Shown here one piece after another: positions 1-64,000 of a stretch of 64,000 bases of DNA (position 1 is the stretch's first letter; each line of letters opens with the position of its first letter). The DNA comes from Sphingomonas qomolangmaensis (lineage in GTDB: Bacteria; Pseudomonadota; Alphaproteobacteria; Sphingomonadales; Sphingomonadaceae), in the NCBI RefSeq assembly GCF_024496245.1, contig NZ_CP101740.1, forward strand, positions 2,107,501 through 2,171,500, written 5' to 3'. The notes beneath the pieces are model-generated. The model did not search any database, had not been told where the DNA came from, and worked only from the letters and a program-made list of their open reading frames with translations. The translations under genes were made by a program, and so were the position numbers.

Positions 1-912
1 CGCCAGCCGGTCAAGGATTTCCTTGCGGCGGCGCAGATCGGCCGCCGCTGGCAACACCGTCAGCACCATGACCGCGAGGTAGAATTGCAGGAACTGGATG
101 CGGAACGCCGCCGGCGCGTCGATCAGCGAGATCGGCCCGTCGCCGCGCAACGTCATCACGGTGGCGACCAGCGCCACGATGGCGATCGAGATCGCGGCAC
201 CGATCCGACCGACGCGGAAGGTCGCCATCATCACCGGCAGGATCGGCAGGAACAGCAGTGGCAGCGCATGCTGGGCAAAGACCAGGATTGCCACCGTGCT
301 CACCATGATGCCCAGGAATGCTGCCTCGATCCGCTCGGCGCGGTCGGTGTCGCGCAGCCAGGCGGCGGCGTCGCCGCGGAGCAGCAGCAACATGATCGGC
401 GTGAGCGTGATGGCGCCCAGTGTGTGCCCTGCCGCCCAGTTGAGCCAATTGTCCCAATAGGGCGTCGCGGTTGCCAAGGCCGCGACCGCAGCGCCGGGAA
501 ACGCGCTGATGATCGACACGCCAGCCGATGCGACGATCAGCGTGCCGACCTGGCCGAACGACGCCAGGGTAGCCGCGCCTTCGGTGTCGCGGGCGCGCAG
601 GCACCACCCGAACAGCGCCGATTCGAACGCGCAGACTACCCCCATCGGTACCGCCGCGACCGGCCCCACCCCCACGATCGCGGTAACGACGGCATCGCCC
701 AAAGCGCCCAGCAGCATCACGACCGGCCAGCGACGCAGCGGCAGGCTCGCAAGATACGGACCGAGCACCGCGGTCGCCAGCCAAAGGCACGCGACCCCGC
801 CGCCGAATCGCGTGAAGGCGATCGGGCCGACGGTGGCTACGAAGAAACCCAGCGCTACCAATATCGTAGCGGTTTGATCTGGGGCTGTGAATCGAGAACG
901 CTGCGAAGCCAT
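1..912 (-). CDS. MASE1-domain membrane sensor, N-terminal part (cut by window edge)
   Basis: The reverse strand is open from an ATG at 912 to the window edge, giving 304 residues without a stop. About eight hydrophobic segments are visible, with an early 'GGGVACLWLATAVLGPYL' stretch and a 'NWLNWAAGHTLGAITLTP' stretch. That pattern is typical of MASE1, an integral-membrane sensory domain. The last visible residues, 'LPAAADLRRRKEILDRLA', look like the linker into a cytoplasmic output domain, which lies outside the window; in this family it is usually a GGDEF/EAL or a histidine kinase. The ligand cannot be told. The start is the first ATG after an in-frame gap. Competing frames here have Arg-rich shadow compositions, whereas this one has normal membrane-protein composition. 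Confidence 0.8.
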   Translation of the reverse strand, partial: MASQRSRFTAPDQTATILVALGFFVATVGPIAFTRFGGGVACLWLATAVLGPYLASLPLRRWPVVMLLGALGDAVVTAIVGVGPVAAVPMGVVCAFESALFGWCLRARDTEGAATLASFGQVGTLIVASAGVSIISAFPGAAVAALATATPYWDNWLNWAAGHTLGAITLTPIMLLLLRGDAAAWLRDTDRAERIEAAFLGIMVSTVAILVFAQHALPLLFLPILPVMMATFRVGRIGAAISIAIVALVATVMTLRGDGPISLIDAPAAFRIQFLQFYLAVMVLTVLPAAADLRRRKEILDRLA

Positions 913-966
913 GGCTTGTGCCTAATGCAACGAAGTTAAGGCCGGTTTATCGATAGTTGCACGGCG

Positions 967-1911
967 TTAGTCCGGCGGCGTACCCAAAGCCGCTTGCCAC
1001 GCGAAAATTTCGTCGTCGCGGCGGCGGCGCAGGGTGACCGGGCCCGCCGTGGCGTTGGCAAGGTCGATCTCGACGCTGGCGTCATAGTCGAAGCTGGCGT
1101 TGCCCGCGATCGCGATTCGCGCGTCCTGGCTAGCGCTCGCCACCACGCGCCCGCCGCGGTTGCGCACGGTCACCGGTGCGCCGAAGCCGATGCGGCCGGT
1201 GAGGCCGGCGGCGAACACCGACGCCCCCATCGCGCTGCCGCAGCTGTCGGTCAGGCCGACGCCGCGTTCATAGGTGCGCACGAAGAGTTCGCCATGGTCG
1301 ACCGTGACGAAGCTGACATTGGCGCGGCCCGGGATCAGCGGCGGTGCGGCTTCGCACCAGTCGCCCAGGGCCACCAGTTCGGCCTCGTCGAGCGTGTCGA
1401 CGAAGGTGACGAGATGCGGGTTGGGCATCGCGACCGCGGTGAAGCGCCGATCGCTCGGCAGGCCGGGAATCGCCGAGTCGATCAACTCGGGGGCATCGAT
1501 GCGCAGCCCGACATCGGCGGTGCGCGTCGATACCGGGCCGACATCGGTGCGGATCGTGACGACGCCAGGCGCGAGCGGATCGGCGATCGCGGCGTCGGCA
1601 GTGCTGGTGGGCAGCGACACCCGGGCTTCGACGAGTCCGGTGGCCTCGAAGCCCAGCCGCGCGACGCAGCGAAGCCCGTTGAGGCAGGTTTCGGATTCGC
1701 TGCCGTCGGGGTTCCACATCCGCTGCCCGAACGCGGCACCGCCATTGCCTTCGACCAGCACCAGCAGCCCGTCGCCGCCGACCGGCCCCGCGCGATCGGC
1801 GAGCGCGATCGCGATCGCCGACCAGGTCGCGTCGTCGAGCGCCAAGGCGCGGCCGTCGATCAGCGGGAAGTCGTTGCCCGAACCCTGGCATTTGATGAAA
1901 TCGATCTGCAT
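967..1911 (-). CDS. dapF: Diaminopimelate epimerase family protein (DapF-like)
   Basis: A 314-residue DapF-fold protein. DapF interconverts LL- and meso-diaminopimelate in the cytoplasm for lysine and peptidoglycan synthesis. The N-terminus 'MQIDFIKCQGSGNDF' matches the family's opening strand and loop, so I start at 1911 rather than at the ATG 16 codons upstream. The two catalytic cysteines are present at about C76 ('NPDGSESETCLNGLRC') and C224 ('GLTDSCGSAMGAS'). Both surroundings are unusual: the standard CGNGxR reads CLNGLR, and the usual ACGTGACA reads SCGSAMGA. It may therefore be a divergent epimerase or a paralogue. It is divergent from the DUF2339 gene with a gap of about 115 nt. Confidence 0.8.
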   Translation of the reverse strand: MQIDFIKCQGSGNDFPLIDGRALALDDATWSAIAIALADRAGPVGGDGLLVLVEGNGGAAFGQRMWNPDGSESETCLNGLRCVARLGFEATGLVEARVSLPTSTADAAIADPLAPGVVTIRTDVGPVSTRTADVGLRIDAPELIDSAIPGLPSDRRFTAVAMPNPHLVTFVDTLDEAELVALGDWCEAAPPLIPGRANVSFVTVDHGELFVRTYERGVGLTDSCGSAMGASVFAAGLTGRIGFGAPVTVRNRGGRVVASASQDARIAIAGNASFDYDASVEIDLANATAGPVTLRRRRDDEIFAWQAALGTPPD

Positions 1912-2027
1912 GCGCCGCACATAGGGCGGCGCGGACGGGTTGGCGAGATTTGTCGGCACGTCGGCGCGCGGCTAGGGTCGCGCGACGATGCCGCCGCCCC
2001 CGCGCCGGCCGGGGCAGCGGGCGCGTG

Positions 2028-4442
2028 ATGGACGGCATCTTTCTGATCGTGCTGCTGATCCTGGGCGGGCTGTTGTTCGACGCGCGCCGGCGGATCGCTG
2101 CGCTCGAGCGCGCGCTGGGGGGTGGCGAGGCTTCCGCGCGGATCGTCGATCGAGTGTTGCCCCCCCTCCCAGCGCCGTCACGCCCGATGCCGAAGGTGCC
2201 GCGCCCGCGGATCGTCATTCCCGATGTCGAGACGCTGATCGGCGGCAAATTGCCGGTGTGGATCGGCGGCATCGCGCTGGTGCTTGCCGGGTTCTTCCTG
2301 GTGCGCGCGGCGATCGACACCGGGCTGCTGGGACCTGGAGTGCGCGCGGCGCTCGCGGCGGTGTTCGCGGTGGTACTGGTCGCGGCGAGCGAGGCGGCGC
2401 GCCGGTTCGGCCCGACGCGCGAAGATCCACGGATCGCGCAGGTGCTCAGCGGCGCGGGGGTCGCGAGCGCTTATGGCACCTTGTACCTGGCGGCAGCGTC
2501 GTACCAGCTGATCGATCCGCTGCCCGCGTTCGGGGTGATGGTCGCGATCACCGGCATCGCGCTCGCGCTGGCGGTCCGCCATGGGCCGCCGACCGCGGTG
2601 ATGGCGCTGGCGGGCGGGTTCGCCGCGCCGCTGGTCGCGGGATACGACGCCGCGGGGCTCGGCGCGCTGCTGGTCTATCTGGGGCTGTTCGTCGGGGCGC
2701 TGTTCGGCCTCGGCATCAATCGCGGCTGGACCTGGCTCACCGTCGCAGCGGCGCTTGCGGGGTTCGGCTGGGCGAATTTCCTGGGGCTGGCGCTGGGCGA
2801 TGGCGATGTCGCGGCGGTGGGGCTGTTCGTGGTGGCGCTGGCGATCGCAACGACGCTGGCGCTGCCGCCGAGCGCGCGCGCCTGGCTGCGCGTCGCGCCG
2901 CTGGCGGCGGGGTTGCTGCAGTTGCTGGTGTTCGCGCCGACACTCGATTTCGGGCGGTTCGCATGGGGGTGCCATCTGGTGCTTGCCGGCGCGGCGTTGA
3001 TCCTGGCGTGGCGCGACGAACGGCTGCTGCCCGCGCCCGCGGTGGCGGCGGTACTGACCTTGGTGCTGCTGGGGATGGGGGCGGATCGGGTCGCGGGGCT
3101 GGCCGCAATCGTGGCGACCGCGATGTTCGCGGGCGCGGGGCTTGCGCGCTCGCGGCGTCATGCGGTGTGGGCGATGACCGCGCTGCTCGGGCTGCTCGGG
3201 CCGGTGCTGGTGCTGCACGCAGCGACGCCGTCGTTGCTGCCGAGCGCGCTGTGGGCGGTTATCGAACTGGGCGCGGCAGGGGTGGCGGGATGGCTGAGCT
3301 GGCGGCATCGCGATCGCACGAGCGGGCGCGATGTCGGGCTGGTCGGCGGCGCGATCGGCGCGGCGCTGGCGGGGGTTACGGGTATCGCCGCGCTGGCCGG
3401 GAGCGAGACGCTCGGGTTGCTGTTCGCAGGGGCGATGGCGGGGCTGTATTTCTGGGGGAGACATACCCGCGCCGATGCGCTGGCGATCACCCCCGCGCTT
3501 CCCTTCGCCGCCGCGGTCGCCGCGGCGGTAATGCCGATCGGCCAGCTGCTGATCGCGGCGGTGAGCAGCATTGGCGGCGATACCCTGCCCTATCGCGAGC
3601 TGCCCGCGATCGGCGTGCCGCTCCGCGACCTCGCACCGGCGGTGCTGGTGGCGGCTGCGCTCCTGTTCGACCCGGCCGCGCTCGCGCGCGCGCGCCGGCC
3701 GATGGCGGGGCTGGCGGCGGCGGGGATCGTCGCGATCCTCTACACGCTCGCCAAGCAGCCGCTGGCGATTGCCACCGAGCCCGCGTTCGTCGGCTGGGGC
3801 TTTACCGAGCGCGCGGTCATCACCCAGGCGATGCTGGTCGCGGGCTGGCTGATCGCACGCACCCGCCGCGCGCCGCGGCTGGGCGATGCGTTGTTGCTGC
3901 TCGCGCTGTTCCGGATCGCGTGGTTCGATCTGATCGTGCTCAACCCGGTGGTCGTTCCGCAGGCGGTACGCGCCGCCGCCGCGCTGCACGCCGCGCTTGC
4001 CGCCGCCTTGCTATGGACCTGGCCGGCGCAGCGCCCCGCGATCCGCATCGCGGCGCTGGCGATGACGTTGGTCGCCGCGCTCGCGGTGGTACGCCAGGTC
4101 GCGCATGGCAGCCTGCTCACCGGCCCGGTGGGCACGCCCGAGAATTGGGGCTATTCGGCGGCGATGCTGCTGGTGTCGATCGCGTGGCTGTGGCGCGGGA
4201 TCACCGGCGGCGCGCGCGACCTGCGCTTCGCCGGGCTGGGTTTGGTGCTGATCGTCTCGCTCAAGGTGTTCACGATCGACATCGCGCTCGAAGGGCTGCT
4301 GCGCGTCGTGTCGTTCCTGGGGATCGGGGTGACGCTGATCGCGATCGGCTGGGTCTATACGCGCTTCCTCGCGCGCGCCGCACCCGCCGATCCGCTCACA
4401 CCAGCCGATACTGCGCCGCCAGCCGATCGAGCGCCAGCGTAA
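2028..4442 (+). CDS. DUF2339 polytopic membrane protein
   Basis: About 804 residues, almost entirely hydrophobic, with more than 20 predicted membrane spans and short Arg-rich loops. Near residue 70 it carries 'VETLIGGKLPVWIGGIALV', the hallmark beginning of DUF2339 proteins, followed by 'RAAIDTGLLGPGVR'. The function of the family is unknown. I chose the ATG at 2028 because it begins directly with a membrane anchor ('MDGIFLIVLLILGGLLF') as in relatives; an upstream in-frame ATG would add 26 Arg/Ala-rich residues. Its 3' end overlaps the convergent DUF6456 gene by 47 nt. Confidence 0.85.
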   Translation: MDGIFLIVLLILGGLLFDARRRIAALERALGGGEASARIVDRVLPPLPAPSRPMPKVPRPRIVIPDVETLIGGKLPVWIGGIALVLAGFFLVRAAIDTGLLGPGVRAALAAVFAVVLVAASEAARRFGPTREDPRIAQVLSGAGVASAYGTLYLAAASYQLIDPLPAFGVMVAITGIALALAVRHGPPTAVMALAGGFAAPLVAGYDAAGLGALLVYLGLFVGALFGLGINRGWTWLTVAAALAGFGWANFLGLALGDGDVAAVGLFVVALAIATTLALPPSARAWLRVAPLAAGLLQLLVFAPTLDFGRFAWGCHLVLAGAALILAWRDERLLPAPAVAAVLTLVLLGMGADRVAGLAAIVATAMFAGAGLARSRRHAVWAMTALLGLLGPVLVLHAATPSLLPSALWAVIELGAAGVAGWLSWRHRDRTSGRDVGLVGGAIGAALAGVTGIAALAGSETLGLLFAGAMAGLYFWGRHTRADALAITPALPFAAAVAAAVMPIGQLLIAAVSSIGGDTLPYRELPAIGVPLRDLAPAVLVAAALLFDPAALARARRPMAGLAAAGIVAILYTLAKQPLAIATEPAFVGWGFTERAVITQAMLVAGWLIARTRRAPRLGDALLLLALFRIAWFDLIVLNPVVVPQAVRAAAALHAALAAALLWTWPAQRPAIRIAALAMTLVAALAVVRQVAHGSLLTGPVGTPENWGYSAAMLLVSIAWLWRGITGGARDLRFAGLGLVLIVSLKVFTIDIALEGLLRVVSFLGIGVTLIAIGWVYTRFLARAAPADPLTPADTAPPADRAPA

Positions 4443-4872
4443 GCACCAGCCGCCCCGCACGCGCGGGCCAGCCGAGCGCCTTTTCGGCATCGGGCAGCCG
4501 CTCGCCCGCACATACCACGCGCCACAGGATATCGCTCAGGCCCGGCCCCGCCGCTGCGACCGCTGCATCGAAGCGGCGCTTGGCGGCGATCTGCGCCAGC
4601 GTCGGGTCGATCGAATCGGGTGCCCCGCGCCGCCCGCGGCCGATCGGCGACGCCTCCCAGCGCATCGTGACGCAGGGCCCGAGCGAAGCGGTTTCATAAT
4701 CGGCGCGCAGCCGCTCGCCCGCTGCATATTGCCGCGCATCGATCAAGTCGCGTGCACGCAGCCAAGACAAGGGCGATTCGGCGAGGTTGACCTGCACCGA
4801 ACGCCCGCCGGCACGGGGGCGCTTGCCGGTGGGCGATCCGTTCTCGAGCCCCTGTTCGGTCAATTCGCGCAT
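4396..4872 (-). CDS. DUF6456 domain protein
   Basis: A 158-residue soluble protein. The sequence 'AESPLSWLRARDLIDARQYAAGERLRADYE' (residues about 31-60, quoted here only as its family-typical region) and the following 'GPCVTMRWE' agree with DUF6456, an alphaproteobacterial domain of unknown function often attached to helix-turn-helix proteins. No separate DNA-binding domain is visible here. It is encoded opposite the 3' end of the DUF2339 gene (47 nt antiparallel overlap) and is divergent from the XRE regulator about 95 nt away, so the two may share a control region. Confidence 0.75.
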   Translation of the reverse strand: MRELTEQGLENGSPTGKRPRAGGRSVQVNLAESPLSWLRARDLIDARQYAAGERLRADYETASLGPCVTMRWEASPIGRGRRGAPDSIDPTLAQIAAKRRFDAAVAAAGPGLSDILWRVVCAGERLPDAEKALGWPARAGRLVLTLALDRLAAQYRLV

Positions 4873-4967
4873 CGGTTTCTCTCCCAGCCAACATCGGCAG
4901 GGCTTGCCACAACGTCACGCTTGTAGGACAGGGTAGAAACCCAAATGGTTCGCTGAAGGAGCTGCCG

Positions 4968-5531
4968 ATGATCACCGCGATCCGCGAGGTCCGCCGCGCC
5001 AAGCAGATGACGCTCGACGACGTCGCGCGGCGCTGCCAGCCGCCTACCACCGCGCAGACGATCGGTCGGCTCGAGACGGGCACGCGGACGGTGTCGGTGG
5101 TGTGGCTCAACCGGATCGCCGCCGCGCTGGGGGTCGAGGCGTCGGACCTGGTGACGCTGCCCGATCGCCCCGACATCGCGGTCGCCGCGGTGCTCGACGC
5201 CGGCGGTGCGCATGCCCCGGGCAGGCCTGCGACGGTCGTGCCCCCTCGCGCGGAAGCCGATCTGGTCGCGGTCACCGTCGCCGCGAGCATCGGCGACTAT
5301 CGCGCGGGCGACGTCGTGTGGTGCCGCCGCCTCGCCCCCGACGCGTTCGCGCGCGGGGTGAACCGCGACGTGCTGGTGCCGCGCCCCGCCGGACGTTTCA
5401 TCTTCGGCCGGCTGATCGACCGTGACGGCGGCAAGCTGCATTTGCTGCCGCTGGGGGCGAACAGCCGTCAGCAAGTGGTCACCGACCCGCCCTGGATGGC
5501 GGTGGCGGTGCAGCTGGTGCGGACGCTCTAG
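4968..5531 (+). CDS. XRE-family transcriptional regulator with C-terminal S24/LexA-like region
   Basis: 187 residues. Residues 1-60 ('[20 protein letters not shown]', then '[20 protein letters not shown]') form a Cro/CI-type helix-turn-helix. The C-terminal half has the beta-rich look of an S24-like sensing domain ('[15 protein letters not shown]', '[20 protein letters not shown]'). No clear Ser-Lys autocleavage dyad can be assigned, so it is more likely a housekeeping regulator than a phage repressor. A Shine-Dalgarno-like 'GAAGGAG' precedes the ATG. The stop codon shares the bases CTAG with the stop of the convergent HerA-like gene. Confidence 0.8.
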
Positions 5532-7153
5532 CCGCGAAACATCCCGCCGAGGACACCGCGCAGGATTTTCGCGCCTAGCCCGCCCGCCCCGCGCTTCGAT
5601 CCAAACACCGCCTTGGTCACTTCGCTGGCGACGGTACGCCCTACGGTCGAGGAGGCCGATCGCGTCGCCGAGGTGACCGCGCGGTTCCAGGGCGACGCCG
5701 CCTCGGCGCGTGCCTGTTCGCGCGCGGCGCGGTCGGCCTCGCGCTGCGCCGCGAGCCGCTCGCGTTCGGCTTGCTTGGCAGCGCGCGCCTGCTCCCTGGC
5801 GGCATGCGCGTCGGCCTTCGCATCGGCAGCATCGGCCTGCGCTTCGGCAGCCGCGGCTTCGGCCTCGGCGCGCTTGGCGCCGAGCAATTCATGCGCCGAT
5901 TCGCGATCGATCGGAATGTCGTAACGGTCGCCGATCGCGTCGGTCGCGATCAGCACCCCGCGCTCGACCGGGGTGACCGGCCCCACGCGCGAGCGCGGCG
6001 GGCGCACCAGCGTGCGCTCGACCGGCGCGGGGGCACCATCGGCCTGGAGCATCGACACCAACGCCTCGCCGACCTTCAATTCGGTGATCGCGGTTTCGAC
6101 ATCGATCGCGGGGTTGCTCCGGAAGGTCTCGGCCGCCGCGCGCACGCCGCGCTGGTCGCGCGGGGTGAAGGCGCGCAGCGCGTGCTGCACCCGGTTGCCG
6201 AGCTGCCCCGCGACGCCCTCGGGAATGTCGATCGGGTTCTGCGTCACGAAATAGACGCCGACGCCCTTCGATCGGATCAGCCGCACCACCTGTTCGACCT
6301 TGTCGAGCAGCGCCGCGGGGGCCTCGTCGAACAGCAGATGCGCCTCGTCGAAGAAGAAAACGAGCTTGGGCCGGTCGGGATCGCCGACCTCGGGCAGCGT
6401 TTCGAACAATTCGGACAGCAGCCACAGCAGGAAGGTGGCGTAGAGCCGCGGCGAGGCCATCAGCTTGTCGGCGGCGAGGATATTGACGATCCCGCGCCCC
6501 TGATCGTCGACGTCCATGAAATCGGCGATGTCGAGCGCGGGCTCGCCAAAGAATTGCTCGGCCCCCTGCCCGCGCAGCTGGAGCAGCTGGCGCTGGATCG
6601 CGCCGACGCTCGCCTTGCTGACATTGCCATAGGTCGTCGAGATAGCCGCGGCGCGATCGGCGATGTCGGCGAGCATCGCCTGGAGATCGTCGAGGTCGAG
6701 CAGCAACAGCCCCTCCTCGTCGGCGAGGTGGAAGGCGATCGCAAGCACGCCCTCCTGCGTCTCGTTCAGCCCCATCAGCCGCGCGAGCAGCAGCGGCCCC
6801 ATTTCGGAAATCGTCGCGCGGACGGGATGCCCCTGCTCGCCGAACAGGTCCCAGAACTGCACCGGGGTTTCGGCATAGGCCCAGTCGGTGTCGCCGATCT
6901 CCGCGGCGCGCGCGGCGAAGGGGGCGTGGGTCTTGGCTAGCGGCGATCCCGCCATCGCGAGACCCGCAAGGTCACCCTTCACGTCGGAGACGAAGACAGG
7001 CACGCCCGCGGCCGAGAAGCCCTCGGCCAGCCCCTGCAGCGTCACGGTCTTGCCGGTGCCGGTGGCGCCCGCGATCAGCCCGTGGCGGTTGGCGCGCTTG
7101 AGCACCAGCGATTGCCGCTGCCCGCCGCCGGTGCCGATAAAGAGTTCCGCCAT
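5528..7153 (-). CDS. HerA-like ATPase, DUF853 (YjgR) family
   Basis: 541 residues. Walker A 'GATGTGKT' lies at residues 29-36 and a Walker B with following Glu/His ('[16 protein letters not shown]') near residue 280. The segment '[20 protein letters not shown]' belongs to the arginine-finger region of the DUF853/HerA-like helicase family. Residues about 425-490 are a long Ala/Glu/Arg coiled coil ('[20 protein letters not shown]'), and a short Gly-rich tail with '[20 protein letters not shown]' closes the protein, as in YjgR relatives. Its cellular role is not established; HerA proteins are hexameric DNA-translocating ATPases. Convergent with the XRE gene. Confidence 0.9.
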
Positions 7154-7233
7154 CTGCCTGCTCCCGATTGTCGAGGAGCAGGCATAGGCGAGTGTGCGGC
7201 CCGCGTCAGCAGCCCGGGATCAGCGCAGCGCGA

Positions 7234-8766
7234 TCAGTCGATATCGATCGCGATATAGGTGCCAACGGGTGCGCGGGGCACCATGACGTAGAGCAGCACC
7301 GATGGGCGGTTGGCACGGCGTGCCGCGGCGATCTGCGCCGCAAAGTCCGCGGCGGTCGTCACCGGGGTGCGGTTGACCGACATGATCACCACGCCGCGGC
7401 GAAGCCCCTTGGTCGCGGCATCGCTATTGGGGTCGGTCGCCGCCACGACGACGCCGCGGGTCGAGGCTTCGAAGCCGAGCGTGCGCGCGATCGCCGGGGT
7501 GAGCGGCTGGACCGTCACGCCCGCCGGGGCATTTTCCTGCGGCTTGATCATCGCGTCGGGGCCGGTCTGGCCCTCTTCGTCCATCTGGAAGCCGCCCGCG
7601 AGATCCTCGTCGCTCGGTCGCGTGCCGACGGTGACGGTCAGCGTCTGGCGACGCCCGTCGCGCAGCACTTCGACCGGAATGCGCGTACCCGGGGGGGTGT
7701 TCGAGACGATGAAGCTGAGGTTGTTCTGCGGCGTCACTTCCTGGTTGTTGACGCGCGTCACGACGTCGCCCTGGCGGATGCCAGCGGCGGCGGCGGGCTG
7801 GCCGGGTTCGACCGAGCGGATCAGTTCGCCCTTGTTGCGATCGACGCCGAGCGCAGCCGCCAGATCCTCGTCGATCGCCTGCAGGCCGACGCCCAGATAG
7901 CCGCGCGTCGGGGTCTTGCCCTTCATCAACGTGTCGACGATCGGCTTGGCCTGTTCGGCGGGAATCGCCAGGCCAATGCCGACATTGCCGCCGGTGGGCG
8001 ACAATATCTGCGAATTGATGCCGATGACGTTGCCCTGCATGTCGAACATCGGGCCGCCCGAATTGCCGCGGTTGATCGAGGCATCGGTCTGGATGAAGCG
8101 ATCGAACGCCGCCTGCTGGCCGGGGTTGCCCGTGACGCGGTTGACTGCCGAGATGATCCCCGCGGTCACCGAACCGCCGAGCCCGAACGGGTTGCCGATC
8201 GCGATCACCCAGTCGCCGACGCGCGCCTGCTGCGAATTGCCGAAGCGGACGAAGGGCAGGTTGCGCCCCTCGATCTTGAGCACCGCAAGGTCCGACGCGG
8301 CATCGCGGCCGACGACGCGGGCTTCATATTCCTTCTGGTCGGCGAGCGTCACGGTGACCGATTCGACCGTCGCATTGGGCGCGCCTGGAGCGATCACGTG
8401 GTTGTTGGTGACGACATAGCCGTCGGCCGAGATCAGGAACCCCGATCCGAGCGACGATCCCTCGCGCGGACGCCCGCCGCCGCCCTGCTGGTTGTTGAAG
8501 AACTGCTCGAACGGCGTGCCGGCGAACGGATTGGGGGTGTTGGCGGCGGTGATCCGCTGCTTGGTCGAGATGTTGACGACGGCGGGCTGGAGCTTGGCGA
8601 CCATGTCGGCAAAGCTCATCGGCGCGCCCATGCGCGGCGCGCTGGCGTTGATCGCGCCGGGCTCGTTCTGCGCGGTCTGCGCCGAGATGGCGCTTGGCTG
8701 GACTGCCAGGGTGACAGCGGTGCCGCCCAGCAGCAGGGCGGAAGTGATGGCGTAGGCGTAACGCAC
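7234..8766 (-). CDS. Do/DegQ-like periplasmic serine endoprotease (HtrA family)
   Basis: About 510 residues from a GTG at 8766, preceded by 'AGAGGAAACGAC' as ribosome binding site; an ATG at 8841 would add 25 residues before the signal peptide. Residues 1-30 are a signal peptide ('RYAYAITSALLLGGTAVTLA'). The triad is visible: H123 in 'VTNNHVIAPG', D159 in 'ASDLAVLKIE', S236 in 'RGNSGGPMF'. Two PDZ domains follow, the first around 'RGYLGVGLQAIDEDLAAALG' and the second around 'ATKGLRRGVVIMSVNRTPV'. It degrades or chaperones misfolded envelope proteins. It is downstream of hflK-hflC on the same strand, the usual alphaproteobacterial order, but has its own candidate stress promoter at 8841-8866. 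Confidence 0.95.
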   Translation of the reverse strand: MRYAYAITSALLLGGTAVTLAVQPSAISAQTAQNEPGAINASAPRMGAPMSFADMVAKLQPAVVNISTKQRITAANTPNPFAGTPFEQFFNNQQGGGGRPREGSSLGSGFLISADGYVVTNNHVIAPGAPNATVESVTVTLADQKEYEARVVGRDAASDLAVLKIEGRNLPFVRFGNSQQARVGDWVIAIGNPFGLGGSVTAGIISAVNRVTGNPGQQAAFDRFIQTDASINRGNSGGPMFDMQGNVIGINSQILSPTGGNVGIGLAIPAEQAKPIVDTLMKGKTPTRGYLGVGLQAIDEDLAAALGVDRNKGELIRSVEPGQPAAAAGIRQGDVVTRVNNQEVTPQNNLSFIVSNTPPGTRIPVEVLRDGRRQTLTVTVGTRPSDEDLAGGFQMDEEGQTGPDAMIKPQENAPAGVTVQPLTPAIARTLGFEASTRGVVVAATDPNSDAATKGLRRGVVIMSVNRTPVTTAADFAAQIAAARRANRPSVLLYVMVPRAPVGTYIAIDID

Positions 8767-8840
8767 TCGTCGTTTCCTCTCAAGATACGGTGTGGCGCCT
8801 GGATGCGACACCGTTGCTGAACTGCGATTGAATATGAACA

Positions 8841-8866
8841 AACCGTCAGTGACGGTCGTCCGTTCC
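8841..8866 (-). promoter_or_regulatory. Candidate EcfG-type general-stress promoter for htrA, with internal dyad
   Basis: On the reverse strand GGAAC (8866-8862) is followed after 17 nt by GGTT (8844-8841), close to the alphaproteobacterial EcfG pattern GGAAC-N16/17-cGTT. The last base of the -10 lies about 75 nt upstream of the GTG start. The spacer contains a perfect 13-nt palindrome, CCGTCACTGACGG on the minus strand (8843-8855). Assignment is by pattern only. Confidence 0.45.
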
Positions 8867-8894
8867 CCTTTGCGGTCCCCGTATCATATCGGCA

Positions 8895-9761
8895 TCAATT
8901 ACCCTGGCCCTGAAATTGGTTCAGATAGTCGTTGGTGCGTGGCGACAGGATGATCGAGGTGCCACCGCGCTTTTCGTCGCCGTCGGCACCGAAGCTGTAG
9001 CGATAGGACTGCATCGCGCGATAGAAATCATAGAATTGCGCGTCCTTGTTGAAGCTTTCGGCATAGACGCGGGCCGCCTGTGCATCGGCGTCGGCGCGGA
9101 TGATCTGCGCCTGGCGCATTCCCTGCGCCTCGATCGTCAGGGCTTCCTGGCGGCGTGCGGTGCCCATCCGGCGCAGCGCCGATTCGAGCGGGGTGCCGGT
9201 GGGCAGATCGGCATGGCGGATGCGGACGTCGACGATCTCGACGCCATACTGCCGCGCGACCCGGTCGAGCCCCGCCTGGATATTGTCCATCACCTGGCCG
9301 CGCTCGGGGCTGAGCAGGGCCGCGAACTCGCGCTTGCCGAGCTCGTTGCGCAGCGCCGAGCCGAGGATCGGGCGGAGCTGGTCGGCAACGCGCGCTTCGG
9401 AGCCTGCGGTGACGACCATCTGCAGCGGATTGACGACTCGGAAGCGGGCAAAGGCATCGACCTGCAGCCGCAGCTGGTCGGTCGAAAGCACCGGCTGGTT
9501 GTCGAGCTCGATGTCGAGCACGCGCTTGTCGACCCAAACGACGCGGTCGATGAACGGGATCTTCGCGATCAACCCCGCGCCGGTGTTGCCGAACGCCTGG
9601 TTGGGACGCCAGGCGTTGACCGTGCCGATCGGCTGCTGGAAGCGCAGGATCACCGCCTGCTTGGTTTCGGGGACCACCACCAGCGTGTTCGCCAGCAGCA
9701 CGACCAGCGCGAGCAACAGGATGCCGATCGCCATCGGATTGCGAAAGAGGCTGGCGTTCAC
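8895..9761 (-). CDS. hflC: Protease modulator HflC
   Basis: 288 residues with one N-terminal membrane anchor ('AIGILLLALVVLLANTLVVV', residues about 12-31) followed by an SPFH/band-7 domain ('TKQAVILRFQQPIGTVNAWR', 'VDKRVLDIELDNQPVLSTDQ'). HflC pairs with HflK in a large periplasm-facing assembly that surrounds and modulates the membrane protease FtsH. It starts with GTG and overlaps the stop of hflK by four bases (GTGA), so the two are translationally coupled. htrA follows on the same strand. Confidence 0.95.
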   Translation of the reverse strand: MNASLFRNPMAIGILLLALVVLLANTLVVVPETKQAVILRFQQPIGTVNAWRPNQAFGNTGAGLIAKIPFIDRVVWVDKRVLDIELDNQPVLSTDQLRLQVDAFARFRVVNPLQMVVTAGSEARVADQLRPILGSALRNELGKREFAALLSPERGQVMDNIQAGLDRVARQYGVEIVDVRIRHADLPTGTPLESALRRMGTARRQEALTIEAQGMRQAQIIRADADAQAARVYAESFNKDAQFYDFYRAMQSYRYSFGADGDEKRGGTSIILSPRTNDYLNQFQGQGN

Positions 9762-10909
9762 GGCTGGGTTCCCTGGGTTGCGGCGGCTGGCGCGTCGGGG
9801 GCCTGCGGCACGACTTGCGCGGTCGGCGTCCGCCGTCCGGCGGCGTCGGGCAGCGGCAGATATGGGGTGACGCCCGGCGCTTCGACGATCGTCTTGTTCG
9901 AATTGGCGAGCACCGCTTCCATCGTCTCGTAATAGAGACGGCGGCGGGTCACTTCGGGCGCCTGGCGATATTGCTCGTAGATCTTGTCGAAGCTGGCAGC
10001 TTCACCCTGCGCGCGCGCCAGGATCTGCTGCGCATAGGCGCGTGCCTGGTTGATGTCGGCCTGCGCCTTTTGCTGCGCGGCGCTCACCGCCTTGAAGTCC
10101 TCGTCGACCGCCTGCGGCGCAACCGCCTGCTTGATCGCCACGCCCTGGACACGGATTCCCGAGCCATATTGGTCGAGGATCGTCTGCATCCGGATCGCGA
10201 CTTCGGCCTCGATCGAGGTCCGCCCAGCGCCGATCGCCTGGTCGAGCGTGGTGCCGGCCACCGCTTCGCGCATCGCGCTTTCGGCGACCGCGCGCACGGT
10301 ATCGCGCGGGCTGGCTAGTTCGAAGACGAAATCCTCGGCATTCTTGACGTCCCAGCGCACCGAATAGGCCAGGTCGATGATGTTCTGGTCACCGGTCAGC
10401 ACCAGATTCTCGGTGCTCGCCTGCGGGAAGTCGTCGGTACGGATTTCCTGCACGTCCACCTTCTGCACAGTGGCGAAGGGGGCGGGCAGCGTCAGGTTGA
10501 TGCCGGGGGACAAGGTAGTCGAATAGCGACCGAACAGCGAGACGACGCCGCGTTCCTGCGGGCCGATCGGATGGATCGAGGTGAAGGCGATCCAGAGCAG
10601 CACCAGCAGCCCGAGCCCGAGGAACCAGATCGAGCGCCCGCCGGGTACCTGGAAATTGCCGCCGCCGAAGCCGCCGCCGCCTCCCCCGCCGCCACGCTTG
10701 GCGCGTTTGAGGAACTCGTCGAGCGAGGTCGCGGTGCCGGGCTTGGCGCGCCGCCCCTCGGGCGGGAACGCCCAGGGGTTGCGCGGGCCGCCGCTGTCGC
10801 CGCCGCCTCCCGATCCGTTACCACCCGCTCCGCCGCCGCCCCAGGGGCCTTTCGGATTGTCGTTACGAAGCACGCCAGCGCGTGCGATCCACCCGTTTAG
10901 GTTCCACAT
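9758..10909 (-). CDS. hflK: FtsH protease activity modulator HflK
   Basis: 383 residues from the ATG at 10909 ('MWNLNGWIARAGVLRNDNPK'); an upstream ATG at 10981 would add 24 residues that no HflK has. The N-terminal 70 residues are cytoplasmic, Gly/Pro rich ('GPWGGGGAGGNGSGGGGDSG' and a run of eight Gly near residue 70). A membrane anchor follows ('IWFLGLGLLVLLWIAF'), then the SPFH domain ('PQERGVVSLFGRYSTTLSPG') and a C-terminal coiled coil with 'RAYAQQILARAQGEAASFDK'. It forms the FtsH-regulating complex with HflC. Divergent from the Mrp gene with only 70 nt between them. Confidence 0.95.
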   Translation of the reverse strand: MWNLNGWIARAGVLRNDNPKGPWGGGGAGGNGSGGGGDSGGPRNPWAFPPEGRRAKPGTATSLDEFLKRAKRGGGGGGGGFGGGNFQVPGGRSIWFLGLGLLVLLWIAFTSIHPIGPQERGVVSLFGRYSTTLSPGINLTLPAPFATVQKVDVQEIRTDDFPQASTENLVLTGDQNIIDLAYSVRWDVKNAEDFVFELASPRDTVRAVAESAMREAVAGTTLDQAIGAGRTSIEAEVAIRMQTILDQYGSGIRVQGVAIKQAVAPQAVDEDFKAVSAAQQKAQADINQARAYAQQILARAQGEAASFDKIYEQYRQAPEVTRRRLYYETMEAVLANSNKTIVEAPGVTPYLPLPDAAGRRTPTAQVVPQAPDAPAAATQGTQP

Positions 10910-10979
10910 GCAATCTTTATAAGGCGGCGCGCGGCGAATTACAGTGCCGTGTGCCGTTTGTAGGTATAGATCGCGCGGC

Positions 10980-11939
10980 ATGACTCTTCAGGCCGCCATC
11001 GAAGCCCTTCTCGCCCCGCTCGCTGCGGGCCGCGCCACCGTCCGCACCGACGGGCCGCGCGCCAATGTGATCCTAGACGTCAGCGGGCTGTCGACCAGCG
11101 CGCGCGACGCGCTTGCCGCCGAGGTCGAAGCCGCGACGGCTTCGGTGCCGGGGGTCGACGCGGTGCGGATCGCGCAGACCAGCCAGCGCACCCGCCGCCG
11201 GCTGATCGCGGTCGCCAGCGGCAAGGGCGGCGTCGGCAAATCGACCATCTCGACCAATCTGGCGATCGCGCTGGCGGCGCGCGGCCGGTCGGTGGGGATG
11301 ATCGACGCCGATATCTATGGCCCGTCGCAGCCGACCTTGCTTGGCGTCGTGGGCACCAAGCCCCAAGCGCGCGACAACAAGCTGGTGCCGGTGCCCACCG
11401 CTTATGGCGTGCCCGTGCTGTCGGTCGGGCAGCTGGTCGCTCCTGAAAAGGCGCTCGCCTGGCGCGGGCCGATGGCGACCAACGCGCTGACCCAGCTCGT
11501 CGATGGCGCGTGGGAGACCGATCTTCTGGTGGTCGACATGCCGCCGGGCACCGGCGACGTGCAATTGACGATGATCCAGAAGCACAAGCCCGAGGGGGTG
11601 GTGATCGTATCGACCCCGCAGGATCTGGCGCTGATCGACGCGCGGCGCGCGATCGACCTGTTCGGCCAGACCGGGGTGCCGGTGATCGGCATCGTCGAGA
11701 ATATGGCAGGCTATGCCTGCCCGCACTGCGGCGAGGTTTCGGACCCGTTCGGGTCGGGCGGCGCCGAGGCGGCGGCAGCGGCGCTCGGCGTGCCGTTCCT
11801 CGGGCGAATCCCGCTGGCGATCGCGATCCGCAGCGCATCGGACGCTGGCGAGCCGCCGGCGGCGGGGAACGGCCCCGAGGGCGCCGCGTTCCATGAGCTT
11901 GCCGCGCGCGTCGATGCGTGGCTCGACCGAAAGGACTAA
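10980..11939 (+). CDS. Mrp/NBP35-type P-loop iron-sulfur cluster carrier (ApbC family)
   Basis: 319 residues from the ATG at 10980. Residues 1-70 are a short MIP18/DUF59-type domain, then the deviant Walker A 'SGKGGVGKST' (about 80-89) and 'DADIYGPSQPTLLG'. A 'CPHC' pair near residue 245 is the conserved cysteine pair that holds a bridging [4Fe-4S] cluster at the dimer interface. The family carries and inserts Fe-S clusters in the cytoplasm. The CoA-binding protein gene begins 3 nt after the stop, so the two are probably cotranscribed. Confidence 0.92.
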   Translation: MTLQAAIEALLAPLAAGRATVRTDGPRANVILDVSGLSTSARDALAAEVEAATASVPGVDAVRIAQTSQRTRRRLIAVASGKGGVGKSTISTNLAIALAARGRSVGMIDADIYGPSQPTLLGVVGTKPQARDNKLVPVPTAYGVPVLSVGQLVAPEKALAWRGPMATNALTQLVDGAWETDLLVVDMPPGTGDVQLTMIQKHKPEGVVIVSTPQDLALIDARRAIDLFGQTGVPVIGIVENMAGYACPHCGEVSDPFGSGGAEAAAAALGVPFLGRIPLAIAIRSASDAGEPPAAGNGPEGAAFHELAARVDAWLDRKD

Positions 11940-11942
11940 GCG

Positions 11943-12371
11943 ATGCCGCTGAACCGCGACGAGGATATCAAGGCGCTGCTGGAAAGCGCGCGCACCATCG
12001 CGCTGGTCGGCGCATCGGACCGCCCCGATCGCGCGTCGAACCAGGTGATGGCGGCGCTCCAGCGCCACGGCTATCGTGTCATCCCGGTCAATCCGCAGAT
12101 CACCGGGGAACATATCCATGGCGAGTTCGTGTTCCGCGAGCTGGGCCAACTGGGCGACCCGATCGATATCGTCGATATCTTCCGCAAGTCTGCCGATGCC
12201 GGCGGCGTGGTCGACGAGGCGATCGCGATCGGCGCGAAGGCGGTGTGGATGCAGCTCGGGGTGGTCGACGATGCCGCAGCGGCGCGCGCCGAGGCCGCGG
12301 GGCTGCAGGTGGTGATGGACCGCTGCCCCAAGATCGAGATTGCGCGGTTGGGGGTTAGCCCGGTCGGTTAA
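11943..12371 (+). CDS. CoA-binding domain protein (YccU family)
   Basis: 142 residues forming a single Rossmann CoA-binding domain ('IALVGASDRPDRASNQVMAA', 'GYRVIPVNPQITGEHIHGE', 'DIVDIFRKSADAGGVVDEAI', 'VWMQLGVVDDAAAARAEAAG'). These stand-alone domains resemble the CoA-binding part of succinyl-CoA synthetase but have no known reaction. It starts three bases after the mrp stop codon. A large inverted repeat follows (12396-12486) and separates it from the convergent dapD. Confidence 0.88.
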   Translation: MPLNRDEDIKALLESARTIALVGASDRPDRASNQVMAALQRHGYRVIPVNPQITGEHIHGEFVFRELGQLGDPIDIVDIFRKSADAGGVVDEAIAIGAKAVWMQLGVVDDAAAARAEAAGLQVVMDRCPKIEIARLGVSPVG

Positions 12372-12395
12372 ACCTCCGTTCGCCCTCCCCTACCA

Positions 12396-12486
12396 CCGTT
12401 AGCCCTGAGCCTGTCGAAGGGCCGTCCTTTCTAAACACGGTCAGCGCAAGAAGGACGGTGCTTCGACAAGCTCAGCACGAACGGGG
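12396..12486. repeat. Inverted repeat, family C (GAGCYTGTCGAAG type)
   Basis: The left arm 12396-12430 contains 'CTGAGCCTGTCGAAGGGCCG' followed by TCCTTT. The right arm 12448-12486 contains 'AAGGACGGTGCTTCGACAAG' followed by CTCAGCACGAACGGGG, which is its imperfect reverse complement. The loop is about 17 nt. It fills the gap between two convergent genes and could act as a bidirectional terminator. The element resembles dispersed intergenic repeats common in alphaproteobacterial genomes. Confidence 0.8.
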
Positions 12487-12522
12487 ATGGGGAAGCCCCC
12501 GCCCCCGTAGTCACATCATAAG

Positions 12523-13332
12523 CTAGTCGCGCAGCAGTTCGTTGATGCTGGTCTTGCTCCGCGTCCGCTCGTCGACCTGCTTGATGATCACCGCGCAATA
12601 TAGCGCCGGCTTGCCCTCGCCGCCGCCGATCGTGCCCGGCACCACCACCGCATAGGGCGGGACTTCGCCGGTGCGGACTTCGCCGGTCGCGCGGTCGATG
12701 ATCTTGGTCGATGCACCCAGATACACCCCCATCGACAGCACCGCGCCCTCGCGGACGATCACGCCCTCGGCGACTTCGGCACGCGCACCGATGAACGCGC
12801 CGTCCTCGATCACCACCGGGTTCGCCTGCAGCGGTTCGAGCACGCCGCCGATCCCCGCGCCACCCGACAGATGCACGTTGCGGCCGATCTGCGCGCAGCT
12901 TCCCACCGTCGCCCAGGTATCGACCATCGTGCCTTCGCCGACATAGGCGCCGATGTTGATGAAGCTCGGCATCAGCACCGCGCCCTTGCCGATGAACGCG
13001 CCCTGCCGCACCACGCTGCCGGGCACCGCGCGAAAGCCCGCGGCGCGGAAGCGCGCGTCGTCCCAAGTGGCGAATTTCGACGGCACCTTGTCGAACCCAC
13101 CCGTCATCACCGCATTGTCGTTGAGCCGGAACGACAGCAGCACCGCCTTCTTAAGCCACTGGTTCACCTGCCAGCCGCCCGCGCCATCGGGCTCGGCGAC
13201 GCGTGCCTCGCCCGAATCGAGCAGCGCCAGCGCCTGATCGACCGCGTTGCGGACTTCGCCGGTGGTGGCGGTGGAGATGCTCGTGCGGTCATCCCACGCC
13301 GTGTCGATGATCGTGCTCAGCTGGTCGCGCAT
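12523..13332 (-). CDS. dapD: 2,3,4,5-tetrahydropyridine-2,6-dicarboxylate N-succinyltransferase
   Basis: 269 residues. DapD transfers a succinyl group from succinyl-CoA to tetrahydrodipicolinate in the succinylase branch of lysine/diaminopimelate synthesis. The N-terminal helical part ('[18 protein letters not shown]') is followed by left-handed beta-helix hexapeptide repeats ('[20 protein letters not shown]', '[20 protein letters not shown]', '[20 protein letters not shown]'). The start ATG at 13332 has a strong site GGAGGAACACCC. It overlaps the 3' end of the HAD nucleotidase gene by 16 nt, implying one transcript. Confidence 0.96.
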
Positions 13333-13997
13333 GGGTGTTCCTCCAGAATGTCGTGCAGCCACGCGCGCAGATCGGGCGTGGTGAAATCGATGTAATCGCG
13401 GGTTCCGCAGCCATGCTGTTCGGAGCCGTTGTCGATCCAAAGCGTGCGCATGCCGATCGCCTTGGCCGGCGCAAGGTTGCGCGCCATGTCTTCGGCGAAC
13501 AACGCGGTCTCGGGGTCGATCCCGAAGGCGTCGCACAGCCCGGCATAGGCGGCGGCGTGCGGCTTGGGCAAATAGCCCATGCCATGGATGTCGTGGATGC
13601 CCTCGAAGCTGTCGGCCATGCCGATCGCGTCGAGCACGCGGCGCGCATAGGGCGCATCACCGTTGGTGAAGACCAGCTTGCGCCCCGGCAGCCGATCGAT
13701 CGCCGCGACGAGCGCTTGGTCGGCGGCGAGCACGCTCATATCGACGTCGTGGACGTAATCGAGGAAATGATGCGGATCGATATCGCGGTCGGCGAGCAGC
13801 CCCGACAGCGTCGTGCCGTGCGCGTGGAAATGCCGCTTCTGGATCTCGAGCGCGGTGTCGCGATCGCAGCCGTCGATGTCGCAGATATATTGCGTCATCC
13901 GCGCGTCGATCTGCGCGAACAGCCCCGCGCTTGCCGGGTACAGCGTGTTATCGAGATCGAAGACCCAGGTGCGGACGTGCGACAGCGAAGCGAGCAT
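13317..13997 (-). CDS. HAD-family pyrimidine 5'-nucleotidase-like phosphatase
   Basis: 226 residues from the ATG at 13997. HAD motif I is '[17 protein letters not shown]' with the nucleophile Asp and the acid/base Asp. Motif II is '[16 protein letters not shown]', the lysine is in '[11 protein letters not shown]', and motif III is '[19 protein letters not shown]'. It belongs to the SDT1/PhoN-like 5'-nucleotidase subgroup ('NTLYP' signature). The physiological substrate is not certain. Coupling to dapD is a conserved arrangement in alphaproteobacteria, although the functional reason is unknown to me. An upstream ATG (14063) is possible but adds 22 atypical residues. Confidence 0.88.
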
Positions 13998-14070
13998 GGC
14001 GGGCGTGTAGGATGGATTCGGAGGGAGTTCAAATGCGGTTTGGGGATGGCGCGTGTGCGTCATTTCTTCC

Positions 14071-14166
14071 CGTCACCCCGGCCTTGGGCCGGGGTCTACC
14101 GCGCCGTCTCCGCAACCTGCGTGGCGCGTGCGGAACGGTGGGCCCCGGCCCAAGGCCGGGGTGACG
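14071..14166. repeat. Inverted repeat, family A (GTCACCCCGG..CCGGGGT)
   Basis: Left arm 14071-14097 'CGTCACCCCGGCCTTGGGCC' followed by GGGGTCT; right arm 14138-14166 'GGGCCCCGGCCCAAGGCCGG' followed by GGTGACGAA. The arms are near-perfect reverse complements around a 40-nt loop that is itself partly symmetric. It has the same layout as the elements at 41389-41483 and 61953-62043. It lies between the divergent HAD and LLM genes. Confidence 0.85.
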
Positions 14167-14240
14167 AAAGGCGAAAAGGTATCGCCGCCAAAAGAACCGC
14201 TTGGTAGCGCACCGCGCCGCCCGCCCCCATCTCCTGAATC

Positions 14241-15239
14241 ATGACCCAGTATTCGATCCACGATCTCGTCCCCGTCCGCGAGGGCGGCACCGTCGCCACC
14301 GCGCTCGCCGATACCGCCGCCTATGCCCGCCAGGCCGAAGCGCATGGCTATTCGCGCTACTGGATCGCCGAGCATCACGGCATGCCGGGCATCGCCGGCG
14401 GCGCGACCTCGGTCGTCATCGGCCATGTCGCCGCCGCGACCAGCCGCATCCGCGTCGGCGCGGGCGGCATCATGCTACCCAATCATGCGCCGTTGGTGGT
14501 GGCCGAACAGTTCGGCACGCTCGATGCGCTGTTTCCGGGGCGGATCGATCTGGGGCTGGGCCGCGCGCCGGGGTCCGACCAACGCACCGCGCGCGCGCTG
14601 CGGCGGTCGCTTGAAAGCGATCCCAACGGCTTCCCCAACGATGTGATGGAGCTGCAAAGCTATTTCGCCGATGACGGCCAGACGGGCATCCGTGCGGTGC
14701 CCGGCGCGGGGGCCGATGTGGCGATCTGGATCCTGGGGTCGAGCCTGTTCGGCGCGCAGCTCGCAGCGATGCTCGGGCTTCCCTATGCCTTTGCCTCGCA
14801 CTTCGCCCCCGATGCGCTCGACCAGGCGATCGCGATCTACCGCCGCGACTTCCGGCCCTCGGCGGCGCTCGAGCGGCCGCATGTGATGGCGGGGTTCAAC
14901 GTGTTCGCCGCCGATACCGACGAAGAGGCGCGCTATCTGGCAAGCTCGATGGAGCAATCCTTCGTCGCGCTGCGCACCGGCAATCCGGGCAAGATGCAGC
15001 CGCCGGTCCGCGATTATCGCGCGAGCCTGGGGCCCCAGGGGGCGGCGATGCTCGAGCAGGTGCTGTCGTGCTCGGCGATCGGCTCGCCGGCGACGGTTCG
15101 GCGCGAGATCGCGGCATTCGTCGAACGCACCGGCGTGGATGAGCTGATGATCGCGGGGGCGACCTATGATCCCGAAGCCCGGCTGCGCAGCATCGCGCTG
15201 ACGGCGGAGGCGATGCAGGAACTAAAGCTGGCAGCTTGA
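14241..15239 (+). CDS. LLM-class flavin-dependent oxidoreductase (MsnO8-like)
   Basis: 332 residues with a luciferase-like TIM barrel. Family-typical pieces are '[20 protein letters not shown]', '[20 protein letters not shown]', '[17 protein letters not shown]' and the C-terminal '[20 protein letters not shown]'. These enzymes use reduced FMN supplied by a separate reductase to oxidise small organic substrates; the substrate here is unknown. No clear Shine-Dalgarno precedes the ATG. It appears monocistronic, bounded by inverted repeats on both sides. Confidence 0.9.
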
Positions 15240-15247
15240 AGCCCCAA

Positions 15248-15443
15248 ACCTTCTCCCGCTGGCGGGAGAAGGATACCGAAGCTTGGTCGCGAAGCGGCCT
15301 AGCGGAGGTTTGGATGAGGGTGGTGCGGCGCTCTCGCGCCGCGCGGTCGCGAGTGCGACCGCATCACCCTCACCCAGCTACGACTAGGTCCGCGTGAAGA
15401 ACGCGAACCAAGTCTTCGCAGCTCTCTCCCGCCAGCGGGAGAG
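15248..15443. repeat. Long nested inverted repeat, family E (CTCCCGCTGGCGGGAG)
   Basis: The left end 15250-15273 is a hairpin, 'CCTTCTCCCGCTGGCGGGAG' plus AAGG. The right end 15421-15443 is its counterpart 'CTCTCTCCCGCCAGCGGGAG' plus AG. Between them 'TGGATGAGGGTGGTGCGG' (15311-15328) is mirrored by 'CCGCATCACCCTCACCCA' (15359-15376). The whole gap between the convergent LLM and M15-like genes is therefore one symmetric structure of about 195 nt. Confidence 0.85.
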
Positions 15444-15448
15444 CGACG

Positions 15449-16123
15449 TCAGGGCAAAATCCCCGCCCACTCGCTCTCGTGGCTACCCTCGTGGTTCGCC
15501 ATCCCCGGCTTCGTCAGATAACCCCGCGCATCGGGGACGTGGCTGAAGATCATCCGCGACGGCAGCTCGTGCCACGACAGGTTCATCGCCCAGCGCACCG
15601 GAAACACCTCGATCATCGCATAGGGCAGATGGTCGTGGACCCACCACGCCAGCCGCTTCCAGTCGCCGGGCTGGTCGAAGCGGTTGGCGAAGCTCGGCAC
15701 GACGATGCACGCGGTCGCGCCCATCCGCCCGGCGCTGTCGCGCATATCCCAGATGTGCCGCGCAGCGTTTCGTTCGTTCGACGCGCAATTATAGCCCTTG
15801 GCGTTGCCCAGCGCATTCACCTCGGCCGAGCGATAGGCCGAACGGATCGCGATCCGGCCGAACGCGTCCTGCAGCGGCTCGAGCAGTTCCTCGCACAGCC
15901 GCTTCCCCGCTTCGATCGCCAGGTCGGGATTGTCGGGAATGTTCGACAGCCCGTGGATCGCGGCGATGTCCGAATAGAGGAAATCGCGCAGGTAGAAGCT
16001 GGGCGACAATTGCACCCGCCCCAATTCGGTCAGCTGCGCGACCGTCATCGGTTTCTTCAACGTCACTCTCCCGCTCGTCGTCGGACGAAAGGAGCCGTGT
16101 AGCGCCAGATGGTTAACGATCAA
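15449..16123 (-). CDS. Divergent peptidase-M15-like protein
   Basis: Up to 224 residues. The segment 'LSPSFYLRDFLYSDIAAIHG' ... 'LEPLQDAFGRIAIRSAYRSA' (residues about 39-100) matches the opening of M15-type DD/LD-carboxypeptidase domains, including the SxYRS signature. Downstream the usual SxHxxGxAxD is replaced by 'ARHIWDMRDSAGRMGATACI' (H123, D126/D129) and the last ligand region by 'NLSWHELPSRMIFSH' (H185). Zinc binding is therefore possible but not certain. No signal peptide is seen, so a lysin-like or remodelled enzyme is possible. The start is uncertain (16123 or an ATG at 16048). Confidence 0.6.
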   Translation of the reverse strand: MIVNHLALHGSFRPTTSGRVTLKKPMTVAQLTELGRVQLSPSFYLRDFLYSDIAAIHGLSNIPDNPDLAIEAGKRLCEELLEPLQDAFGRIAIRSAYRSAEVNALGNAKGYNCASNERNAARHIWDMRDSAGRMGATACIVVPSFANRFDQPGDWKRLAWWVHDHLPYAMIEVFPVRWAMNLSWHELPSRMIFSHVPDARGYLTKPGMANHEGSHESEWAGILP

Positions 16124-16149
16124 ACTCCCCTCCCTGGAAGGAGGGGAGT
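16124..16149. terminator. Hairpin downstream of acnA
   Basis: ACTCCCCTCC (16124-16133) and GGAGGGGAGT (16140-16149) form a perfect 10-bp stem with a six-base loop just beyond the acnA stop on the minus strand. No long T run follows, so termination is an inference. The sequence is the core of repeat family D seen elsewhere in the window. Confidence 0.5.
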
Positions 16150-16159
16150 CGAAATTGGC

Positions 16160-18838
16160 TTACGCCGCCAGCTTGCGCAGGACGTAGTGGAGGATGCCGC
16201 CGTTAAGGAAATATTCGAGCTCGTTGACGGTATCGATCCGGCACTTGGTCATGAAGCTTTCGCTCGACCCATCGGCGCGGACCAGTTGCACTTCGACGTC
16301 CTGGCGCGGGCGGATATTGGCAACGCCGGTGATCGTGAAGGTCTCGTCACCAGTCAGCCCCAGCGTCTGGCGCGTGACGCCTTCGGCGAACTGCAGCGGC
16401 AACACGCCCATGCCGACCAGGTTCGAGCGGTGGATACGCTCGAAGCTTTCGGTGATCACCGCGCGGACGCCGAGCAAATTGGTGCCCTTGGCCGCCCAGT
16501 CGCGCGACGATCCGGTGCCATATTCCTTGCCCGCGATCACCACCAACGGGGTGCCGTCGGCCTTATGGCGCATCGCTGCGTCATAGATCGGCATCGTCTC
16601 GCCTTCATACCGGCTCATGCCGCCTTCGACGCCGGGGACCATCTCGTTCTTGATGCGGATATTGGCGAAGGTGCCGCGCATCATCACGTCATGGTTGCCG
16701 CGGCGAGCGCCGTAGCTGTTGAAGTCCTTCTTGTTGACCTGATGCTCCTGCAGAAAGCTGCCGGCGGGTGAATCGGCCTTGATGCTGCCGGCGGGCGAGA
16801 TGTGGTCGGTGGTGATCGAATCGCCCAGGATCGCCAGCGGCTTGGCCTCGATGATGTCGGCGACTGGCGCGGGGGTCATCGTCAGCCCCTCGAAATAGGG
16901 CGGGTTGGCGATGTAGGTCGATGCCGCGGGCCAGCGATAGGTGTCCGACCCCTCGACCTGGATGCCTGCCCAATGCGCGTCACCGGCATAGACGTTGCCG
17001 TAGCGCGCGCGGAACATGCCGTCGTCGATATTGGCGGCCATCGTCGAGGCGACCTCTTCGTTGGTCGGCCAGATGTCCTTGAGGAACACCGGGCCATTCG
17101 TGCCCTCGCCCAGCGGCGTGTCGTACATATCCTCGGTCACCGTGCCCTTGATCGCGTAGGCGACCACCAAAGGCGGCGAGGCGAGGAAGTTGGCGCGCAC
17201 ATCGGCCGACACACGGCCTTCGAAGTTGCGATTGCCCGACAGCACCGAGGCGGCGACGATGTCGTTGCCGTTGATCGCCGCCGAGATCGGCTCGGCGAGC
17301 GGCCCCGAATTGCCGATGCAGGTGGTGCAGCCATAGCCGACCAGGTTGAAGCCCATCGCGTTGAGGTCTTCGGTGAGGCCTGCCTTGTCGAGATAGTCGG
17401 TGACGACCTGGCTGCCCGGCGCGAGCGAGGTTTTCACCCAGGGCTTGGGGGTGAGGCCAGCCGCGCGTGCCTTGCGCGCGACCAGGCCGGCAGCGATCAG
17501 CACGCTAGGGTTCGAGGTGTTGGTGCACGAGGTGATCGCAGCGATCACGACGTCGCCATCGCCGATGTCATGCGCAGCGCCCTCGACCGGCACGCGGACC
17601 GCGCCCGCCTTCTTATACACCGTTGCGAGATCGCTGTTGAAGGTGTCGTCGACATGGCCGAGCGAGACGCGATCCTGCGGGCGCTTGGGACCGGCAAGGC
17701 TCGGCTCGACGCTGCTCATGTCGAGTGCGAGCGTGTCGGTGAAGATCGGATCGGCGACGTCGTCCAACCGCCACATGCCCTGCGCCTTGGCATAGGCTTC
17801 AACCAGCGCGACGGTCGCATCGTCACGCCCGGTGAGGCGCATATAATCGAGCGTCTTGTCGTCGATCGGGAAGAAGCCGCACGTCGCGCCATATTCGGGC
17901 GCCATGTTGGCGATCGTCGCGCGATCGGCGAGGCTCATGCTGGCAAGGCCGGGGCCGTAGAATTCGACGAAGCGGCCGACCACGCCCTTGGCGCGCAGCA
18001 TCTGCGTGACCGTGAGCACCAGATCGGTGGCAGTGATGCCCTCCTTCAGCGCGCCAATGAGCTTGAAGCCGACGACTTCGGGGATCAGCATCGAGACGGG
18101 CTGGCCGAGCATCGCCGCCTCAGCCTCGATCCCGCCGACGCCCCAGCCGAGCACGCCCAGGCCGTTGACCATCGTGGTGTGGCTGTCGGTGCCGACCAGC
18201 GTGTCGGGATAGGCGATCATGTCGCCGCCATCGCTGCCCGTCACGCTCGACGACCACACTGCCTGGCTGACATATTCGAGGTTCACCTGGTGGCAGATGC
18301 CGGTGCCGGGGGGGACGACCTTGAAATTGTCGAGCGCCTTCGATCCCCATTTCAGGAACTCGTAGCGCTCGAGGTTGCGCTCATATTCGAGATCGACATT
18401 GTTCTCGAACGCCTTGGGGGTGCCGAATTCGTCGACCATCACCGAGTGATCGATCACCAGATGCACCGGCACCTGCGGGTTGATCTTGGCGGGGTCGCCG
18501 CCCAGCGTGGTGATCGCATCGCGCATCGCCGCGAGATCGACCACGCAAGGCACGCCGGTGAAATCCTGCATCAGCACGCGCGCGGGGCGATACTGGATCT
18601 CGCGGTTCGAGCGGGCATCCTTCTGCCAGTCGACCAACGCCTGCGCGTCTTCGGTGGTGACGGTGGTGCCGTCCTCGAAGCGCAGCATGTTCTCGAGCAG
18701 CACCTTCATCGAGAAGGGCAGGCGGCTGACGTCGCCGAGCTTCGCGGCGGCCTTGGCGAGGCTGTAATAATGATAGGTGGTGCCGCCGACATCGAGCGTG
18801 TCGCGGGTGCCGAGGGTATCGTTGCCGATGGCTGTCAT
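16160..18838 (-). CDS. acnA: Aconitate hydratase A
   Basis: 892 residues, the usual AcnA length. It isomerises citrate to isocitrate in the TCA cycle with a [4Fe-4S] cluster. Cluster cysteines are visible in '[18 protein letters not shown]' and '[14 protein letters not shown]'. Other signature pieces are '[20 protein letters not shown]'-type (near residue 210), '[20 protein letters not shown]' and '[19 protein letters not shown]'. The start ATG has GGAAAGG eight bases upstream. It stands alone: a 200-nt gap lies upstream and the hairpin at 16124-16149 lies downstream. Confidence 0.98.
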
Positions 18839-19037
18839 GGCGTGCCTTTCCGATTGCGGGGAAGCGGCGGGGAGGCGGCGGAAGCCGCGCGCACGCTTGC
18901 CTGCGAGCTTGTGAATGCTTGGTTCCCGGCGGCTGTAGCAAGGGGGTGCCGCGGGGGGAAGGGTGACTTAGGTGGAAGACGCGCGGGCGGCCGTTCGGTT
19001 TCCTGCGCGCGGCCGCCTAGCCCTTTACGAGCCGCTT

Positions 19038-19958
19038 TCAGGCGGCCCGGCGGCGCAGCGCGTCGATCCGCGCCGACAATATCAGATGCGGCATGAACAG
19101 GATCGCGAGCAGCACGAAGGCGGCGGGCACGAAGCCTGGCGCTGCGAGATGGCGCATCGCTGGCAACAGCGCATAGCCGATCGCAAGCGCGGCCAGCGTC
19201 AGGCCGGTGCCGGTCCGCAGCCACATCGCCCGGCCAGCGCCGGGCAGCGCCTCGCCGATTTCGCGGAGGTGGCGTACCGAATGGACGCAGGTGAAATACA
19301 GCGCGAAGCCCCAGAGCGGCGGCAGCAGCAGCATCGCGACCAACGATCCCCCAAGCTGCGCGGCATCGCTCCACCGGTCGCGTTCGATGAGAATGACCAC
19401 GCCGATCATCGCGACCAGCGTCGCGACCGGCGCGATCACCATGCCGCCGCGGCCGATACTGGCGGCGGTATCGACCCCGCCCATCGCCGCGAAGATATCG
19501 CCGACCGCGATCGGGTGCGCGGCGATCGGCAGCGCGACCAGCGCCACCCCTACCCCGGTTTCGACGAATCGCTCGCCGACCGTCGACCAGTCGGCGGCGA
19601 AATGCAGCGCGGCGAGCACGAGGAAGATCGGTAGCGCGACATGCGGCGCCAGCGTCCAGGCGATCGCGGCGACGCCGAGCACCAGCGCATAGAGCGCGGC
19701 AGAATGGGCGTAGGAAGCCGATCCGCTGCGCGCGAAGCGCCGCGCGACCGCCAGGTCGAAAGCGCCATGCGGCAGCCCGCCGAGCAGGAAGACGATCGCC
19801 GCGGCCAGCGAAGCGATCGGCGTGTCGAGCCGAATGCCCGCGAGCAGCGCGGCGCCCAGCGCGCTGCCCATGATCCAGAACGGCGCATTTGCCGGACGAA
19901 ACAGACGCCGGCCGACCGGGCGCGCGATACGCTCCCGGTCGGCCGCCGCGATATTCAC
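19038..19958 (-). CDS. blh: Brp/Blh-family beta-carotene 15,15'-dioxygenase
   Basis: 306 residues with about eight membrane spans. The family's iron-binding histidines sit in 'LLGGLPHGAFDLAVARRFA', 'LVLAALHFAADWSTVGERF' and 'FTCVHSVRHLREIGEALPG'. Blh cleaves beta-carotene symmetrically to two molecules of retinal in the membrane. The GTG start lies 10 nt after the stop of the rhodopsin gene on the same strand, so it is the second gene of a rhodopsin-retinal operon. Its product would supply the chromophore of the upstream protein. Beta-carotene synthesis genes are not in this window. Confidence 0.9.
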   Translation of the reverse strand: MNIAAADRERIARPVGRRLFRPANAPFWIMGSALGAALLAGIRLDTPIASLAAAIVFLLGGLPHGAFDLAVARRFARSGSASYAHSAALYALVLGVAAIAWTLAPHVALPIFLVLAALHFAADWSTVGERFVETGVGVALVALPIAAHPIAVGDIFAAMGGVDTAASIGRGGMVIAPVATLVAMIGVVILIERDRWSDAAQLGGSLVAMLLLPPLWGFALYFTCVHSVRHLREIGEALPGAGRAMWLRTGTGLTLAALAIGYALLPAMRHLAAPGFVPAAFVLLAILFMPHLILSARIDALRRRAA

Positions 19959-19968
19959 GCGACCAAAG

Positions 19969-20742
19969 TCATGCGACGACGGTAGCCGGCGCGGCGGTGT
20001 CGCGCTCGATCGCCGACTTCCGGACTGCGATCATGTAGATCATCACGCCGACGCCAGCCTTGGCGATGATGTCGGCCAGCGTGTAGCCGATCTGGATCGT
20101 CGTTTCGGCGCTCGCGCCCGAGATATCGGCGAAGGGCGCCATATAGACGATCGGGTAGAAGCCCCACGACGCGAAGGTCAGCAACCGCGCCTTGCGGATC
20201 AGCGGCCGGACGGCCTCGGGCTGGCGATCGATCGCGGCGCCAAGCCCGCGGAACAGCTCCCAGACGATGTAGAGGAAGGGGATCGTCGACAAGGTACCCC
20301 ACAAGGCGCGCGTGCCGTTGTCGGCAGCGACTTCGCCCGGATAGCCCAGCGCGATCATCAGGACCGCGGCGGCACCGAGGCGCATCGACTTCGACACCGT
20401 CTCCGATTCGGACAAGCGCATGACCAGCACCAGTTCGATCAGCAGCAGCGGGACGGTCAGCAACCAATCGACGTAGCGATAGGCATCGTTGAACGCATAT
20501 CCGGTCGCGGTGATCTCGGCACCGCGCACTTCGTAGGCGGCGGTCCAGCTCTCGAAGATGCGGAAGTAATGATAGGCTGCGATCGCGCAGACCAGTCCCG
20601 AAATCACCAGCGCGGTACGATAAGGCGGGGTTACCTGCGACCTGCCGAACCACAGGAACAATGCAGCCGCAGACATGGTCGCGAACGTTAGAGAAAACGC
20701 ATTATATATGAGAAAATATTGCCCAGCGGATACGGTTTCCAT
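19969..20742 (-). CDS. Xanthorhodopsin-like light-driven proton pump
   Basis: 257 residues, seven membrane helices. Helix C reads 'RYVDWLLTVPLLLIELVLVM' and gives D92 (acceptor), T96 and E103 (donor), the D-T-E set of outward proton pumps. H58 in 'AAYHYFRIFESW' matches the His that pairs with the acceptor. L100 is at the proteorhodopsin-105 tuning position and predicts green absorption. K228 in 'ADIIAKAGVG' binds retinal. G149 in 'ALWGTLSTIPF' matches the glycine that opens the carotenoid-antenna site in xanthorhodopsin. Start: ATG with AAGGA eight bases upstream. It would convert light into proton motive force; blh follows directly. Confidence 0.95.
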   Translation of the reverse strand: METVSAGQYFLIYNAFSLTFATMSAAALFLWFGRSQVTPPYRTALVISGLVCAIAAYHYFRIFESWTAAYEVRGAEITATGYAFNDAYRYVDWLLTVPLLLIELVLVMRLSESETVSKSMRLGAAAVLMIALGYPGEVAADNGTRALWGTLSTIPFLYIVWELFRGLGAAIDRQPEAVRPLIRKARLLTFASWGFYPIVYMAPFADISGASAETTIQIGYTLADIIAKAGVGVMIYMIAVRKSAIERDTAAPATVVA

Positions 20743-20950
20743 ATCTCAATCCTTTTGCACGGCATTGTTCGCCGCCCCGCCCATCGCGGTCGACTTTTCT
20801 ATGAAGGTGCTGATTGGGATATCCGCCTTAACTTGGGGTCATCCAAGCTAGGCCTTATGGCGTAGGTATAAAGCGGGTAGCGGCGCGGCGCAGGGTGCGC
20901 GGGGTCGGGAAGGCCCGACTCGAAGTATTGCGCACGGGCTAGCGGCGACC
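20743..20950 (-). promoter_or_regulatory. Upstream region of the rhodopsin-blh operon
   Basis: This gap holds no gene I can support. The AAGGA ribosome binding site of the rhodopsin gene lies at about 20750-20755. About 90-105 nt upstream of the ATG is a dyad, CTTGG-GGTCAT-CCAAG (20832-20847), that could be an operator. I cannot identify a convincing -35/-10 pair. Beyond 20951 the gap is a repeat element. Confidence 0.3.
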
Positions 20951-21070
20951 ACTCCCCTCCCTGAAAGGGAGGGGCGGGGATGGGCCGGGTGGTCGCGGCA
21001 CGACTGCTCAAGGTGGGCAGGGCGCCGTAGCATCATGCCCGCACCCACCCCCTCCCTTTCAGGAGGGGAG
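20951..21070. repeat. Inverted repeat, family D (copy 1)
   Basis: Left arm 20951-20992 begins 'ACTCCCCTCCCTGAAAGGGA' and continues GGGGCGGGGATGGG. Right arm 21037-21070 reads 'CACCCACCCCCTCCCTTTCA' then GGAGGGGAG. Each arm is itself a small hairpin, and the two arms are reverse complements; the right arm has lost three G. It sits directly downstream of the phosphomannomutase gene and may end its transcript. Confidence 0.85.
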
Positions 21071-21078
21071 ATTAGGCC

Positions 21079-22461
21079 TCAGTGCGCGGCTTGTGCCCCG
21101 CGCTCGAGCCCGCTCGCCGCGAGCTGGGCGTCGATCATCGCCATCAGGCGATCGAGCCCTGCCTGGTCCTTCGCCTCGGCGCGCGCGACCAGCACGTCCT
21201 GGGTGTTCGAGGCGCGCAGCAGCCACCAGCCATCGGGGGTGTTCACCCGCGCGCCATCGGTGTTGTTGATGTCGGCACCCTCGGCCTTCAGCCGCGCGAG
21301 CACTTCGTCGATCACCGCGAACTTGCGGCTTTCATCGACCTGGAAGCGCATCTCCGGCGTGTTGACCATCGCCGGCATCTCGCCGCGCAGCTGGGTCATC
21401 GACTTGCCGATCATGTGCGCGGCGCGGATCAGCCGCACCGCGGCATATTGCGCGTCGTCGAAGCCATAATATTCGTGCGCGAAGAAGATGTGTCCGCTCA
21501 TCTCGCCCGCGAGCGGCGAATCGGTTTCCTTCATCTTCATCTTGATCAGGCTGTGGCCGGTCTTCCACATCAACGGCTTGCCGCCGAGCTCCTCGATCCG
21601 GTCGTACAGCGCCTGGCTGGCCTTCACATCGGCGATGATCGTCGCGCCGGGCAGCTCGCGCAGCACAGGTTCGGCCAGAATGGACAGAAGCTGATCGCCC
21701 CAGATCACGCGGCCCTCGCCATCGATCGCGCCGATCCGGTCGCCATCGCCATCGAACGCCAGTCCGAAATCGAGCTGCTTCTCGGCGACGAGCGCCTTGA
21801 GATCGGCGAGGTTCTTTTCTTCGGTAGGATCGGGATGATGGTTGGGAAAATCGCCGTCGACATCGGTGTAGAGCAAGTGATGCTCGCCGGGCAGGAGCTT
21901 GACCAGCTTCTCGATCACCGGGCCCGAAACGCCGTTGCCCGCGTCCCAGCCGATCCGATAGGTGCCGCCGGCATAGCCGGCCATCAGCCGACCGACATAA
22001 TCGTCCATGATGTCGACGTCGGTGACGACGCCCTCGCCGGTCTCCCAATCGCCCTCGGCGGCCATCGTGCCGAGCGTCTGGATGTCGGCGCCAAAGAACG
22101 GCCGATGCTGCATCACCATCTTGAAGCCGTTATACTCGGCGGGATTATGGCTGCCGGTTATCTGAATGCCGCCATCCACCTCTAGCGTGGCTTCGGCATA
22201 ATAGAGCATCGGCGTGGGGCCGAGGCCGACGCGGACCACGTCGACGCCCGCGCCGGTGAGGCCGGCGACGAGCGCCGCCTCGAGCTCGGGCGACGAATGC
22301 CGGCCATCGCGTCCCACCGCCACGCGCGTACCACCCGCGCGCCGCACCAACGTCGCGAACCCGCGCCCGATCGCGTCGGCATCGGCGGCGCCGAGCGTCT
22401 TGCCGACGATTCCGCGGATGTCGTATTCACGAAGCGACGTGTGGTCGAAACGATGGGGCAT
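21079..22461 (-). CDS. Phosphomannomutase/phosphoglucomutase (alpha-D-phosphohexomutase)
   Basis: 460 residues. It moves phosphate between C1 and C6 of mannose or glucose, feeding nucleotide-sugar, exopolysaccharide and LPS synthesis. The active-site phosphoserine loop is '[20 protein letters not shown]', the metal loop is '[19 protein letters not shown]', the sugar-binding loop is '[20 protein letters not shown]', and the phosphate-binding tail is '[15 protein letters not shown]'. This is the bifunctional AlgC-like arrangement. Start ATG at 22461 with GGAGACC upstream; an open frame continues upstream through repeat DNA and is not coding. Confidence 0.93.
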
Positions 22462-22593
22462 GCGATGGTCTCCTGAATATCTGGTGGCAGTCTTTGGCGC
22501 GATCGCGTGAAAGTGCAACGACGCCGGCGCCTGGGGAAGGCGCGACGTGGGTGTAACGTTCGATCTGTCGAATGGATCAATCGGGGGTTGATG

Positions 22594-22724
22594 GCTCCCC
22601 TCCCTGAAAGGGAGGGGCTGGGGGTGGGTCGAGTGGTAGCGATACGGTTCCCGGGGGTCTGCGCGGTGCCGTGGCTCCAGGCCCCTACCCACCCCCGGCC
22701 CCTCCCTTCCAGGGAGGGGAGAAG
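22594..22724. repeat. Inverted repeat, family D (copy 2), with 17-nt tandem duplication
   Basis: Left arm 22594-22631 starts 'GCTCCCCTCCCTGAAAGGGA' and continues GGGGCTGGGGGTGGG. Right arm 22685-22724 reads 'CTACCCACCCCCGGCCCCTC' then CCTTCCAGGGAGGGGAG. Immediately after, the 16-nt unit AGGGAGGGGAGAAGAT occurs twice at a 17-nt step (22711-22726 and 22728-22743), so the right end has been duplicated up to the stop of the J-protein gene. Confidence 0.85.
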
Positions 22725-22742
22725 ATGAGGGAGGGGAGAAGA

Positions 22743-22997
22743 TCAGCGCAACCGCTTCAGCAGCACGTCCCTTGCCGCGTTGATCCGCTTGGTCAGGTCG
22801 ACCGATCCGCCCTTGTCGGGATGGACCGCGGTGATCAGCCGGCGGTGCGCGGCGCGGATCGCGGCGGCGTCGGCGTTCGCGCTCACTCCCAGCACCTGAC
22901 GGGCCTCGTCGTCGCGCAGCTTTGGGCGGCCCTTGCGCGCGAAGAACAGCCACCAGATCACCGCCATCAGGACGAGGGCGAAGACGAGCTTGCCCAT
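22743..22997 (-). CDS. Membrane-anchored J-domain protein
   Basis: 84 residues. Residues 2-20 are a membrane anchor ('[20 protein letters not shown]'). Residues about 30-84 are a compact J domain with the HPD motif in '[20 protein letters not shown]'. The layout resembles DjlC/Tim14-type proteins that recruit DnaK to the membrane. The start codon overlaps the mipZ stop (TGATG), so translation is coupled and the protein may work alongside MipZ, which is my inference. Confidence 0.88.
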
Positions 22998-23884
22998 CAG
23001 GCGGCGGCCGTCGTCGGACCGGGCTGGCGCTGGACCGGCGCGGCGGGGCGGTCGGGAAGCGCGAGCCCGGCCATCATCTCGCGCAATTCCTGGCGCGCGG
23101 CGACATGCGCCAGCCCCATTTCGCCGAAGTCGCGCGAATCGAGCATCGTCAGCCCCGAGGGGAACAGCTCGCGATAGATCACGCGCTCGGAGAGTCCCGA
23201 AATGACACGAAAGCCGACGCGGCGCGACAATTGATTGATCGCTTCGGACACGCGCCGCATGTTGCGCGCTTCGATATGCTGGAGCCGGTTGCGCAGCACC
23301 ACCCAGTCGATCGTCGAGCCATCGGCCTTGGCGCGGCGCTTGCGCGATTCCCAGATCAGCTCGGAATAGAAGCTCGGGCGCGTCACCTGGAAGGTGTCGG
23401 GATCGACCTGGCCGATCAGGTCGAAATCGACGAAGCTGTCGTTCATCGGCGTCACCAGCGTGTCGGCATTGGTCACCGCGATCCGCGCGAATTCGTCGTC
23501 GCGGCCCGGCGTGTCGATCACCAGATAGTCGCTGTCCTCGCTCAGCCGCTCGAGCGCGCGTTCGAAATTGGCTAGCGAGGTGCCGTCATGCGTCTCGTGG
23601 CGCGGCATCGGCAGCGTTCGCCCGGTGCGCTTCATCGTCGCGGCGCGATTGTCGAGATAGCGGCCCAGCGTGCGCTGGCGATGGTCGAGGTCTAGCGCGG
23701 TCACCCGCGCGCCGCGCGCCGCCAGCGCGATCGCGGTATGCACCGCGGTCGTCGATTTGCCCGTCCCGCCCTTTTCGTTGGCGAAGACGATGACGTGCAG
23801 CCCGTTGGCACCACTACCCAAGACGCAATATTCCCATGTTGATTGCCCCTGCGCGCTTCCATAGGACGCTGCGCTCTCATCCAC
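22997..23884 (-). CDS. mipZ: Division-plane positioning ATPase MipZ
   Basis: 295 residues, ParA/MinD superfamily. The deviant Walker A is '[20 protein letters not shown]', with '[20 protein letters not shown]' and the catalytic-region '[20 protein letters not shown]' following. The [12 protein letters not shown] start and DLDxRQ motif are specific to MipZ, which forms a gradient from ParB at the poles and blocks FtsZ assembly away from midcell in alphaproteobacteria. The first 28 residues before '[12 protein letters not shown]' are atypical, and the true start could be further in. It is divergent from panC only 25 nt away and coupled to the J-protein gene. Confidence 0.93.
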
Positions 23885-23909
23885 CGGTCTCTATCGCAAG
23901 GCGCCCCCT

Positions 23910-24758
23910 GTGCAAACCATCAGAGAATTAAGCATGCTGCGCGACACGGTCGGCGGCTGGCGCGCCGCGGGCGAGCGAATCGCGTTGGTGCCGACGATGG
24001 GCGCGTTGCATGACGGGCATATGGCGTTGGTCGAGGCGGCGCGGCGGCAGGCGACGCGGGTGGTGGCGTCGATCTTCGTCAACCCGATGCAGTTCGGCGC
24101 GAGCGAGGATCTGGCGCGCTATCCCAGGCGCGAGGCCGCCGACACGCGGATGCTCACCGCCGCTGGGGTCGACGCGCTGTGGCTACCCGATGTCGATACG
24201 ATGTACCCGGCGGGGTTCGCCACCACGATCGCGGTATCGGGGGTAAGCGAAGGGCTCGACGGCGCGGCGCGACCGGGGCATTTCGACGGGGTGGCGACGG
24301 TGGTCGCCAAGCTGTTCCACCAGGTCGGCCCCGATGTCGCGCTGTTCGGCGAGAAGGATTTCCAGCAGCTCGCAGTGATCCGGCGGATGGCGATCGACCT
24401 CAACATGGACATCGAGATCGTCGGCGTCGGCACCCAGCGCGACGACGACGGCTTGGCGCTGTCGTCGCGCAACATCTATCTCGCTCCCGAAGAGCGGCAG
24501 GCGGCGGTGGCGCTCCCGCGCGCGCTGGGGGTGGCGGCGGCGGCGATCGAACGCGGGGGCGAGGTTGCCGCAGCGCTCGCGCAGGCACGCACCACGCTCA
24601 CCAATGCGGGGTTCTCGATCGACTATGTCGAGCTGGTCGATGCCGAGACGCTTGGCGCGCCTTCGCCTGCCCGGCCAATGCGGCTGCTCGGCGCGGCGAC
24701 GCTCGGCACCACGCGGCTGATCGACAACATCGCGGTAGCGCCGGTCGAACAAGGTTAA
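23910..24758 (+). CDS. panC: Pantothenate synthetase (pantoate-beta-alanine ligase)
   Basis: 282 residues, full length. It joins pantoate and beta-alanine with ATP in the last step of pantothenate synthesis. Nucleotidyltransferase motifs are present: 'LVPTMGALHDGHMALVEAAR' (HIGH-type, near residue 30), 'SIFVNPMQFGASEDLARYPR', 'LFGEKDFQQLAVIRRMAIDL' and 'LALSSRNIYLAPEERQAA' (KMSKS-type SSRN). Start is GTG with AAGG upstream. It is not adjacent to panB here. Confidence 0.97.
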   Translation: MQTIRELSMLRDTVGGWRAAGERIALVPTMGALHDGHMALVEAARRQATRVVASIFVNPMQFGASEDLARYPRREAADTRMLTAAGVDALWLPDVDTMYPAGFATTIAVSGVSEGLDGAARPGHFDGVATVVAKLFHQVGPDVALFGEKDFQQLAVIRRMAIDLNMDIEIVGVGTQRDDDGLALSSRNIYLAPEERQAAVALPRALGVAAAAIERGGEVAAALAQARTTLTNAGFSIDYVELVDAETLGAPSPARPMRLLGAATLGTTRLIDNIAVAPVEQG

Positions 24759-24840
24759 TTGCGTTAACCATTTGTTGAAAACCCCTGGTCCAGTCTTCGC
24801 CTAGTGCCGGATGCGGCACGGCAAATGGGGGTTTGGGGAC

Positions 24841-25137
24841 ATGGGCAACAGCCTGAAGAATTCGCGCTTCGTGGTCGAACGGCGGCTGGTCGAAGCCGCA
24901 CGCGGCGACAGCAAAGCCTGCTACGAACTGGGGGTCATCTATGCCAGCGGCGCGCAAGGGGCCGCAGTCGACCTGATCGAGGCGCATAAATGGTTCAACC
25001 TGGCGGCGCAGTCGGGAAGCCAGGAAGCACAAATGTGCCGCGCCGAAATCGCCGGAGAGATGACCGCGCGCGAGATCGCTACCGCGCAAAAGGCGGCGCG
25101 TGCATGGCGTGCAGGAACGATGGCGCAGGCAGCCTGA
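24841..25137 (+). CDS. Small Sel1-repeat protein
   Basis: 98 residues from the ATG at 24841 ('[10 protein letters not shown]'), which has GGGGAC directly upstream; an ATG 10 codons earlier lacks a good site. A single Sel1/TPR-like helical pair is visible ('[20 protein letters not shown]', '[20 protein letters not shown]'). It has no signal peptide or membrane segment. The function is unknown; Sel1 repeats mediate protein-protein contacts. It lies 82 nt before clpB on the same strand, but clpB has its own promoter. Confidence 0.8.
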
Positions 25138-25163
25138 CGGGGAATGGCCGCCTGATCGAGGGT

Positions 25164-25193
25164 CCTTGTGTTGCAATCGGGCAACACTATGTT
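25164..25193 (+). promoter_or_regulatory. Heat-shock (RpoH-type) promoter of clpB
   Basis: CCTTG (25164-25168) and ACTATGTT (25186-25193) are spaced as in the alphaproteobacterial sigma-32 consensus (CTTG, about 17 nt, CYTATNT). The clpB ATG is 27 nt beyond the -10. The spacer contains a perfect dyad GTTGC-AATCGG-GCAAC (25170-25185), which might bind a regulator. Assigned by pattern. Confidence 0.6.
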
Positions 25194-25219
25194 CGGTCCA
25201 TCAACATTGGGTGGCGAAC

Positions 25220-27799
<2,580 letters not shown>

Positions 27800-27819
27800 G
27801 GCGTGGGCGTCGTGCGCGA

Positions 27820-29100
27820 TCAGTCGTGCACGGCGCCGAGCGTCCCCGGATCGAAGCCGCTGGCATCGGCGACGTCGAAATAGCGCCGCAGCAGCGCACG
27901 TTCCTGGACCGTGATGTACGGGTTCCACACGTCGAAGATCAGCACCACCCGTGGCTGGTCGCTGTCGTTCCATGCCTCGTGCTCGATCGTGTCGTCGAAC
28001 ACGAACGCCTCGCCCTCGTGCCATTGCCGTGTCTCGCCGCCGACGCGAAAGCCGCAGCCTTCGGGGACGATCAGCGGCAGATGGACGATCGCGCGTGCGT
28101 TGCTGACCCCGCTATGCGCCGGCAACCGGGTGTGCGGCTTGAGGATCGAGAAGAAGGCGGTCGGCGCGCGGCGCGGCATGTCGGCCATTGGCAGCTTCTC
28201 GAGCGCGCGCGCGGTAGCGGGGCAGCGGCGGCAGGCGTCATGATCGCGCTGGCCGAACCGCCACAGGTAGAACACGCTCCAGTCGAGCGAACGGTCGAGC
28301 GGGGTCCATTTGGTGGTCGGCGCGCCCGCGCCCATCGAGACGTAGGGGACGATGCCGTCGGCGCCCTGGTCGAGCAGCGAGAGCGCCTCGCGGCGAATGT
28401 CGTCGAACGCCGCCTCGATCGCGGGGAGCCACTCGAAATGGTCGCGGTCGAAGAATTCGTCGGCAGGCAGAAACGGGAAATGCAGCCCGTGGCATTCATT
28501 GGCGTAGATGCGGCGGCGGCCGAGCATCTTGTCGACGCACGCGTCGAAGCGCCGCAATTCCCGGCGTCCCGCGGTCGCGCGGATGTCGGTCAGGCCGCCT
28601 TCGACCAGATCGGCGAAGCGCCGCGCATTCGCTTCGACATAGGAGCGCGCATGATCGAGCACCGCGGCGAATTGCGGGGCGGGGTCGGCGATGCCCTGTG
28701 CCAGTTGCAGCAACGCCGACCAGCGGAAGGTGGCGAGCGCATATTCGTCGCGGCGTTCATGAAGTTCGGCAAGCCGGACGATCCCGCCGATATGCCGCTG
28801 GTCGAGGTCGAGCACGCGGTGCAGCGCGTCGCGCTCACCCGCGGGGTCGCCCTTGCGCCGGCGCGCGGTGGCGACGTTCATCCATAATTCGGGCGCCGAA
28901 GGATCGCCCTGCGTCGCCGCGATGAAATGGCGTTCGGCGGTATCGAGCCGGTCTGTTTCGAGCGCGAACATCCCCAGCGCGTTGTTCGCGATCGGGTTCT
29001 GCGGGTCGTGGTCGGTGGCGCGTTCGAACGCTGCGGCGGCAGCGCGCTGGTCCCGTCGGCCAAGCGCCGCCTGCGCCGATTGCAACAGATCGGCAATCAT
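27820..29100 (-). CDS. TPR protein with aspartyl/asparaginyl beta-hydroxylase domain
   Basis: About 426 residues. The first 120 residues are TPR-like helices ('AAFERATDHDPQNPIANNAL', 'AERHFIAATQGDPSAPELWM'). The C-terminal 200 residues are an Asp/Asn beta-hydroxylase fold of the 2-oxoglutarate, Fe(II)-dependent cupin type: 'RLPAHSGVSNARAIVHLPLI', 'GETRQWHEGEAFVFDDTIEH' and 'EAWNDSDQPRVVLIFDVWNP' hold the metal His pair and the 2-oxoglutarate Arg. Its substrate (a peptide or protein side chain, or a small molecule) is unknown. The start is ATG 29100 or TTG 29118; neither has a clear site. Neighbours are a small secreted protein, a sulfotransferase-like gene and a TonB receptor. Confidence 0.88.
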   Translation of the reverse strand: MIADLLQSAQAALGRRDQRAAAAAFERATDHDPQNPIANNALGMFALETDRLDTAERHFIAATQGDPSAPELWMNVATARRRKGDPAGERDALHRVLDLDQRHIGGIVRLAELHERRDEYALATFRWSALLQLAQGIADPAPQFAAVLDHARSYVEANARRFADLVEGGLTDIRATAGRRELRRFDACVDKMLGRRRIYANECHGLHFPFLPADEFFDRDHFEWLPAIEAAFDDIRREALSLLDQGADGIVPYVSMGAGAPTTKWTPLDRSLDWSVFYLWRFGQRDHDACRRCPATARALEKLPMADMPRRAPTAFFSILKPHTRLPAHSGVSNARAIVHLPLIVPEGCGFRVGGETRQWHEGEAFVFDDTIEHEAWNDSDQPRVVLIFDVWNPYITVQERALLRRYFDVADASGFDPGTLGAVHD

Positions 29101-29187
29101 GCGTCGCGAATCGGTCAAGCGCGCAAACGTGCCGCGTTACGGGACCCGATCGACCCCGGATTCTTCGGTGCCTTCATCTCAAAGGCC

Positions 29188-29433
29188 TCACATTCCAGAC
29201 GGACGGCCGCTGTTGCGATCGACCATGTCCTGCCCATTCTCCCGCGCGGCGCTGGCGATCAGGTCCCATTCGGCCTTGGTGCGGCATTCCTTGCGGCGTT
29301 TCACCAGTGAGCCGGTCTCGGCCGTTCGCTTGCAGATGCGGCGGTCGGCTGCGGGGGGCGCGTTCGGCGCCGCTGGCGCGGTTGTCTGCACCGGTGCCAG
29401 CGCGAGTATCGCGACGGTTAGATAAAACGACAT
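29188..29433 (-). CDS. Small secreted protein with conserved Cys pair
   Basis: 81 residues from the ATG at 29433, which has GAGGAAGCC as ribosome site. Residues 1-18 are a signal peptide ('MSFYLTVAILALAPVQTT'). The mature part holds two cysteines, in 'RRICKRTAETGSLVKRRK' and 'ECRTKAEWDLIASAARENGQ', likely a disulfide. Proteins with this CRTKAEW pattern recur in sphingomonads, but I know of no function. It is upstream of the TPR/hydroxylase gene on the same strand (about 85 nt apart). Confidence 0.7.
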   Translation of the reverse strand: MSFYLTVAILALAPVQTTAPAAPNAPPAADRRICKRTAETGSLVKRRKECRTKAEWDLIASAARENGQDMVDRNSGRPSGM

Positions 29434-29573
29434 GAAGGCTTCCTCTTCGACCATCGAGTTGATTTTTCGCAAGAGACCACAGCTTTGCGTGATTGCAAAG
29501 CGCCGAGTTGCCCAATCGAAACGCTGCGAGCGGTCGCTTGCCCGCCCGCCCGGCGGTGTGGCAACCAGCAGCG

Positions 29574-30608
29574 ATGACCTTCGCCCATCCAGAACCAGCC
29601 CTCGATGCGATCGTCGGCGACCCCGATTGGCTGGCGCACCGCTATGACCCGGTCGCCGACGCGTTCCACTTCATTCGCGCGTCGCGCGCCGATCGTGCGA
29701 AGGCGGTGTTCTTGATCGACGAGTATCTGCCGGGCGCGCAATCGCCGCGACCGGTGCGCCGCGCCGCAGTTTTTGCGGCGGCGGCATTGCAGCCCAGAAT
29801 CGGCTATCTGTTTCATTCGGCGTTTTGCTGTTCGACGCTGCTCGCCAACGCCTTTGAACTGCCGGGCACCGCGATGACGCTGAAGGAACCGATGCTGCTC
29901 AACGACCTGATCGGCTGGCGTAGGCGCGGGGCGCCGCCGCGCGATCTGGCCGAGCGGCTCGATCATGCGCTGCTTGCGCTCGGGGCGAGCGTGCCCCCGG
30001 GCGAGACACTGCTGATCAAACCGTCGAACGTCGTGAACGCGCTGGCACCCGCGATGCTGGCGCTGCGCGCAGAGTCGCGCGCGCTGCTGCTGCACGCGCC
30101 ACTGGCGACCTTCGTGGCGTCGATCGCGTCGAAGGGGATGTGGGGGCGGCTTTGGGTGCGCGACCTGTGGGCCAAGCTCGACGCCGATGGAATGTGTGCA
30201 CTCGGCTTCGAACCCGGCGAGGCCCCAAAGCAAACCGACCTGCAGATCGCAGCGATGGGGTGGCTGGCGCAGCACCGGCTGTTCGCAGGAATGGTGGCGC
30301 GCTTCCCGGGGCGGGTGGCGACGCTCGACAGCGCTGCGCTGCTCGCCGATCCGCAGCGAACGGTGGCCGCGGTCGCCGACTTCTTCGGGCTTGGGCTCGA
30401 CGACGCCGGCCTCGCGGCGATTGCTAGCGGCAGCGCGTTTTCGCGCAACGCCAAATCGGGCGAGGCATTCGGCGTGCGCGAGCGCGAGGCGGTGCATGCC
30501 GGCGCAATCGACGCGAATCGCGACGAGATCGAGAAGGTGGTGGCATGGACGAAGGCGGTCGCCGACCGCAACGGCATCGCGCTGGAGCTAGCAGCAGCGT
30601 TGCTCTGA
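29574..30608 (+). CDS. Sulfotransferase-like P-loop protein
   Basis: 344 residues from the ATG at 29574. The segment 'RIGYLFHSAFCCSTLLANAF' resembles the 5'-phosphosulfate-binding loop of PAPS sulfotransferases, and 'AMTLKEPMLLNDLIGW' follows as in bacterial family members. The C-terminal part ('DPQRTVAAVADFFGLGLDDA') resembles the cap segment that follows the nucleotide site. Sulfation has not been shown for such proteins and the loop lacks a classical K/R, so a different activity is possible. It is convergent with the TonB-receptor gene and shares the terminator at 30651-30682. The start is weakly supported by ribosome site. Confidence 0.6.
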   Translation: MTFAHPEPALDAIVGDPDWLAHRYDPVADAFHFIRASRADRAKAVFLIDEYLPGAQSPRPVRRAAVFAAAALQPRIGYLFHSAFCCSTLLANAFELPGTAMTLKEPMLLNDLIGWRRRGAPPRDLAERLDHALLALGASVPPGETLLIKPSNVVNALAPAMLALRAESRALLLHAPLATFVASIASKGMWGRLWVRDLWAKLDADGMCALGFEPGEAPKQTDLQIAAMGWLAQHRLFAGMVARFPGRVATLDSAALLADPQRTVAAVADFFGLGLDDAGLAAIASGSAFSRNAKSGEAFGVREREAVHAGAIDANRDEIEKVVAWTKAVADRNGIALELAAALL

Positions 30609-30650
30609 CGCCCCGCGCCTAGCCTGCCGGCAACGCCGATCGAAACGCAA

Positions 30651-30682
30651 AAAGGGCGGCCCCATCGGGACCGCCCTTCTTT
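30651..30682. terminator. Bidirectional intrinsic terminator
   Basis: AAAGGGCGG (30651-30659) pairs with CCGCCCTTcTTT (30671-30682) around a loop CCCCATCGGGA. There is an A run on the left and a T run on the right. It can end both the sulfotransferase-like gene from the left and the TonB-receptor gene from the right. Confidence 0.85.
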
Positions 30683-30703
30683 GCACCAGCGTCGATCCGA
30701 AGA

Positions 30704-33700
30704 TTAGAAGCGGATGCGCGCGCTTGCCGAGAAGCGACGACCGACCGCGTCGTAGGTCGACGGATAGGTGTTGCCGCTGTTGTATGCGGTCGAACCGATG
30801 GTGTTGCCGACCAGCGGTGGCTGCTTGTCGAACATGTTCATCGCGGCGACCGAGAAGGTGAAGTTCTCGGTCACGGCGTAGCGGACCGTCAGATCGAAAT
30901 AGTCGTACGGCTCGATCGTGTTGAAGTCGTACGTGCCCGCTGGCTCGTCGATCGTGCCGGCAAAAGCGGCATCATCGACGCTGTCGGCGAACTCGTAGTC
31001 GACCCGGTCGATGTGGCGCCACAGCAGCGACACGTCGACGTCGTCGAACGACAGCGTGGTGCGCTGCGACCAGCTGAACTCGGGCTGGATCGACGCGCAG
31101 TTGGCCGAATACAGACCGACGCATTCGCGCAGGATGCTGTCGTCCGACGACGCGTTCGCGTTGAACTGGCTGCGGTTGGTCCAGTTGCCATTGAAGCCCA
31201 GCGACAAACCGAAAATGCCGAAGTCGCGGGTGTAGTTGGCGGTCAAATCGACGCCGTCGGTCTTGATGAACCCAAGGTTCGACAGCGTGATCGGCAGGCC
31301 GAGGGTGGTCGAGGGATCACCCGAGAGCGAACCGTCGATCGGATTGCGACGGATCGCAAGGCATGCCGGGTTGGTGACGCTGAGTGCATCGAAGCACGCG
31401 CTGACGACGTCGTCGGGGGTCGGCGACGACACCGCACCGTCTACGACGATGTGGTAATAGTCGATCGACGCCGAGAAGCCCGGCAGGAAGGTGGGGGTGA
31501 ACACCGCACCCGCCGACCAGCTGTCCGATTCCTCGGGAAGCAGGTTGACGTTGCCGCCGCCGGTCGACTGCGCCTGACCCGAGGTCGGGACTGCAATCTG
31601 GCCGATCGATGCCGCCGGCGCGCCCTGCGCGATGCAAACGTCGCGAAGGACGCCGGTCGGGATCGCACGGCCGCCGATCGGGATGCCGGCATCGGTCAGG
31701 TTGGCGCAGGGATCGTCGGCCAGGTTGGTCAGCGTGGTATTCACCGGGCTGAACAATTCGCCGATGTTCGGCGCACGGACCGCACGGCTGTAGTTACCGC
31801 GGAACTTGATCCCGTCGAACGGCTCCCACTGGCCACCGACCTTCCAGGTCGTGGTGTTGTAGCTGGGATCGCCAACCGCATCGACGGTATAGCTCGAATA
31901 GCGCACGCCGCCTTCGACCTGCAGCAGGTTGAAGAAGGGACGATCGGCAACCAGCGGAACGATCAATTCGCCGACGGCTTCGTAGACGTCATAGCCACCG
32001 TCGATGTTCGGAGCCGCGCCGCCTGCGCCGCCCAGATCGCCGCTCTGCGAGAGCGAGTCCGACTGCTGGCTGGCGGTGTACTTGCGATATTCGCCACCGA
32101 CCGCGAAGCCGATATTCTCGGTCGCCAGCGGCGATGCGAAGCCGAAGTCACCGCTGATCGTGCCGCGTGCCTGCGCCTGCGTGGTGCGGACGAGCACCGA
32201 ACTGTTGCCGGTCAGGAAATCGATCGTGTCGGGGGTGATCGATCCTTCCGGACCGAAGAAATTGACCGGAACGCAGCCATTGGCATCGTTCTGGCAGGTG
32301 ACCGTCCCCGTTGCCGGATCGCGATTGACCAGCAGCGACTGCTGCACGCGCGAGTTGAGCGTGTAGCCCTGGATGAGCTGGAAGTTCTCGCTCTCGCCAT
32401 ACGACCCGAACAGATCGTAACCGATGTTCGAGGTGATATCCCCACGAACGCCAGCGCGATAATCGAAGAAGGTCGTCGTGAATTCCGACACGCGGGGTCC
32501 GACTTCGGTCGCACGGCGCGACAGCTGCACGCCGGTGACTTCGCGATAATTGGGGTCGGTGCGGCCGGTAGCGGTTGCCGCCGCGGCGCATTCAGCCGCG
32601 GTGAAGCGCGGCGTATAGCCCACTGCCGAATTGGTATCGAAGCCGCAGAAGGCGCTCCGCTGCGCGCCGCTCAGGAACGGGTTGTTCAAACCAACCGTCA
32701 CAGGAACCGCGAACGCACCCGACGGAGCGATGATGGTGCTGACGGTGTTCTTCGAGAAGATCGCGCGGTTGTAGACCTCGACATTGTCCGAAATCTGGTA
32801 GTTCGCCGCTGCATAGATGTTGTAGCGCTCGAACGGCGTCTGGAAGATGTTGTCGGGGTTGAAGTTGAACGGCGTGAACGCTGCGGTCGGCCGGAAGGCG
32901 TTGCCCGCTGCGTTTACCTGACGGTTGCCCTGGACCGCGTTGCACGCGATCTGGCCCGCAGCACCGCAGCCCGACGTGATCGAATCGGCACCGGTGGGGT
33001 TTACCCCGGTGAAGCGCGACGGGACCGAGGTGCCCGAGCCGCCAACGCCACCGGTGAACGAATCGACCTGGAAGCGCGAGATCGCACGGTCGCCCTGGAA
33101 CACGGGGTCGGCCTGCTGATAGCCGATGCTGAGCACCGCGTTGCCGCGGCCGTCGTCGAAGTTGGCACCGACGGTCAGATCGGCGCGGAAGATCGCGCCG
33201 TCGCCCTGTTCGGCGATCTGGTTCGACAGGTTGAGGTCGATACCGGCGAAATCGGTGCGCGTGATGAAGTTGACCACGCCCGAGATGGCGTCCGCGCCGT
33301 AGGTGGTCGATGCGCCGCCCGTCAGCACGTCGACGCGCTGGACCAGTGCCAGCGGCACGTTGTTCAAATCGAACTGGCCCTGCAGCGTGCCGGGAACCAG
33401 GCGAACGCCGTCGAGCAGGACGAGGTTGCGGTTCGAGCCGAGGCCGCGAAGATTGACGAACGATGCGCCGCCATTGCCGTTGTTGACCGCCGAACCGACC
33501 GACGGGACGACGCCCGGCAGTTCGCGAAGCAGTTCTTCAGCGACGTTAGCCTGCTGCAGATCGATTTCGTCGGCACCGATGACGCTGACCGGGTTCGACG
33601 CGATGAGGTTGGGATTGCGGATCAGCGAGCCGGTGACGACGATGTCCTGGCCGGTAATTGCGGCTTCGTCCTGAACGTTCTCGGTCGGGCTGCCGGTGTT

Positions 33701-33823
33701 GGGCTGCTCGGTGACGGTCTCGGTCGACTGCGGCGCAACCTGTGCGAACGCAGGTGCGGCGACGACGGTCGCGCCGATCATCAGCGTCGAGGCGAGCAAC
33801 CGCTGGCGGGTTAGCTTCTTCAT
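30704..33823 (-). CDS. TonB-dependent receptor
   Basis: 1039 residues. A signal peptide (residues 1-27, 'LLASTLMIGATVVAAPAFA') is followed by a TonB box-like region 'GQDIVVTGSLIRNPN'. The plug domain includes 'ELLRELPGVVPSVGSAVNNG' and 'FVNLRGLGSNRNLVLLDGVR'. A long 22-strand beta-barrel ends in 'GRRFSASARIRF', the C-terminal Phe needed for outer-membrane assembly. It imports a large or scarce substrate using TonB energy; no substrate can be named. AGAGGGAACG precedes the ATG. Sequence between plug and barrel is rich in Asn/Thr/Gly and Cys pairs, common in sphingomonad receptors for polymers or peptides. Confidence 0.95.
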   Translation of the reverse strand: MKKLTRQRLLASTLMIGATVVAAPAFAQVAPQSTETVTEQPNTGSPTENVQDEAAITGQDIVVTGSLIRNPNLIASNPVSVIGADEIDLQQANVAEELLRELPGVVPSVGSAVNNGNGGASFVNLRGLGSNRNLVLLDGVRLVPGTLQGQFDLNNVPLALVQRVDVLTGGASTTYGADAISGVVNFITRTDFAGIDLNLSNQIAEQGDGAIFRADLTVGANFDDGRGNAVLSIGYQQADPVFQGDRAISRFQVDSFTGGVGGSGTSVPSRFTGVNPTGADSITSGCGAAGQIACNAVQGNRQVNAAGNAFRPTAAFTPFNFNPDNIFQTPFERYNIYAAANYQISDNVEVYNRAIFSKNTVSTIIAPSGAFAVPVTVGLNNPFLSGAQRSAFCGFDTNSAVGYTPRFTAAECAAAATATGRTDPNYREVTGVQLSRRATEVGPRVSEFTTTFFDYRAGVRGDITSNIGYDLFGSYGESENFQLIQGYTLNSRVQQSLLVNRDPATGTVTCQNDANGCVPVNFFGPEGSITPDTIDFLTGNSSVLVRTTQAQARGTISGDFGFASPLATENIGFAVGGEYRKYTASQQSDSLSQSGDLGGAGGAAPNIDGGYDVYEAVGELIVPLVADRPFFNLLQVEGGVRYSSYTVDAVGDPSYNTTTWKVGGQWEPFDGIKFRGNYSRAVRAPNIGELFSPVNTTLTNLADDPCANLTDAGIPIGGRAIPTGVLRDVCIAQGAPAASIGQIAVPTSGQAQSTGGGNVNLLPEESDSWSAGAVFTPTFLPGFSASIDYYHIVVDGAVSSPTPDDVVSACFDALSVTNPACLAIRRNPIDGSLSGDPSTTLGLPITLSNLGFIKTDGVDLTANYTRDFGIFGLSLGFNGNWTNRSQFNANASSDDSILRECVGLYSANCASIQPEFSWSQRTTLSFDDVDVSLLWRHIDRVDYEFADSVDDAAFAGTIDEPAGTYDFNTIEPYDYFDLTVRYAVTENFTFSVAAMNMFDKQPPLVGNTIGSTAYNSGNTYPSTYDAVGRRFSASARIRF

Positions 33824-34060
33824 TGGTGTTCGTTCCCTCTGAACGGCGGCGTTTGCACCGCGCTGGTTCGCTGCCGGTCCCTAAACCGACAATGGTCGTT
33901 TGGTAGGGTTTTGATGCGGTTCGGCGCAATCCTCTTTCGCAGTGCAGCGGGTTTTCGACACGGATGGTGATATTATCGTCACAGTTCTGTCGCATGCCCG
34001 ACTTCGCTAAGACGCCTGCGCGGAATAGCTGCGACACCAAACATCGATTGGGGGACGGGT

Positions 34061-34591
34061 ATGAAAGTCGGATTATGGACGGTGGCTGCACTGATCGTGG
34101 CGACCCCTTGCGCAGCGCAGGATCAGAACGAGGGCGAGCGCGCATCGGTGCTTGCCGACGCGCTGGCGAAATGCCCTGCGATCGCCGCCGATGCCGAGCG
34201 GCTCGCCTGCTTCGATCGCACCAGCGCGGCGCTGTTGGCGGCGCGCGAAGCCGGCAATCTGGTGTTCGTCGATCGCGAAGGAATGCGCACCGCCAAGCGC
34301 GCGGTGTTCGGTTTCTCGCTGCCCAAGATCAAGCTGTTCGGCGATGGCCGCAGCGATCGCGCCGAACCCGAAGTGCGCGAGATCGACAGCGTTCTGGCGT
34401 CGGTGCGCCAGGCGGGGAACGGTATCTACCTGCTCGCGCTCGCCGATGAATCGCAGTGGCAGACGACCGAGGCGCGTACCGGCTTCTTCCCCAAGGCGGG
34501 CAAGCCGGTGAAGATCGAAGCCGGCCTGCTGGGCAGCTATAGCGCGAGCATCGACGGCAAGCGCGCGATCAAGGTCAAGCGGATCCGCTGA
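34061..34591 (+). CDS. Secreted protein of unknown function
   Basis: 176 residues. Residues 1-19 are a signal peptide ('MKVGLWTVAALIVATPCAAQ'). The mature part has two cysteines close together ('ALAKCPAIAADAERLACFDR') and then a beta-rich region ('NGIYLLALADESQWQTTEAR', 'YSASIDGKRAIKVKRIR'). The pattern 'C-x-IaxDxERLxCFD' with a later 'W' resembles short periplasmic proteins common in alphaproteobacteria, but I cannot assign a role. GGGGACGGGT precedes the ATG. It is divergent from the TonB receptor with a 237-nt gap. Confidence 0.75.
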   Translation: MKVGLWTVAALIVATPCAAQDQNEGERASVLADALAKCPAIAADAERLACFDRTSAALLAAREAGNLVFVDREGMRTAKRAVFGFSLPKIKLFGDGRSDRAEPEVREIDSVLASVRQAGNGIYLLALADESQWQTTEARTGFFPKAGKPVKIEAGLLGSYSASIDGKRAIKVKRIR

Positions 34592-34603
34592 ACCCCTCGC
34601 TGC

Positions 34604-35431
34604 CTACCCCGGCATCGGCCCCGCCACCAGCAGCGGGTCGATGCGGGCGTCGTGCCATTTCATGCTCCAGTGGAGATGCGGCCCGGTCGCGCGGCCGGTC
34701 GCGCCGATCGCGCCGATCGGCTGGCCGCGGCGGACGCTCGCGCCTTCGCGGACGTCGATGCGCGACAAATGCAGGAACGCGCTGTTGAGCCCCATGCCGT
34801 GGTCGAGCATCAGCAGATTGCCCTCGAGCGTGAAGGGCGACGCTGCGGCCAGGATCACGACGCCGTCGGCGGGGGCGACGATGGTGGTGCCGCCAGGGCG
34901 CGCGACGTCGACCCCCGAGTGATAGGCGCCGGGTTCGCCGCGATAGATTCGCTGCGACCCGAACAGCCCCGAGATGCGGCCGGTTACCGGCCAAACGAAT
35001 GGCTGCCGCCAGCCCTGCGCGGCGGTCACCTTGGCGCGCGCAGCGGCGATGCGCGCGAGTTCGGGGGTGCGCAGCTTCAGGAACTCGGCCGAGGGGCGCG
35101 ACTGGCGCGCGAGCGTGTTGAGCCGCTCGATCCGCCAGGCACGCGGACGGATCGCGAGCGTCTGGCGCAGCGTCTCGCCATCGATCCGCGTGGCGGCGAG
35201 GATCGCGTTGGCCGGCTGGTCGCGATCGAAGGCGACGACGAAGCGGCCGTCGCGCGCGACTTCGACAGGCTCCCCGTTCAGCGTCAACTGGGTGGTGCCG
35301 GCGGGCGCGGTGCCGAGGACACGGCCGCCTTGGATCAGATCGCCGTCGAGTGCGAAGGGCGCGGTTTGCGCGGCAACGCTGATCGGCGCGAGGACACACA
35401 GCAATGCAGCAACCGCCATCCGGCGGTTCAT
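34604..35431 (-). CDS. M23-family peptidase (LytM/NlpD-type, exported)
   Basis: 275 residues from the ATG at 35431. A signal peptide (residues 1-22, 'RRMAVAALLCVLAPISVAAQ') precedes an Ig-like N-terminal part. The C-terminal LytM fold shows the zinc ligands 'GAYHSGVDVARPGG' (HxxxD) and 'TGPHLHWSMKWHD' (HxH), so it is probably a catalytically active endopeptidase acting on peptidoglycan cross-bridges. The start codon overlaps the stop of the DUF2093 gene by four bases (ATGA), so the two are coupled. xseA is just upstream on the same strand. Confidence 0.92.
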   Translation of the reverse strand: MNRRMAVAALLCVLAPISVAAQTAPFALDGDLIQGGRVLGTAPAGTTQLTLNGEPVEVARDGRFVVAFDRDQPANAILAATRIDGETLRQTLAIRPRAWRIERLNTLARQSRPSAEFLKLRTPELARIAAARAKVTAAQGWRQPFVWPVTGRISGLFGSQRIYRGEPGAYHSGVDVARPGGTTIVAPADGVVILAAASPFTLEGNLLMLDHGMGLNSAFLHLSRIDVREGASVRRGQPIGAIGATGRATGPHLHWSMKWHDARIDPLLVAGPMPG

Positions 35432-35628
35432 GCGGCGGTCATCGCCCGGGTCGCGATGTCGGCGCTGGCATAGGCTTCCTGCCGCGCGACGTTCCAATAG
35501 CGCAGCGCCTCGAGCGCGATCGGCTCGCCGGTCACCGCGCACACGACATGGTCGCCATTGGCGAGCACGCGAAAGCCATTGGCCATGTAATGCAGCTTCG
35601 CCACCCGGCCGGATTGGGTCATCAACAC
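35428..35628 (-). CDS. DUF2093 small protein
   Basis: 66 residues. The core 'AKLHYMANGFRVLANGDHVV' with 'CAVTGEPIALEALRYWNVAR' is the DUF2093 signature, a short alphaproteobacterial protein of unknown function with a zinc-ribbon-like look but only one Cys. It lies between xseA and the M23 peptidase gene and overlaps the latter (ATGA). GGAACG precedes a GTG at 35628; an in-frame ATG at 35622 is the alternative start. Confidence 0.85.
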   Translation of the reverse strand: MLMTQSGRVAKLHYMANGFRVLANGDHVVCAVTGEPIALEALRYWNVARQEAYASADIATRAMTAA

Positions 35629-35656
35629 GAAATTCGTTCCTTACACGGTGCGCCGG

Positions 35657-37060
35657 TTACAGCAGGCTGGGCTGTTCGGGGCTCGGCGCAGCATATGCCT
35701 TGGCACCGCCGCGCTCAACCCGCGCGTCGATGGTGCCGTCGCGGAAGTGGAGGATGAGCGCGCCTGCCGCGCGGGCGGCGGCGGTGTCGGCGACGACCTT
35801 GCCCGATCCCCCCTTGCCCGATCCCTTGGCCTCGACCCTGGCATAGCCGCGTTCGAGCGGCGCGTCGGGGTTCACCGACAGATGCAGCCGCTCCATCGCC
35901 GCGAGCGCGGCGCGCGCGCCCGCCAGCCGCTGGTTGAGCATCGCCGGGCGCAGCACCGCGCCCGCGCGATCGAGCTGGCGCCGTCCGGCATCGAGCCGGC
36001 GTTCGAGCCCGCGCGAGAGGCGCGCGGCCAGATCGTCGGTCTTCTGCCGCTGCGGCCCGAGCAGCGCGTCGCGCCGGGGCAGCACGCGCACCAGCGCATC
36101 GAGCCGCTCGCGCCTGCGCTCCTGATAGCGCCGGACGCAGCGTTCGGTGCGGAGCCCCAGCATCGCGATGGTGTCGGCCAGCTCGGCGCGGACGGGGACC
36201 GCGATCTCGGCGGCGGCGGTCGGCGTGGGTGCCCGCAGATCGGCGGCGTGGTCGCACAGCGACGTATCGGTCTCGTGCCCAACCGCCGAAATGATCGGGA
36301 TCGAGCACCCCGCCACCGCGCGAACCACGGCCTCCTCGTTGAACGCCCACAAATCCTCGATCGAGCCACCGCCGCGCGCGACGATCACCAGGTCGGGCCG
36401 GCGCACCGGGCCGTCGGCGGGCATCGCGTCGAACCCGCGCACCGCAGCGGCGATCTCCTCGGCCGCGCCCTGCCCCTGCACCTTGACCGGCCACACGATG
36501 ACATGGCTGGGGCAGCGTTCGCCCAGCCGATGGAGGATGTCGCGGATCACCGCGCCGGTGGGCGAGGTGACGACGCCGATCGTGCGCGGCATGAAGGGCA
36601 AGGGCCGCCGCGCCTTCGACTTGGCGAACAGCCCCTCGGCCTCGAACCGCGCCTTGTTGCGTTCGAGCAGCGCCATCAGCGCGCCCTCGCCCGCCAGCTC
36701 CATCCGCTCGATGACGATCTGGTATTTCGATCGGCCGGGATAGGTGGTGAGCTTGCCGGTGGCGATCACTTCGATCCCGTCGGCGGCGGCGAAGGGAAGC
36801 GCCGCGGCTGCCCCCTTCCACATCACGCCGTCGATCACCGCCTTGTCGTCCTTCAGGCACAGATACACATGTCCCGAGCTCGCGCGCTTATAGCCCGAAA
36901 TCTCACCCTTCAGCCGGACATGGCTGAATTCGCCCTCGACCATCCGCTTGAGCTTCATCGACAGGTCGCCGACGCTGAGCGGTGCTGCGTTGTCCCCTGC
37001 GCGGCTCTCGGCTACCAGCCCAAGTTCATCGTTATTGGGCATGAAGAAGGGATCGGCCAT
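35657..37060 (-). CDS. xseA: Exodeoxyribonuclease VII large subunit
   Basis: 467 residues. An N-terminal OB fold ('VRLKGEISGYKRASSGHVYL', 'AVIDGVMWKGAAAALPFAAA') binds single-stranded DNA. The catalytic core has 'RTIGVVTSPTGAVIRDILHR' and 'VIVARGGGSIEDLWAFNEEA', then a long coiled coil. With XseB it degrades single-stranded DNA from either end. The start ATG at 37060 has AGGACG upstream; its first two bases coincide with the ATG of divergent purD, so no intergenic space remains. An internal ATG at 37042 is the alternative. Confidence 0.95.
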   Translation of the reverse strand: MADPFFMPNNDELGLVAESRAGDNAAPLSVGDLSMKLKRMVEGEFSHVRLKGEISGYKRASSGHVYLCLKDDKAVIDGVMWKGAAAALPFAAADGIEVIATGKLTTYPGRSKYQIVIERMELAGEGALMALLERNKARFEAEGLFAKSKARRPLPFMPRTIGVVTSPTGAVIRDILHRLGERCPSHVIVWPVKVQGQGAAEEIAAAVRGFDAMPADGPVRRPDLVIVARGGGSIEDLWAFNEEAVVRAVAGCSIPIISAVGHETDTSLCDHAADLRAPTPTAAAEIAVPVRAELADTIAMLGLRTERCVRRYQERRRERLDALVRVLPRRDALLGPQRQKTDDLAARLSRGLERRLDAGRRQLDRAGAVLRPAMLNQRLAGARAALAAMERLHLSVNPDAPLERGYARVEAKGSGKGGSGKVVADTAAARAAGALILHFRDGTIDARVERGGAKAYAAPSPEQPSLL

Positions 37061-38324
37061 GAACGTCCTGCTATTGGGATCGGGAGGGCGTGAACATGCG
37101 CTCGCATGGCGGCTGGCGCAATCGCCGCGGCTTGGGAAACTGTTCGCCGCACCGGGCAATCCGGGGATCGCCGCGCATGCCGAATGCGTCGATCTGGTGC
37201 CGACCGACCAGCGCGGGGTGATCGATTTCTGCCTGCGCAACTCGATCGGCCTGGTGGTGATCGGCCCCGAGGCGCCGCTGGTGGCGGGGCTTGCCGACAA
37301 TCTGCGGACGATGGGGATCGCGGCGTTCGGCCCCGGTAGCGATGCCGCGCGGCTCGAGGGGTCGAAGGGCTTCACCAAGGACCTGTGCGCGCGTGAGGAT
37401 ATCCCGACCGCGGGCTATGCGCGCGTCACCTCGCTCGCCGGCGCGCGCGCGGCGCTGACCGATTTCGGCTGGCCGGTGGTGCTGAAGGCCGATGGGCTCG
37501 CGGCGGGCAAGGGCGTGACGATCGCGATGAACCCGCAAGAGGCCGAGGCAGCGCTGACGGCGCTGTTCGACCATCCCGGCGCCGAGGCGGTGATCGAGGA
37601 GTTCCTGACCGGCGAGGAAGCCAGCCTGTTCGTGCTGACCGACGGCACCACGCTGATGCCGTTCGGATCGGCGCAGGACCACAAGCGCGTCGGCGATGGC
37701 GATACCGGGCCCAACACCGGCGGCATGGGTGCTTATTCGCCCGCACCGGTACTGACCCCCGCGCTCGAGCAGGCCGCGATCGACCAGATCGTGCGCCCGA
37801 CCGTCGAAGCGCTGGCACGCGCGGGAACGCCCTATTCGGGGGTGCTGTATGCCGGGCTGATGCTCACCAATACCGGCCCCAAGCTGATCGAATATAATTG
37901 CCGCTTCGGCGATCCCGAATGCCAGGTGCTGATGCTGCGGTTCGAGGACGACCTGCTCGAATTGCTGCTGGCGACGGCAGAGGGGCGGCTGGGCGACCTG
38001 CCGCCGCCGCGCTTCGCCGATGCAACCGCGCTGACGGTGGTGATGGCAGCGAACGGCTATCCGGGCACCCCCGAGCTCGGCGGCGCGATCGAGGGTATCG
38101 CCGCCGCCGAGGCGAGCGGCGCGCGGGTGTTCCAGGCGGGCACCCGCACCGAAGGCGACACGCTGGTGGCGACGAGTGGGCGCGTGCTCGCGGTCACCGC
38201 CAGCGGCGCGACGGTGACGCAGGCGCAGGCCGCAGCCTATCGCGCGGTCGATGCGATCGCCTTCCCCACCGGCTTCGCGCGCCGCGACATCGGCTGGCGC
38301 GAAGTGGAACGCGAAGCCGACTGA
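37059..38324 (+). CDS. purD: Phosphoribosylamine-glycine ligase
   Basis: 421 residues. ATP-grasp enzyme of purine synthesis joining glycine to phosphoribosylamine. The N-domain starts 'MNVLLLGSGGREHALAWRLA'. Family motifs are 'EAPLVAGLADNLRTMGIAAF', 'VVLKADGLAAGKGVTIAMNP', 'DTGPNTGGMGAYSPAPVLTP' and 'EYNCRFGDPECQVLMLRFED'. A good site, AAGAAGGGATCGGCC, precedes the ATG. Divergent from xseA with overlapping start codons (shared CATG at 37058-37061). Confidence 0.97.
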   Translation: MNVLLLGSGGREHALAWRLAQSPRLGKLFAAPGNPGIAAHAECVDLVPTDQRGVIDFCLRNSIGLVVIGPEAPLVAGLADNLRTMGIAAFGPGSDAARLEGSKGFTKDLCAREDIPTAGYARVTSLAGARAALTDFGWPVVLKADGLAAGKGVTIAMNPQEAEAALTALFDHPGAEAVIEEFLTGEEASLFVLTDGTTLMPFGSAQDHKRVGDGDTGPNTGGMGAYSPAPVLTPALEQAAIDQIVRPTVEALARAGTPYSGVLYAGLMLTNTGPKLIEYNCRFGDPECQVLMLRFEDDLLELLLATAEGRLGDLPPPRFADATALTVVMAANGYPGTPELGGAIEGIAAAEASGARVFQAGTRTEGDTLVATSGRVLAVTASGATVTQAQAAAYRAVDAIAFPTGFARRDIGWREVEREAD

Positions 38325-38386
38325 GACGTCTCTCCCGCGTTCCGGAAACCCTTGGACGCCCCGAAAAAGAACTGCGAACACAGCCC

Positions 38387-39079
38387 ATGGTCAGTACGAC
38401 AACCGCCGCCAACCCCGTCGCCGCAACGCCCGCCGGCGCTGCCGAGGCCTTCATGCCGCTGACGATCACCCATCTGGTGCTGATCGCGCTGGCGATCGTC
38501 GCGACGATCGTGATGATCTGGTGGGGCAGCCAATTGAAGCAGCGGCGGGACGCCGAACGCCGCGAGATCGAGGAGCGCGCGCGGACCGAGGCCGAGCGGC
38601 CGAGCGTGCCGCCAGCGCCGTCGATCGCGCGCGAAGCCGTTGCGCCCGCGCCGATCGCCCCGCCGCCGGTCGACATCGCCCCGCCACCGCCCGAGCCGGC
38701 GCCTATGCCCGAACCGGTCGTGGTTGCCACGCCCGCACCGATCGCGCCGTCACCGCCGCCGCTGGTCGATACCGAAGTGCCAGGCATGCCGCCGGTAATG
38801 CCGGTGCCCGCGCCGACGCCCGGGCCTGCCGTCGACCTTCAGGATCTGACGACGCTCAAGGGGCTGGGGCCCAAGGTTGCGGGCCAGCTCAACGCGCTGG
38901 GGATCGTTACCGTCGCCGATCTGGCCGAATTGTCGGCCGACCGCGCGCAGGCAATCGACGCCCAACTGGGGGCCTTTACCGGTCGGATGGGGCGCGACCG
39001 CTGGATCGAACAGGCGCAGCTGCTGATCGCGGGCGACCGTGCGGGGTACGAAGCCAAGTTCGGCAAATTGGGGGGCTGA
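38387..39079 (+). CDS. Membrane-anchored protein with Pro-rich linker and helix-hairpin-helix
   Basis: 230 residues. Residues about 24-44 are a single membrane span ('LVLIALAIVATIVMIWWGSQ'), then a charged stretch ('LKQRRDAERREIEERARTEA'). A Pro/Ala-rich linker of about 80 residues follows. The last 80 residues are a helix-hairpin-helix domain ('DLTTLKGLGPKVAGQLNALG', 'TVADLAELSADRAQAIDAQL') like those in DNA-binding or ligase-type proteins. The combination points to a protein that tethers something to the membrane; I cannot name a function. It lies 62 nt after purD. Confidence 0.8.
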   Translation: MVSTTTAANPVAATPAGAAEAFMPLTITHLVLIALAIVATIVMIWWGSQLKQRRDAERREIEERARTEAERPSVPPAPSIAREAVAPAPIAPPPVDIAPPPPEPAPMPEPVVVATPAPIAPSPPPLVDTEVPGMPPVMPVPAPTPGPAVDLQDLTTLKGLGPKVAGQLNALGIVTVADLAELSADRAQAIDAQLGAFTGRMGRDRWIEQAQLLIAGDRAGYEAKFGKLGG

Positions 39080-39133
39080 AGCGGGCCAAGAGGGATAGGG
39101 CGTGGAGATGGGGCCCAAACCCCGACGCCCTAT

Positions 39134-39207
39134 CCGTTCGTTTCGAGCGTAATCGAGAAACCTGCACATCGCTGGACCCGCTTCTCGACTTCGCCCGAAA
39201 CGAACGG
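39134..39207. repeat. Inverted repeat, family B (CGTTCGTTTCGAGC..GTCGAGAA)
   Basis: Left arm 39134-39162 'CCGTTCGTTTCGAGCGTAAT' then CGAGAAACC; right arm 39181-39207 'CTTCTCGACTTCGCCCGAAA' then CGAACGG. They are imperfect reverse complements around an 18-nt loop. It fills the gap between the HhH gene and the convergent CNNM gene, and the same family is at 55016-55103. Confidence 0.85.
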
Positions 39208-39242
39208 AAATGTGCGCTCGGCGTCCGCGGGGCCTCTCGCCG

Positions 39243-40541
39243 CTAGCCCTGTTCCTCGACCAGCAATTTGTCGATCTTGCGCCCGTCCATGTCGACGATC
39301 TCGAAGCGCCAGCCCTGTTCGACGAAGCTTTCGCCCTCGTGCGGCAGGCGCTTGAGCACCGACAGCGCCAGCCCCGCGACGGTCGCGTAATCGCGATCCT
39401 CGGGCAGGTCGATGCCGATCCGGTCGGCGAGCGAATCGGCGGCCATCTGCCCCGACACCAGCAGCGACCCGTCGTCGCGAACGACGACGCGCTCTTCCTT
39501 GTCGAAGTCCGAATGCCCATCGCCGGCGATCGCCGCGAGCAGGTTTGCAGGCGTCACGATGCCTTCGAAATGGCCATATTCGTCATGGACGAAGCCCATC
39601 GCGACTTCGGCGCGGCGCAGCGCCCCCAGCGCGTCCATCGCGTCAACCTGATCGGGCAGCACCGGCGCGGGGCGGACCAAGGCGCGCAGGTCGAGCGTTA
39701 CCCCTTCGATCAACGCGGTCACCAGATCGCGCGCCTGCACCACGCCGATCACCGCATCGACCGACCCCTCGCCCACCGGCAGCCGGGTGTGCGGGGTCGT
39801 GCGCAGCCGTTCGAGGATCGCCTCGGGTGAGAGCGTGAGGTCGATCCAGTCGACATCGGTGCGCGGGGTCATGATCTCGCGGACCGGGCGATCCGCCAGC
39901 CGAACCACGCCCGAGATGATCGAACGCTCATGCTCTTCGATCACCCCCGACTTCGTCGCCTCGGATACGATCAGATGGAGTTCCTCGGCGGTCACGCGGT
40001 TTTCCGATTCGCGGCTGAGCCCCAGGATCTTGAAGACCAGCCCGGTGGTCGAATCGAGCAGCCACACCAGCGGCGCGGTCGCGGTCGAGATCCAGCCCAT
40101 CGGGCCGGCGATCCACGACGCGATCGCCTCGGGCGCGCGAAGCGCGAATTGCTTTGGCACCAGCTCGCCGACGATCAGCGACAAATAAGTGGTGACGGCG
40201 ATCACCGAGGCGAAGCCGATCGTCTGCGCGAGCTCGGCCTCGACCCCGAGCAAGGCGATTCGCGCGCCGACCGGCCCGCCCAGGCTCGCACCCGAATAGG
40301 CGCCCGCCAGAATCCCGATCAGCGTGATGCCGATCTGCACCGTGGAGAGGAATTTGCCCGGACTGTCGGACAGCGCCAGCGCCGAGCGCGCACCGCGGAC
40401 CCCGGCGCGCGCCATCGCCTCGAGCCGCGCGGGGCGCGACGACACCAGGGCGAGTTCGGACATCGCGAACACGCCGTTGAGCGCGATCAACGCGAAGATG
40501 ATCGCGCAGTCGATCCAGGGAAAGGGAGGGAGGTTGTCCAT
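39243..40541 (-). CDS. CNNM/CorC-family membrane transporter (hemolysin-family protein)
   Basis: 432 residues. An N-terminal CNNM transmembrane domain of about three or four spans ('IIFALIALNGVFAMSELALV', 'FLSTVQIGITLIGILAGAYS') is followed by two CBS domains ('ATKSGVIEEHERSIISGVVR', 'REIMTPRTDVDWIDL'). A CorC_HlyC domain forms the C-terminus ('GDGHSDFDKEERVVVRDDGS'). This is the magnesium/cobalt exporter group often annotated as hemolysin. Ion specificity cannot be read from sequence. It is divergent from the OmpA lipoprotein gene. Confidence 0.92.
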   Translation of the reverse strand: MDNLPPFPWIDCAIIFALIALNGVFAMSELALVSSRPARLEAMARAGVRGARSALALSDSPGKFLSTVQIGITLIGILAGAYSGASLGGPVGARIALLGVEAELAQTIGFASVIAVTTYLSLIVGELVPKQFALRAPEAIASWIAGPMGWISTATAPLVWLLDSTTGLVFKILGLSRESENRVTAEELHLIVSEATKSGVIEEHERSIISGVVRLADRPVREIMTPRTDVDWIDLTLSPEAILERLRTTPHTRLPVGEGSVDAVIGVVQARDLVTALIEGVTLDLRALVRPAPVLPDQVDAMDALGALRRAEVAMGFVHDEYGHFEGIVTPANLLAAIAGDGHSDFDKEERVVVRDDGSLLVSGQMAADSLADRIGIDLPEDRDYATVAGLALSVLKRLPHEGESFVEQGWRFEIVDMDGRKIDKLLVEEQG

Positions 40542-40692
40542 CGGGGGCCCGCGATTCCTACGCGCAATAGGCAGGTACGTTCAAGCCGGCAGATAGACCT
40601 CGTACAGCTTCCAGTCAGTGCGCATGCGGAACAAGTCTCGCGTCGGGCGGTTTTGCGCCCGAGTGTTCAGAAAATACGTCAGGGGAACTATC

Positions 40693-41370
40693 ATGCGTAT
40701 TGCGTCCAAATTCATGCTTACCGCCGCCATCGCCTCGCTGGGGATCACCAGCGCCTGCGTCACCGATCCGGTGACCGGCGAGCGCAGCATTTCGAAGGCC
40801 GCGATCGGCGGCATCGGCGGCGTCGTCGGCGGTTATCTGCTGGGCGACCTGGTCGGCGGTCGCCGCGACCGTACCGAGAAGATCCTGGGCGCGGGCATCG
40901 GCGGCCTCGCCGGCGCGGGCATCGGCGCGTATATGGACCGCCAGGAGCGCGACCTTCGCGCCAGCACTGCGGGCACCGACATCGACGTCATCCGCCAGGG
41001 CGACGACCTGATCCTGCAGATGCCGTCGGGGATCACCTTCGCCTACGACAGCGCGAGCATCCAGCCGCAATATCGCGGCACGCTCGACCGCGTCGCCGAC
41101 GTGCTGTCGCGCTACGAGCAGACCTATGTCGATGTGTACGGCCACACCGATTCGACCGGGTCGGACAGCTACAACCAGGGCCTGTCGGAGCGGCGCGCGG
41201 TATCGGTTGCCGATTATCTGACGCAGCGCGGCGTAGCATCGGCGCGGATGGCGACCCGCGGCTATGGCGAATCGCAGCCGATCGCCTCGAACGAGACCGA
41301 GGAAGGTCGCGCCGAGAATCGCCGCGTCGAAGTGAAGCTGGTGCCCATTACCGACAACGACGTCCGCTAA
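40693..41370 (+). CDS. OmpA-family lipoprotein with glycine zipper
   Basis: 225 residues from the ATG at 40693, preceded by AGGGGAAC. A lipoprotein signal with the Cys at about residue 22 ('LGITSACVTDPVTGERSIS') is followed by a glycine zipper ('AAIGGIGGVVGGYLLGDLVG' and 'GAGIGGLAGAGIGAYMDRQE'). The OmpA domain is peptidoglycan-binding ('ITFAYDSASIQPQYRGTLDR', 'VYGHTDSTGSDSYNQGLSER'), with the Asp and Arg that hold meso-DAP. It anchors the outer membrane to the cell wall. It appears to be transcribed alone; an inverted repeat follows the stop. Confidence 0.92.
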   Translation: MRIASKFMLTAAIASLGITSACVTDPVTGERSISKAAIGGIGGVVGGYLLGDLVGGRRDRTEKILGAGIGGLAGAGIGAYMDRQERDLRASTAGTDIDVIRQGDDLILQMPSGITFAYDSASIQPQYRGTLDRVADVLSRYEQTYVDVYGHTDSTGSDSYNQGLSERRAVSVADYLTQRGVASARMATRGYGESQPIASNETEEGRAENRRVEVKLVPITDNDVR

Positions 41371-41388
41371 GGCGGTATTCTACCCTAT

Positions 41389-41483
41389 CGTCATGCCGGG
41401 CTCGACCCGGCATCCAGGCGGGCCACAAGCCGCGAGCTTCGCGTCGACGGCCCGCCTGGACCCCGGATCAAGTCCGGGGTGAC
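41389..41483. repeat. Inverted repeat, family A (copy 2)
   Basis: Left arm 41389-41415 'CGTCATGCCGGGCTCGACCC' then GGCATCC; right arm 41458-41483 'GGACCCCGGATCAAGTCCGG' then GGTGAC. The loop contains a second inverted pair, AGGCGGGCC and GGCCCGCCT. It lies between the convergent OmpA and tadA genes. Confidence 0.85.
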
Positions 41484-41516
41484 CGCCGGGGGTAGCGAGG
41501 CGCCTTCAACCCGGCC

Positions 41517-41957
41517 TCAGCGCCGCCCCGCGAAAAATGCCCGCAGCAACGCCGCCGCCTCGCCCTCGCCGATCCCGGGATAGATTTCGGGGCGGTGGTG
41601 GCAGGTCGACTGGCCGAAGAAGCGCGGGCCGTGCTCGACCGCACCCCCCTTGGGATCGGGCGCGGCATAATAGAGCCTGGCGATCCGTGCGTGCGCGATC
41701 GCCCCCGCACACATCGCGCAGGGCTCAAGCGTCACCCAAAGATCGCAATCCTCGAGCCGGTCGCGTCCCAGCGCCGCCGCCGCCGCGCGAATCGCGACGA
41801 TCTCGGCATGCGCGGTAGGGTCGCACGTCGCGCGCGGGGCATTGGCGCCGGTGGCGACGATCGTGCCCCGATGGACCACGACCGCGCCGACCGGTACTTC
41901 GCCCGCTACACCCGCCGCGGCCGCCGCATCGAGCGCGGCGCGCATCGGCGGCGGCAT
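41517..41957 (-). CDS. tadA: tRNA-specific adenosine deaminase
   Basis: 146 residues. TadA deaminates A34 of the tRNA(Arg) anticodon to inosine. Zinc/catalytic motifs are 'CDPTAHAEIVAIRAAAAALG' (HAE) and 'WVTLEPCAMCAGAIAHARIA' (PCxxC). The C-terminal 'VEHGPRFFGQSTCHHRPEIY' corresponds to the substrate-specific end of TadA. An in-frame GTG at 41966 could be the start; it lies within two bases of the upstream gene's stop. Confidence 0.93.
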   Translation of the reverse strand: MPPPMRAALDAAAAAGVAGEVPVGAVVVHRGTIVATGANAPRATCDPTAHAEIVAIRAAAAALGRDRLEDCDLWVTLEPCAMCAGAIAHARIARLYYAAPDPKGGAVEHGPRFFGQSTCHHRPEIYPGIGEGEAAALLRAFFAGRR

Positions 41958-41968
41958 CGCGAACACGC

Positions 41969-42205
41969 TTATCGCGGCGCGCCGTCGGCCTTTTCGACCG
42001 ATACCGCAGGTACTTCGACGGTCTTGTTGACCGTGCCGACATCGACGGTGCCCATATCGGCCTTGAATTCGGGCGCCTGCCCGCCTTCGATCTTGATCGA
42101 GGGTAGTTGCGCCTGCTGGGTCTGGTCGAGGCTGAGCATCCCCGTCGCCATCAATCCAATCACCACCAGCGCGGCAAGGCCGAGCAACACAAGAATGGCA
42201 CGCAT
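41969..42205 (-). CDS. Small single-span membrane protein, unknown function
   Basis: 78 residues. Residues 3-25 are hydrophobic ('ILVLLGLAALVVIGLMATGM') and could be an anchor or signal sequence. The remainder is a polar, Val/Thr-rich tail ('GGQAPEFKADMGTVDVGTVN', 'KTVEVPAVSVEKADGAPR'). I recognise no domain. It ends two or more bases before tadA on the same strand, so it is likely cotranscribed with it. Confidence 0.65.
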   Translation of the reverse strand: MRAILVLLGLAALVVIGLMATGMLSLDQTQQAQLPSIKIEGGQAPEFKADMGTVDVGTVNKTVEVPAVSVEKADGAPR

Positions 42206-42358
42206 TAGTCAGCCCTCCACAAATCGAAACGACACCGTAATAACGCGCCTTCCAGCGACTCGGTTGCACGGCTGCGCGACTGAATCGGTTGACTGACGCC
42301 GACATGTCGGATAGTGGCGCCTGCTTTCCGGGCAACCCCGAAACTCAGGATTAAACGC

Positions 42359-42655
42359 ATGTCGCGCATTTGCGAGCTGACCGGCAAGGGCCGGCAGGTG
42401 GGCCACAACGTATCCCACGCCAATAACAAGACCAAGCGCACGTTCCTGCCGAATCTGCAGAACGTCACGCTGATGTCGGACGCGCTGGGCACCAGCGTTC
42501 GCCTGCGCGTTTCGACGCACGGGCTGCGCTCGGTCGAGCATGTCGGCGGGCTGGACAACTGGCTGGCCAAGACCAGCGAGACCGACCTGTCGCTTCGCGC
42601 ACGTCGCCTCAAGCGCGAAGTCGCCAAGAAGCTCGACGGCGCCAAGGCCGCCTGA
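42359..42655 (+). CDS. rpmB: 50S ribosomal protein L28
   Basis: 98 residues. The start '[20 protein letters not shown]' and '[20 protein letters not shown]' are characteristic of bacterial L28; the C-terminal extension ('[20 protein letters not shown]') is the alphaproteobacterial form. AGGA lies nine bases before the ATG at 42359; the open frame continues 15 codons upstream without a good site. A terminator follows at 42696-42735. Confidence 0.97.
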
Positions 42656-42695
42656 TCGCTGCCGCCGCTTTGCGCGGTGGCTGGTGAGAGATCGA

Positions 42696-42735
42696 AAAGG
42701 ACCGGGTCGCCGCTTGCGCGGTGGCCGGGTCCTTT
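42696..42735 (+). terminator. Terminator after rpmB
   Basis: AAAAGGACCGGGTCGCCGC and GCGGTGGCCGGGTCCTTTC (42696-42735) form a long stem with a TTGC loop and one mismatch plus G-U pairs. The 3' arm ends CCTTTCGTCG, so the T tract is short. It lies 41 nt beyond the rpmB stop and can also serve the convergent phytase-like gene. Confidence 0.75.
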
Positions 42736-42762
42736 CGTCGTTTGCGGTTGGCGTGGCTGCGG

Positions 42763-43737
42763 TCAGGCGTCGAGGCGGAACTTCAGCAGCAACGTCCGCT
42801 GCGGGAATTGCTGGTTGTCGTCGGACACGACCCAGATGACGGTCGCATCGCCCTCACGCAGCGCGGTGACGCCTTCGAAATTATCGAACAGGGTGGGTGG
42901 TGCGAGCGTCGCGATCTCGCGGCCCCGCACGGTAGCGCCGGGGGCGATCGCCGCGACATCGACCAGCGTGAGCTTCGCGGTAAAGCCATAGGGCAGCCCG
43001 AAGGCGCGGTTGAGGACCAGCAGCCGGCTGTCGGGCAACTGCACCGCATCGACTGGTCTGAAGCCCGCGGGCGGCCGGTACAGGAAGCGATAGCCGTCCT
43101 CGGGGGCCGCCACCGGATCGCCGGCAAAGCGAATCGCATGACGAAGCCCGCGCTTTTCCCTGGGGCGGCTGCTTTCGGACAGGACGACGACGCTGCCATC
43201 GGCGAGCCGCGCCATCGCCTCGGCGCCGCCGGCCTCGGGCCAATCGCGCATCGCGCGCGGCGCGGCATGGCCCGTCGCGGTGCGAAGGTCGGCGGAATAA
43301 CGCCAAATCTGGTTGTGATGCTCGAACCCCACCCAGGCGGTGCCGCTTTCGCGATCGAAGGCGAGCGATTCGCTGTCGCGGTCGCGCTTCTGCCAGCCCG
43401 TGCCGGGGCCATCGGGCAGCGCCCAGGCGCGAACGTCCTGCAGCGTTGCGGGCAGGCGCAGCCGGAACGACAATAGGTTGCCGCCATCGCCCATCAGCGT
43501 GAAGCGATCGCCCGCGACCGCGATCCCCGAATAGCCGCCGCGTCCCTGCCCGGTTTCCTGCAGATGGACCCCGCCCAGATAGGTGAGCCCGCCGACGCGC
43601 TTTTGCGCGGGATCGCCGGGCACGATATCGACCGCGGTGGCGGTGACGCGCACATTGCCCGGCAGCTGCACCCGCGCGGGCCCCGAATAATCGTGCACGA
43701 ACACGAGCAGCAGCAGCACCGACCAGGTTATTCGCAT
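42763..43737 (-). CDS. Exported phytase-like/esterase-like beta-propeller protein
   Basis: 324 residues. A signal peptide (residues 1-14, 'MRITWSVLLLLVFVHDYS') is followed by blades typical of the phytase-like domain PF13449 ('GYSGIAVAGDRFTLMGDGGN', 'SLAFDRESGTAWVGFEHHNQ', 'DNFEGVTALREGDATVIWVV'). The last blade ends 'SDDNQQFPQRTLLLKFRLDA'. The family has suspected esterase or phosphate-ester activity but mostly unassigned substrates. Convergent with rpmB across a terminator. Confidence 0.85.
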   Translation of the reverse strand: MRITWSVLLLLVFVHDYSGPARVQLPGNVRVTATAVDIVPGDPAQKRVGGLTYLGGVHLQETGQGRGGYSGIAVAGDRFTLMGDGGNLLSFRLRLPATLQDVRAWALPDGPGTGWQKRDRDSESLAFDRESGTAWVGFEHHNQIWRYSADLRTATGHAAPRAMRDWPEAGGAEAMARLADGSVVVLSESSRPREKRGLRHAIRFAGDPVAAPEDGYRFLYRPPAGFRPVDAVQLPDSRLLVLNRAFGLPYGFTAKLTLVDVAAIAPGATVRGREIATLAPPTLFDNFEGVTALREGDATVIWVVSDDNQQFPQRTLLLKFRLDA

Positions 43738-43913
43738 CGGCGCGCCCTAGCCGTTGTTCGGGCGCCGCTCCACCCGACTTTTCCTGAACCGAGAATAACA
43801 GCGGCATTCAGGGTTGGTGCAATGCGAATCACCTAGAAGGATTGCATCGACGGCAAACGAGCGATCCGGCGCCGACGAAAAAATTTTGGTTCAAGGGATC
43901 GAGGAGATCATCC

Positions 43914-44291
43914 ATGTTCAAGAAACTCAGCATCGCTACCGCCGCCATCGCCATGGGCGCTACCTCGCTGATCGCACCGACGGTCGCATCGGCAGCACCC
44001 ACCGCGATCACCGCCACGAGCTTTGATGCCGGCGTGACCGAATATCAGCGCTATCGCGACCGCGATCGCCGCTATTACGGCAACCGCAACAACAACCGTC
44101 GGACGCCGCAGCGTTGCAGCAGCACCGAAGGCACCGTGATCGGTGCGGTCGCAGGTGGCCTGCTGGGCAACACTGTCGCGGGCAACGGCAACCGGTTGCT
44201 GGGCACGGTCATCGGCGGCGGCGCAGGCGCGCTAGCCGGTCGCGAAATCGACCGCTCGGGCCAGCCGCGCCGGTGCGCACGCAACCGCTAA
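43914..44291 (+). CDS. Exported glycine-zipper protein
   Basis: 125 residues from ATG 43914, preceded by GGAGATC. Residues 1-27 are a signal peptide ('KLSIATAAIAMGATSLIAPT'). A charged Arg/Tyr-rich segment ('TEYQRYRDRDRRYYGNRNNN') leads to a glycine-zipper pair ('TVIGAVAGGLLGNTVAGNGN', 'LLGTVIGGGAGALAGREIDR') that probably inserts in the outer membrane. The role is structural or unknown. A strong terminator follows. Confidence 0.85.
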   Translation: MFKKLSIATAAIAMGATSLIAPTVASAAPTAITATSFDAGVTEYQRYRDRDRRYYGNRNNNRRTPQRCSSTEGTVIGAVAGGLLGNTVAGNGNRLLGTVIGGGAGALAGREIDRSGQPRRCARNR

Positions 44292-44349
44292 AGCTTTCCA
44301 GTTTCTCGTGTTGCGTATCGAGAGTTCCCTCGCGTAGCGTATCGAGGGT

Positions 44350-44386
44350 GAGGGTCGGTTCCGAAAGGAGCCGGCCCTCAATTTTT
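44350..44386 (+). terminator. Strong intrinsic terminator after glycine-zipper gene
   Basis: GAGGGTCGGTTCC (44350-44362), a GAAA loop and GGAGCCGGCCCTC (44367-44379) form a 13-bp stem with G-U pairs, followed directly by AATTTTT. It is about 60 nt after the stop codon. Confidence 0.9.
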
Positions 44387-44390
44387 GTGC

Positions 44391-44762
44391 GAAGGCGCGG
44401 CCACGCCCGCGTCGGTGCGCGCAGCGCATCGCGCAAAACGGACGGCGGGCCGGCAGCGCCGAACCCGTCCGACGGTGGCGGCTTTGCCGGCGCTCTTACT
44501 GTTTTTTCCTAAGCCCTATCCCCTCCGGGTAGAGGTTTGGGAGAGGAGCTGCAATCGAGCGCATCGGCCTGCCTCTGCCCCGCGCGTCCAGGGCTTACGC
44601 CGATATCGCTTGCCCTCTCCCCGGAGGGGAGAGGGACAGACGGAAGAAGCGCCGCCGGCAAAGCCGGCGCGTCGGTCGGGTTCGGCGTTGCCGACCCGCC
44701 GGCCGTGCCGGGCGCCGCGCGCGGCTTCGCCTTGCGAACCGGCGCGGGCGTGGCCGCGCCTG
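44391..44762. repeat. About 370-nt imperfect palindrome, family F
   Basis: The left arm contains GGCGCGGCCACGCCCGCG (44395-44412) and the right arm ends with CGCGGGCGTGGCCGCGCC (about 44743-44760), its reverse complement. Further in, GCCGAACCCGTCCGACG is answered by CGTCGGTCGGGTTCGGC, and GGCTTTGCCGGCGCTCTT by AAGCGCCGCCGGCAAAGCC. The centre carries two short palindromes, GAGGTTTGGGAGAGGAG and CTCTCCCCGGAGGGGAGAG. The arms are about 120 and 125 nt. It occupies the whole remaining gap between the glycine-zipper terminator and phaB. Confidence 0.8.
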
Positions 44763-44768
44763 CGCCCG

Positions 44769-45491
44769 TCAGTACATATGTTGCCCGCCGTTGATGCTCA
44801 GCGTCGAACCGGTCACGAACCCGCCCTCTTCCGAGCACAGGAACGCAACCCCGCGCGCGATCTCGCTCGCCTGGCCCAGCCGGCCGACGGGGATCTTGGC
44901 GACGATCTTTTCAAGCACTTCGGGCGGCACTGCCGCCACCATGTCGGTGTCGATATAGCCCGGCGCGATCGCGTTGACCGTCACGCCGGCGCGCGCGCCT
45001 TCCAGCGCCAGCGCCTTGGTGAAGCCGTGGATTCCCGATTTGGCGGCGGCATAGTTGACCTGGCCGTACTGGCCTGCCTGGCCGTTGATCGAGCCGATAT
45101 TGACGATCCGCCCCCATTTGCGCTCGCGCATGCCGGGGAACACCGCCTTGGCCATGTTGAAGCAGCCGCCCAGATTGATGCGGATCACGTCTTCCCACAT
45201 GTCCTTCGACATTTTCAGGATCGTGCCGTCGCGGGTGACGCCGGCATTGTTGACCACCACGTCGACCGGCCCCAGCTCGGCGGCGACCTTGGCGCAGCCT
45301 TCCTGGCAGGCGTCGTAATCGCCGACGTCCCAGCGGTAGGCGGCGATGCCGGTGCGCTCGGTGAAGGCGCGCGCCTTTTCATCGTTGCCACCGTAGTTCG
45401 CCGCGACGGTCATGCCCATTTCCTGGAGCGCGAGGCTGATCGCCTCGCCGATTCCGCGCGTACCGCCGGTGACGATTGCTACCCGTGCCAT
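44769..45491 (-). CDS. phaB: Acetoacetyl-CoA reductase
   Basis: 240 residues, short-chain dehydrogenase. The nucleotide loop is 'VAIVTGGTRGIGEAISLALQ' and the catalytic Tyr-x3-Lys is in 'YGQVNYAAAKSGIHGFTKAL', with Ser in 'IVNIGSINGQAG'. 'AANYGGNDEKARAFTERTG' and 'LSINGGQHMY' at the end are typical of PhaB, which reduces acetoacetyl-CoA to (R)-3-hydroxybutyryl-CoA for polyhydroxybutyrate. phaA and phaC are not nearby. It lies 41 nt downstream of hemH on the same strand. Confidence 0.93.
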   Translation of the reverse strand: MARVAIVTGGTRGIGEAISLALQEMGMTVAANYGGNDEKARAFTERTGIAAYRWDVGDYDACQEGCAKVAAELGPVDVVVNNAGVTRDGTILKMSKDMWEDVIRINLGGCFNMAKAVFPGMRERKWGRIVNIGSINGQAGQYGQVNYAAAKSGIHGFTKALALEGARAGVTVNAIAPGYIDTDMVAAVPPEVLEKIVAKIPVGRLGQASEIARGVAFLCSEEGGFVTGSTLSINGGQHMY

Positions 45492-45532
45492 GCTTGTCCT
45501 CTCCTAGTTTTTCGCGGGCTAGGCTAGGCGGG

Positions 45533-46561
45533 CTATACCCAACCGGCAAGCTCCCGCGTCAGCAATGTCTTGAGCATGTTCACCCCGACCTCGCTCGCGT
45601 TGAGGCAGGGAAGATAGGCGAAATGGGTGCCGCCGGCTTCCTCGAAGCTCTCGCGGCCGCGGATCGCGAGCTCCTCGAGCGTCTCGAGGCAATCGGCCGA
45701 GAAGCCCGGCGCGAAGATCGCGACGCGGGTGATCCCCTTGGGCGGCATCGCCTCGAGCGTCTCGTCGGTCGCGGGCGTAAGCCATTTGGCGGGGCCGAAG
45801 CGCGACTGGAACGCCACCGTCATCTCGCGGCCCATCGCTTCGCCGAGCAACCGCGCGGTCTTGCGGCAATGGCAGTGATAGGGGTCGCCGAGGTCGAGCG
45901 TCCGCTGTGGCATGCCGTGAAAGCTGGCGATCAGCGCCTGGGGTTCGAAATCGAGCCCCGCCAGCCCCTCCTCGATCGAAGCCTTGAGCGCGGCGATATA
46001 GGTTGGGTCGTCGTGATAGGGCGGCAGCGTGCGCAGCGCGGGCTGCCAGCGCTGCGTTGCGAGCTGCGCGAACGCCTTGTCGTTGGCGGTCGCGGTCGTC
46101 GCGGCGCAATATTGCGGGTAGAGCGGCGCGAGCAGGATCCGCTCGCAGCCGGCATCCTTCATCGCCTGCAGCCGATCGCCGATCGCCGGGCGGCCATAGC
46201 GCATCGCCCAATCGACCATGACGTTGGGCCCGAACGCCCCCTGCAGCGCGACCGACTGCGCCTTGGTGACCGCGGCGAGCGGCGACCCGTCCTCGCTCCA
46301 CACCTGTTCATACGCCTCGGCGGATTTCTTGGGCCGGGTGTTGAGGATGATGCCGCGCAGGATCGGCTGCCACGCGATCGGCGGAATCTCGACCACGCGG
46401 CGATCGGAGAGGAATTCGGCGAGATAGCGCTTCACCGACTTGGTGTCGGGGCCATCAGGGGTGCCGAGGTTCATCAGCAGCACGCCGATCTTGCGCGCCA
46501 TGACCGGCGGATGCTCGGGGGGCAGATGCGCGTGGGACAAGGTACCGGGGGGCGAGTTCAT
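45533..46561 (-). CDS. hemH: Ferrochelatase
   Basis: 342 residues. It inserts Fe(II) into protoporphyrin IX, the last heme step. 'VLLMNLGTPDGPDTKSVKRY' opens the family domain, the catalytic His is in 'ALIASFHGMPQRTLDLGDPY', and 'CHCRKTARLLGEAMG', 'FQSRFGPAKWLTPATDETL' and 'IFAPGFSADCLETLEELAIR' follow. The start codon overlaps the stop of the upstream molybdenum-hydroxylase gene by four bases (ATGA). An in-frame ATG at residue 21 is an alternative start. Confidence 0.96.
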   Translation of the reverse strand: MNSPPGTLSHAHLPPEHPPVMARKIGVLLMNLGTPDGPDTKSVKRYLAEFLSDRRVVEIPPIAWQPILRGIILNTRPKKSAEAYEQVWSEDGSPLAAVTKAQSVALQGAFGPNVMVDWAMRYGRPAIGDRLQAMKDAGCERILLAPLYPQYCAATTATANDKAFAQLATQRWQPALRTLPPYHDDPTYIAALKASIEEGLAGLDFEPQALIASFHGMPQRTLDLGDPYHCHCRKTARLLGEAMGREMTVAFQSRFGPAKWLTPATDETLEAMPPKGITRVAIFAPGFSADCLETLEELAIRGRESFEEAGGTHFAYLPCLNASEVGVNMLKTLLTRELAGWV

Positions 46562-48795
46562 GGGCGTGACGGGTCCAGTGGCAGGCGGCGCAGGCGGATG
46601 CCCGATGCCGCAACGATGGCGTTGGCGATCGCCGGAGCGACCGGGGGAATAGCGATTTCGCCGACCCCACCGGGATCGGCCTGGCTGCGGATCAGCTCGA
46701 CGGTGATCTCGGGCATGTCGGCGAGCATTGGCAACCGCAGATCGGCGAGCCGGCGCGCATCTGCAACCCCTGCCTTTAGCCCGGTCGAGGCGCCGATCGC
46801 CTGCGCCATGCCGAACACCAGCCCGCCTTCGATCTGTTGCAGCACGATATCGGGGTTCACGATCCGCCCGCAATCGACCGCGGCGACGAGCCGATCGACG
46901 CGGACCCGTCCGGCTTCGAGCCGCGCTTCGGCGAGCACCGCGATGCTGCTGCCGCGAAACTGGTGGCAGGCGATCCCCTGCCCGCTGCCCGCGACCCCGC
47001 CCTGCCAGCCGCCGAGCGACGCGACGGTGTTGAGGCAGGCGGCGAGCCGCAGATTCTGGCCGAGCATCTGGATTCGGAAATAGCTCGCATCGGCCTGTGC
47101 CGCCTGCGCGAGTTCGTCGATGAAGCTTTCGGTGAAGAAGCATGACAGCGCATCGATCCCGCCGCGCAGATGGCCCGTCGGAAAGCCGAGATCGGCGGGG
47201 TGGTGGTCGATCGCGTGATTGGGAATCGCATAGGGCGGCACCGCGCCCGACACCGCCACCGCATCGCCGCGGCCGGGCAGCGCGAGCGACCAGGCGGTGG
47301 CGGCATCGCGCGACAAAAGCCGGTTCGCCATTTCGGTGCCGATCGCGGGGGCGCCGATCTTGGCCAGCCAGCCGCTCAGCCGGCCGTCGCGGTCGAGCCG
47401 CCCCGCCATCCGCGCGATCGCGGCGGGGCGCGGGCGGTCGCGCGCGATATCCTCGACGCGCGACCAGCTGAGTTGGACCGGGCGCGCCAGTTCGCGCGCG
47501 AGCAGCGCGGCCTGTTCGGCGGCTAGCGTCTCGAGCCCCGCGCCGAACGATCCGCCCGCCTGCATCACGATCACCGTCACTTGGTCCTCGCCGATACCGA
47601 GCACCCGCGCGGCGGCGGCGCGCGCGAGCATCGGCGCGAGCGTCGGCAGCCAGAGCCGCAGCCGGCCATCCTCGAAGGTCGCGGTCGCGGTGGTCGGCTC
47701 GATCGCCGCGTGGAGCCCGATCGCGGCGTGATATTCGGCGGTGAAGACGCGCGCGCCGCGGAACGCCGCGCCGACATCGCCCGCCTTGGCGATCCGGTCG
47801 CCCGGACCGTCGATCGCCGCGAGCAACGCCGCCTCGATACTGTCGGTCGAAGGCGCGCCGCCGCGGGTTTCGAAGCGGGGGCGGATCGCCCCGACCGCGC
47901 GATTGGCCGCCCACCAGTCGCTGCCGATCCCTGCAACCCAGGCTTCGTTCGCGACGACCTTCAGCACGCCGGGCAGATTGTCGGCGGCCTTGGCGTCGTA
48001 CCCAACAAGCCGGGTATCGCCCAGCGGCCCCTGGCGGATCGAGGCGAAGACCATGCCGGGCAAGCGGATGTCGCCCGCGAAATTGACCGATCCGTCGACC
48101 TTGGCGGGCGAATCGAGCCGCGCGACCGGGGTGCCCGCCAGCCGCGCGACGTCATCGTTGCGCAGCGCGACCGCGTCCGGCAGTTCCTCGTCGGCGGCCA
48201 GCGCAGCGAGCTCGGCGAAGCGCATCCGCTGCTCGCCATGGACGACGAAGCCTTCGCCGGTGGTGCAGGCCTGCCAATCGACATCCCAGCTGCGCGCCGC
48301 CGCCTTGCACAGCAACACCCGCGCCGCCGCGCCCGCCTGGCGCAGGATCGGTTCGAAATGGCGAACCGCGCTCGATCCGCCGGTAAGCGTCAGCCGCATC
48401 GCATGGCTCGCCTGCGCGGCGGCGGGAACGGGAATGCGGTCGATCGCGTCGCCGAACAATTCGCGCGCGGCGAGCGGATTGGCGTAAAAGGGGCCGGGCG
48501 GCGCGGGCTCGACGCCGATCGTCCGCCAGTCGGCGCCAAGCTCGTCGGCGACGATCTGCGGCAGCACGGTATAGACACCCTGGCCGTGCTCGGTAACCGG
48601 CACCGCGACGATCACCCGGCGATCCTCGCCGATCTTGAGGAACGCGCCGAACGCGGTTTCGGTATCGCCCGCCGCCAGCGTCGGCACGTAATCGCGCGGC
48701 CACACCGCCCAGCCGACGACGAGCCCCAGCCCAGCGCCCCCGCCGATCAGCAGCCCGCGCCTGCTGATCCCCCCATGTCGCGCCGCCGATGCCAT
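46558..48795 (-). CDS. Molybdopterin-binding large subunit of a xanthine-dehydrogenase-family hydroxylase (IorB-like)
   Basis: 745 residues. A twin-arginine signal ('ISRRGLLIGGGAGLGLVVGW') at residues about 10-30 predicts export as a folded protein. The body has two tandem molybdopterin-binding regions ('FVGDIRLPGMVFASIRQGPL'-type segment, 'MQAGGSFGAGLETLAAEQAA', 'GTEMANRLLSRDAATAWSLA') and the catalytic Glu motif in 'QADPGGVGEIAIPPVAPAIA'. This matches the IorB group (isoquinoline 1-oxidoreductase beta). Its partner 2Fe-2S small subunit (IorA) is not in the neighbourhood. It overlaps hemH (ATGA) downstream. The substrate is unknown. Confidence 0.88.
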   Translation of the reverse strand: MASAARHGGISRRGLLIGGGAGLGLVVGWAVWPRDYVPTLAAGDTETAFGAFLKIGEDRRVIVAVPVTEHGQGVYTVLPQIVADELGADWRTIGVEPAPPGPFYANPLAARELFGDAIDRIPVPAAAQASHAMRLTLTGGSSAVRHFEPILRQAGAAARVLLCKAAARSWDVDWQACTTGEGFVVHGEQRMRFAELAALAADEELPDAVALRNDDVARLAGTPVARLDSPAKVDGSVNFAGDIRLPGMVFASIRQGPLGDTRLVGYDAKAADNLPGVLKVVANEAWVAGIGSDWWAANRAVGAIRPRFETRGGAPSTDSIEAALLAAIDGPGDRIAKAGDVGAAFRGARVFTAEYHAAIGLHAAIEPTTATATFEDGRLRLWLPTLAPMLARAAAARVLGIGEDQVTVIVMQAGGSFGAGLETLAAEQAALLARELARPVQLSWSRVEDIARDRPRPAAIARMAGRLDRDGRLSGWLAKIGAPAIGTEMANRLLSRDAATAWSLALPGRGDAVAVSGAVPPYAIPNHAIDHHPADLGFPTGHLRGGIDALSCFFTESFIDELAQAAQADASYFRIQMLGQNLRLAACLNTVASLGGWQGGVAGSGQGIACHQFRGSSIAVLAEARLEAGRVRVDRLVAAVDCGRIVNPDIVLQQIEGGLVFGMAQAIGASTGLKAGVADARRLADLRLPMLADMPEITVELIRSQADPGGVGEIAIPPVAPAIANAIVAASGIRLRRLPLDPSRP

Positions 48796-48866
48796 CGTGA
48801 TCGGCTTATCGCGGCGACGCCGGGTGCGCCAGTGGTTGTGGGGCGTGTTGGCGCCCTTCCCCTCTT

Positions 48867-48973
48867 CTCCCCTCCCTGGAAGGGAGGGGTCGGGGGTGGG
48901 TCGGTTCGTAAGGGAACGGCGCGCCAGCCAATCGGCCTACCCACCCCCAGCCCCTCCCTTGCAGGGAGGGGAG
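48867..48973. repeat. Inverted repeat, family D (copy 3)
   Basis: Left arm 48867-48904 'CTCCCCTCCCTGGAAGGGAG' then GGGTCGGGGGTGGG; right arm 48936-48973 'CCTACCCACCCCCAGCCCCT' then CCCTTGCAGGGAGGGGAGC. They are near-perfect complements. The rest of the gap 48796-49141 (346 nt) contains no gene I can support; a degenerate copy of the arm ('CCCTTCCAGCGAGGGGAGAA', 49049-49068) follows the element. Confidence 0.85.
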
Positions 48974-49141
48974 CAAAAAGGGCGATCGGCCGTGCAAGCC
49001 GGCTGCGGCCTCCGAGCACGACGCTGTCACAGGACACCGGCCCTTCTCACCCTTCCAGCGAGGGGAGAATACAGCTCGTGACCTTGGCCGCATCGCACGC
49101 TACGACGCTGCCGATCGTTCCTACGCCCCAAGGACCCGCTC

Positions 49142-50011
49142 GTGCTCGACATGCTAAGCCAGGCCACCGGCCAGTATATCCATTTCGAGCAGCTGGGGCT
49201 CGATCCGGTTGCGCTCGACCTCGGCTTCTTCACGCTGAAATGGTATTCGCTCGCCTATATCGGCGGCATCCTGCTCGGCTGGTGGTATCTGCTCAAGCTG
49301 CTCGCGCGGCCCGGCGCGCCGATGGGGCGGCAGCATGCCGACGACCTGATCTTTTACGCGACGCTCGGCATCATCCTGGGCGGGCGGCTCGGCTATATCC
49401 TGTTCTACCGCCCCGATTTGTTCCTCAAGCCCTTGCAGGTGCTCAAATTGTGGGACGGCGGCATGTCGTTCCATGGCGGGGCGATCGGCGTGATGATCGC
49501 GATCATCGTGCTGGCGCGCAAATACGGGCTCAACTGGCTGCGGGTTCACGATTATGTCGCCTGCGCGGTGCCGTTCGGGCTGTTCTTCGGCCGGCTGGCG
49601 AACTTCGTGAATGGCGAATTGTGGGGCCGCGCGACCGACGTGCCCTGGGCGGTCGTCTTCCCACGCACCGGAATGGACGTGCCGCGCCACCCCAGCCAGC
49701 TGTACGAGGCCGGGCTCGAAGGCATCGCATTGTTCCTGGTGCTCGCGTTCTTCTTCTGGCGGACCCAAGCGCGCTACCAGCCGGGCAAGCTCGTCGGCAT
49801 CTTCCTGCTCGGCTATGGCGCGTCGCGCTTCTTCGTCGAATATTTCCGCGAGGCCGACGAGCAGCTGATGTGGCTGCAACAGGCGACCGGGCTCAACATG
49901 GGGCAATATCTGTGCATGCCGATGATCCTGGGCGGCGCGTATCTGATCGCGACCGCCAAGGGCCGGCGCCAGCGGGTGGAAAGCATCGCCGGCCGCGAGA
50001 GCGTGGCGTGA
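49142..50011 (+). CDS. lgt: Prolipoprotein diacylglyceryl transferase
   Basis: 289 residues, seven membrane helices. Lgt attaches diacylglycerol to the lipobox Cys of prolipoproteins. The conserved '[20 protein letters not shown]' and the signature '[20 protein letters not shown]' (H and R catalytic region) with '[20 protein letters not shown]' are present. The start is GTG at 49142 or ATG at 49151 (a three-codon difference). It begins an operon lgt-midA-GNAT-pgeF in which the downstream genes overlap. Confidence 0.97.
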
Positions 50012-50019
50012 GCCCAACT

Positions 50020-50125
50020 GCTCCCCTCCCGCTTGCGGGAGGGGTCGGGGGAGCGCCTGTCCAGCCATGACCGGTTCGCCTTCCGACATGCCCTCCCCCA
50101 ACCCCTCCCGCGAGCGGGAGGGGAG
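50020..50125. repeat. Inverted repeat, family D (copy 4), spanning the midA start
   Basis: Left arm 50020-50055 'GCTCCCCTCCCGCTTGCGGG' then AGGGGTCGGGGGAGCG; right arm 50088-50125 'CATGCCCTCCCCCAACCCCT' then CCCGCGAGCGGGAGGGGAG. The loop contains the midA ATG (50067) and a second ATG (50088). The repeat arm therefore encodes residues about 8-20 of MidA. Confidence 0.85.
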
Positions 50126-51161
50126 TTTGCCCGAACGCATCGCGCGCGCGATCACGCTAGCCGGGCCGATTGCGCTGTCGCAGTTCATGGGCGCGGCCAA
50201 CGCGCATTATTACGCGACGCGCGATCCACTCGGCGCGCGCGGCGACTTCACCACCGCGCCCGAGGTCAGCCAGATGTTCGGCGAACTGATCGGGCTGGCG
50301 CTCACCGACCTGTGGCACCGCGCCGGCCAGCCCGATGCCGCGCGCTATGTCGAGTTCGGCCCCGGACGCGGTACGCTCGCCGCCGATGCCTTGCGCGCGA
50401 TGGCGACGGTCGGGCTCGCGCCGCCGGTGCATTTCATCGAGACCAGCCCGATGCTGCGCGCGGCGCAGGCCAGAGCGGTGCCCGATGCCGAATGGCATGT
50501 CGATCTGGTCGGGGTGCCCGACGACGGCCCGCTGCTGGTGGTCGCCAACGAATTCTTCGACGCGCTGCCGATCCGGCAATTGGTGAAGACGCCGATGGGA
50601 TGGCGCGAGCGGCTGGTCGCCTGCCAGGACACGCTGTTCCTGCCGATCGTCGGCGATCACGGCTTCGACGCGGTGATCCCGCCGCCGTTCCGCGACGCCG
50701 AACCCGGTGCGATCCTCGAAACCTCGCCGGCCAGCGTCGCGGTGATGCGCGCGCTCGCCAAAAGGATCGTGGCGCAGGGCGGCGCGGCGATCGTGATCGA
50801 TTATGGCTATGTCGGACCGGCGATCGGCGACACGCTCCAGGCGGTGCGCGGCCACGCCTTTGCCAATCCGTTCGAGGATCCGGGCGAGCAGGACCTGACC
50901 GCGCATGTCGATTTCGGCACGCTCGCCGAAGCCGCCGCCGCCGAGGAGGCGATCGTCCACGGCCCCGTCGGCCAGGGCGCGTTCCTCGAAGCCCTGGGCA
51001 TCGGCCCGCGCGCGGCGGCACTGGCGCGCGCGCAGCCCGAACGCGCACAAGCGGTCGCAGTCGATCGCGAGCGGCTGACCGGCGCCGAATCGATGGGCAA
51101 ATTGTTCAAGGTCATGGCGATCACCGCCCCCGGCTGGCCGGTGCCCGAGGGGTTTGCGTGA
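50067..51161 (+). CDS. SAM-dependent methyltransferase, MidA/NDUFAF7 family
   Basis: 364 residues. The domain starts with 'PERIARAITLAGPIALSQFM' and 'YYATRDPLGARGDFTTAPEV', then a SAM loop 'RYVEFGPGRGTLAADALRAM' and the family's 'LVVANEFFDALPIRQLVKTP'. NDUFAF7/MidA methylates an arginine of a complex I subunit (NDUFS2) in eukaryotes; the bacterial target is presumed similar, not shown. The first 20 residues are repeat-derived (see repeat 50020-50125), so a start at ATG 50088 or TTG near 50127 cannot be excluded. The stop overlaps the GNAT start (GTGA). Confidence 0.9.
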   Translation: MTGSPSDMPSPNPSREREGSLPERIARAITLAGPIALSQFMGAANAHYYATRDPLGARGDFTTAPEVSQMFGELIGLALTDLWHRAGQPDAARYVEFGPGRGTLAADALRAMATVGLAPPVHFIETSPMLRAAQARAVPDAEWHVDLVGVPDDGPLLVVANEFFDALPIRQLVKTPMGWRERLVACQDTLFLPIVGDHGFDAVIPPPFRDAEPGAILETSPASVAVMRALAKRIVAQGGAAIVIDYGYVGPAIGDTLQAVRGHAFANPFEDPGEQDLTAHVDFGTLAEAAAAEEAIVHGPVGQGAFLEALGIGPRAAALARAQPERAQAVAVDRERLTGAESMGKLFKVMAITAPGWPVPEGFA

Positions 51162-51664
51162 TCGACTGGCGCGATGCCGGCCCGCCGGATGCCGACGCGC
51201 TGGTGACGCTGGCGCGCGACAGCTTCAGCGAGACCTTCGGGCATCTGTATCGGTCGCAGGATCTGGCGGCGTTCCTTGCCGGGCATACGCACGAAGCCTG
51301 GGCCGCCGAGCTTGCCGACCCTGCCTATGCGGTGCGGATCGGCGAGGCCGAGGGGCAGGCGGTCGGCTATGCCAAGCTCGCCCCGCCCAAGCTGCCGATC
51401 GAGCCCAAGGGGCCGGCGATCGAGCTGCGCCAATTCTATCTGCTCAAGCCCTGGCACGGACAGGGCCATGCCGACGCGCTGATGGCGTGGGTGATCGCCA
51501 CTGCACGGGCGCGCGGTGCGAGCGAAATCTTCCTGTCGGTGTTCGTCGACAATCATCGCGCGCGGCGCTTCTACCAGCGCTACGGCTTTCTCGAGGCGGG
51601 GAGCTATGCCTTCATGGTGGGCGATCATGCCGATGAGGATATATTGATGCGGTTGCCGCTGTGA
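51158..51664 (+). CDS. GNAT-family N-acetyltransferase
   Basis: 168 residues. The acetyl-CoA loop is 'RQFYLLKPWHGQGHADALMA' (QxxGxG/A type) and the C-terminal strand is 'SEIFLSVFVDNHRARRFYQR' with 'YGFLEAGSYAFMVG'. The substrate is unknown (small molecule or protein N-terminus). It starts with GTG and overlaps midA by four bases (GTGA), and its stop overlaps pgeF in the same way. It is inserted in an otherwise conserved lgt-midA-pgeF row. Confidence 0.9.
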   Translation: MIDWRDAGPPDADALVTLARDSFSETFGHLYRSQDLAAFLAGHTHEAWAAELADPAYAVRIGEAEGQAVGYAKLAPPKLPIEPKGPAIELRQFYLLKPWHGQGHADALMAWVIATARARGASEIFLSVFVDNHRARRFYQRYGFLEAGSYAFMVGDHADEDILMRLPL

Positions 51665-52425
51665 ACGAAGTCGAAGTCATCCGCGCCGCCGCGCTCGACG
51701 GGGTGCGCCACGGCTTTCTGGGGCGGCGCGGCGGGGTTTCGGGGGGGATTCATGCCGGGCTCAACGTCGGGCTGGGATCGGCCGACGATGCCGCCACCGT
51801 CGCCGAGAACCGCGCACTCGCGAGTGCCGCCGTCGCGCCGGGCGCGCGGCTGCTGACGTTGTATCAGGTCCATTCGGCCGATGCGGTGACGGTGCTCCAG
51901 CCCTTCGACGAGCAGGTTCGCCCGCATGCCGATGCACTGGTGACCGATCGGCCCGGCCTGGCGATCGGCATCCTCACCGCCGATTGCGCGCCGGTGCTGC
52001 TCGCCGACACCCAAGCGGGGGTCGTCGGCGCGGCGCATGCCGGGTGGAAGGGCGCGCTCGGCGGCGTCACCGACACCACGATCGCGGCGATGGAAGCGAT
52101 CGGCGCCCGGCGCGAGCGGATCGTCGCGGCAATCGGCCCGTGCATCGCGCGCGCGAGCTACGAGGTCGATGATGGCTTCCGCGACCGGTTCCTGGCCAGC
52201 GACCGCGAGAATGAGCGCTTCTTCGCCGATGCCCGCGCCGGCCATGCGCGCTTCGACCTCGAAGGCTATGTCGCGCACCGGCTCGCCGCGGCGGGGATCG
52301 CGCGGATCGAGGCGCTGGGGCTCGACACCTATGCCGATCCGTCGCGCTTCTTCAGCTATCGCCGCGCGACGCATGCCGGCGAGCCCGATTATGGCCGCCA
52401 GATCGCGATCATCGCGCTTGGCTGA
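51661..52425 (+). CDS. pgeF: Peptidoglycan editing factor PgeF (YfiH/laccase-domain protein)
   Basis: 254 residues. The metal His/Cys pattern of the family is present: 'GRRGGVSGGIHAGLNVGLGS', 'LTADCAPVLLADTQAGVVGA' with 'AHAGWKGALGGVTDTTIAAM', and 'AAIGPCIARASYEVDDGFRD'. PgeF hydrolyses the erroneous UDP-MurNAc-L-Ser that arises when MurC uses serine, keeping the cell-wall precursor pool clean. It starts with GTG overlapping the GNAT stop and is the last coupled gene of the lgt operon. Confidence 0.93.
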   Translation: MNEVEVIRAAALDGVRHGFLGRRGGVSGGIHAGLNVGLGSADDAATVAENRALASAAVAPGARLLTLYQVHSADAVTVLQPFDEQVRPHADALVTDRPGLAIGILTADCAPVLLADTQAGVVGAAHAGWKGALGGVTDTTIAAMEAIGARRERIVAAIGPCIARASYEVDDGFRDRFLASDRENERFFADARAGHARFDLEGYVAHRLAAAGIARIEALGLDTYADPSRFFSYRRATHAGEPDYGRQIAIIALG

Positions 52426-52437
52426 GCAACCGATCGC

Positions 52438-52863
52438 GTGGCCGCGCATTGGGGGAAGATGCTAGCCCCCTTCCTGATCGGCATCGCCGCCGGCCTCCGC
52501 TCGATGACCCCGCCCGCGGCGGTCGCGCTTCGCCGACACCGGCGCTTCGTGGGGCCTGCGCTCGCGCTGGCAGCGCTGGGCGAACTGGCGGTCGACAAGC
52601 ATCCGCGCGCACCCGATCGCACCGATGCGGGGGCGGCGGCGGGGCGGATCGTCAGCGGCGCGCTGGCGGGGGCGTTCGTGCGCGGCGGCCGGGTGTCGAT
52701 TGTCGGCGGGATCGCGGGCGCGGCAGGTGCGGTGGTGGGAACGCGATTGGGGCATCGGCTGCGCACCCGGCTGGCAAAGCGGTTGGGCAAAGACTGGCCA
52801 GTGGCGGTCGCCGAAGACGCGCTAGCGATCGGCTTGGTAGCACTGGCCCAGCGACAACGCTGA
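52438..52863 (+). CDS. DUF4126 membrane protein
   Basis: 141 residues. The signature 'IGIAAGLRSMTPPAAVAL' near residue 15 identifies DUF4126. Several short hydrophobic, Gly/Ala-rich segments follow ('IVSGALAGAFVRGGRVSIVG', 'GAAGAVVGTRLGHRL'), predicting a small membrane protein of unknown function. The start is GTG at 52438 or ATG at 52459, 12 nt or more after pgeF, so it may belong to the same transcript. A repeat-rich gap follows. Confidence 0.82.
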   Translation: MAAHWGKMLAPFLIGIAAGLRSMTPPAAVALRRHRRFVGPALALAALGELAVDKHPRAPDRTDAGAAAGRIVSGALAGAFVRGGRVSIVGGIAGAAGAVVGTRLGHRLRTRLAKRLGKDWPVAVAEDALAIGLVALAQRQR

Positions 52864-52865
52864 TT

Positions 52866-52983
52866 CCTCCCCCTTCAGGGGGAGGTGGCAGCCCGCAAGG
52901 GCTGACGGAGGGGGCGTCGCCCCAAACGCCCCGCCCGAGCCCGCCCCCGCCACCACCGCTGCGCGGCGGTCCCCAGCATCGGG
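52866..52983. repeat. GC-rich intergenic repeat with nested hairpins
   Basis: CCTCCCCCTTCAGGGGGAGG (52867-52886) is a compact hairpin, followed by CAGCCCGCAAGGGCTG (52889-52904) and further C/G-rich hairpins up to 52983. The pattern is a scrambled member of the same intergenic repeat class as family D. It separates the convergent DUF4126 and 3-hydroxybutyryl-CoA dehydrogenase genes. Confidence 0.7.
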
Positions 52984-53853
<870 letters not shown>

Positions 53854-53915
53854 CCATCTTCTCCGCTATTTCGCTACTTGTGCGACCGCGATACCGGGTA
53901 GATGTTTCGGGCGCC

Positions 53916-55007
53916 ATGCATCGCACGCTCCTGATCGCCACTTCGCTCGCCGCGCTCGTCGGCTGCTCCGCACCCTCGCCCGCCAACGAGGCGGCGGTGA
54001 GCAATGTCGCCGAGCCGCCCGCCGTGGCCGCGCCGCAGGTTGCGGCTCCCACCGCACCGCCCGCTGCGACGACGCCGGGCGAGCTCAAGACATTCGGCGA
54101 CTGGGCAGTCGGCTGCGACAATCTGCGCAACTGCCAGGCGGTGGCGCTGGCGCCCGAGGACGGGGTCGGCGACTGGCCCGCCTTCCTGCTGTCGATCGAG
54201 CGCGACGCCGGTGCCGAGGGCGCGATCCGCGTGACGCTGTCGGGGCAAAGCGAGGCGACGCCGCCGGTGCGGATCGCGATCGACGGCAAGCAGGTAGCCG
54301 AGGGTGGCCCTGGCTTTGCCGGTGCCGATGCGGCGGCGATCGCCACCGCAATTGCCGGCGGGCGCAGCGCGGTGGTGCGGGCGGGCCGCGAGACCGCGAT
54401 CAATTCGCTTGGCGGCGCGTCGGCGGCGCTTCGCTATATCGATGCGCAGCAGGGACGCGCCGACACCGCGGGCGCGCTGGTGGCGAAGGGCGCCGGGCCT
54501 GATCGCAGCGTCGCCGCCGCCGCGCCGGTGATCCGCGCGATCGCGCCCGCGGGCACCGCCGCGACGCTGACGCCGGCGGTCGAGGCCGAGCTTCGCAAGA
54601 TCGCCGAATGCGGCATCGCCGATTTCGTCGATGACGTGCCGCGCGCCGAAACGCATGCGCTGGGCGGCGGCACGACGCTGGTGCTGCTGCCGTGCGACCA
54701 GGGTGCGTATAATGCGATCGCCGCGCTGTTCGTGATCGGCGCCGACGGCAAGCCGGTGCCCGCCAAGCTCGACGCCGACACGGGCATGAGCCCCGAGGCG
54801 CAGCCGGTGCCGACGGTGGTGAACCCCGACTTCGCCGATGGCGTGCTCTCGACCTATGCCAAGGGGCGCGGCCTGGGCGATTGCGGGACGACGCAATCGT
54901 TCGTCTGGGACGGGCAGCGGTTGCGGATGACCGAGATGGCGGCGATGTCCGAATGCCGCGGGAGCATGGATTACATCACGGTGTGGCGGGCCGAGGTGAC
55001 GCGCTAA
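53916..55007 (+). CDS. DUF1176 lipoprotein
   Basis: 363 residues. A lipoprotein signal ends at Cys17 ('LIATSLAALVGCSAPSPANE'). An Ala/Pro-rich linker is followed by the DUF1176 body with paired Cys ('FGDWAVGCDNLRNCQAVALA') and 'TLVLLPCDQGAYNAIAALFV', 'DCGTTQSFVWDGQRLRMTEM' near the end. The family is periplasmic or outer-membrane anchored with unknown function. A family B repeat follows the stop, probably ending the transcript. Confidence 0.88.
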   Translation: MHRTLLIATSLAALVGCSAPSPANEAAVSNVAEPPAVAAPQVAAPTAPPAATTPGELKTFGDWAVGCDNLRNCQAVALAPEDGVGDWPAFLLSIERDAGAEGAIRVTLSGQSEATPPVRIAIDGKQVAEGGPGFAGADAAAIATAIAGGRSAVVRAGRETAINSLGGASAALRYIDAQQGRADTAGALVAKGAGPDRSVAAAAPVIRAIAPAGTAATLTPAVEAELRKIAECGIADFVDDVPRAETHALGGGTTLVLLPCDQGAYNAIAALFVIGADGKPVPAKLDADTGMSPEAQPVPTVVNPDFADGVLSTYAKGRGLGDCGTTQSFVWDGQRLRMTEMAAMSECRGSMDYITVWRAEVTR

Positions 55008-55015
55008 AAGTCTAC

Positions 55016-55103
55016 CCCACCCGTTCGTTTCGAGCGCGGTCGAGAAACCGGGGTTAGCGCGCCATCTGGTGTTTCTCGACTTCGCTCGAAACGAACGGGT
55101 GGG
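55016..55103. repeat. Inverted repeat, family B (copy 2)
   Basis: Left arm 55016-55049 'CCCACCCGTTCGTTTCGAGC' then GCGGTCGAGAAACC; right arm 55068-55103 'GGTGTTTCTCGACTTCGCTC' then GAAACGAACGGGTGGG. Outer 18 bp are perfect. It sits between the convergent DUF1176 and egtD stops and is the only sequence in that gap. Confidence 0.9.
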
Positions 55104-55114
55104 TCGGGCGTAGC

Positions 55115-56092
55115 TCAGGGCGCGGTCTCCACGGGCTTCGCCTCGGTCAGGATAAGCGCGAACCACCCCTGCGGGTCGGTCCATTCGGCGACCGGGGTCC
55201 AGCCGCCCGCGCGCAGCAGCACGCGCGCGCCGCGTTCGCCATATTTGTGGCTGTTCTCGGTATGGATCGTCTCGCTCGCCGCGATGCTGAAATCGCGGCC
55301 ATCAACGGTGAAGGCGACGTCGCGCGTCGCGCGCAGGTGCATCTCGATCCGCGAGGCATCGTCGTTCCACACCGCCTGATGCTCGAACGCGTCGATCGGG
55401 ATCGTCCCACCGAGCTCGCGGTTGATCCGTTCGAGCAGGTTCAGGTTGAACGCCGCGGTGACGCCCGCCGAATCCGCATAAGCGGGGATCAGCACGGCTT
55501 CGTCCTTCACCCGGTCGATACCGATCAACAGCATCGATCCCTGCCCGAGCGACTGGCGCATCGTGCGCAGCAGGTCGGTTGCCGAGGCGGGGGTCATGTT
55601 GCCGATCGTCGAGCCGGGGAAGAAGCCGAGCTTGGGCAGGTCGGCCACCGCCCTGGGCAGCGGCACCGGGTGCATGAAATCGGCCTCGACCGGATGCACC
55701 GCCAAGCCCGCGAACTGGCGGCTGAGGTCGGCGGCCGAGGACCTGAGAAACTCGCCCGAGATATCGATCGGCACATAGGCGGCGGGCGCGACCGCGCGCA
55801 GCAGCCGCGGGGTCTTCATCGACGAACCCGATCCGAACTCGATCACCGCGCGGCCCGGCCCCACCGCCTCCGCCAATGCCCCCGCTGCCTGGTCGAGCAG
55901 CGCGGCTTCGGTGCGGGTAGGGTAATATTCGGGAAGATCGGTGATGTGCTCGAACAGCTCCGAGCCGCGCCGGTCGTAGAACCAGCGCGCAGGAATCGCG
56001 CGCGGCCGCGCCGCCAGGCCATTCAGCACATCGGCGCGAAAGGCAGGATCCGCCAGCGACGCCTGACCGTCCTCGATCTCGGGTTTCAGCAT
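55115..56092 (-). CDS. egtD: L-histidine N(alpha)-methyltransferase EgtD
   Basis: 325 residues from ATG 56092. EgtD trimethylates histidine to hercynine with SAM. Family pieces are 'RWFYDRRGSELFEHITDLPE', 'AVIEFGSGSSMKTPRLLRAV', 'KLGFFPGSTIGNMTPASATD', 'SMLLIGIDRVKDEAVLIPAY' and the histidine-binding 'AAFNLNLLERINRELGGTIP'. It begins one base after the egtB stop, so the two are cotranscribed. The last step of ergothioneine synthesis would need a C-S lyase not seen here. Confidence 0.95.
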   Translation of the reverse strand: MLKPEIEDGQASLADPAFRADVLNGLAARPRAIPARWFYDRRGSELFEHITDLPEYYPTRTEAALLDQAAGALAEAVGPGRAVIEFGSGSSMKTPRLLRAVAPAAYVPIDISGEFLRSSAADLSRQFAGLAVHPVEADFMHPVPLPRAVADLPKLGFFPGSTIGNMTPASATDLLRTMRQSLGQGSMLLIGIDRVKDEAVLIPAYADSAGVTAAFNLNLLERINRELGGTIPIDAFEHQAVWNDDASRIEMHLRATRDVAFTVDGRDFSIAASETIHTENSHKYGERGARVLLRAGGWTPVAEWTDPQGWFALILTEAKPVETAP

Positions 56093-56093
56093 A

Positions 56094-57353
56094 TCAGAGG
56101 TCCTTGGCGAGCCTGACGCCGGTGAACTGCCAGCGCTGGTGCGGATAGAAGAAGTTGCGGTAGCTCGCGCGCACATGCCCGCGCGGGGTGGCGCAGCTGC
56201 CGCCGCGCAGCACGAACTGGCCGCTCATGAACTTGCCATTATATTCGCCGACCGCGCCCTCGGCAGTCTGGAACCCCGGGTAGGGGCGATAGGCGCTGCC
56301 GGTCCATTCCCAGACATCACCGAAAAAGGCGGGGCCGCCGGTCGACGGGCGCGGCTCGACCGGGCCGGCGGTATCGAGCAGATTGCCACCTTGCGGATCA
56401 TGCGCGGCAGCGGCGGCTTCCCATTCGGCCTCGGTCGGCAAGCGGGCGCCGGCCCAGGCGGCATAGGCGTCGGCCTCGAAGAAGCTGACATGCGTCACCG
56501 GCGCGGCGGGATCGACCGCGCGGCGGCCATCGAGCCCGAAGCGAGTCCAACCCTCGCCCTCGCGCTGCCAATAGAGCGGTGCCTCGACCCCCTCGGCGCG
56601 GACCCAGGCCCAGCCATCGGCGAGCCAGTGGCGCGGCTCAAGATAGCCGCCATCGGCGATGAACGCTGCCCATTCGCCGTTGGTGACCGTGCGGTCGGCG
56701 ATGGCGTGCGGGTGGAGCAGAGCGGCGTGGCGCGGCCCTTCGCAATCGAAGGCGAAGTCGCTGCCGGCGTGGCCGATCTCGGCGATCCCAGCCGCTCCCT
56801 CGATCCAGCCGATCGGCGCTGGCATCGGCACCGGCACCTTGCGCGGCGCGGGCCAGATCGCGGGCTCGACCGGGTTTTGCGCGAACAGGTGCAGGATGTC
56901 GGTGAGCAGCAGTTCCTGGTGCTGCTGCTCGTGGTTGCAGCCGAGTTCGATCAGCTCGAGCACATCCTTGGGCAAATCGCCGATCGCCGCGACCAGCGCG
57001 CTATCGACCGCGTGGCGATAGCCGAGCACCTCATCGAGCGTCGGGCGGGTGATCATCCCGCGCCGGTTGCGCGCGTGGCGTGCGCCCTCGGCCTCGTAAT
57101 AGCTGTTGTAGAGGAACGGAAAGCGCGCGTCGTGGAGCGTGTAGCCGGGCACGTGGTCGCGCAACACGAAGGTTTCGAAGAACCAGGTGGTGTGCGCCAA
57201 ATGCCATTTGGCGGGCGAGGCATCGTCCATCGACTGGATCGTCGCATCGGCATCGCTAAGCCGCGCGACGAGCGCCGCGCTCAGGCCGCGTACCTCCCGG
57301 AAGCGCTGCGCCAGTTCGTCGGGGGCAAAGGCACGATCGCGGCGTGGCTGCAT
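56094..57353 (-). CDS. egtB: Ergothioneine biosynthesis iron-dependent sulfoxide synthase EgtB
   Basis: 419 residues from ATG 57353; an upstream ATG adds eight residues. A DinB-like N-domain holds 'LAHTTWFFETFVLRDH' and the iron ligands 'LGCNHEQQHQELLLTDILHL' (HX3HXE). The C-terminal FGE/formylglycine-like domain includes 'HVSFFEADAYAAWAGARLPT' and 'SGQFVLRGGSCATPRGHVRA'. It couples hercynine with cysteine or gamma-glutamylcysteine and O2. egtD follows one base downstream. Confidence 0.95.
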   Translation of the reverse strand: MQPRRDRAFAPDELAQRFREVRGLSAALVARLSDADATIQSMDDASPAKWHLAHTTWFFETFVLRDHVPGYTLHDARFPFLYNSYYEAEGARHARNRRGMITRPTLDEVLGYRHAVDSALVAAIGDLPKDVLELIELGCNHEQQHQELLLTDILHLFAQNPVEPAIWPAPRKVPVPMPAPIGWIEGAAGIAEIGHAGSDFAFDCEGPRHAALLHPHAIADRTVTNGEWAAFIADGGYLEPRHWLADGWAWVRAEGVEAPLYWQREGEGWTRFGLDGRRAVDPAAPVTHVSFFEADAYAAWAGARLPTEAEWEAAAAAHDPQGGNLLDTAGPVEPRPSTGGPAFFGDVWEWTGSAYRPYPGFQTAEGAVGEYNGKFMSGQFVLRGGSCATPRGHVRASYRNFFYPHQRWQFTGVRLAKDL

Positions 57354-57414
57354 GGCGAAAACTCCGGGGGCAAGCAACCAACGCCGCAGGGCGAGGTCGG
57401 ACGGCGAGCGACGC

Positions 57415-57981
57415 CTAGCGTGACGCTCCGGGAACCCACAAAACGTCGCCCGTCGCCATTTTGTTCACATGCCGCGACAAAACAAACAGCAGGTCGGACA
57501 GCCGGTTGATGTACATCAACGCCGCCGGGTTAAGCGGCGCGGCCTCGTTCGCCGCGACCATGCTGCGCTCGGCGCGGCGCACCACCGCGCGCGCGACATG
57601 TAGCGCCGCTGCGACCGGATCGCCGCCGGGGAGCACGAAGCTGGTCAGCGGATCGAGATCGTCAGTGGCGCGGTCGATCGCTGCCTCGAGCCGCTCGACC
57701 TGGCCTTCGGTGACGCGGAGGTCATGCGCGCCGGGCTCGCCGCCCCAAGGCGTGGCAAGGTCAGCACCCAAATCGAACATTTCGTTCTGGATGCGCAGCA
57801 ACCGCTCGCGCTGCGCCCCGGCTACCATCTGGACCACCACGACGCCGAGCACCGAATTGGCCTCGTCGACATCGCCGATCGCAGCCATCAGCGGCGCGCT
57901 CTTCGAGATGCGCGAGCCATCGACCAGCCCCGACGTCCCGGCATCGCCGGTGCGGGTATAGATGCGGTTGAGCTTTACCAG
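57415..57981 (-). CDS. PduO-type cob(I)alamin adenosyltransferase, non-canonical start
   Basis: The frame holds 188 residues starting 'LVKLNRIYTRTGDAGTSGLV' (57981 onward), the N-terminal ATP-binding segment (TRTGD) of PduO-type enzymes, followed by 'MAAIGDVDEANSVLGVVVVQ' and 'MYINRLSDLLFVLSRHVNKM'. It adenosylates cob(I)alamin to make coenzyme B12. The first ATG in frame (57888) would remove the TRTGD motif. No ATG, GTG or TTG lies upstream before an in-frame stop near 58025, so I begin at CTG 57981, four bases after the stop of the HIG1 gene. Translation is probably reinitiated there. Confidence 0.88.
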   Translation of the reverse strand: MVKLNRIYTRTGDAGTSGLVDGSRISKSAPLMAAIGDVDEANSVLGVVVVQMVAGAQRERLLRIQNEMFDLGADLATPWGGEPGAHDLRVTEGQVERLEAAIDRATDDLDPLTSFVLPGGDPVAAALHVARAVVRRAERSMVAANEAAPLNPAALMYINRLSDLLFVLSRHVNKMATGDVLWVPGASR

Positions 57982-57985
57982 CGGA

Positions 57986-58213
57986 TCAGGTCCGGCCGCC
58001 GACGAACAGGATCGCGACGACGATCAGGATCGCGATCGCCTGAAAGAAGATGCGCGCCTGCATCATCTTGTTCGATCGCAGCGCCGGCGCGCTGACCCCC
58101 TCGCCTTTGAGCTCGGCTTCGGTCGTCTTCAGGAAGATGACGATGCCGCGAACCAACGCCACGACGGTGGCGAGCATCGCAGCGACGAGCAGGATGACGA
58201 GGAAGGTGTTCAT
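57986..58213 (-). CDS. Twin-transmembrane HIG1-type small protein
   Basis: 75 residues with two membrane helices ('TFLVILLVAAMLATVVALVR' and 'ARIFFQAIAILIVVAILFVG') separated by a short charged loop ('KTTEAELKGEGVSAPALRSN') that includes the HIG1_N pattern 'LRSNKMMQARIFFQ'. In mitochondria HIG1 proteins modulate cytochrome oxidase assembly; in alphaproteobacteria the role is less certain. It immediately precedes the adenosyltransferase, and the stop lies four bases before that gene's start. Confidence 0.85.
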   Translation of the reverse strand: MNTFLVILLVAAMLATVVALVRGIVIFLKTTEAELKGEGVSAPALRSNKMMQARIFFQAIAILIVVAILFVGGRT

Positions 58214-58222
58214 GAGAGAGAT

Positions 58223-59074
58223 TTAGGCCTTCGGACTCGAAAATCCAACCCATGGCTGCCCTGTCCTTAGGGCGGTAGCGAAGGCGGCCCCGTCGATCCC
58301 CTCGGCGCGCATCGCCGCCAGGCTCGGCGCGCCGCTGCGTTTGGCGAGCCGCTCGCCATCGGCCCCCAGCAGCAGCGGGTGGTGATGGTAGCGCGGGGTG
58401 GGCAGATCGAGCAGCGCCTGGAGCAGCCGGTGGATGTCGGTCGCAGCGAACAGGTCCGCCCCGCGGACGACGTCGGTCACGCCTTGCGCGGCATCGTCGA
58501 TCGTCACCGCCAAATGATAGCTGGCGGGGGCATCCTTGCGCGCGAGGACGACATCGCCCTGCGCCAGCGGATCGGCGCGGACGGTGCCCTCGCTATCGTC
58601 GTGCCATTCGAGCGCGCCGGTGATCGCCACCGCCGCCGCCATGTCGATCCGCCAGGCGTGCGGCTGCCCCACCCGCGCCGCGCGTGTCTCGGGCGACAGC
58701 GTCCGGCACGTTCCCGGATACACCGCGCCGCCCGGCCCGTGCGGCGCCGAACCACTCGCGGCAATATCGGCGCGGGTGCAGAAACACGGGTAGAGCAGCC
58801 CGCGCGCGCGCAATCGGTCGAGTGACTGCTGATACCGCGCCAGCCGCGCCGATTGATACACCACCGGTCCGTCCCGGGTCAGCCCGAGCCATGCCAGGTC
58901 ATCGAGGATTCCGGCGACATGCTCGGGCCGGCTGCGCGTACCGTCGATATCCTCGATCCGCAGCAAGAAGCGGCCGCCGCGCGCGCGCGCGAAATCATGC
59001 GCGGTGATCGCCGATACCGCATGCCCGGCGTGCAGCCGGCCGGTGGGGCTCGGTGCGAAACGCGAAACGATCAT
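58223..59074 (-). CDS. gluQ: Glutamyl-Q tRNA(Asp) synthetase
   Basis: 283 residues from ATG 59074 ('MIVSRFAPSPTGRLHAGHAV'); an ATG at 59083 is also possible. It attaches glutamate to queuosine in tRNA(Asp). The class I HIGH-like motif is 'APSPTGRLHAGHAVSAI'. A zinc site is seen in 'LYPCFCTRADIAASG' with later 'YPGTCRTLSPETRA', and the KMSKS-like loop is 'LLGADGERLAKRSGAPS'. The anticodon-binding domain of true GluRS is absent, as expected for GluQRS. Confidence 0.93.
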   Translation of the reverse strand: MIVSRFAPSPTGRLHAGHAVSAITAHDFARARGGRFLLRIEDIDGTRSRPEHVAGILDDLAWLGLTRDGPVVYQSARLARYQQSLDRLRARGLLYPCFCTRADIAASGSAPHGPGGAVYPGTCRTLSPETRAARVGQPHAWRIDMAAAVAITGALEWHDDSEGTVRADPLAQGDVVLARKDAPASYHLAVTIDDAAQGVTDVVRGADLFAATDIHRLLQALLDLPTPRYHHHPLLLGADGERLAKRSGAPSLAAMRAEGIDGAAFATALRTGQPWVGFSSPKA

Positions 59075-59199
59075 CGGCTCCATCCTTTGGTCGGCTCGCC
59101 CCAATTCAGCCCCCTTGACCATGAGTCACACGGCGTGCTGTCATACGCACGTCACGGTAAATCGCGACAGGGAAGCGAGTAGAGGGAGTTGGGAGCCTC

Positions 59200-59766
59200 A
59201 TGTACCATCCCGATCTGATCCGGCACCCCGATGGTTGTCCCGCGCTGGTGCTCAACGCCGACTTTACCCCGCTCAGCTATTATCCGCTGAGCGTCTGGCC
59301 ATGGCAGACCGCGATCAAGGCGGTGTTCCTCGATCGGGTGAACATCGTTTCCAATTACGAGCGCGAAATCCGCAGCCCAAGCGCACGGATCAAATTGCCC
59401 TCGGTGATCGCGCTCAAGCAATATGTCCGCCCGTCGGCGTTTCCCGCGTTCACGCGGTTCAACCTGTTCCTGCGCGACAAGTTCACCTGCCAATATTGCG
59501 GGTCGCTGGGTGACCTGACCTTCGATCACGTCGTCCCGCGCGCGCAAGGCGGGCGGACGACGTGGGAGAATGTCTGCACCGCCTGCGCGCCTTGCAACCT
59601 CAAGAAGGGCGGGCGCACCCCGAAGCAGGCGCATATGCCGCTGCACGTCACGCCGATCCGCCCGACGAGCTGGCAGTTGCAGGAACATGGCCGGCGCTTT
59701 CCGCCCAATTACCTGCACGCGACCTGGCATGACTGGCTCTATTGGGATGTCGAACTCGACGCGTAA
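59200..59766 (+). CDS. HNH endonuclease
   Basis: 188 residues. The HNH fold is visible in 'FLRDKFTCQYCGSLGDLTFD', 'HVVPRAQGGRTTWENVCTAC' and 'APCNLKKGGRTPKQAHMPLH', giving a CxxC...CxxC zinc pair (CQYC and CTAC) around the catalytic His-Asn-His. N-terminal 'ALVLNADFTPLSYYPLSVWP' is the usual start of this housekeeping-type HNH group. The DNA target is unknown; such genes are widespread in alphaproteobacterial chromosomes and need not be mobile. GGGAG precedes the ATG. Confidence 0.93.
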   Translation: MYHPDLIRHPDGCPALVLNADFTPLSYYPLSVWPWQTAIKAVFLDRVNIVSNYEREIRSPSARIKLPSVIALKQYVRPSAFPAFTRFNLFLRDKFTCQYCGSLGDLTFDHVVPRAQGGRTTWENVCTACAPCNLKKGGRTPKQAHMPLHVTPIRPTSWQLQEHGRRFPPNYLHATWHDWLYWDVELDA

Positions 59767-59836
59767 CGGTTTCGATTGCAACGATACTGACGGTGCTATA
59801 GCCTCCTAAGTCACCGCAAGGTTGGGGAGAAATAGC

Positions 59837-61906
59837 ATGAAATATCCGTCGTTCGCGCGTGCCGCATCGCTGGCAGCGCTTAGTGCCGCGTTGCTCGCAC
59901 CATTCCAGATTTCGGCGCAGAACGCTCCGGCGCCCGCCGCCGGCCAGCTGATCCCGCGCGAGCTGATCTTTGGCAATCCCAGCCGTTCGGGCGCGCAGGT
60001 GAGCCCCGACGGCAAGCATGTCTCGTGGCTCGCGCCGGTCGACGGCGTGATGAACCTGTGGGTCGCGCCGATCGCGACGCCAACCCAAGGGAAAGCGATC
60101 ACCGCCGACAAGAGCCGCGGCATCACCCAATATTTCTGGGCGCCCGATGGCAGCCATGTGATGTACATCCAGGACGCGGGCGGGAACGAGAATTTCCACG
60201 TCTTCGCAGTCGCCGCAGCAGGCGGCGCGCCGCGCGACCTGACCCCGGTTGACGGCAAGGTCCGCGCCGCGGTGCAGGGGGTGAGCAGCCTTCGCCCCGA
60301 TGTCGTGCTGGTCGGCCTCAACGATCGCAACCCGCAATTCTTCGATCTGTACGAGGTCGACTACAAGGCGGGCACGCGCAAGCTGGTGCTGCAGAATCCG
60401 GGCTATGGCTCGATCCTGACCGACAACCAGTTCAAGCCGCGCTTCGGGATGAAGCAGGTGCCCGGCGGCGGATCGAGCGTCGAACGCCTCGAGGCCGATG
60501 GCAGCTGGAAGCCGGTGTTCCAGATCGCCAACGAAGACGCCTTCACCACCAACCCGGTGGGCTTCAACAAGGACGGCAGCGCCTTTTACTGGGTCGACAG
60601 CCGCGGCCGCGACAAGGCGGCGCTGATGCGGATGGACCCCGCGACTCTCAAGTCGACAATGATCGCACAGAGCGACCGCGCCGACATCCAGGGCATCGTC
60701 GCCGATCCCAAGACCTTCGAGCCGATCGCCTATTCGGTGAACTATCTCAAGAACGACTGGACCGGGCTGACCGCCGAGGCGAAGGCCGACCTCGCCTTCC
60801 TCAAGGGCAAGCTGCCCGGCGAGATCGCGATCACCTCGATCACCGACGATGGCCGCCTGGCGACGGTCGCGGCCTTCGCCGCCGAAGCACCTGGGACGTC
60901 GTATTTGTACGATCGCCAGGCGAAGACGCTGACGAAGCTGTTCGACGTCCGCCCCGAGCTGGCGAACTACAGGCTCCAGCCGATGCAGCCGGTCGAAATC
61001 CCCACCGGCGACGGCAAGACGCTCGTGAGCTATCTCACGCTGCCCGCAGGGGCCGATACCAATGATGACGGCAAGGCCGACAAGCCGGTGCCAATGGTGC
61101 TGTTCGTCCATGGCGGCCCGTGGGCACGCGACGGCTATGGCTATAACGGCACCCACCAATGGCTCGCCAATCGCGGCTATGCGGTGCTGAGCGTCAATTA
61201 TCGCGGCTCGACCGGCTTCGGGAAGGGCTTCGTCAACGCCGCGATCGGCGAATGGTCGGGCAAGATGCACCAGGATCTGCTCGATTCGGTCGATTGGGCG
61301 GTCAAACAGGGCGTCGCGATTCCCGACAAGGTGGCGATCATGGGCGGCTCGTACGGCGGCTATGCGACGCTGGTGGGGGTGACCTTCACGCCTGAGACCT
61401 TCGCCTGCGGGGTCGATATCGTCGGCCCGTCGAACCTCAAGACGCTGATGGAGAGCTTTCCGCCTTACTGGCGGCCGATGCTCGAGGGGACCTTCTACAA
61501 GCATATCGGCGACCCGACCAAGCCCGACGACGTCAAGCGGATGATGGCGCAATCGCCGATCAGCCGGGTCGATGCGATCAAGGTGCCACTGCTGATCGGG
61601 CAAGGGCAGAACGACCCGCGCGTGGTGAAGGCCGAAAGCGACCAGATCGTCGAAGCGATGCGCGCCAAGAACCTGCCGGCGACGTATGTGAACTATCCCG
61701 ACGAGGGCCATGGGTTCCAGCGCCCACCCAACCGGCTGAGCTTCAACGCGGTGGCCGAGGGGTTCCTGGGCCAGTGCCTTGGCGGCAAGGCCGAGCCGAT
61801 CGGTGACGATTTCACCGGATCGACGCTGCAGGTGCTCGAAGGCGCGCAACATGTGCCGGGGCTGGCCGAGGCGCTGCCCAAGGCTGCGCCGGCGGGCGGG
61901 CAGTAA
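59837..61906 (+). CDS. S9-family peptidase (prolyl oligopeptidase-like), exported
   Basis: 689 residues from ATG 59837, preceded by GGGGAGAAA. A signal peptide (residues 1-30, 'AASLAALSAALLAPFQISAQ') is followed by a beta-propeller ('SPDGKHVSWLAPVDGVMNLW', 'FWAPDGSHVMYIQDAGGNEN'). The C-terminal alpha/beta hydrolase has the triad S505 in 'MGGSYGGYATLVG', D593 in 'QGQNDPRVVKAE' and H625 in 'DEGHGFQRPPNRL'. It cleaves oligopeptides (dipeptidyl- or acyl-peptidase type) in the periplasm. Confidence 0.93.
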   Translation: MKYPSFARAASLAALSAALLAPFQISAQNAPAPAAGQLIPRELIFGNPSRSGAQVSPDGKHVSWLAPVDGVMNLWVAPIATPTQGKAITADKSRGITQYFWAPDGSHVMYIQDAGGNENFHVFAVAAAGGAPRDLTPVDGKVRAAVQGVSSLRPDVVLVGLNDRNPQFFDLYEVDYKAGTRKLVLQNPGYGSILTDNQFKPRFGMKQVPGGGSSVERLEADGSWKPVFQIANEDAFTTNPVGFNKDGSAFYWVDSRGRDKAALMRMDPATLKSTMIAQSDRADIQGIVADPKTFEPIAYSVNYLKNDWTGLTAEAKADLAFLKGKLPGEIAITSITDDGRLATVAAFAAEAPGTSYLYDRQAKTLTKLFDVRPELANYRLQPMQPVEIPTGDGKTLVSYLTLPAGADTNDDGKADKPVPMVLFVHGGPWARDGYGYNGTHQWLANRGYAVLSVNYRGSTGFGKGFVNAAIGEWSGKMHQDLLDSVDWAVKQGVAIPDKVAIMGGSYGGYATLVGVTFTPETFACGVDIVGPSNLKTLMESFPPYWRPMLEGTFYKHIGDPTKPDDVKRMMAQSPISRVDAIKVPLLIGQGQNDPRVVKAESDQIVEAMRAKNLPATYVNYPDEGHGFQRPPNRLSFNAVAEGFLGQCLGGKAEPIGDDFTGSTLQVLEGAQHVPGLAEALPKAAPAGGQ

Positions 61907-61952
61907 GCGAGCGGGGATGGGGTGAGGTGCCGGCCTCACCCCACCCCCCTTC

Positions 61953-62043
61953 CGTCACCCCGGACTTGATCCGGGGTCCACCGTGCAACAATGCGGTGCC
62001 GGTGGTTGACGAGAGGTGGACCCCGGACCAAGTCCGGGGTGAC
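61953..62043. repeat. Inverted repeat, family A (copy 3)
   Basis: Left arm 61953-61982 'GTCACCCCGGACTTGATCCG' then GGGTCCACC; right arm 62015-62043 'GGTGGACCCCGGACCAAGTC' then CGGGGTGAC. It is almost perfectly symmetric with a loop of about 32 nt. It lies between the S9 peptidase and the PBP gene; the gap has no other gene I can see. Confidence 0.9.
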
Positions 62044-62171
62044 GGCTTGGGTGGCTTCCTGCACCCCCGCCCCTCCCTGCCCCCAACTCCCAACGTGACG
62101 ACGGTAAACGCGCGGTATATGCTGGCCACCTTGCGCGCGGCGTATTAGCGCGATAATACAGCAGCGGGCAT

Positions 62172-64000
62172 ATGCGTATCGACACTCTCGACCAATGGCG
62201 ACCGACGCCCCCGCCCGGTGACCCGTTCGCCCCCGCTTCGTCGTCGCCCAACCCAGCGCCCCCCGCCCCGCCGCCGGGCGAACCCCCGTTGCCGCCATCA
62301 TGGCGGCCGAGCCCGATGCGCTGGATCGCGCGCGGGCTCGCGGCGCTGATCGTGCTGCTGGTGCTCGCGATCGCGTGGCTGGCGATCACCGCGCCGATGT
62401 CGAAATCGCTCGAACCGCCGGTGCCGCCGTCGGTCACCTTGCTGTCGGCCGAGGGCGACCCGATCGCGCGCCACGGCGCGATTATCGGCACGCGCGTCGA
62501 CGCGACCAAACTGCCCGCGCACGTCAAGGCGGCGTTCCTGGCGATCGAGGACAGGCGCTTCCGCAGCCATTGGGGAGTCGATCCGCGCGGCATTGCGCGC
62601 GCCTTCGTCAACAACGTCTTTACCAGCCGCTCGTCGCAGGGTGGCAGCACGATCACCCAGCAATTGGCGAAGAACGCCTTTCTCTCGTCCGACCGAACCT
62701 TGGGCCGCAAGGCGCAGGAGCTGATGATCGCCTTCTGGCTCGAAGCCTGGCTGACCAAGGACGAAATCCTCTCGCGCTATCTGTCGAACGTCTATTTCGG
62801 CGACAATGCCTATGGCCTCGACGCCGCCGCCAACCATTATTTCAGCCGCGACCCCGAGGATCTCAGCATCGGCCAGGCGGCGATGCTCGCGGGACTGGTC
62901 AAGGCGCCGTCGCGGCTCGCGCCATCGAAGAACCTGTCGGGTGCGCGCGCACGCCAGGCCTTGGTGGTGGCGGCGATGGCCGATGCGGGCTTCATTAGCG
63001 AGGCCGAGGCCGATGACGTGCCGCCCGCGCGGCTGAAGATGGCCAAGACCAAGCGGCTGCCGACCGGTTCCTATTTCGCCGATTGGGTAATGCCGCAGGC
63101 GCGAGACCAGGCGGGCGCGATCGGCGCCGACCAGACGGTGAAGACCACGCTCGAGACACGGCTCCAGCGCGCAGCCGAACGCGCGGTGCGCAACGCCGGC
63201 TTGCGCGAGGCGCAGGTGGCGATCGTTTCGATGCGCCCCGACGGGCGGATCGTCGCGATGGTCGGCGGCAAGGATTACGCCAAGAGCCCGTTCAACCGCG
63301 CGACGCAGGCGCGGCGCCAGCCGGGATCGACCTTCAAGCTGTTCGTCTATCTCGCCGCCTTGCGCGCCGGGATGGAGCCCGCCGACATGGTCGAGGACCG
63401 CCCGGTGACGATCGGCGAATGGAGCCCCAAAAATTCGGACGGGCGCTATCTCGGCGATATCAGCCTGGCGCGGGCATTTGCGCGATCGAGCAACGTCGCC
63501 GCCGCGCGGCTGACCCAGCAATTGGGACCCAAGGCGGTGATCAAGGCGGCGCGCGACCTCGGCATCTCGACGCCGATCCCCAACGAGGCGACGATCGCGC
63601 TCGGCACCTCGTCGGTCTCGCTGATCGAGCTGACCGCCGCCTATGCCGCAATCGCCGCGGGCGAAGCCCCGGTGCGCGCGCGCGGGCTGTCGCAGGTCGC
63701 CGAGGGGAGCTGGCTCGAACGGCTGGGGATCGACACGCGGCAGATTCCTTCGGGGCAGCTCGAAGACATGCGCAGCCTGCTCGCGGGGTCGATCGCGCAA
63801 GGTACCGGGCGGCAGGCGCGGCTGTCGGTCGAGGCGTTCGGCAAGACCGGAACGACGCAGGACAATCGCGACGCGCTGTTCATCGGCTATGCCGACGGCA
63901 TCGTCACCGGGGTGTGGGTCGGCAATGACGACAACACCCCCAATGCCGGGCTGTCGGGCGGCGGCGTGCCCGCGCGGATCTGGCGCGACTATATGATGCG
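62172..64000 (+). CDS. Penicillin-binding protein 1A-type transglycosylase/transpeptidase (cut by window edge)
   Basis: 609 complete codons visible, no stop before the edge. A Pro-rich cytoplasmic tail ('PNPAPPAPPPGEPPLPPSWR') precedes one membrane span ('ARGLAALIVLLVLAIAWLAI'). The GT51 domain has catalytic E126 in 'FLAIEDRRFRSHWGVDPRG' and 'SSQGGSTITQQLAKNAFLSS'. The transpeptidase domain has S386 and K389 in 'QPGSTFKLFVYLAAL', SSN at S439-N441 and KTG at K558. It polymerises and cross-links peptidoglycan in the periplasm. ATG at 62172; the C-terminus is outside the window. Confidence 0.95.
   Translation, partial: MRIDTLDQWRPTPPPGDPFAPASSSPNPAPPAPPPGEPPLPPSWRPSPMRWIARGLAALIVLLVLAIAWLAITAPMSKSLEPPVPPSVTLLSAEGDPIARHGAIIGTRVDATKLPAHVKAAFLAIEDRRFRSHWGVDPRGIARAFVNNVFTSRSSQGGSTITQQLAKNAFLSSDRTLGRKAQELMIAFWLEAWLTKDEILSRYLSNVYFGDNAYGLDAAANHYFSRDPEDLSIGQAAMLAGLVKAPSRLAPSKNLSGARARQALVVAAMADAGFISEAEADDVPPARLKMAKTKRLPTGSYFADWVMPQARDQAGAIGADQTVKTTLETRLQRAAERAVRNAGLREAQVAIVSMRPDGRIVAMVGGKDYAKSPFNRATQARRQPGSTFKLFVYLAALRAGMEPADMVEDRPVTIGEWSPKNSDGRYLGDISLARAFARSSNVAAARLTQQLGPKAVIKAARDLGISTPIPNEATIALGTSSVSLIELTAAYAAIAAGEAPVRARGLSQVAEGSWLERLGIDTRQIPSGQLEDMRSLLAGSIAQGTGRQARLSVEAFGKTGTTQDNRDALFIGYADGIVTGVWVGNDDNTPNAGLSGGGVPARIWRDYMM

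Follow-up and report, generated by a model that had tools for sequence, protein, structure and literature searches.

The xanthorhodopsin (XR) that Sphingomonas qomolangmaensis encodes next to a retinal-forming dioxygenase is, with a probability of about 0.6, a retinal-bound outward proton pump with a 4-keto-type opening, which most likely holds an antenna carotenoid derived from the host ketolase CrtW. That it pumps, that it binds a carotenoid, that energy is transferred and which pigment is involved are all points that we infer. In the proposed mechanism, XR supplied with retinal by the adjacent dioxygenase (Blh) would pump protons outward in the light. The opening between helices E and F, at Gly149, would be of the 4-keto type, with Thr153 beside the keto ring and the nonpolar Phe204 at the bottom, and would be occupied by an astaxanthin- or erythroxanthin-like 4-keto carotenoid made by the host CrtW and hydroxylases. 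The bound carotenoid would then hand blue-green light energy to the retinal. The combination of T153 and F204 in a CrtW-bearing genome is best read, as the simplest account of these sequences, as that of a keto-type antenna xanthorhodopsin. The gene as such is another xanthorhodopsin; the novelty lies in the coupling between pocket residues and ketolase, which is the part likely to surprise specialists.

The XR-blh gene pair and its surroundings

Two genes occupy positions 19038-20742 on the minus strand of the window (the whole stretch of 64,000 nucleotides that was analysed), with 10 nt between the stop of XR and the start of blh. Family searches assigned XR to PF01036 and Blh to PF15461 and TIGR03753, the latter at 131.2 bits against a cut-off of 95.25, which identifies a Brp/Blh beta-carotene dioxygenase; a PADLOC search with Blh returned no match. 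The two-gene pair with its 10-nt gap, as described in the initial annotation, is thus clear in both families by domain search, and the residues named there (D92, T96, E103, H58, L100, K228 and G149) are each found at the number given. The microbial rhodopsin fold, the DTE-type motif and the retinal lysine place the protein in the xanthorhodopsin family. We infer that XR and blh are co-transcribed and that the retinal comes from the adjacent Blh. A simple scan of positions 18838-21400 gave no sigma-70-like promoter and no terminator, where 0.5 and 1.5 were expected.

The predicted structure of XR (pLDDT 86.5) superposes on psXR, SrXR, GR, Kin4B8 and the zeaxanthin-bound 8i2z. Among the PDB matches listed (60 of 161), the best four were psXR (9wfa), SrXR (3ddl), GR (6nwd) and Kin4B8 (7ytb), all of XR type, and residue 149 pairs glycine to glycine with each of them.

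Features of the XR-blh locus, the carotenoid pocket and related loci
Feature	Position	Strand	Description
XR, xanthorhodopsin gene	19969..20742	-	257 aa; DTE-type proton pump motif (D92/T96/E103, K228, H58)
blh, beta-carotene 15,15'-dioxygenase (retinal synthesis)	19038..19958	-	306 aa; GTG start
Codon of Gly149, opening	20296..20298	-	SrXR Gly156, Kin4B8 Gly153, GR Gly178
Codon of Thr153, keto-ring side of opening	20284..20286	-	GR Thr182, SrXR Thr160, Kin4B8 Thr157
Codon of Tyr200, carotenoid-site tyrosine	20143..20145	-	SrXR Tyr207, Kin4B8 Tyr204
Codon of Phe204, bottom of carotenoid site	20131..20133	-	SrXR Met211, GR Met233, Kin4B8 Ser208 (PMC12308411 register)
Upstream element GCTACC..CTTTATACCTACG....CTAGCT	20846..20881	-	common to Sphingomonas sp. 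37zxx (L040/L083); about 104-139 nt upstream of the start codon
PAS/LOV-LuxR example	L041:5959-6588	-	upstream of XR
PAS/LOV-LuxR example	L153:5073-5726		upstream of XR
PAS/LOV-LuxR example	L091:5176-5841		upstream of XR
PAS/LOV-LuxR example	L144:4968-5744		upstream of XR
PAS/LOV-LuxR example	L149:4963-5739		upstream of XR
Host photosynthesis genes (bchD, crtD, bchZ, pufL, pufM, puhE)	C1:405000-444800 (G000; L036, L037)		assigned by family

Rhodopsin matches were found in 72 of 295 same-genus genomes, at 80 places. Of the 68 places that were fetched, 36 are XR-type including the gene described here. Within the sequence fetched, a Blh homologue accompanies all 35 of the other XR-type places and 77 of 80 named loci, chosen as the best of 364, from other genomes. 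The genus also commonly carries another rhodopsin type that is not XR (L006-L035), and a distant Blh homologue lies in 28 of those 30 loci. Rhodopsin remnants were also seen, namely a partial match that contains an in-frame TGA and a pair of short fragments (G126:C12:455036-455377, G216:C1:2949539-2949721 and G169:C1:976570-976680).

The rest of the intergenic DNA around the upstream element shows little conservation between S. qomolangmaensis and 37zxx, and the element may be a promoter or operator. Among 97 non-redundant loci whose upstream sequence was long enough, 60 have a PAS-LuxR gene directly upstream of XR. All five upstream regulators scanned carry PAS_9 and GerE domains, and all four inspected contain the motif GRNC(R/K)FL, which we take to be the LOV flavin site; these regulators are presumably EL222-like. 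No PAS-LuxR gene lies beside XR in S. qomolangmaensis, and one match of 64% identity is located elsewhere in the genome (C1:2665716-2666288). The window contains no exact match to an EL222-type box. An EL222-type palindrome occurs in 20 of 99 XR upstream regions (among them L084-L088, L090, L091, L112, L116, L135, L137 and L138), and the palindrome lies 129-130 nt before the start of the match in 5 of the 12 regions listed. A PpsR-like motif, TGT-N12-ACA, was set aside as a candidate; it occurs at eight sites in the window against 3.2 expected, a count of eight being reached in 1 of 100 shuffles, and none of the sites is upstream of XR.

Pocket residues and the carotenoid genes of the host

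The initial annotation had placed G149 at the position of xanthorhodopsin Gly156 and had taken the glycine as a pointer to an antenna. The placement stands, as alignments and superposition alike keep residue 149 at the fenestration, where the glycine of SrXR forms the opening. The pointer is less telling, because glycine occupies this column in all 121 XR rows compared, the thermophilic rhodopsin TR among them; Gly149 alone is thus a mere mark of the XR clade and was dropped as a strain-specific sign, T153 and F204 being more informative. Neither is the glycine sufficient, since the actinorhodopsin ActR-13023 carries it yet bound no canthaxanthin (PMC8113403). The tyrosine conserved in carotenoid antennas is present as Y200, in a column that carries Tyr in 118 of 121 rows.

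On helix E the residues G149/T150/T153/F156 reproduce the keto-type lock of GR (G/T/T/F at 178/179/182/185). The double mutation T179G/T182G reduced canthaxanthin binding by GR from 87% to 19% and T179G alone reduced it to 41%; both threonines were interpreted as keto-ring contacts, T182 being never mutated singly (PMC9151804). Thr at 153 is not sufficient either, because Kin4B8 has Thr at this position and prefers hydroxy carotenoids. For Kin4B8, Gly153, Thr157, Tyr204, Ser208 and Tyr209 are given as the key fenestration residues (PMC13093654). According to a published proposal, 3-hydroxy binders have polar residues at the bottom of the site where 4-keto binders have nonpolar ones, and the zeaxanthin binding of Kin4B8 S208A was 2% of that of the wild type (PMC12308411). 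In the register of that paper, F204/A205 form a nonpolar bottom corresponding to Met211/Ala212 of SrXR, and polar residues, as found at 208/209 in Kin4B8 and in KR1, are absent here. The Kin4B8 residue opposite position 204 depends on the register, being Tyr209 in the MAFFT alignment and Ser208 in the ungapped register of Table 2 of PMC12308411.

The host genome (3.43 Mb in one contig, 99.75% complete) contains a single rhodopsin match. Its crtY, crtI and crtB genes are clustered, crtY and crtI scoring above their NCBIfam cut-offs and the best match of CrtB below its own. The gene between crtI and crtB resembles the LOG gene reported at that place. The best family for CrtW is NF045690 at 236 bits, below the model cut-off of 350, and the HDxxH and HxxHH motifs are present. 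The stop of crtW overlaps the start (ATGA) of an FA_hydroxylase gene, read as CrtZ, and a CrtG candidate elsewhere in the genome shares 68-80% identity with genes that neighbour crtY in the stretches of eight relatives; the names CrtZ and CrtG were given on the basis of Pfam FA_hydroxylase, position and similarity, and neither protein matched an NCBIfam model. Two further FA_desaturase matches were seen in the genome (L079, L082). Together, CrtW, the CrtZ-like gene, crtY/crtI/crtB and the CrtG candidate make 4-keto and hydroxy carotenoids plausible, and the presence of the CrtZ-like and CrtG-like genes means that hydroxy carotenoids may compete for the site. A LOG gene between crtI and crtB is described in PMC5989583, by whose grouping the genes would make the host a crtW+crtG 'orange' genotype, for which keto, 3-hydroxy and 2-hydroxy carotenoids are expected. 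The earlier suggestion that a green-absorbing proton pump could be coupled in this strain to carotenoids of its own making therefore gains support from the carotenoid genes of the host and from pocket residues that covary with carotenoid gene content. Where a hydroxylated or a keto carotenoid had been named without preference, T153/F204 point to 4-keto, and the two types are not alike in this respect.

Both pufL and pufM are also present, and the nearby bchD, bchZ, crtD and puhE reach NCBIfam cut-offs. The host is thus a potential dual phototroph, because reaction-centre genes and a proton-pump rhodopsin occur in one genome, a condition described for S. glacialis AAP5 (PMC7762795) and for Tardiphaga (PMC7701988). 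Rhodopsin and reaction centre are not enriched together in the genus (13 of 295 genomes with both, 10.3 expected, p 0.33).

Covariation of residues 153 and 204 with the host ketolase

Whether any XR column tracks the host ketolase is a question set by PMC12308411, PMC9151804 and PMC13093654. Column 204 was examined first because of PMC12308411, and column 153 emerged from the scan. Genomes were scored CrtW+ when the CrtW of S. qomolangmaensis matched at E up to 1e-10, which gave 75 of 295 genus genomes and 24 of 50 named genomes, one weak match uncounted. The weak match of L089 (E 1.4e-12, with 33% identity across a portion of the protein) was scored negative, and L086 was scored CrtW+ despite an in-frame TGA within the match. 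CrtW was the best family, below the model cut-off, for all four relatives' matches checked (L176, L185, L190 and L166), of which only L176 comes from a genome of the 100-row set. CrtW may be hidden in incomplete MAGs and in G148 and G221, which are 83-88% complete and were scored negative. The 100 rows comprise 71 and 29; 15 same-genus rows repeating named loci were omitted and L131 was replaced by its same-genus copy G264. Two further near-identical rows were removed for the 69-row analyses.

Across these 100 XR-bearing genomes, CrtW was found with Ala153 in 2 of 57, with Ser153 in 21 of 26, with Thr153 in 13 of 15 and with Met153 in 0 of 2, and with Phe204 in 18 of 20 as against Tyr204 in 18 of 80. 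Taken together, T/S153 with F204 was accompanied by CrtW in 18 of 18 rows and A153 with Y204 in 2 of 57. The near-identical relative G226 (XR 99.6% identical) is likewise T153/F204 and CrtW+. The rows departing from this pattern without a CrtW match are Ser-Tyr (L100, L103, L136, L138 and L147), Thr-Tyr (L112 and L116) and Met-Phe (L160 and L162), and two Ala-Tyr rows (G164 and L146) have CrtW. Among the 29 genomes beyond the discovery set, Ala153 was CrtW+ in 0 of 23 and Ser/Thr153 in 4 of 6 (one of the four, L086, with its in-frame TGA); this check applied the rule of the first set, the prediction not having been recorded beforehand, and its Ala153 rows are mostly kin of earlier rows.

An uncorrected scan of 133 variable columns and 388 residue tests in 69 rows ranked column 153 first (Ala 2 CrtW+ and 31 CrtW-, other residues 29 and 7; p 1.6e-10), column 244 second (Glu, p 3e-6) and column 204 third (Phe 17 CrtW+ and 2 CrtW-, Tyr 14 and 36; p 5e-6). 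A tree-aware scan was then made, as a correlated-evolution likelihood test on an XR gene tree built with columns 153 and 204 excluded, a limit being that the gene tree stands in place of the species tree. Out of 120 variable columns (median LR 3.7), residue 153 ranked first with LR 52.9 and residue 204 second with 28.5, followed by column 244 with 14.5. When CrtW was simulated on the tree 300 times, the maxima were 17.0 and 15.4, and none of the 300 simulations reached the value of 153 or of 204. With another tree, carefully built from 69 rows, LR was 42.9 for 153 and 24.4 for 204, and removal of the 46 rows named as MAGs (54 remaining) left 38.7 and 23.7. Support was weaker by independent pairs on well-supported branches: in the 69 rows, residue 153 had 5.8 concordant versus 0.0 opposite of 8 pairs (median p 0.031); in the 100-row tree it had 4.6 versus 0.0 of 6 (median p 0.0625). 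Residue 204 was not significant by independent pairs in either the 69- or the 100-row set. Column 244 (Ala in this strain; C-terminal and outside the named pocket) had no independent-pair support and was rejected, its association with CrtW being probably due to relatedness; column 205 was also rejected (LR 7.1, p 0.13).

We put at even odds a broader proposal, that residues 153 and 204 of alphaproteobacterial XRs form a two-site switch, repeatedly evolved to match the host carotenoid, with Ala/Tyr where there are hydroxy carotenoids only, and Ser or Thr, then Phe, with CrtW. If this were true, most such rhodopsins would be antenna rhodopsins in nature, with an antenna type readable from the genome, and the potential dual phototroph described here would be a keto-type example. 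A residue pair that tracks the ketolase amounts to a testable code predicting antenna type from sequence, and the covariation is indirect evidence of selection on carotenoid binding across a large group. Among the papers listed from the literature searched, which covered few subscription papers, neither such residue-ketolase covariation nor a ketocarotenoid-rhodopsin link in Sphingomonas was seen.

Alternative explanations and known systems

The opening could instead bind nostoxanthin or zeaxanthin, in line with reports on S. glacialis AAP5, and the ketolase product would then be only photoprotective. The CrtZ-like gene and CrtG candidate of the host favour such a hydroxy-carotenoid antenna, as do the nostoxanthin-bound XR of AAP5 and the function of nostoxanthin in Kin4B8 (PMC12308411). 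We consider it rather unlikely, since the protein has T153/F204, whereas the S. glacialis loci have A153/Y204 without a CrtW match, and since 3-hydroxy binders are described with polar bottom residues (PMC12308411), whereas Phe has no hydroxyl. The opening could also be merely inherited, the pump working with retinal only and binding no carotenoid in the cell. This is distinctly unlikely, because the pocket residues covary with host carotenoid genes above all other columns tested, which is hard to square with an empty pocket, although the glycine is invariant in the rows compared, TR included, and PMC7762795, under the conditions of that study, found neither salinixanthin in pigment extracts of AAP5 nor XR in its membranes.

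That covariation might itself be an artefact or a trace of shared history, CrtW and residues 153/204 each marking lineage, habitat or co-transfer with no interaction between pigment and protein. Relatedness among the rows is strong, many CrtW-negative rows are related MAGs, and the independent-pair tests are low in power; however, two columns among the named pocket residues come top of 120 in the tree-aware scan, above anything produced by the tree-simulated nulls, and the result survives removal of the named MAGs, so that we regard this explanation as improbable. A role as light sensor in place of energy converter was once proposed for the AAP5 XR because its operon includes a histidine kinase gene (PMC7762795), and the PAS/LOV-LuxR regulator just upstream of XR in so many related loci would suit it. 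For the present gene it is highly improbable, given the complete D/T/E pump motif, the adjacent Blh, the lack of any regulator or kinase called beside XR and the light-driven ATP gain reported for S. glacialis with XR (PMC12306673).

A 4-keto antenna on a proton-pumping XR is therefore the reading that we carry into the comparison with known systems. The closest is Sphingomonas sp. 37zxx (L083/G121), in which XR is 90% identical, with T153/F204 and blh adjacent, CrtW is 84% identical and pufLM is present; unlike the single-contig genome of S. qomolangmaensis, it is a draft genome of another strain, and the literature searched gave no publication naming it. The 37zxx assembly also has two full-length crtY matches (C129:6316-7434 and C60:7219-8331), one on a 7.7-kb contig, reflecting a second copy or contamination.

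Farther away, Gloeobacter rhodopsin (GR, 6nwd) is 47% identical, its G178/T179/S181/T182/F185 all being identical to G149/T150/S152/T153/F156 here, and Salinibacter xanthorhodopsin (SrXR, 3ddl) is 54% identical. The hosts of GR and SrXR belong to other phyla than S. qomolangmaensis. Both proteins are 4-keto carotenoid binders (PMC9151804, PMC12308411), and unlike the present XR, with Phe at 204, they have Met. Kin4B8 (7ytb, 8i2z) differs in having Ser208/Tyr209 at the bottom of its site, and its best antennas are 3-hydroxy carotenoids (PMC12308411).

S. glacialis shares the XR-blh pair and the same pump motif, and pufLM also occurs in the genome of one of its loci (G048, L144). In contrast to S. 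qomolangmaensis, its loci L144 and L155, from strains other than AAP5, encode an XR that is 68-69% identical with A153/Y204 and lack a CrtW match, and L144 has a PAS/LOV-LuxR gene upstream of XR. Thus S. qomolangmaensis appears as a natural counterpart of S. glacialis AAP5, a user of nostoxanthin, with the same two light-harvesting gene sets and probably another antenna pigment.
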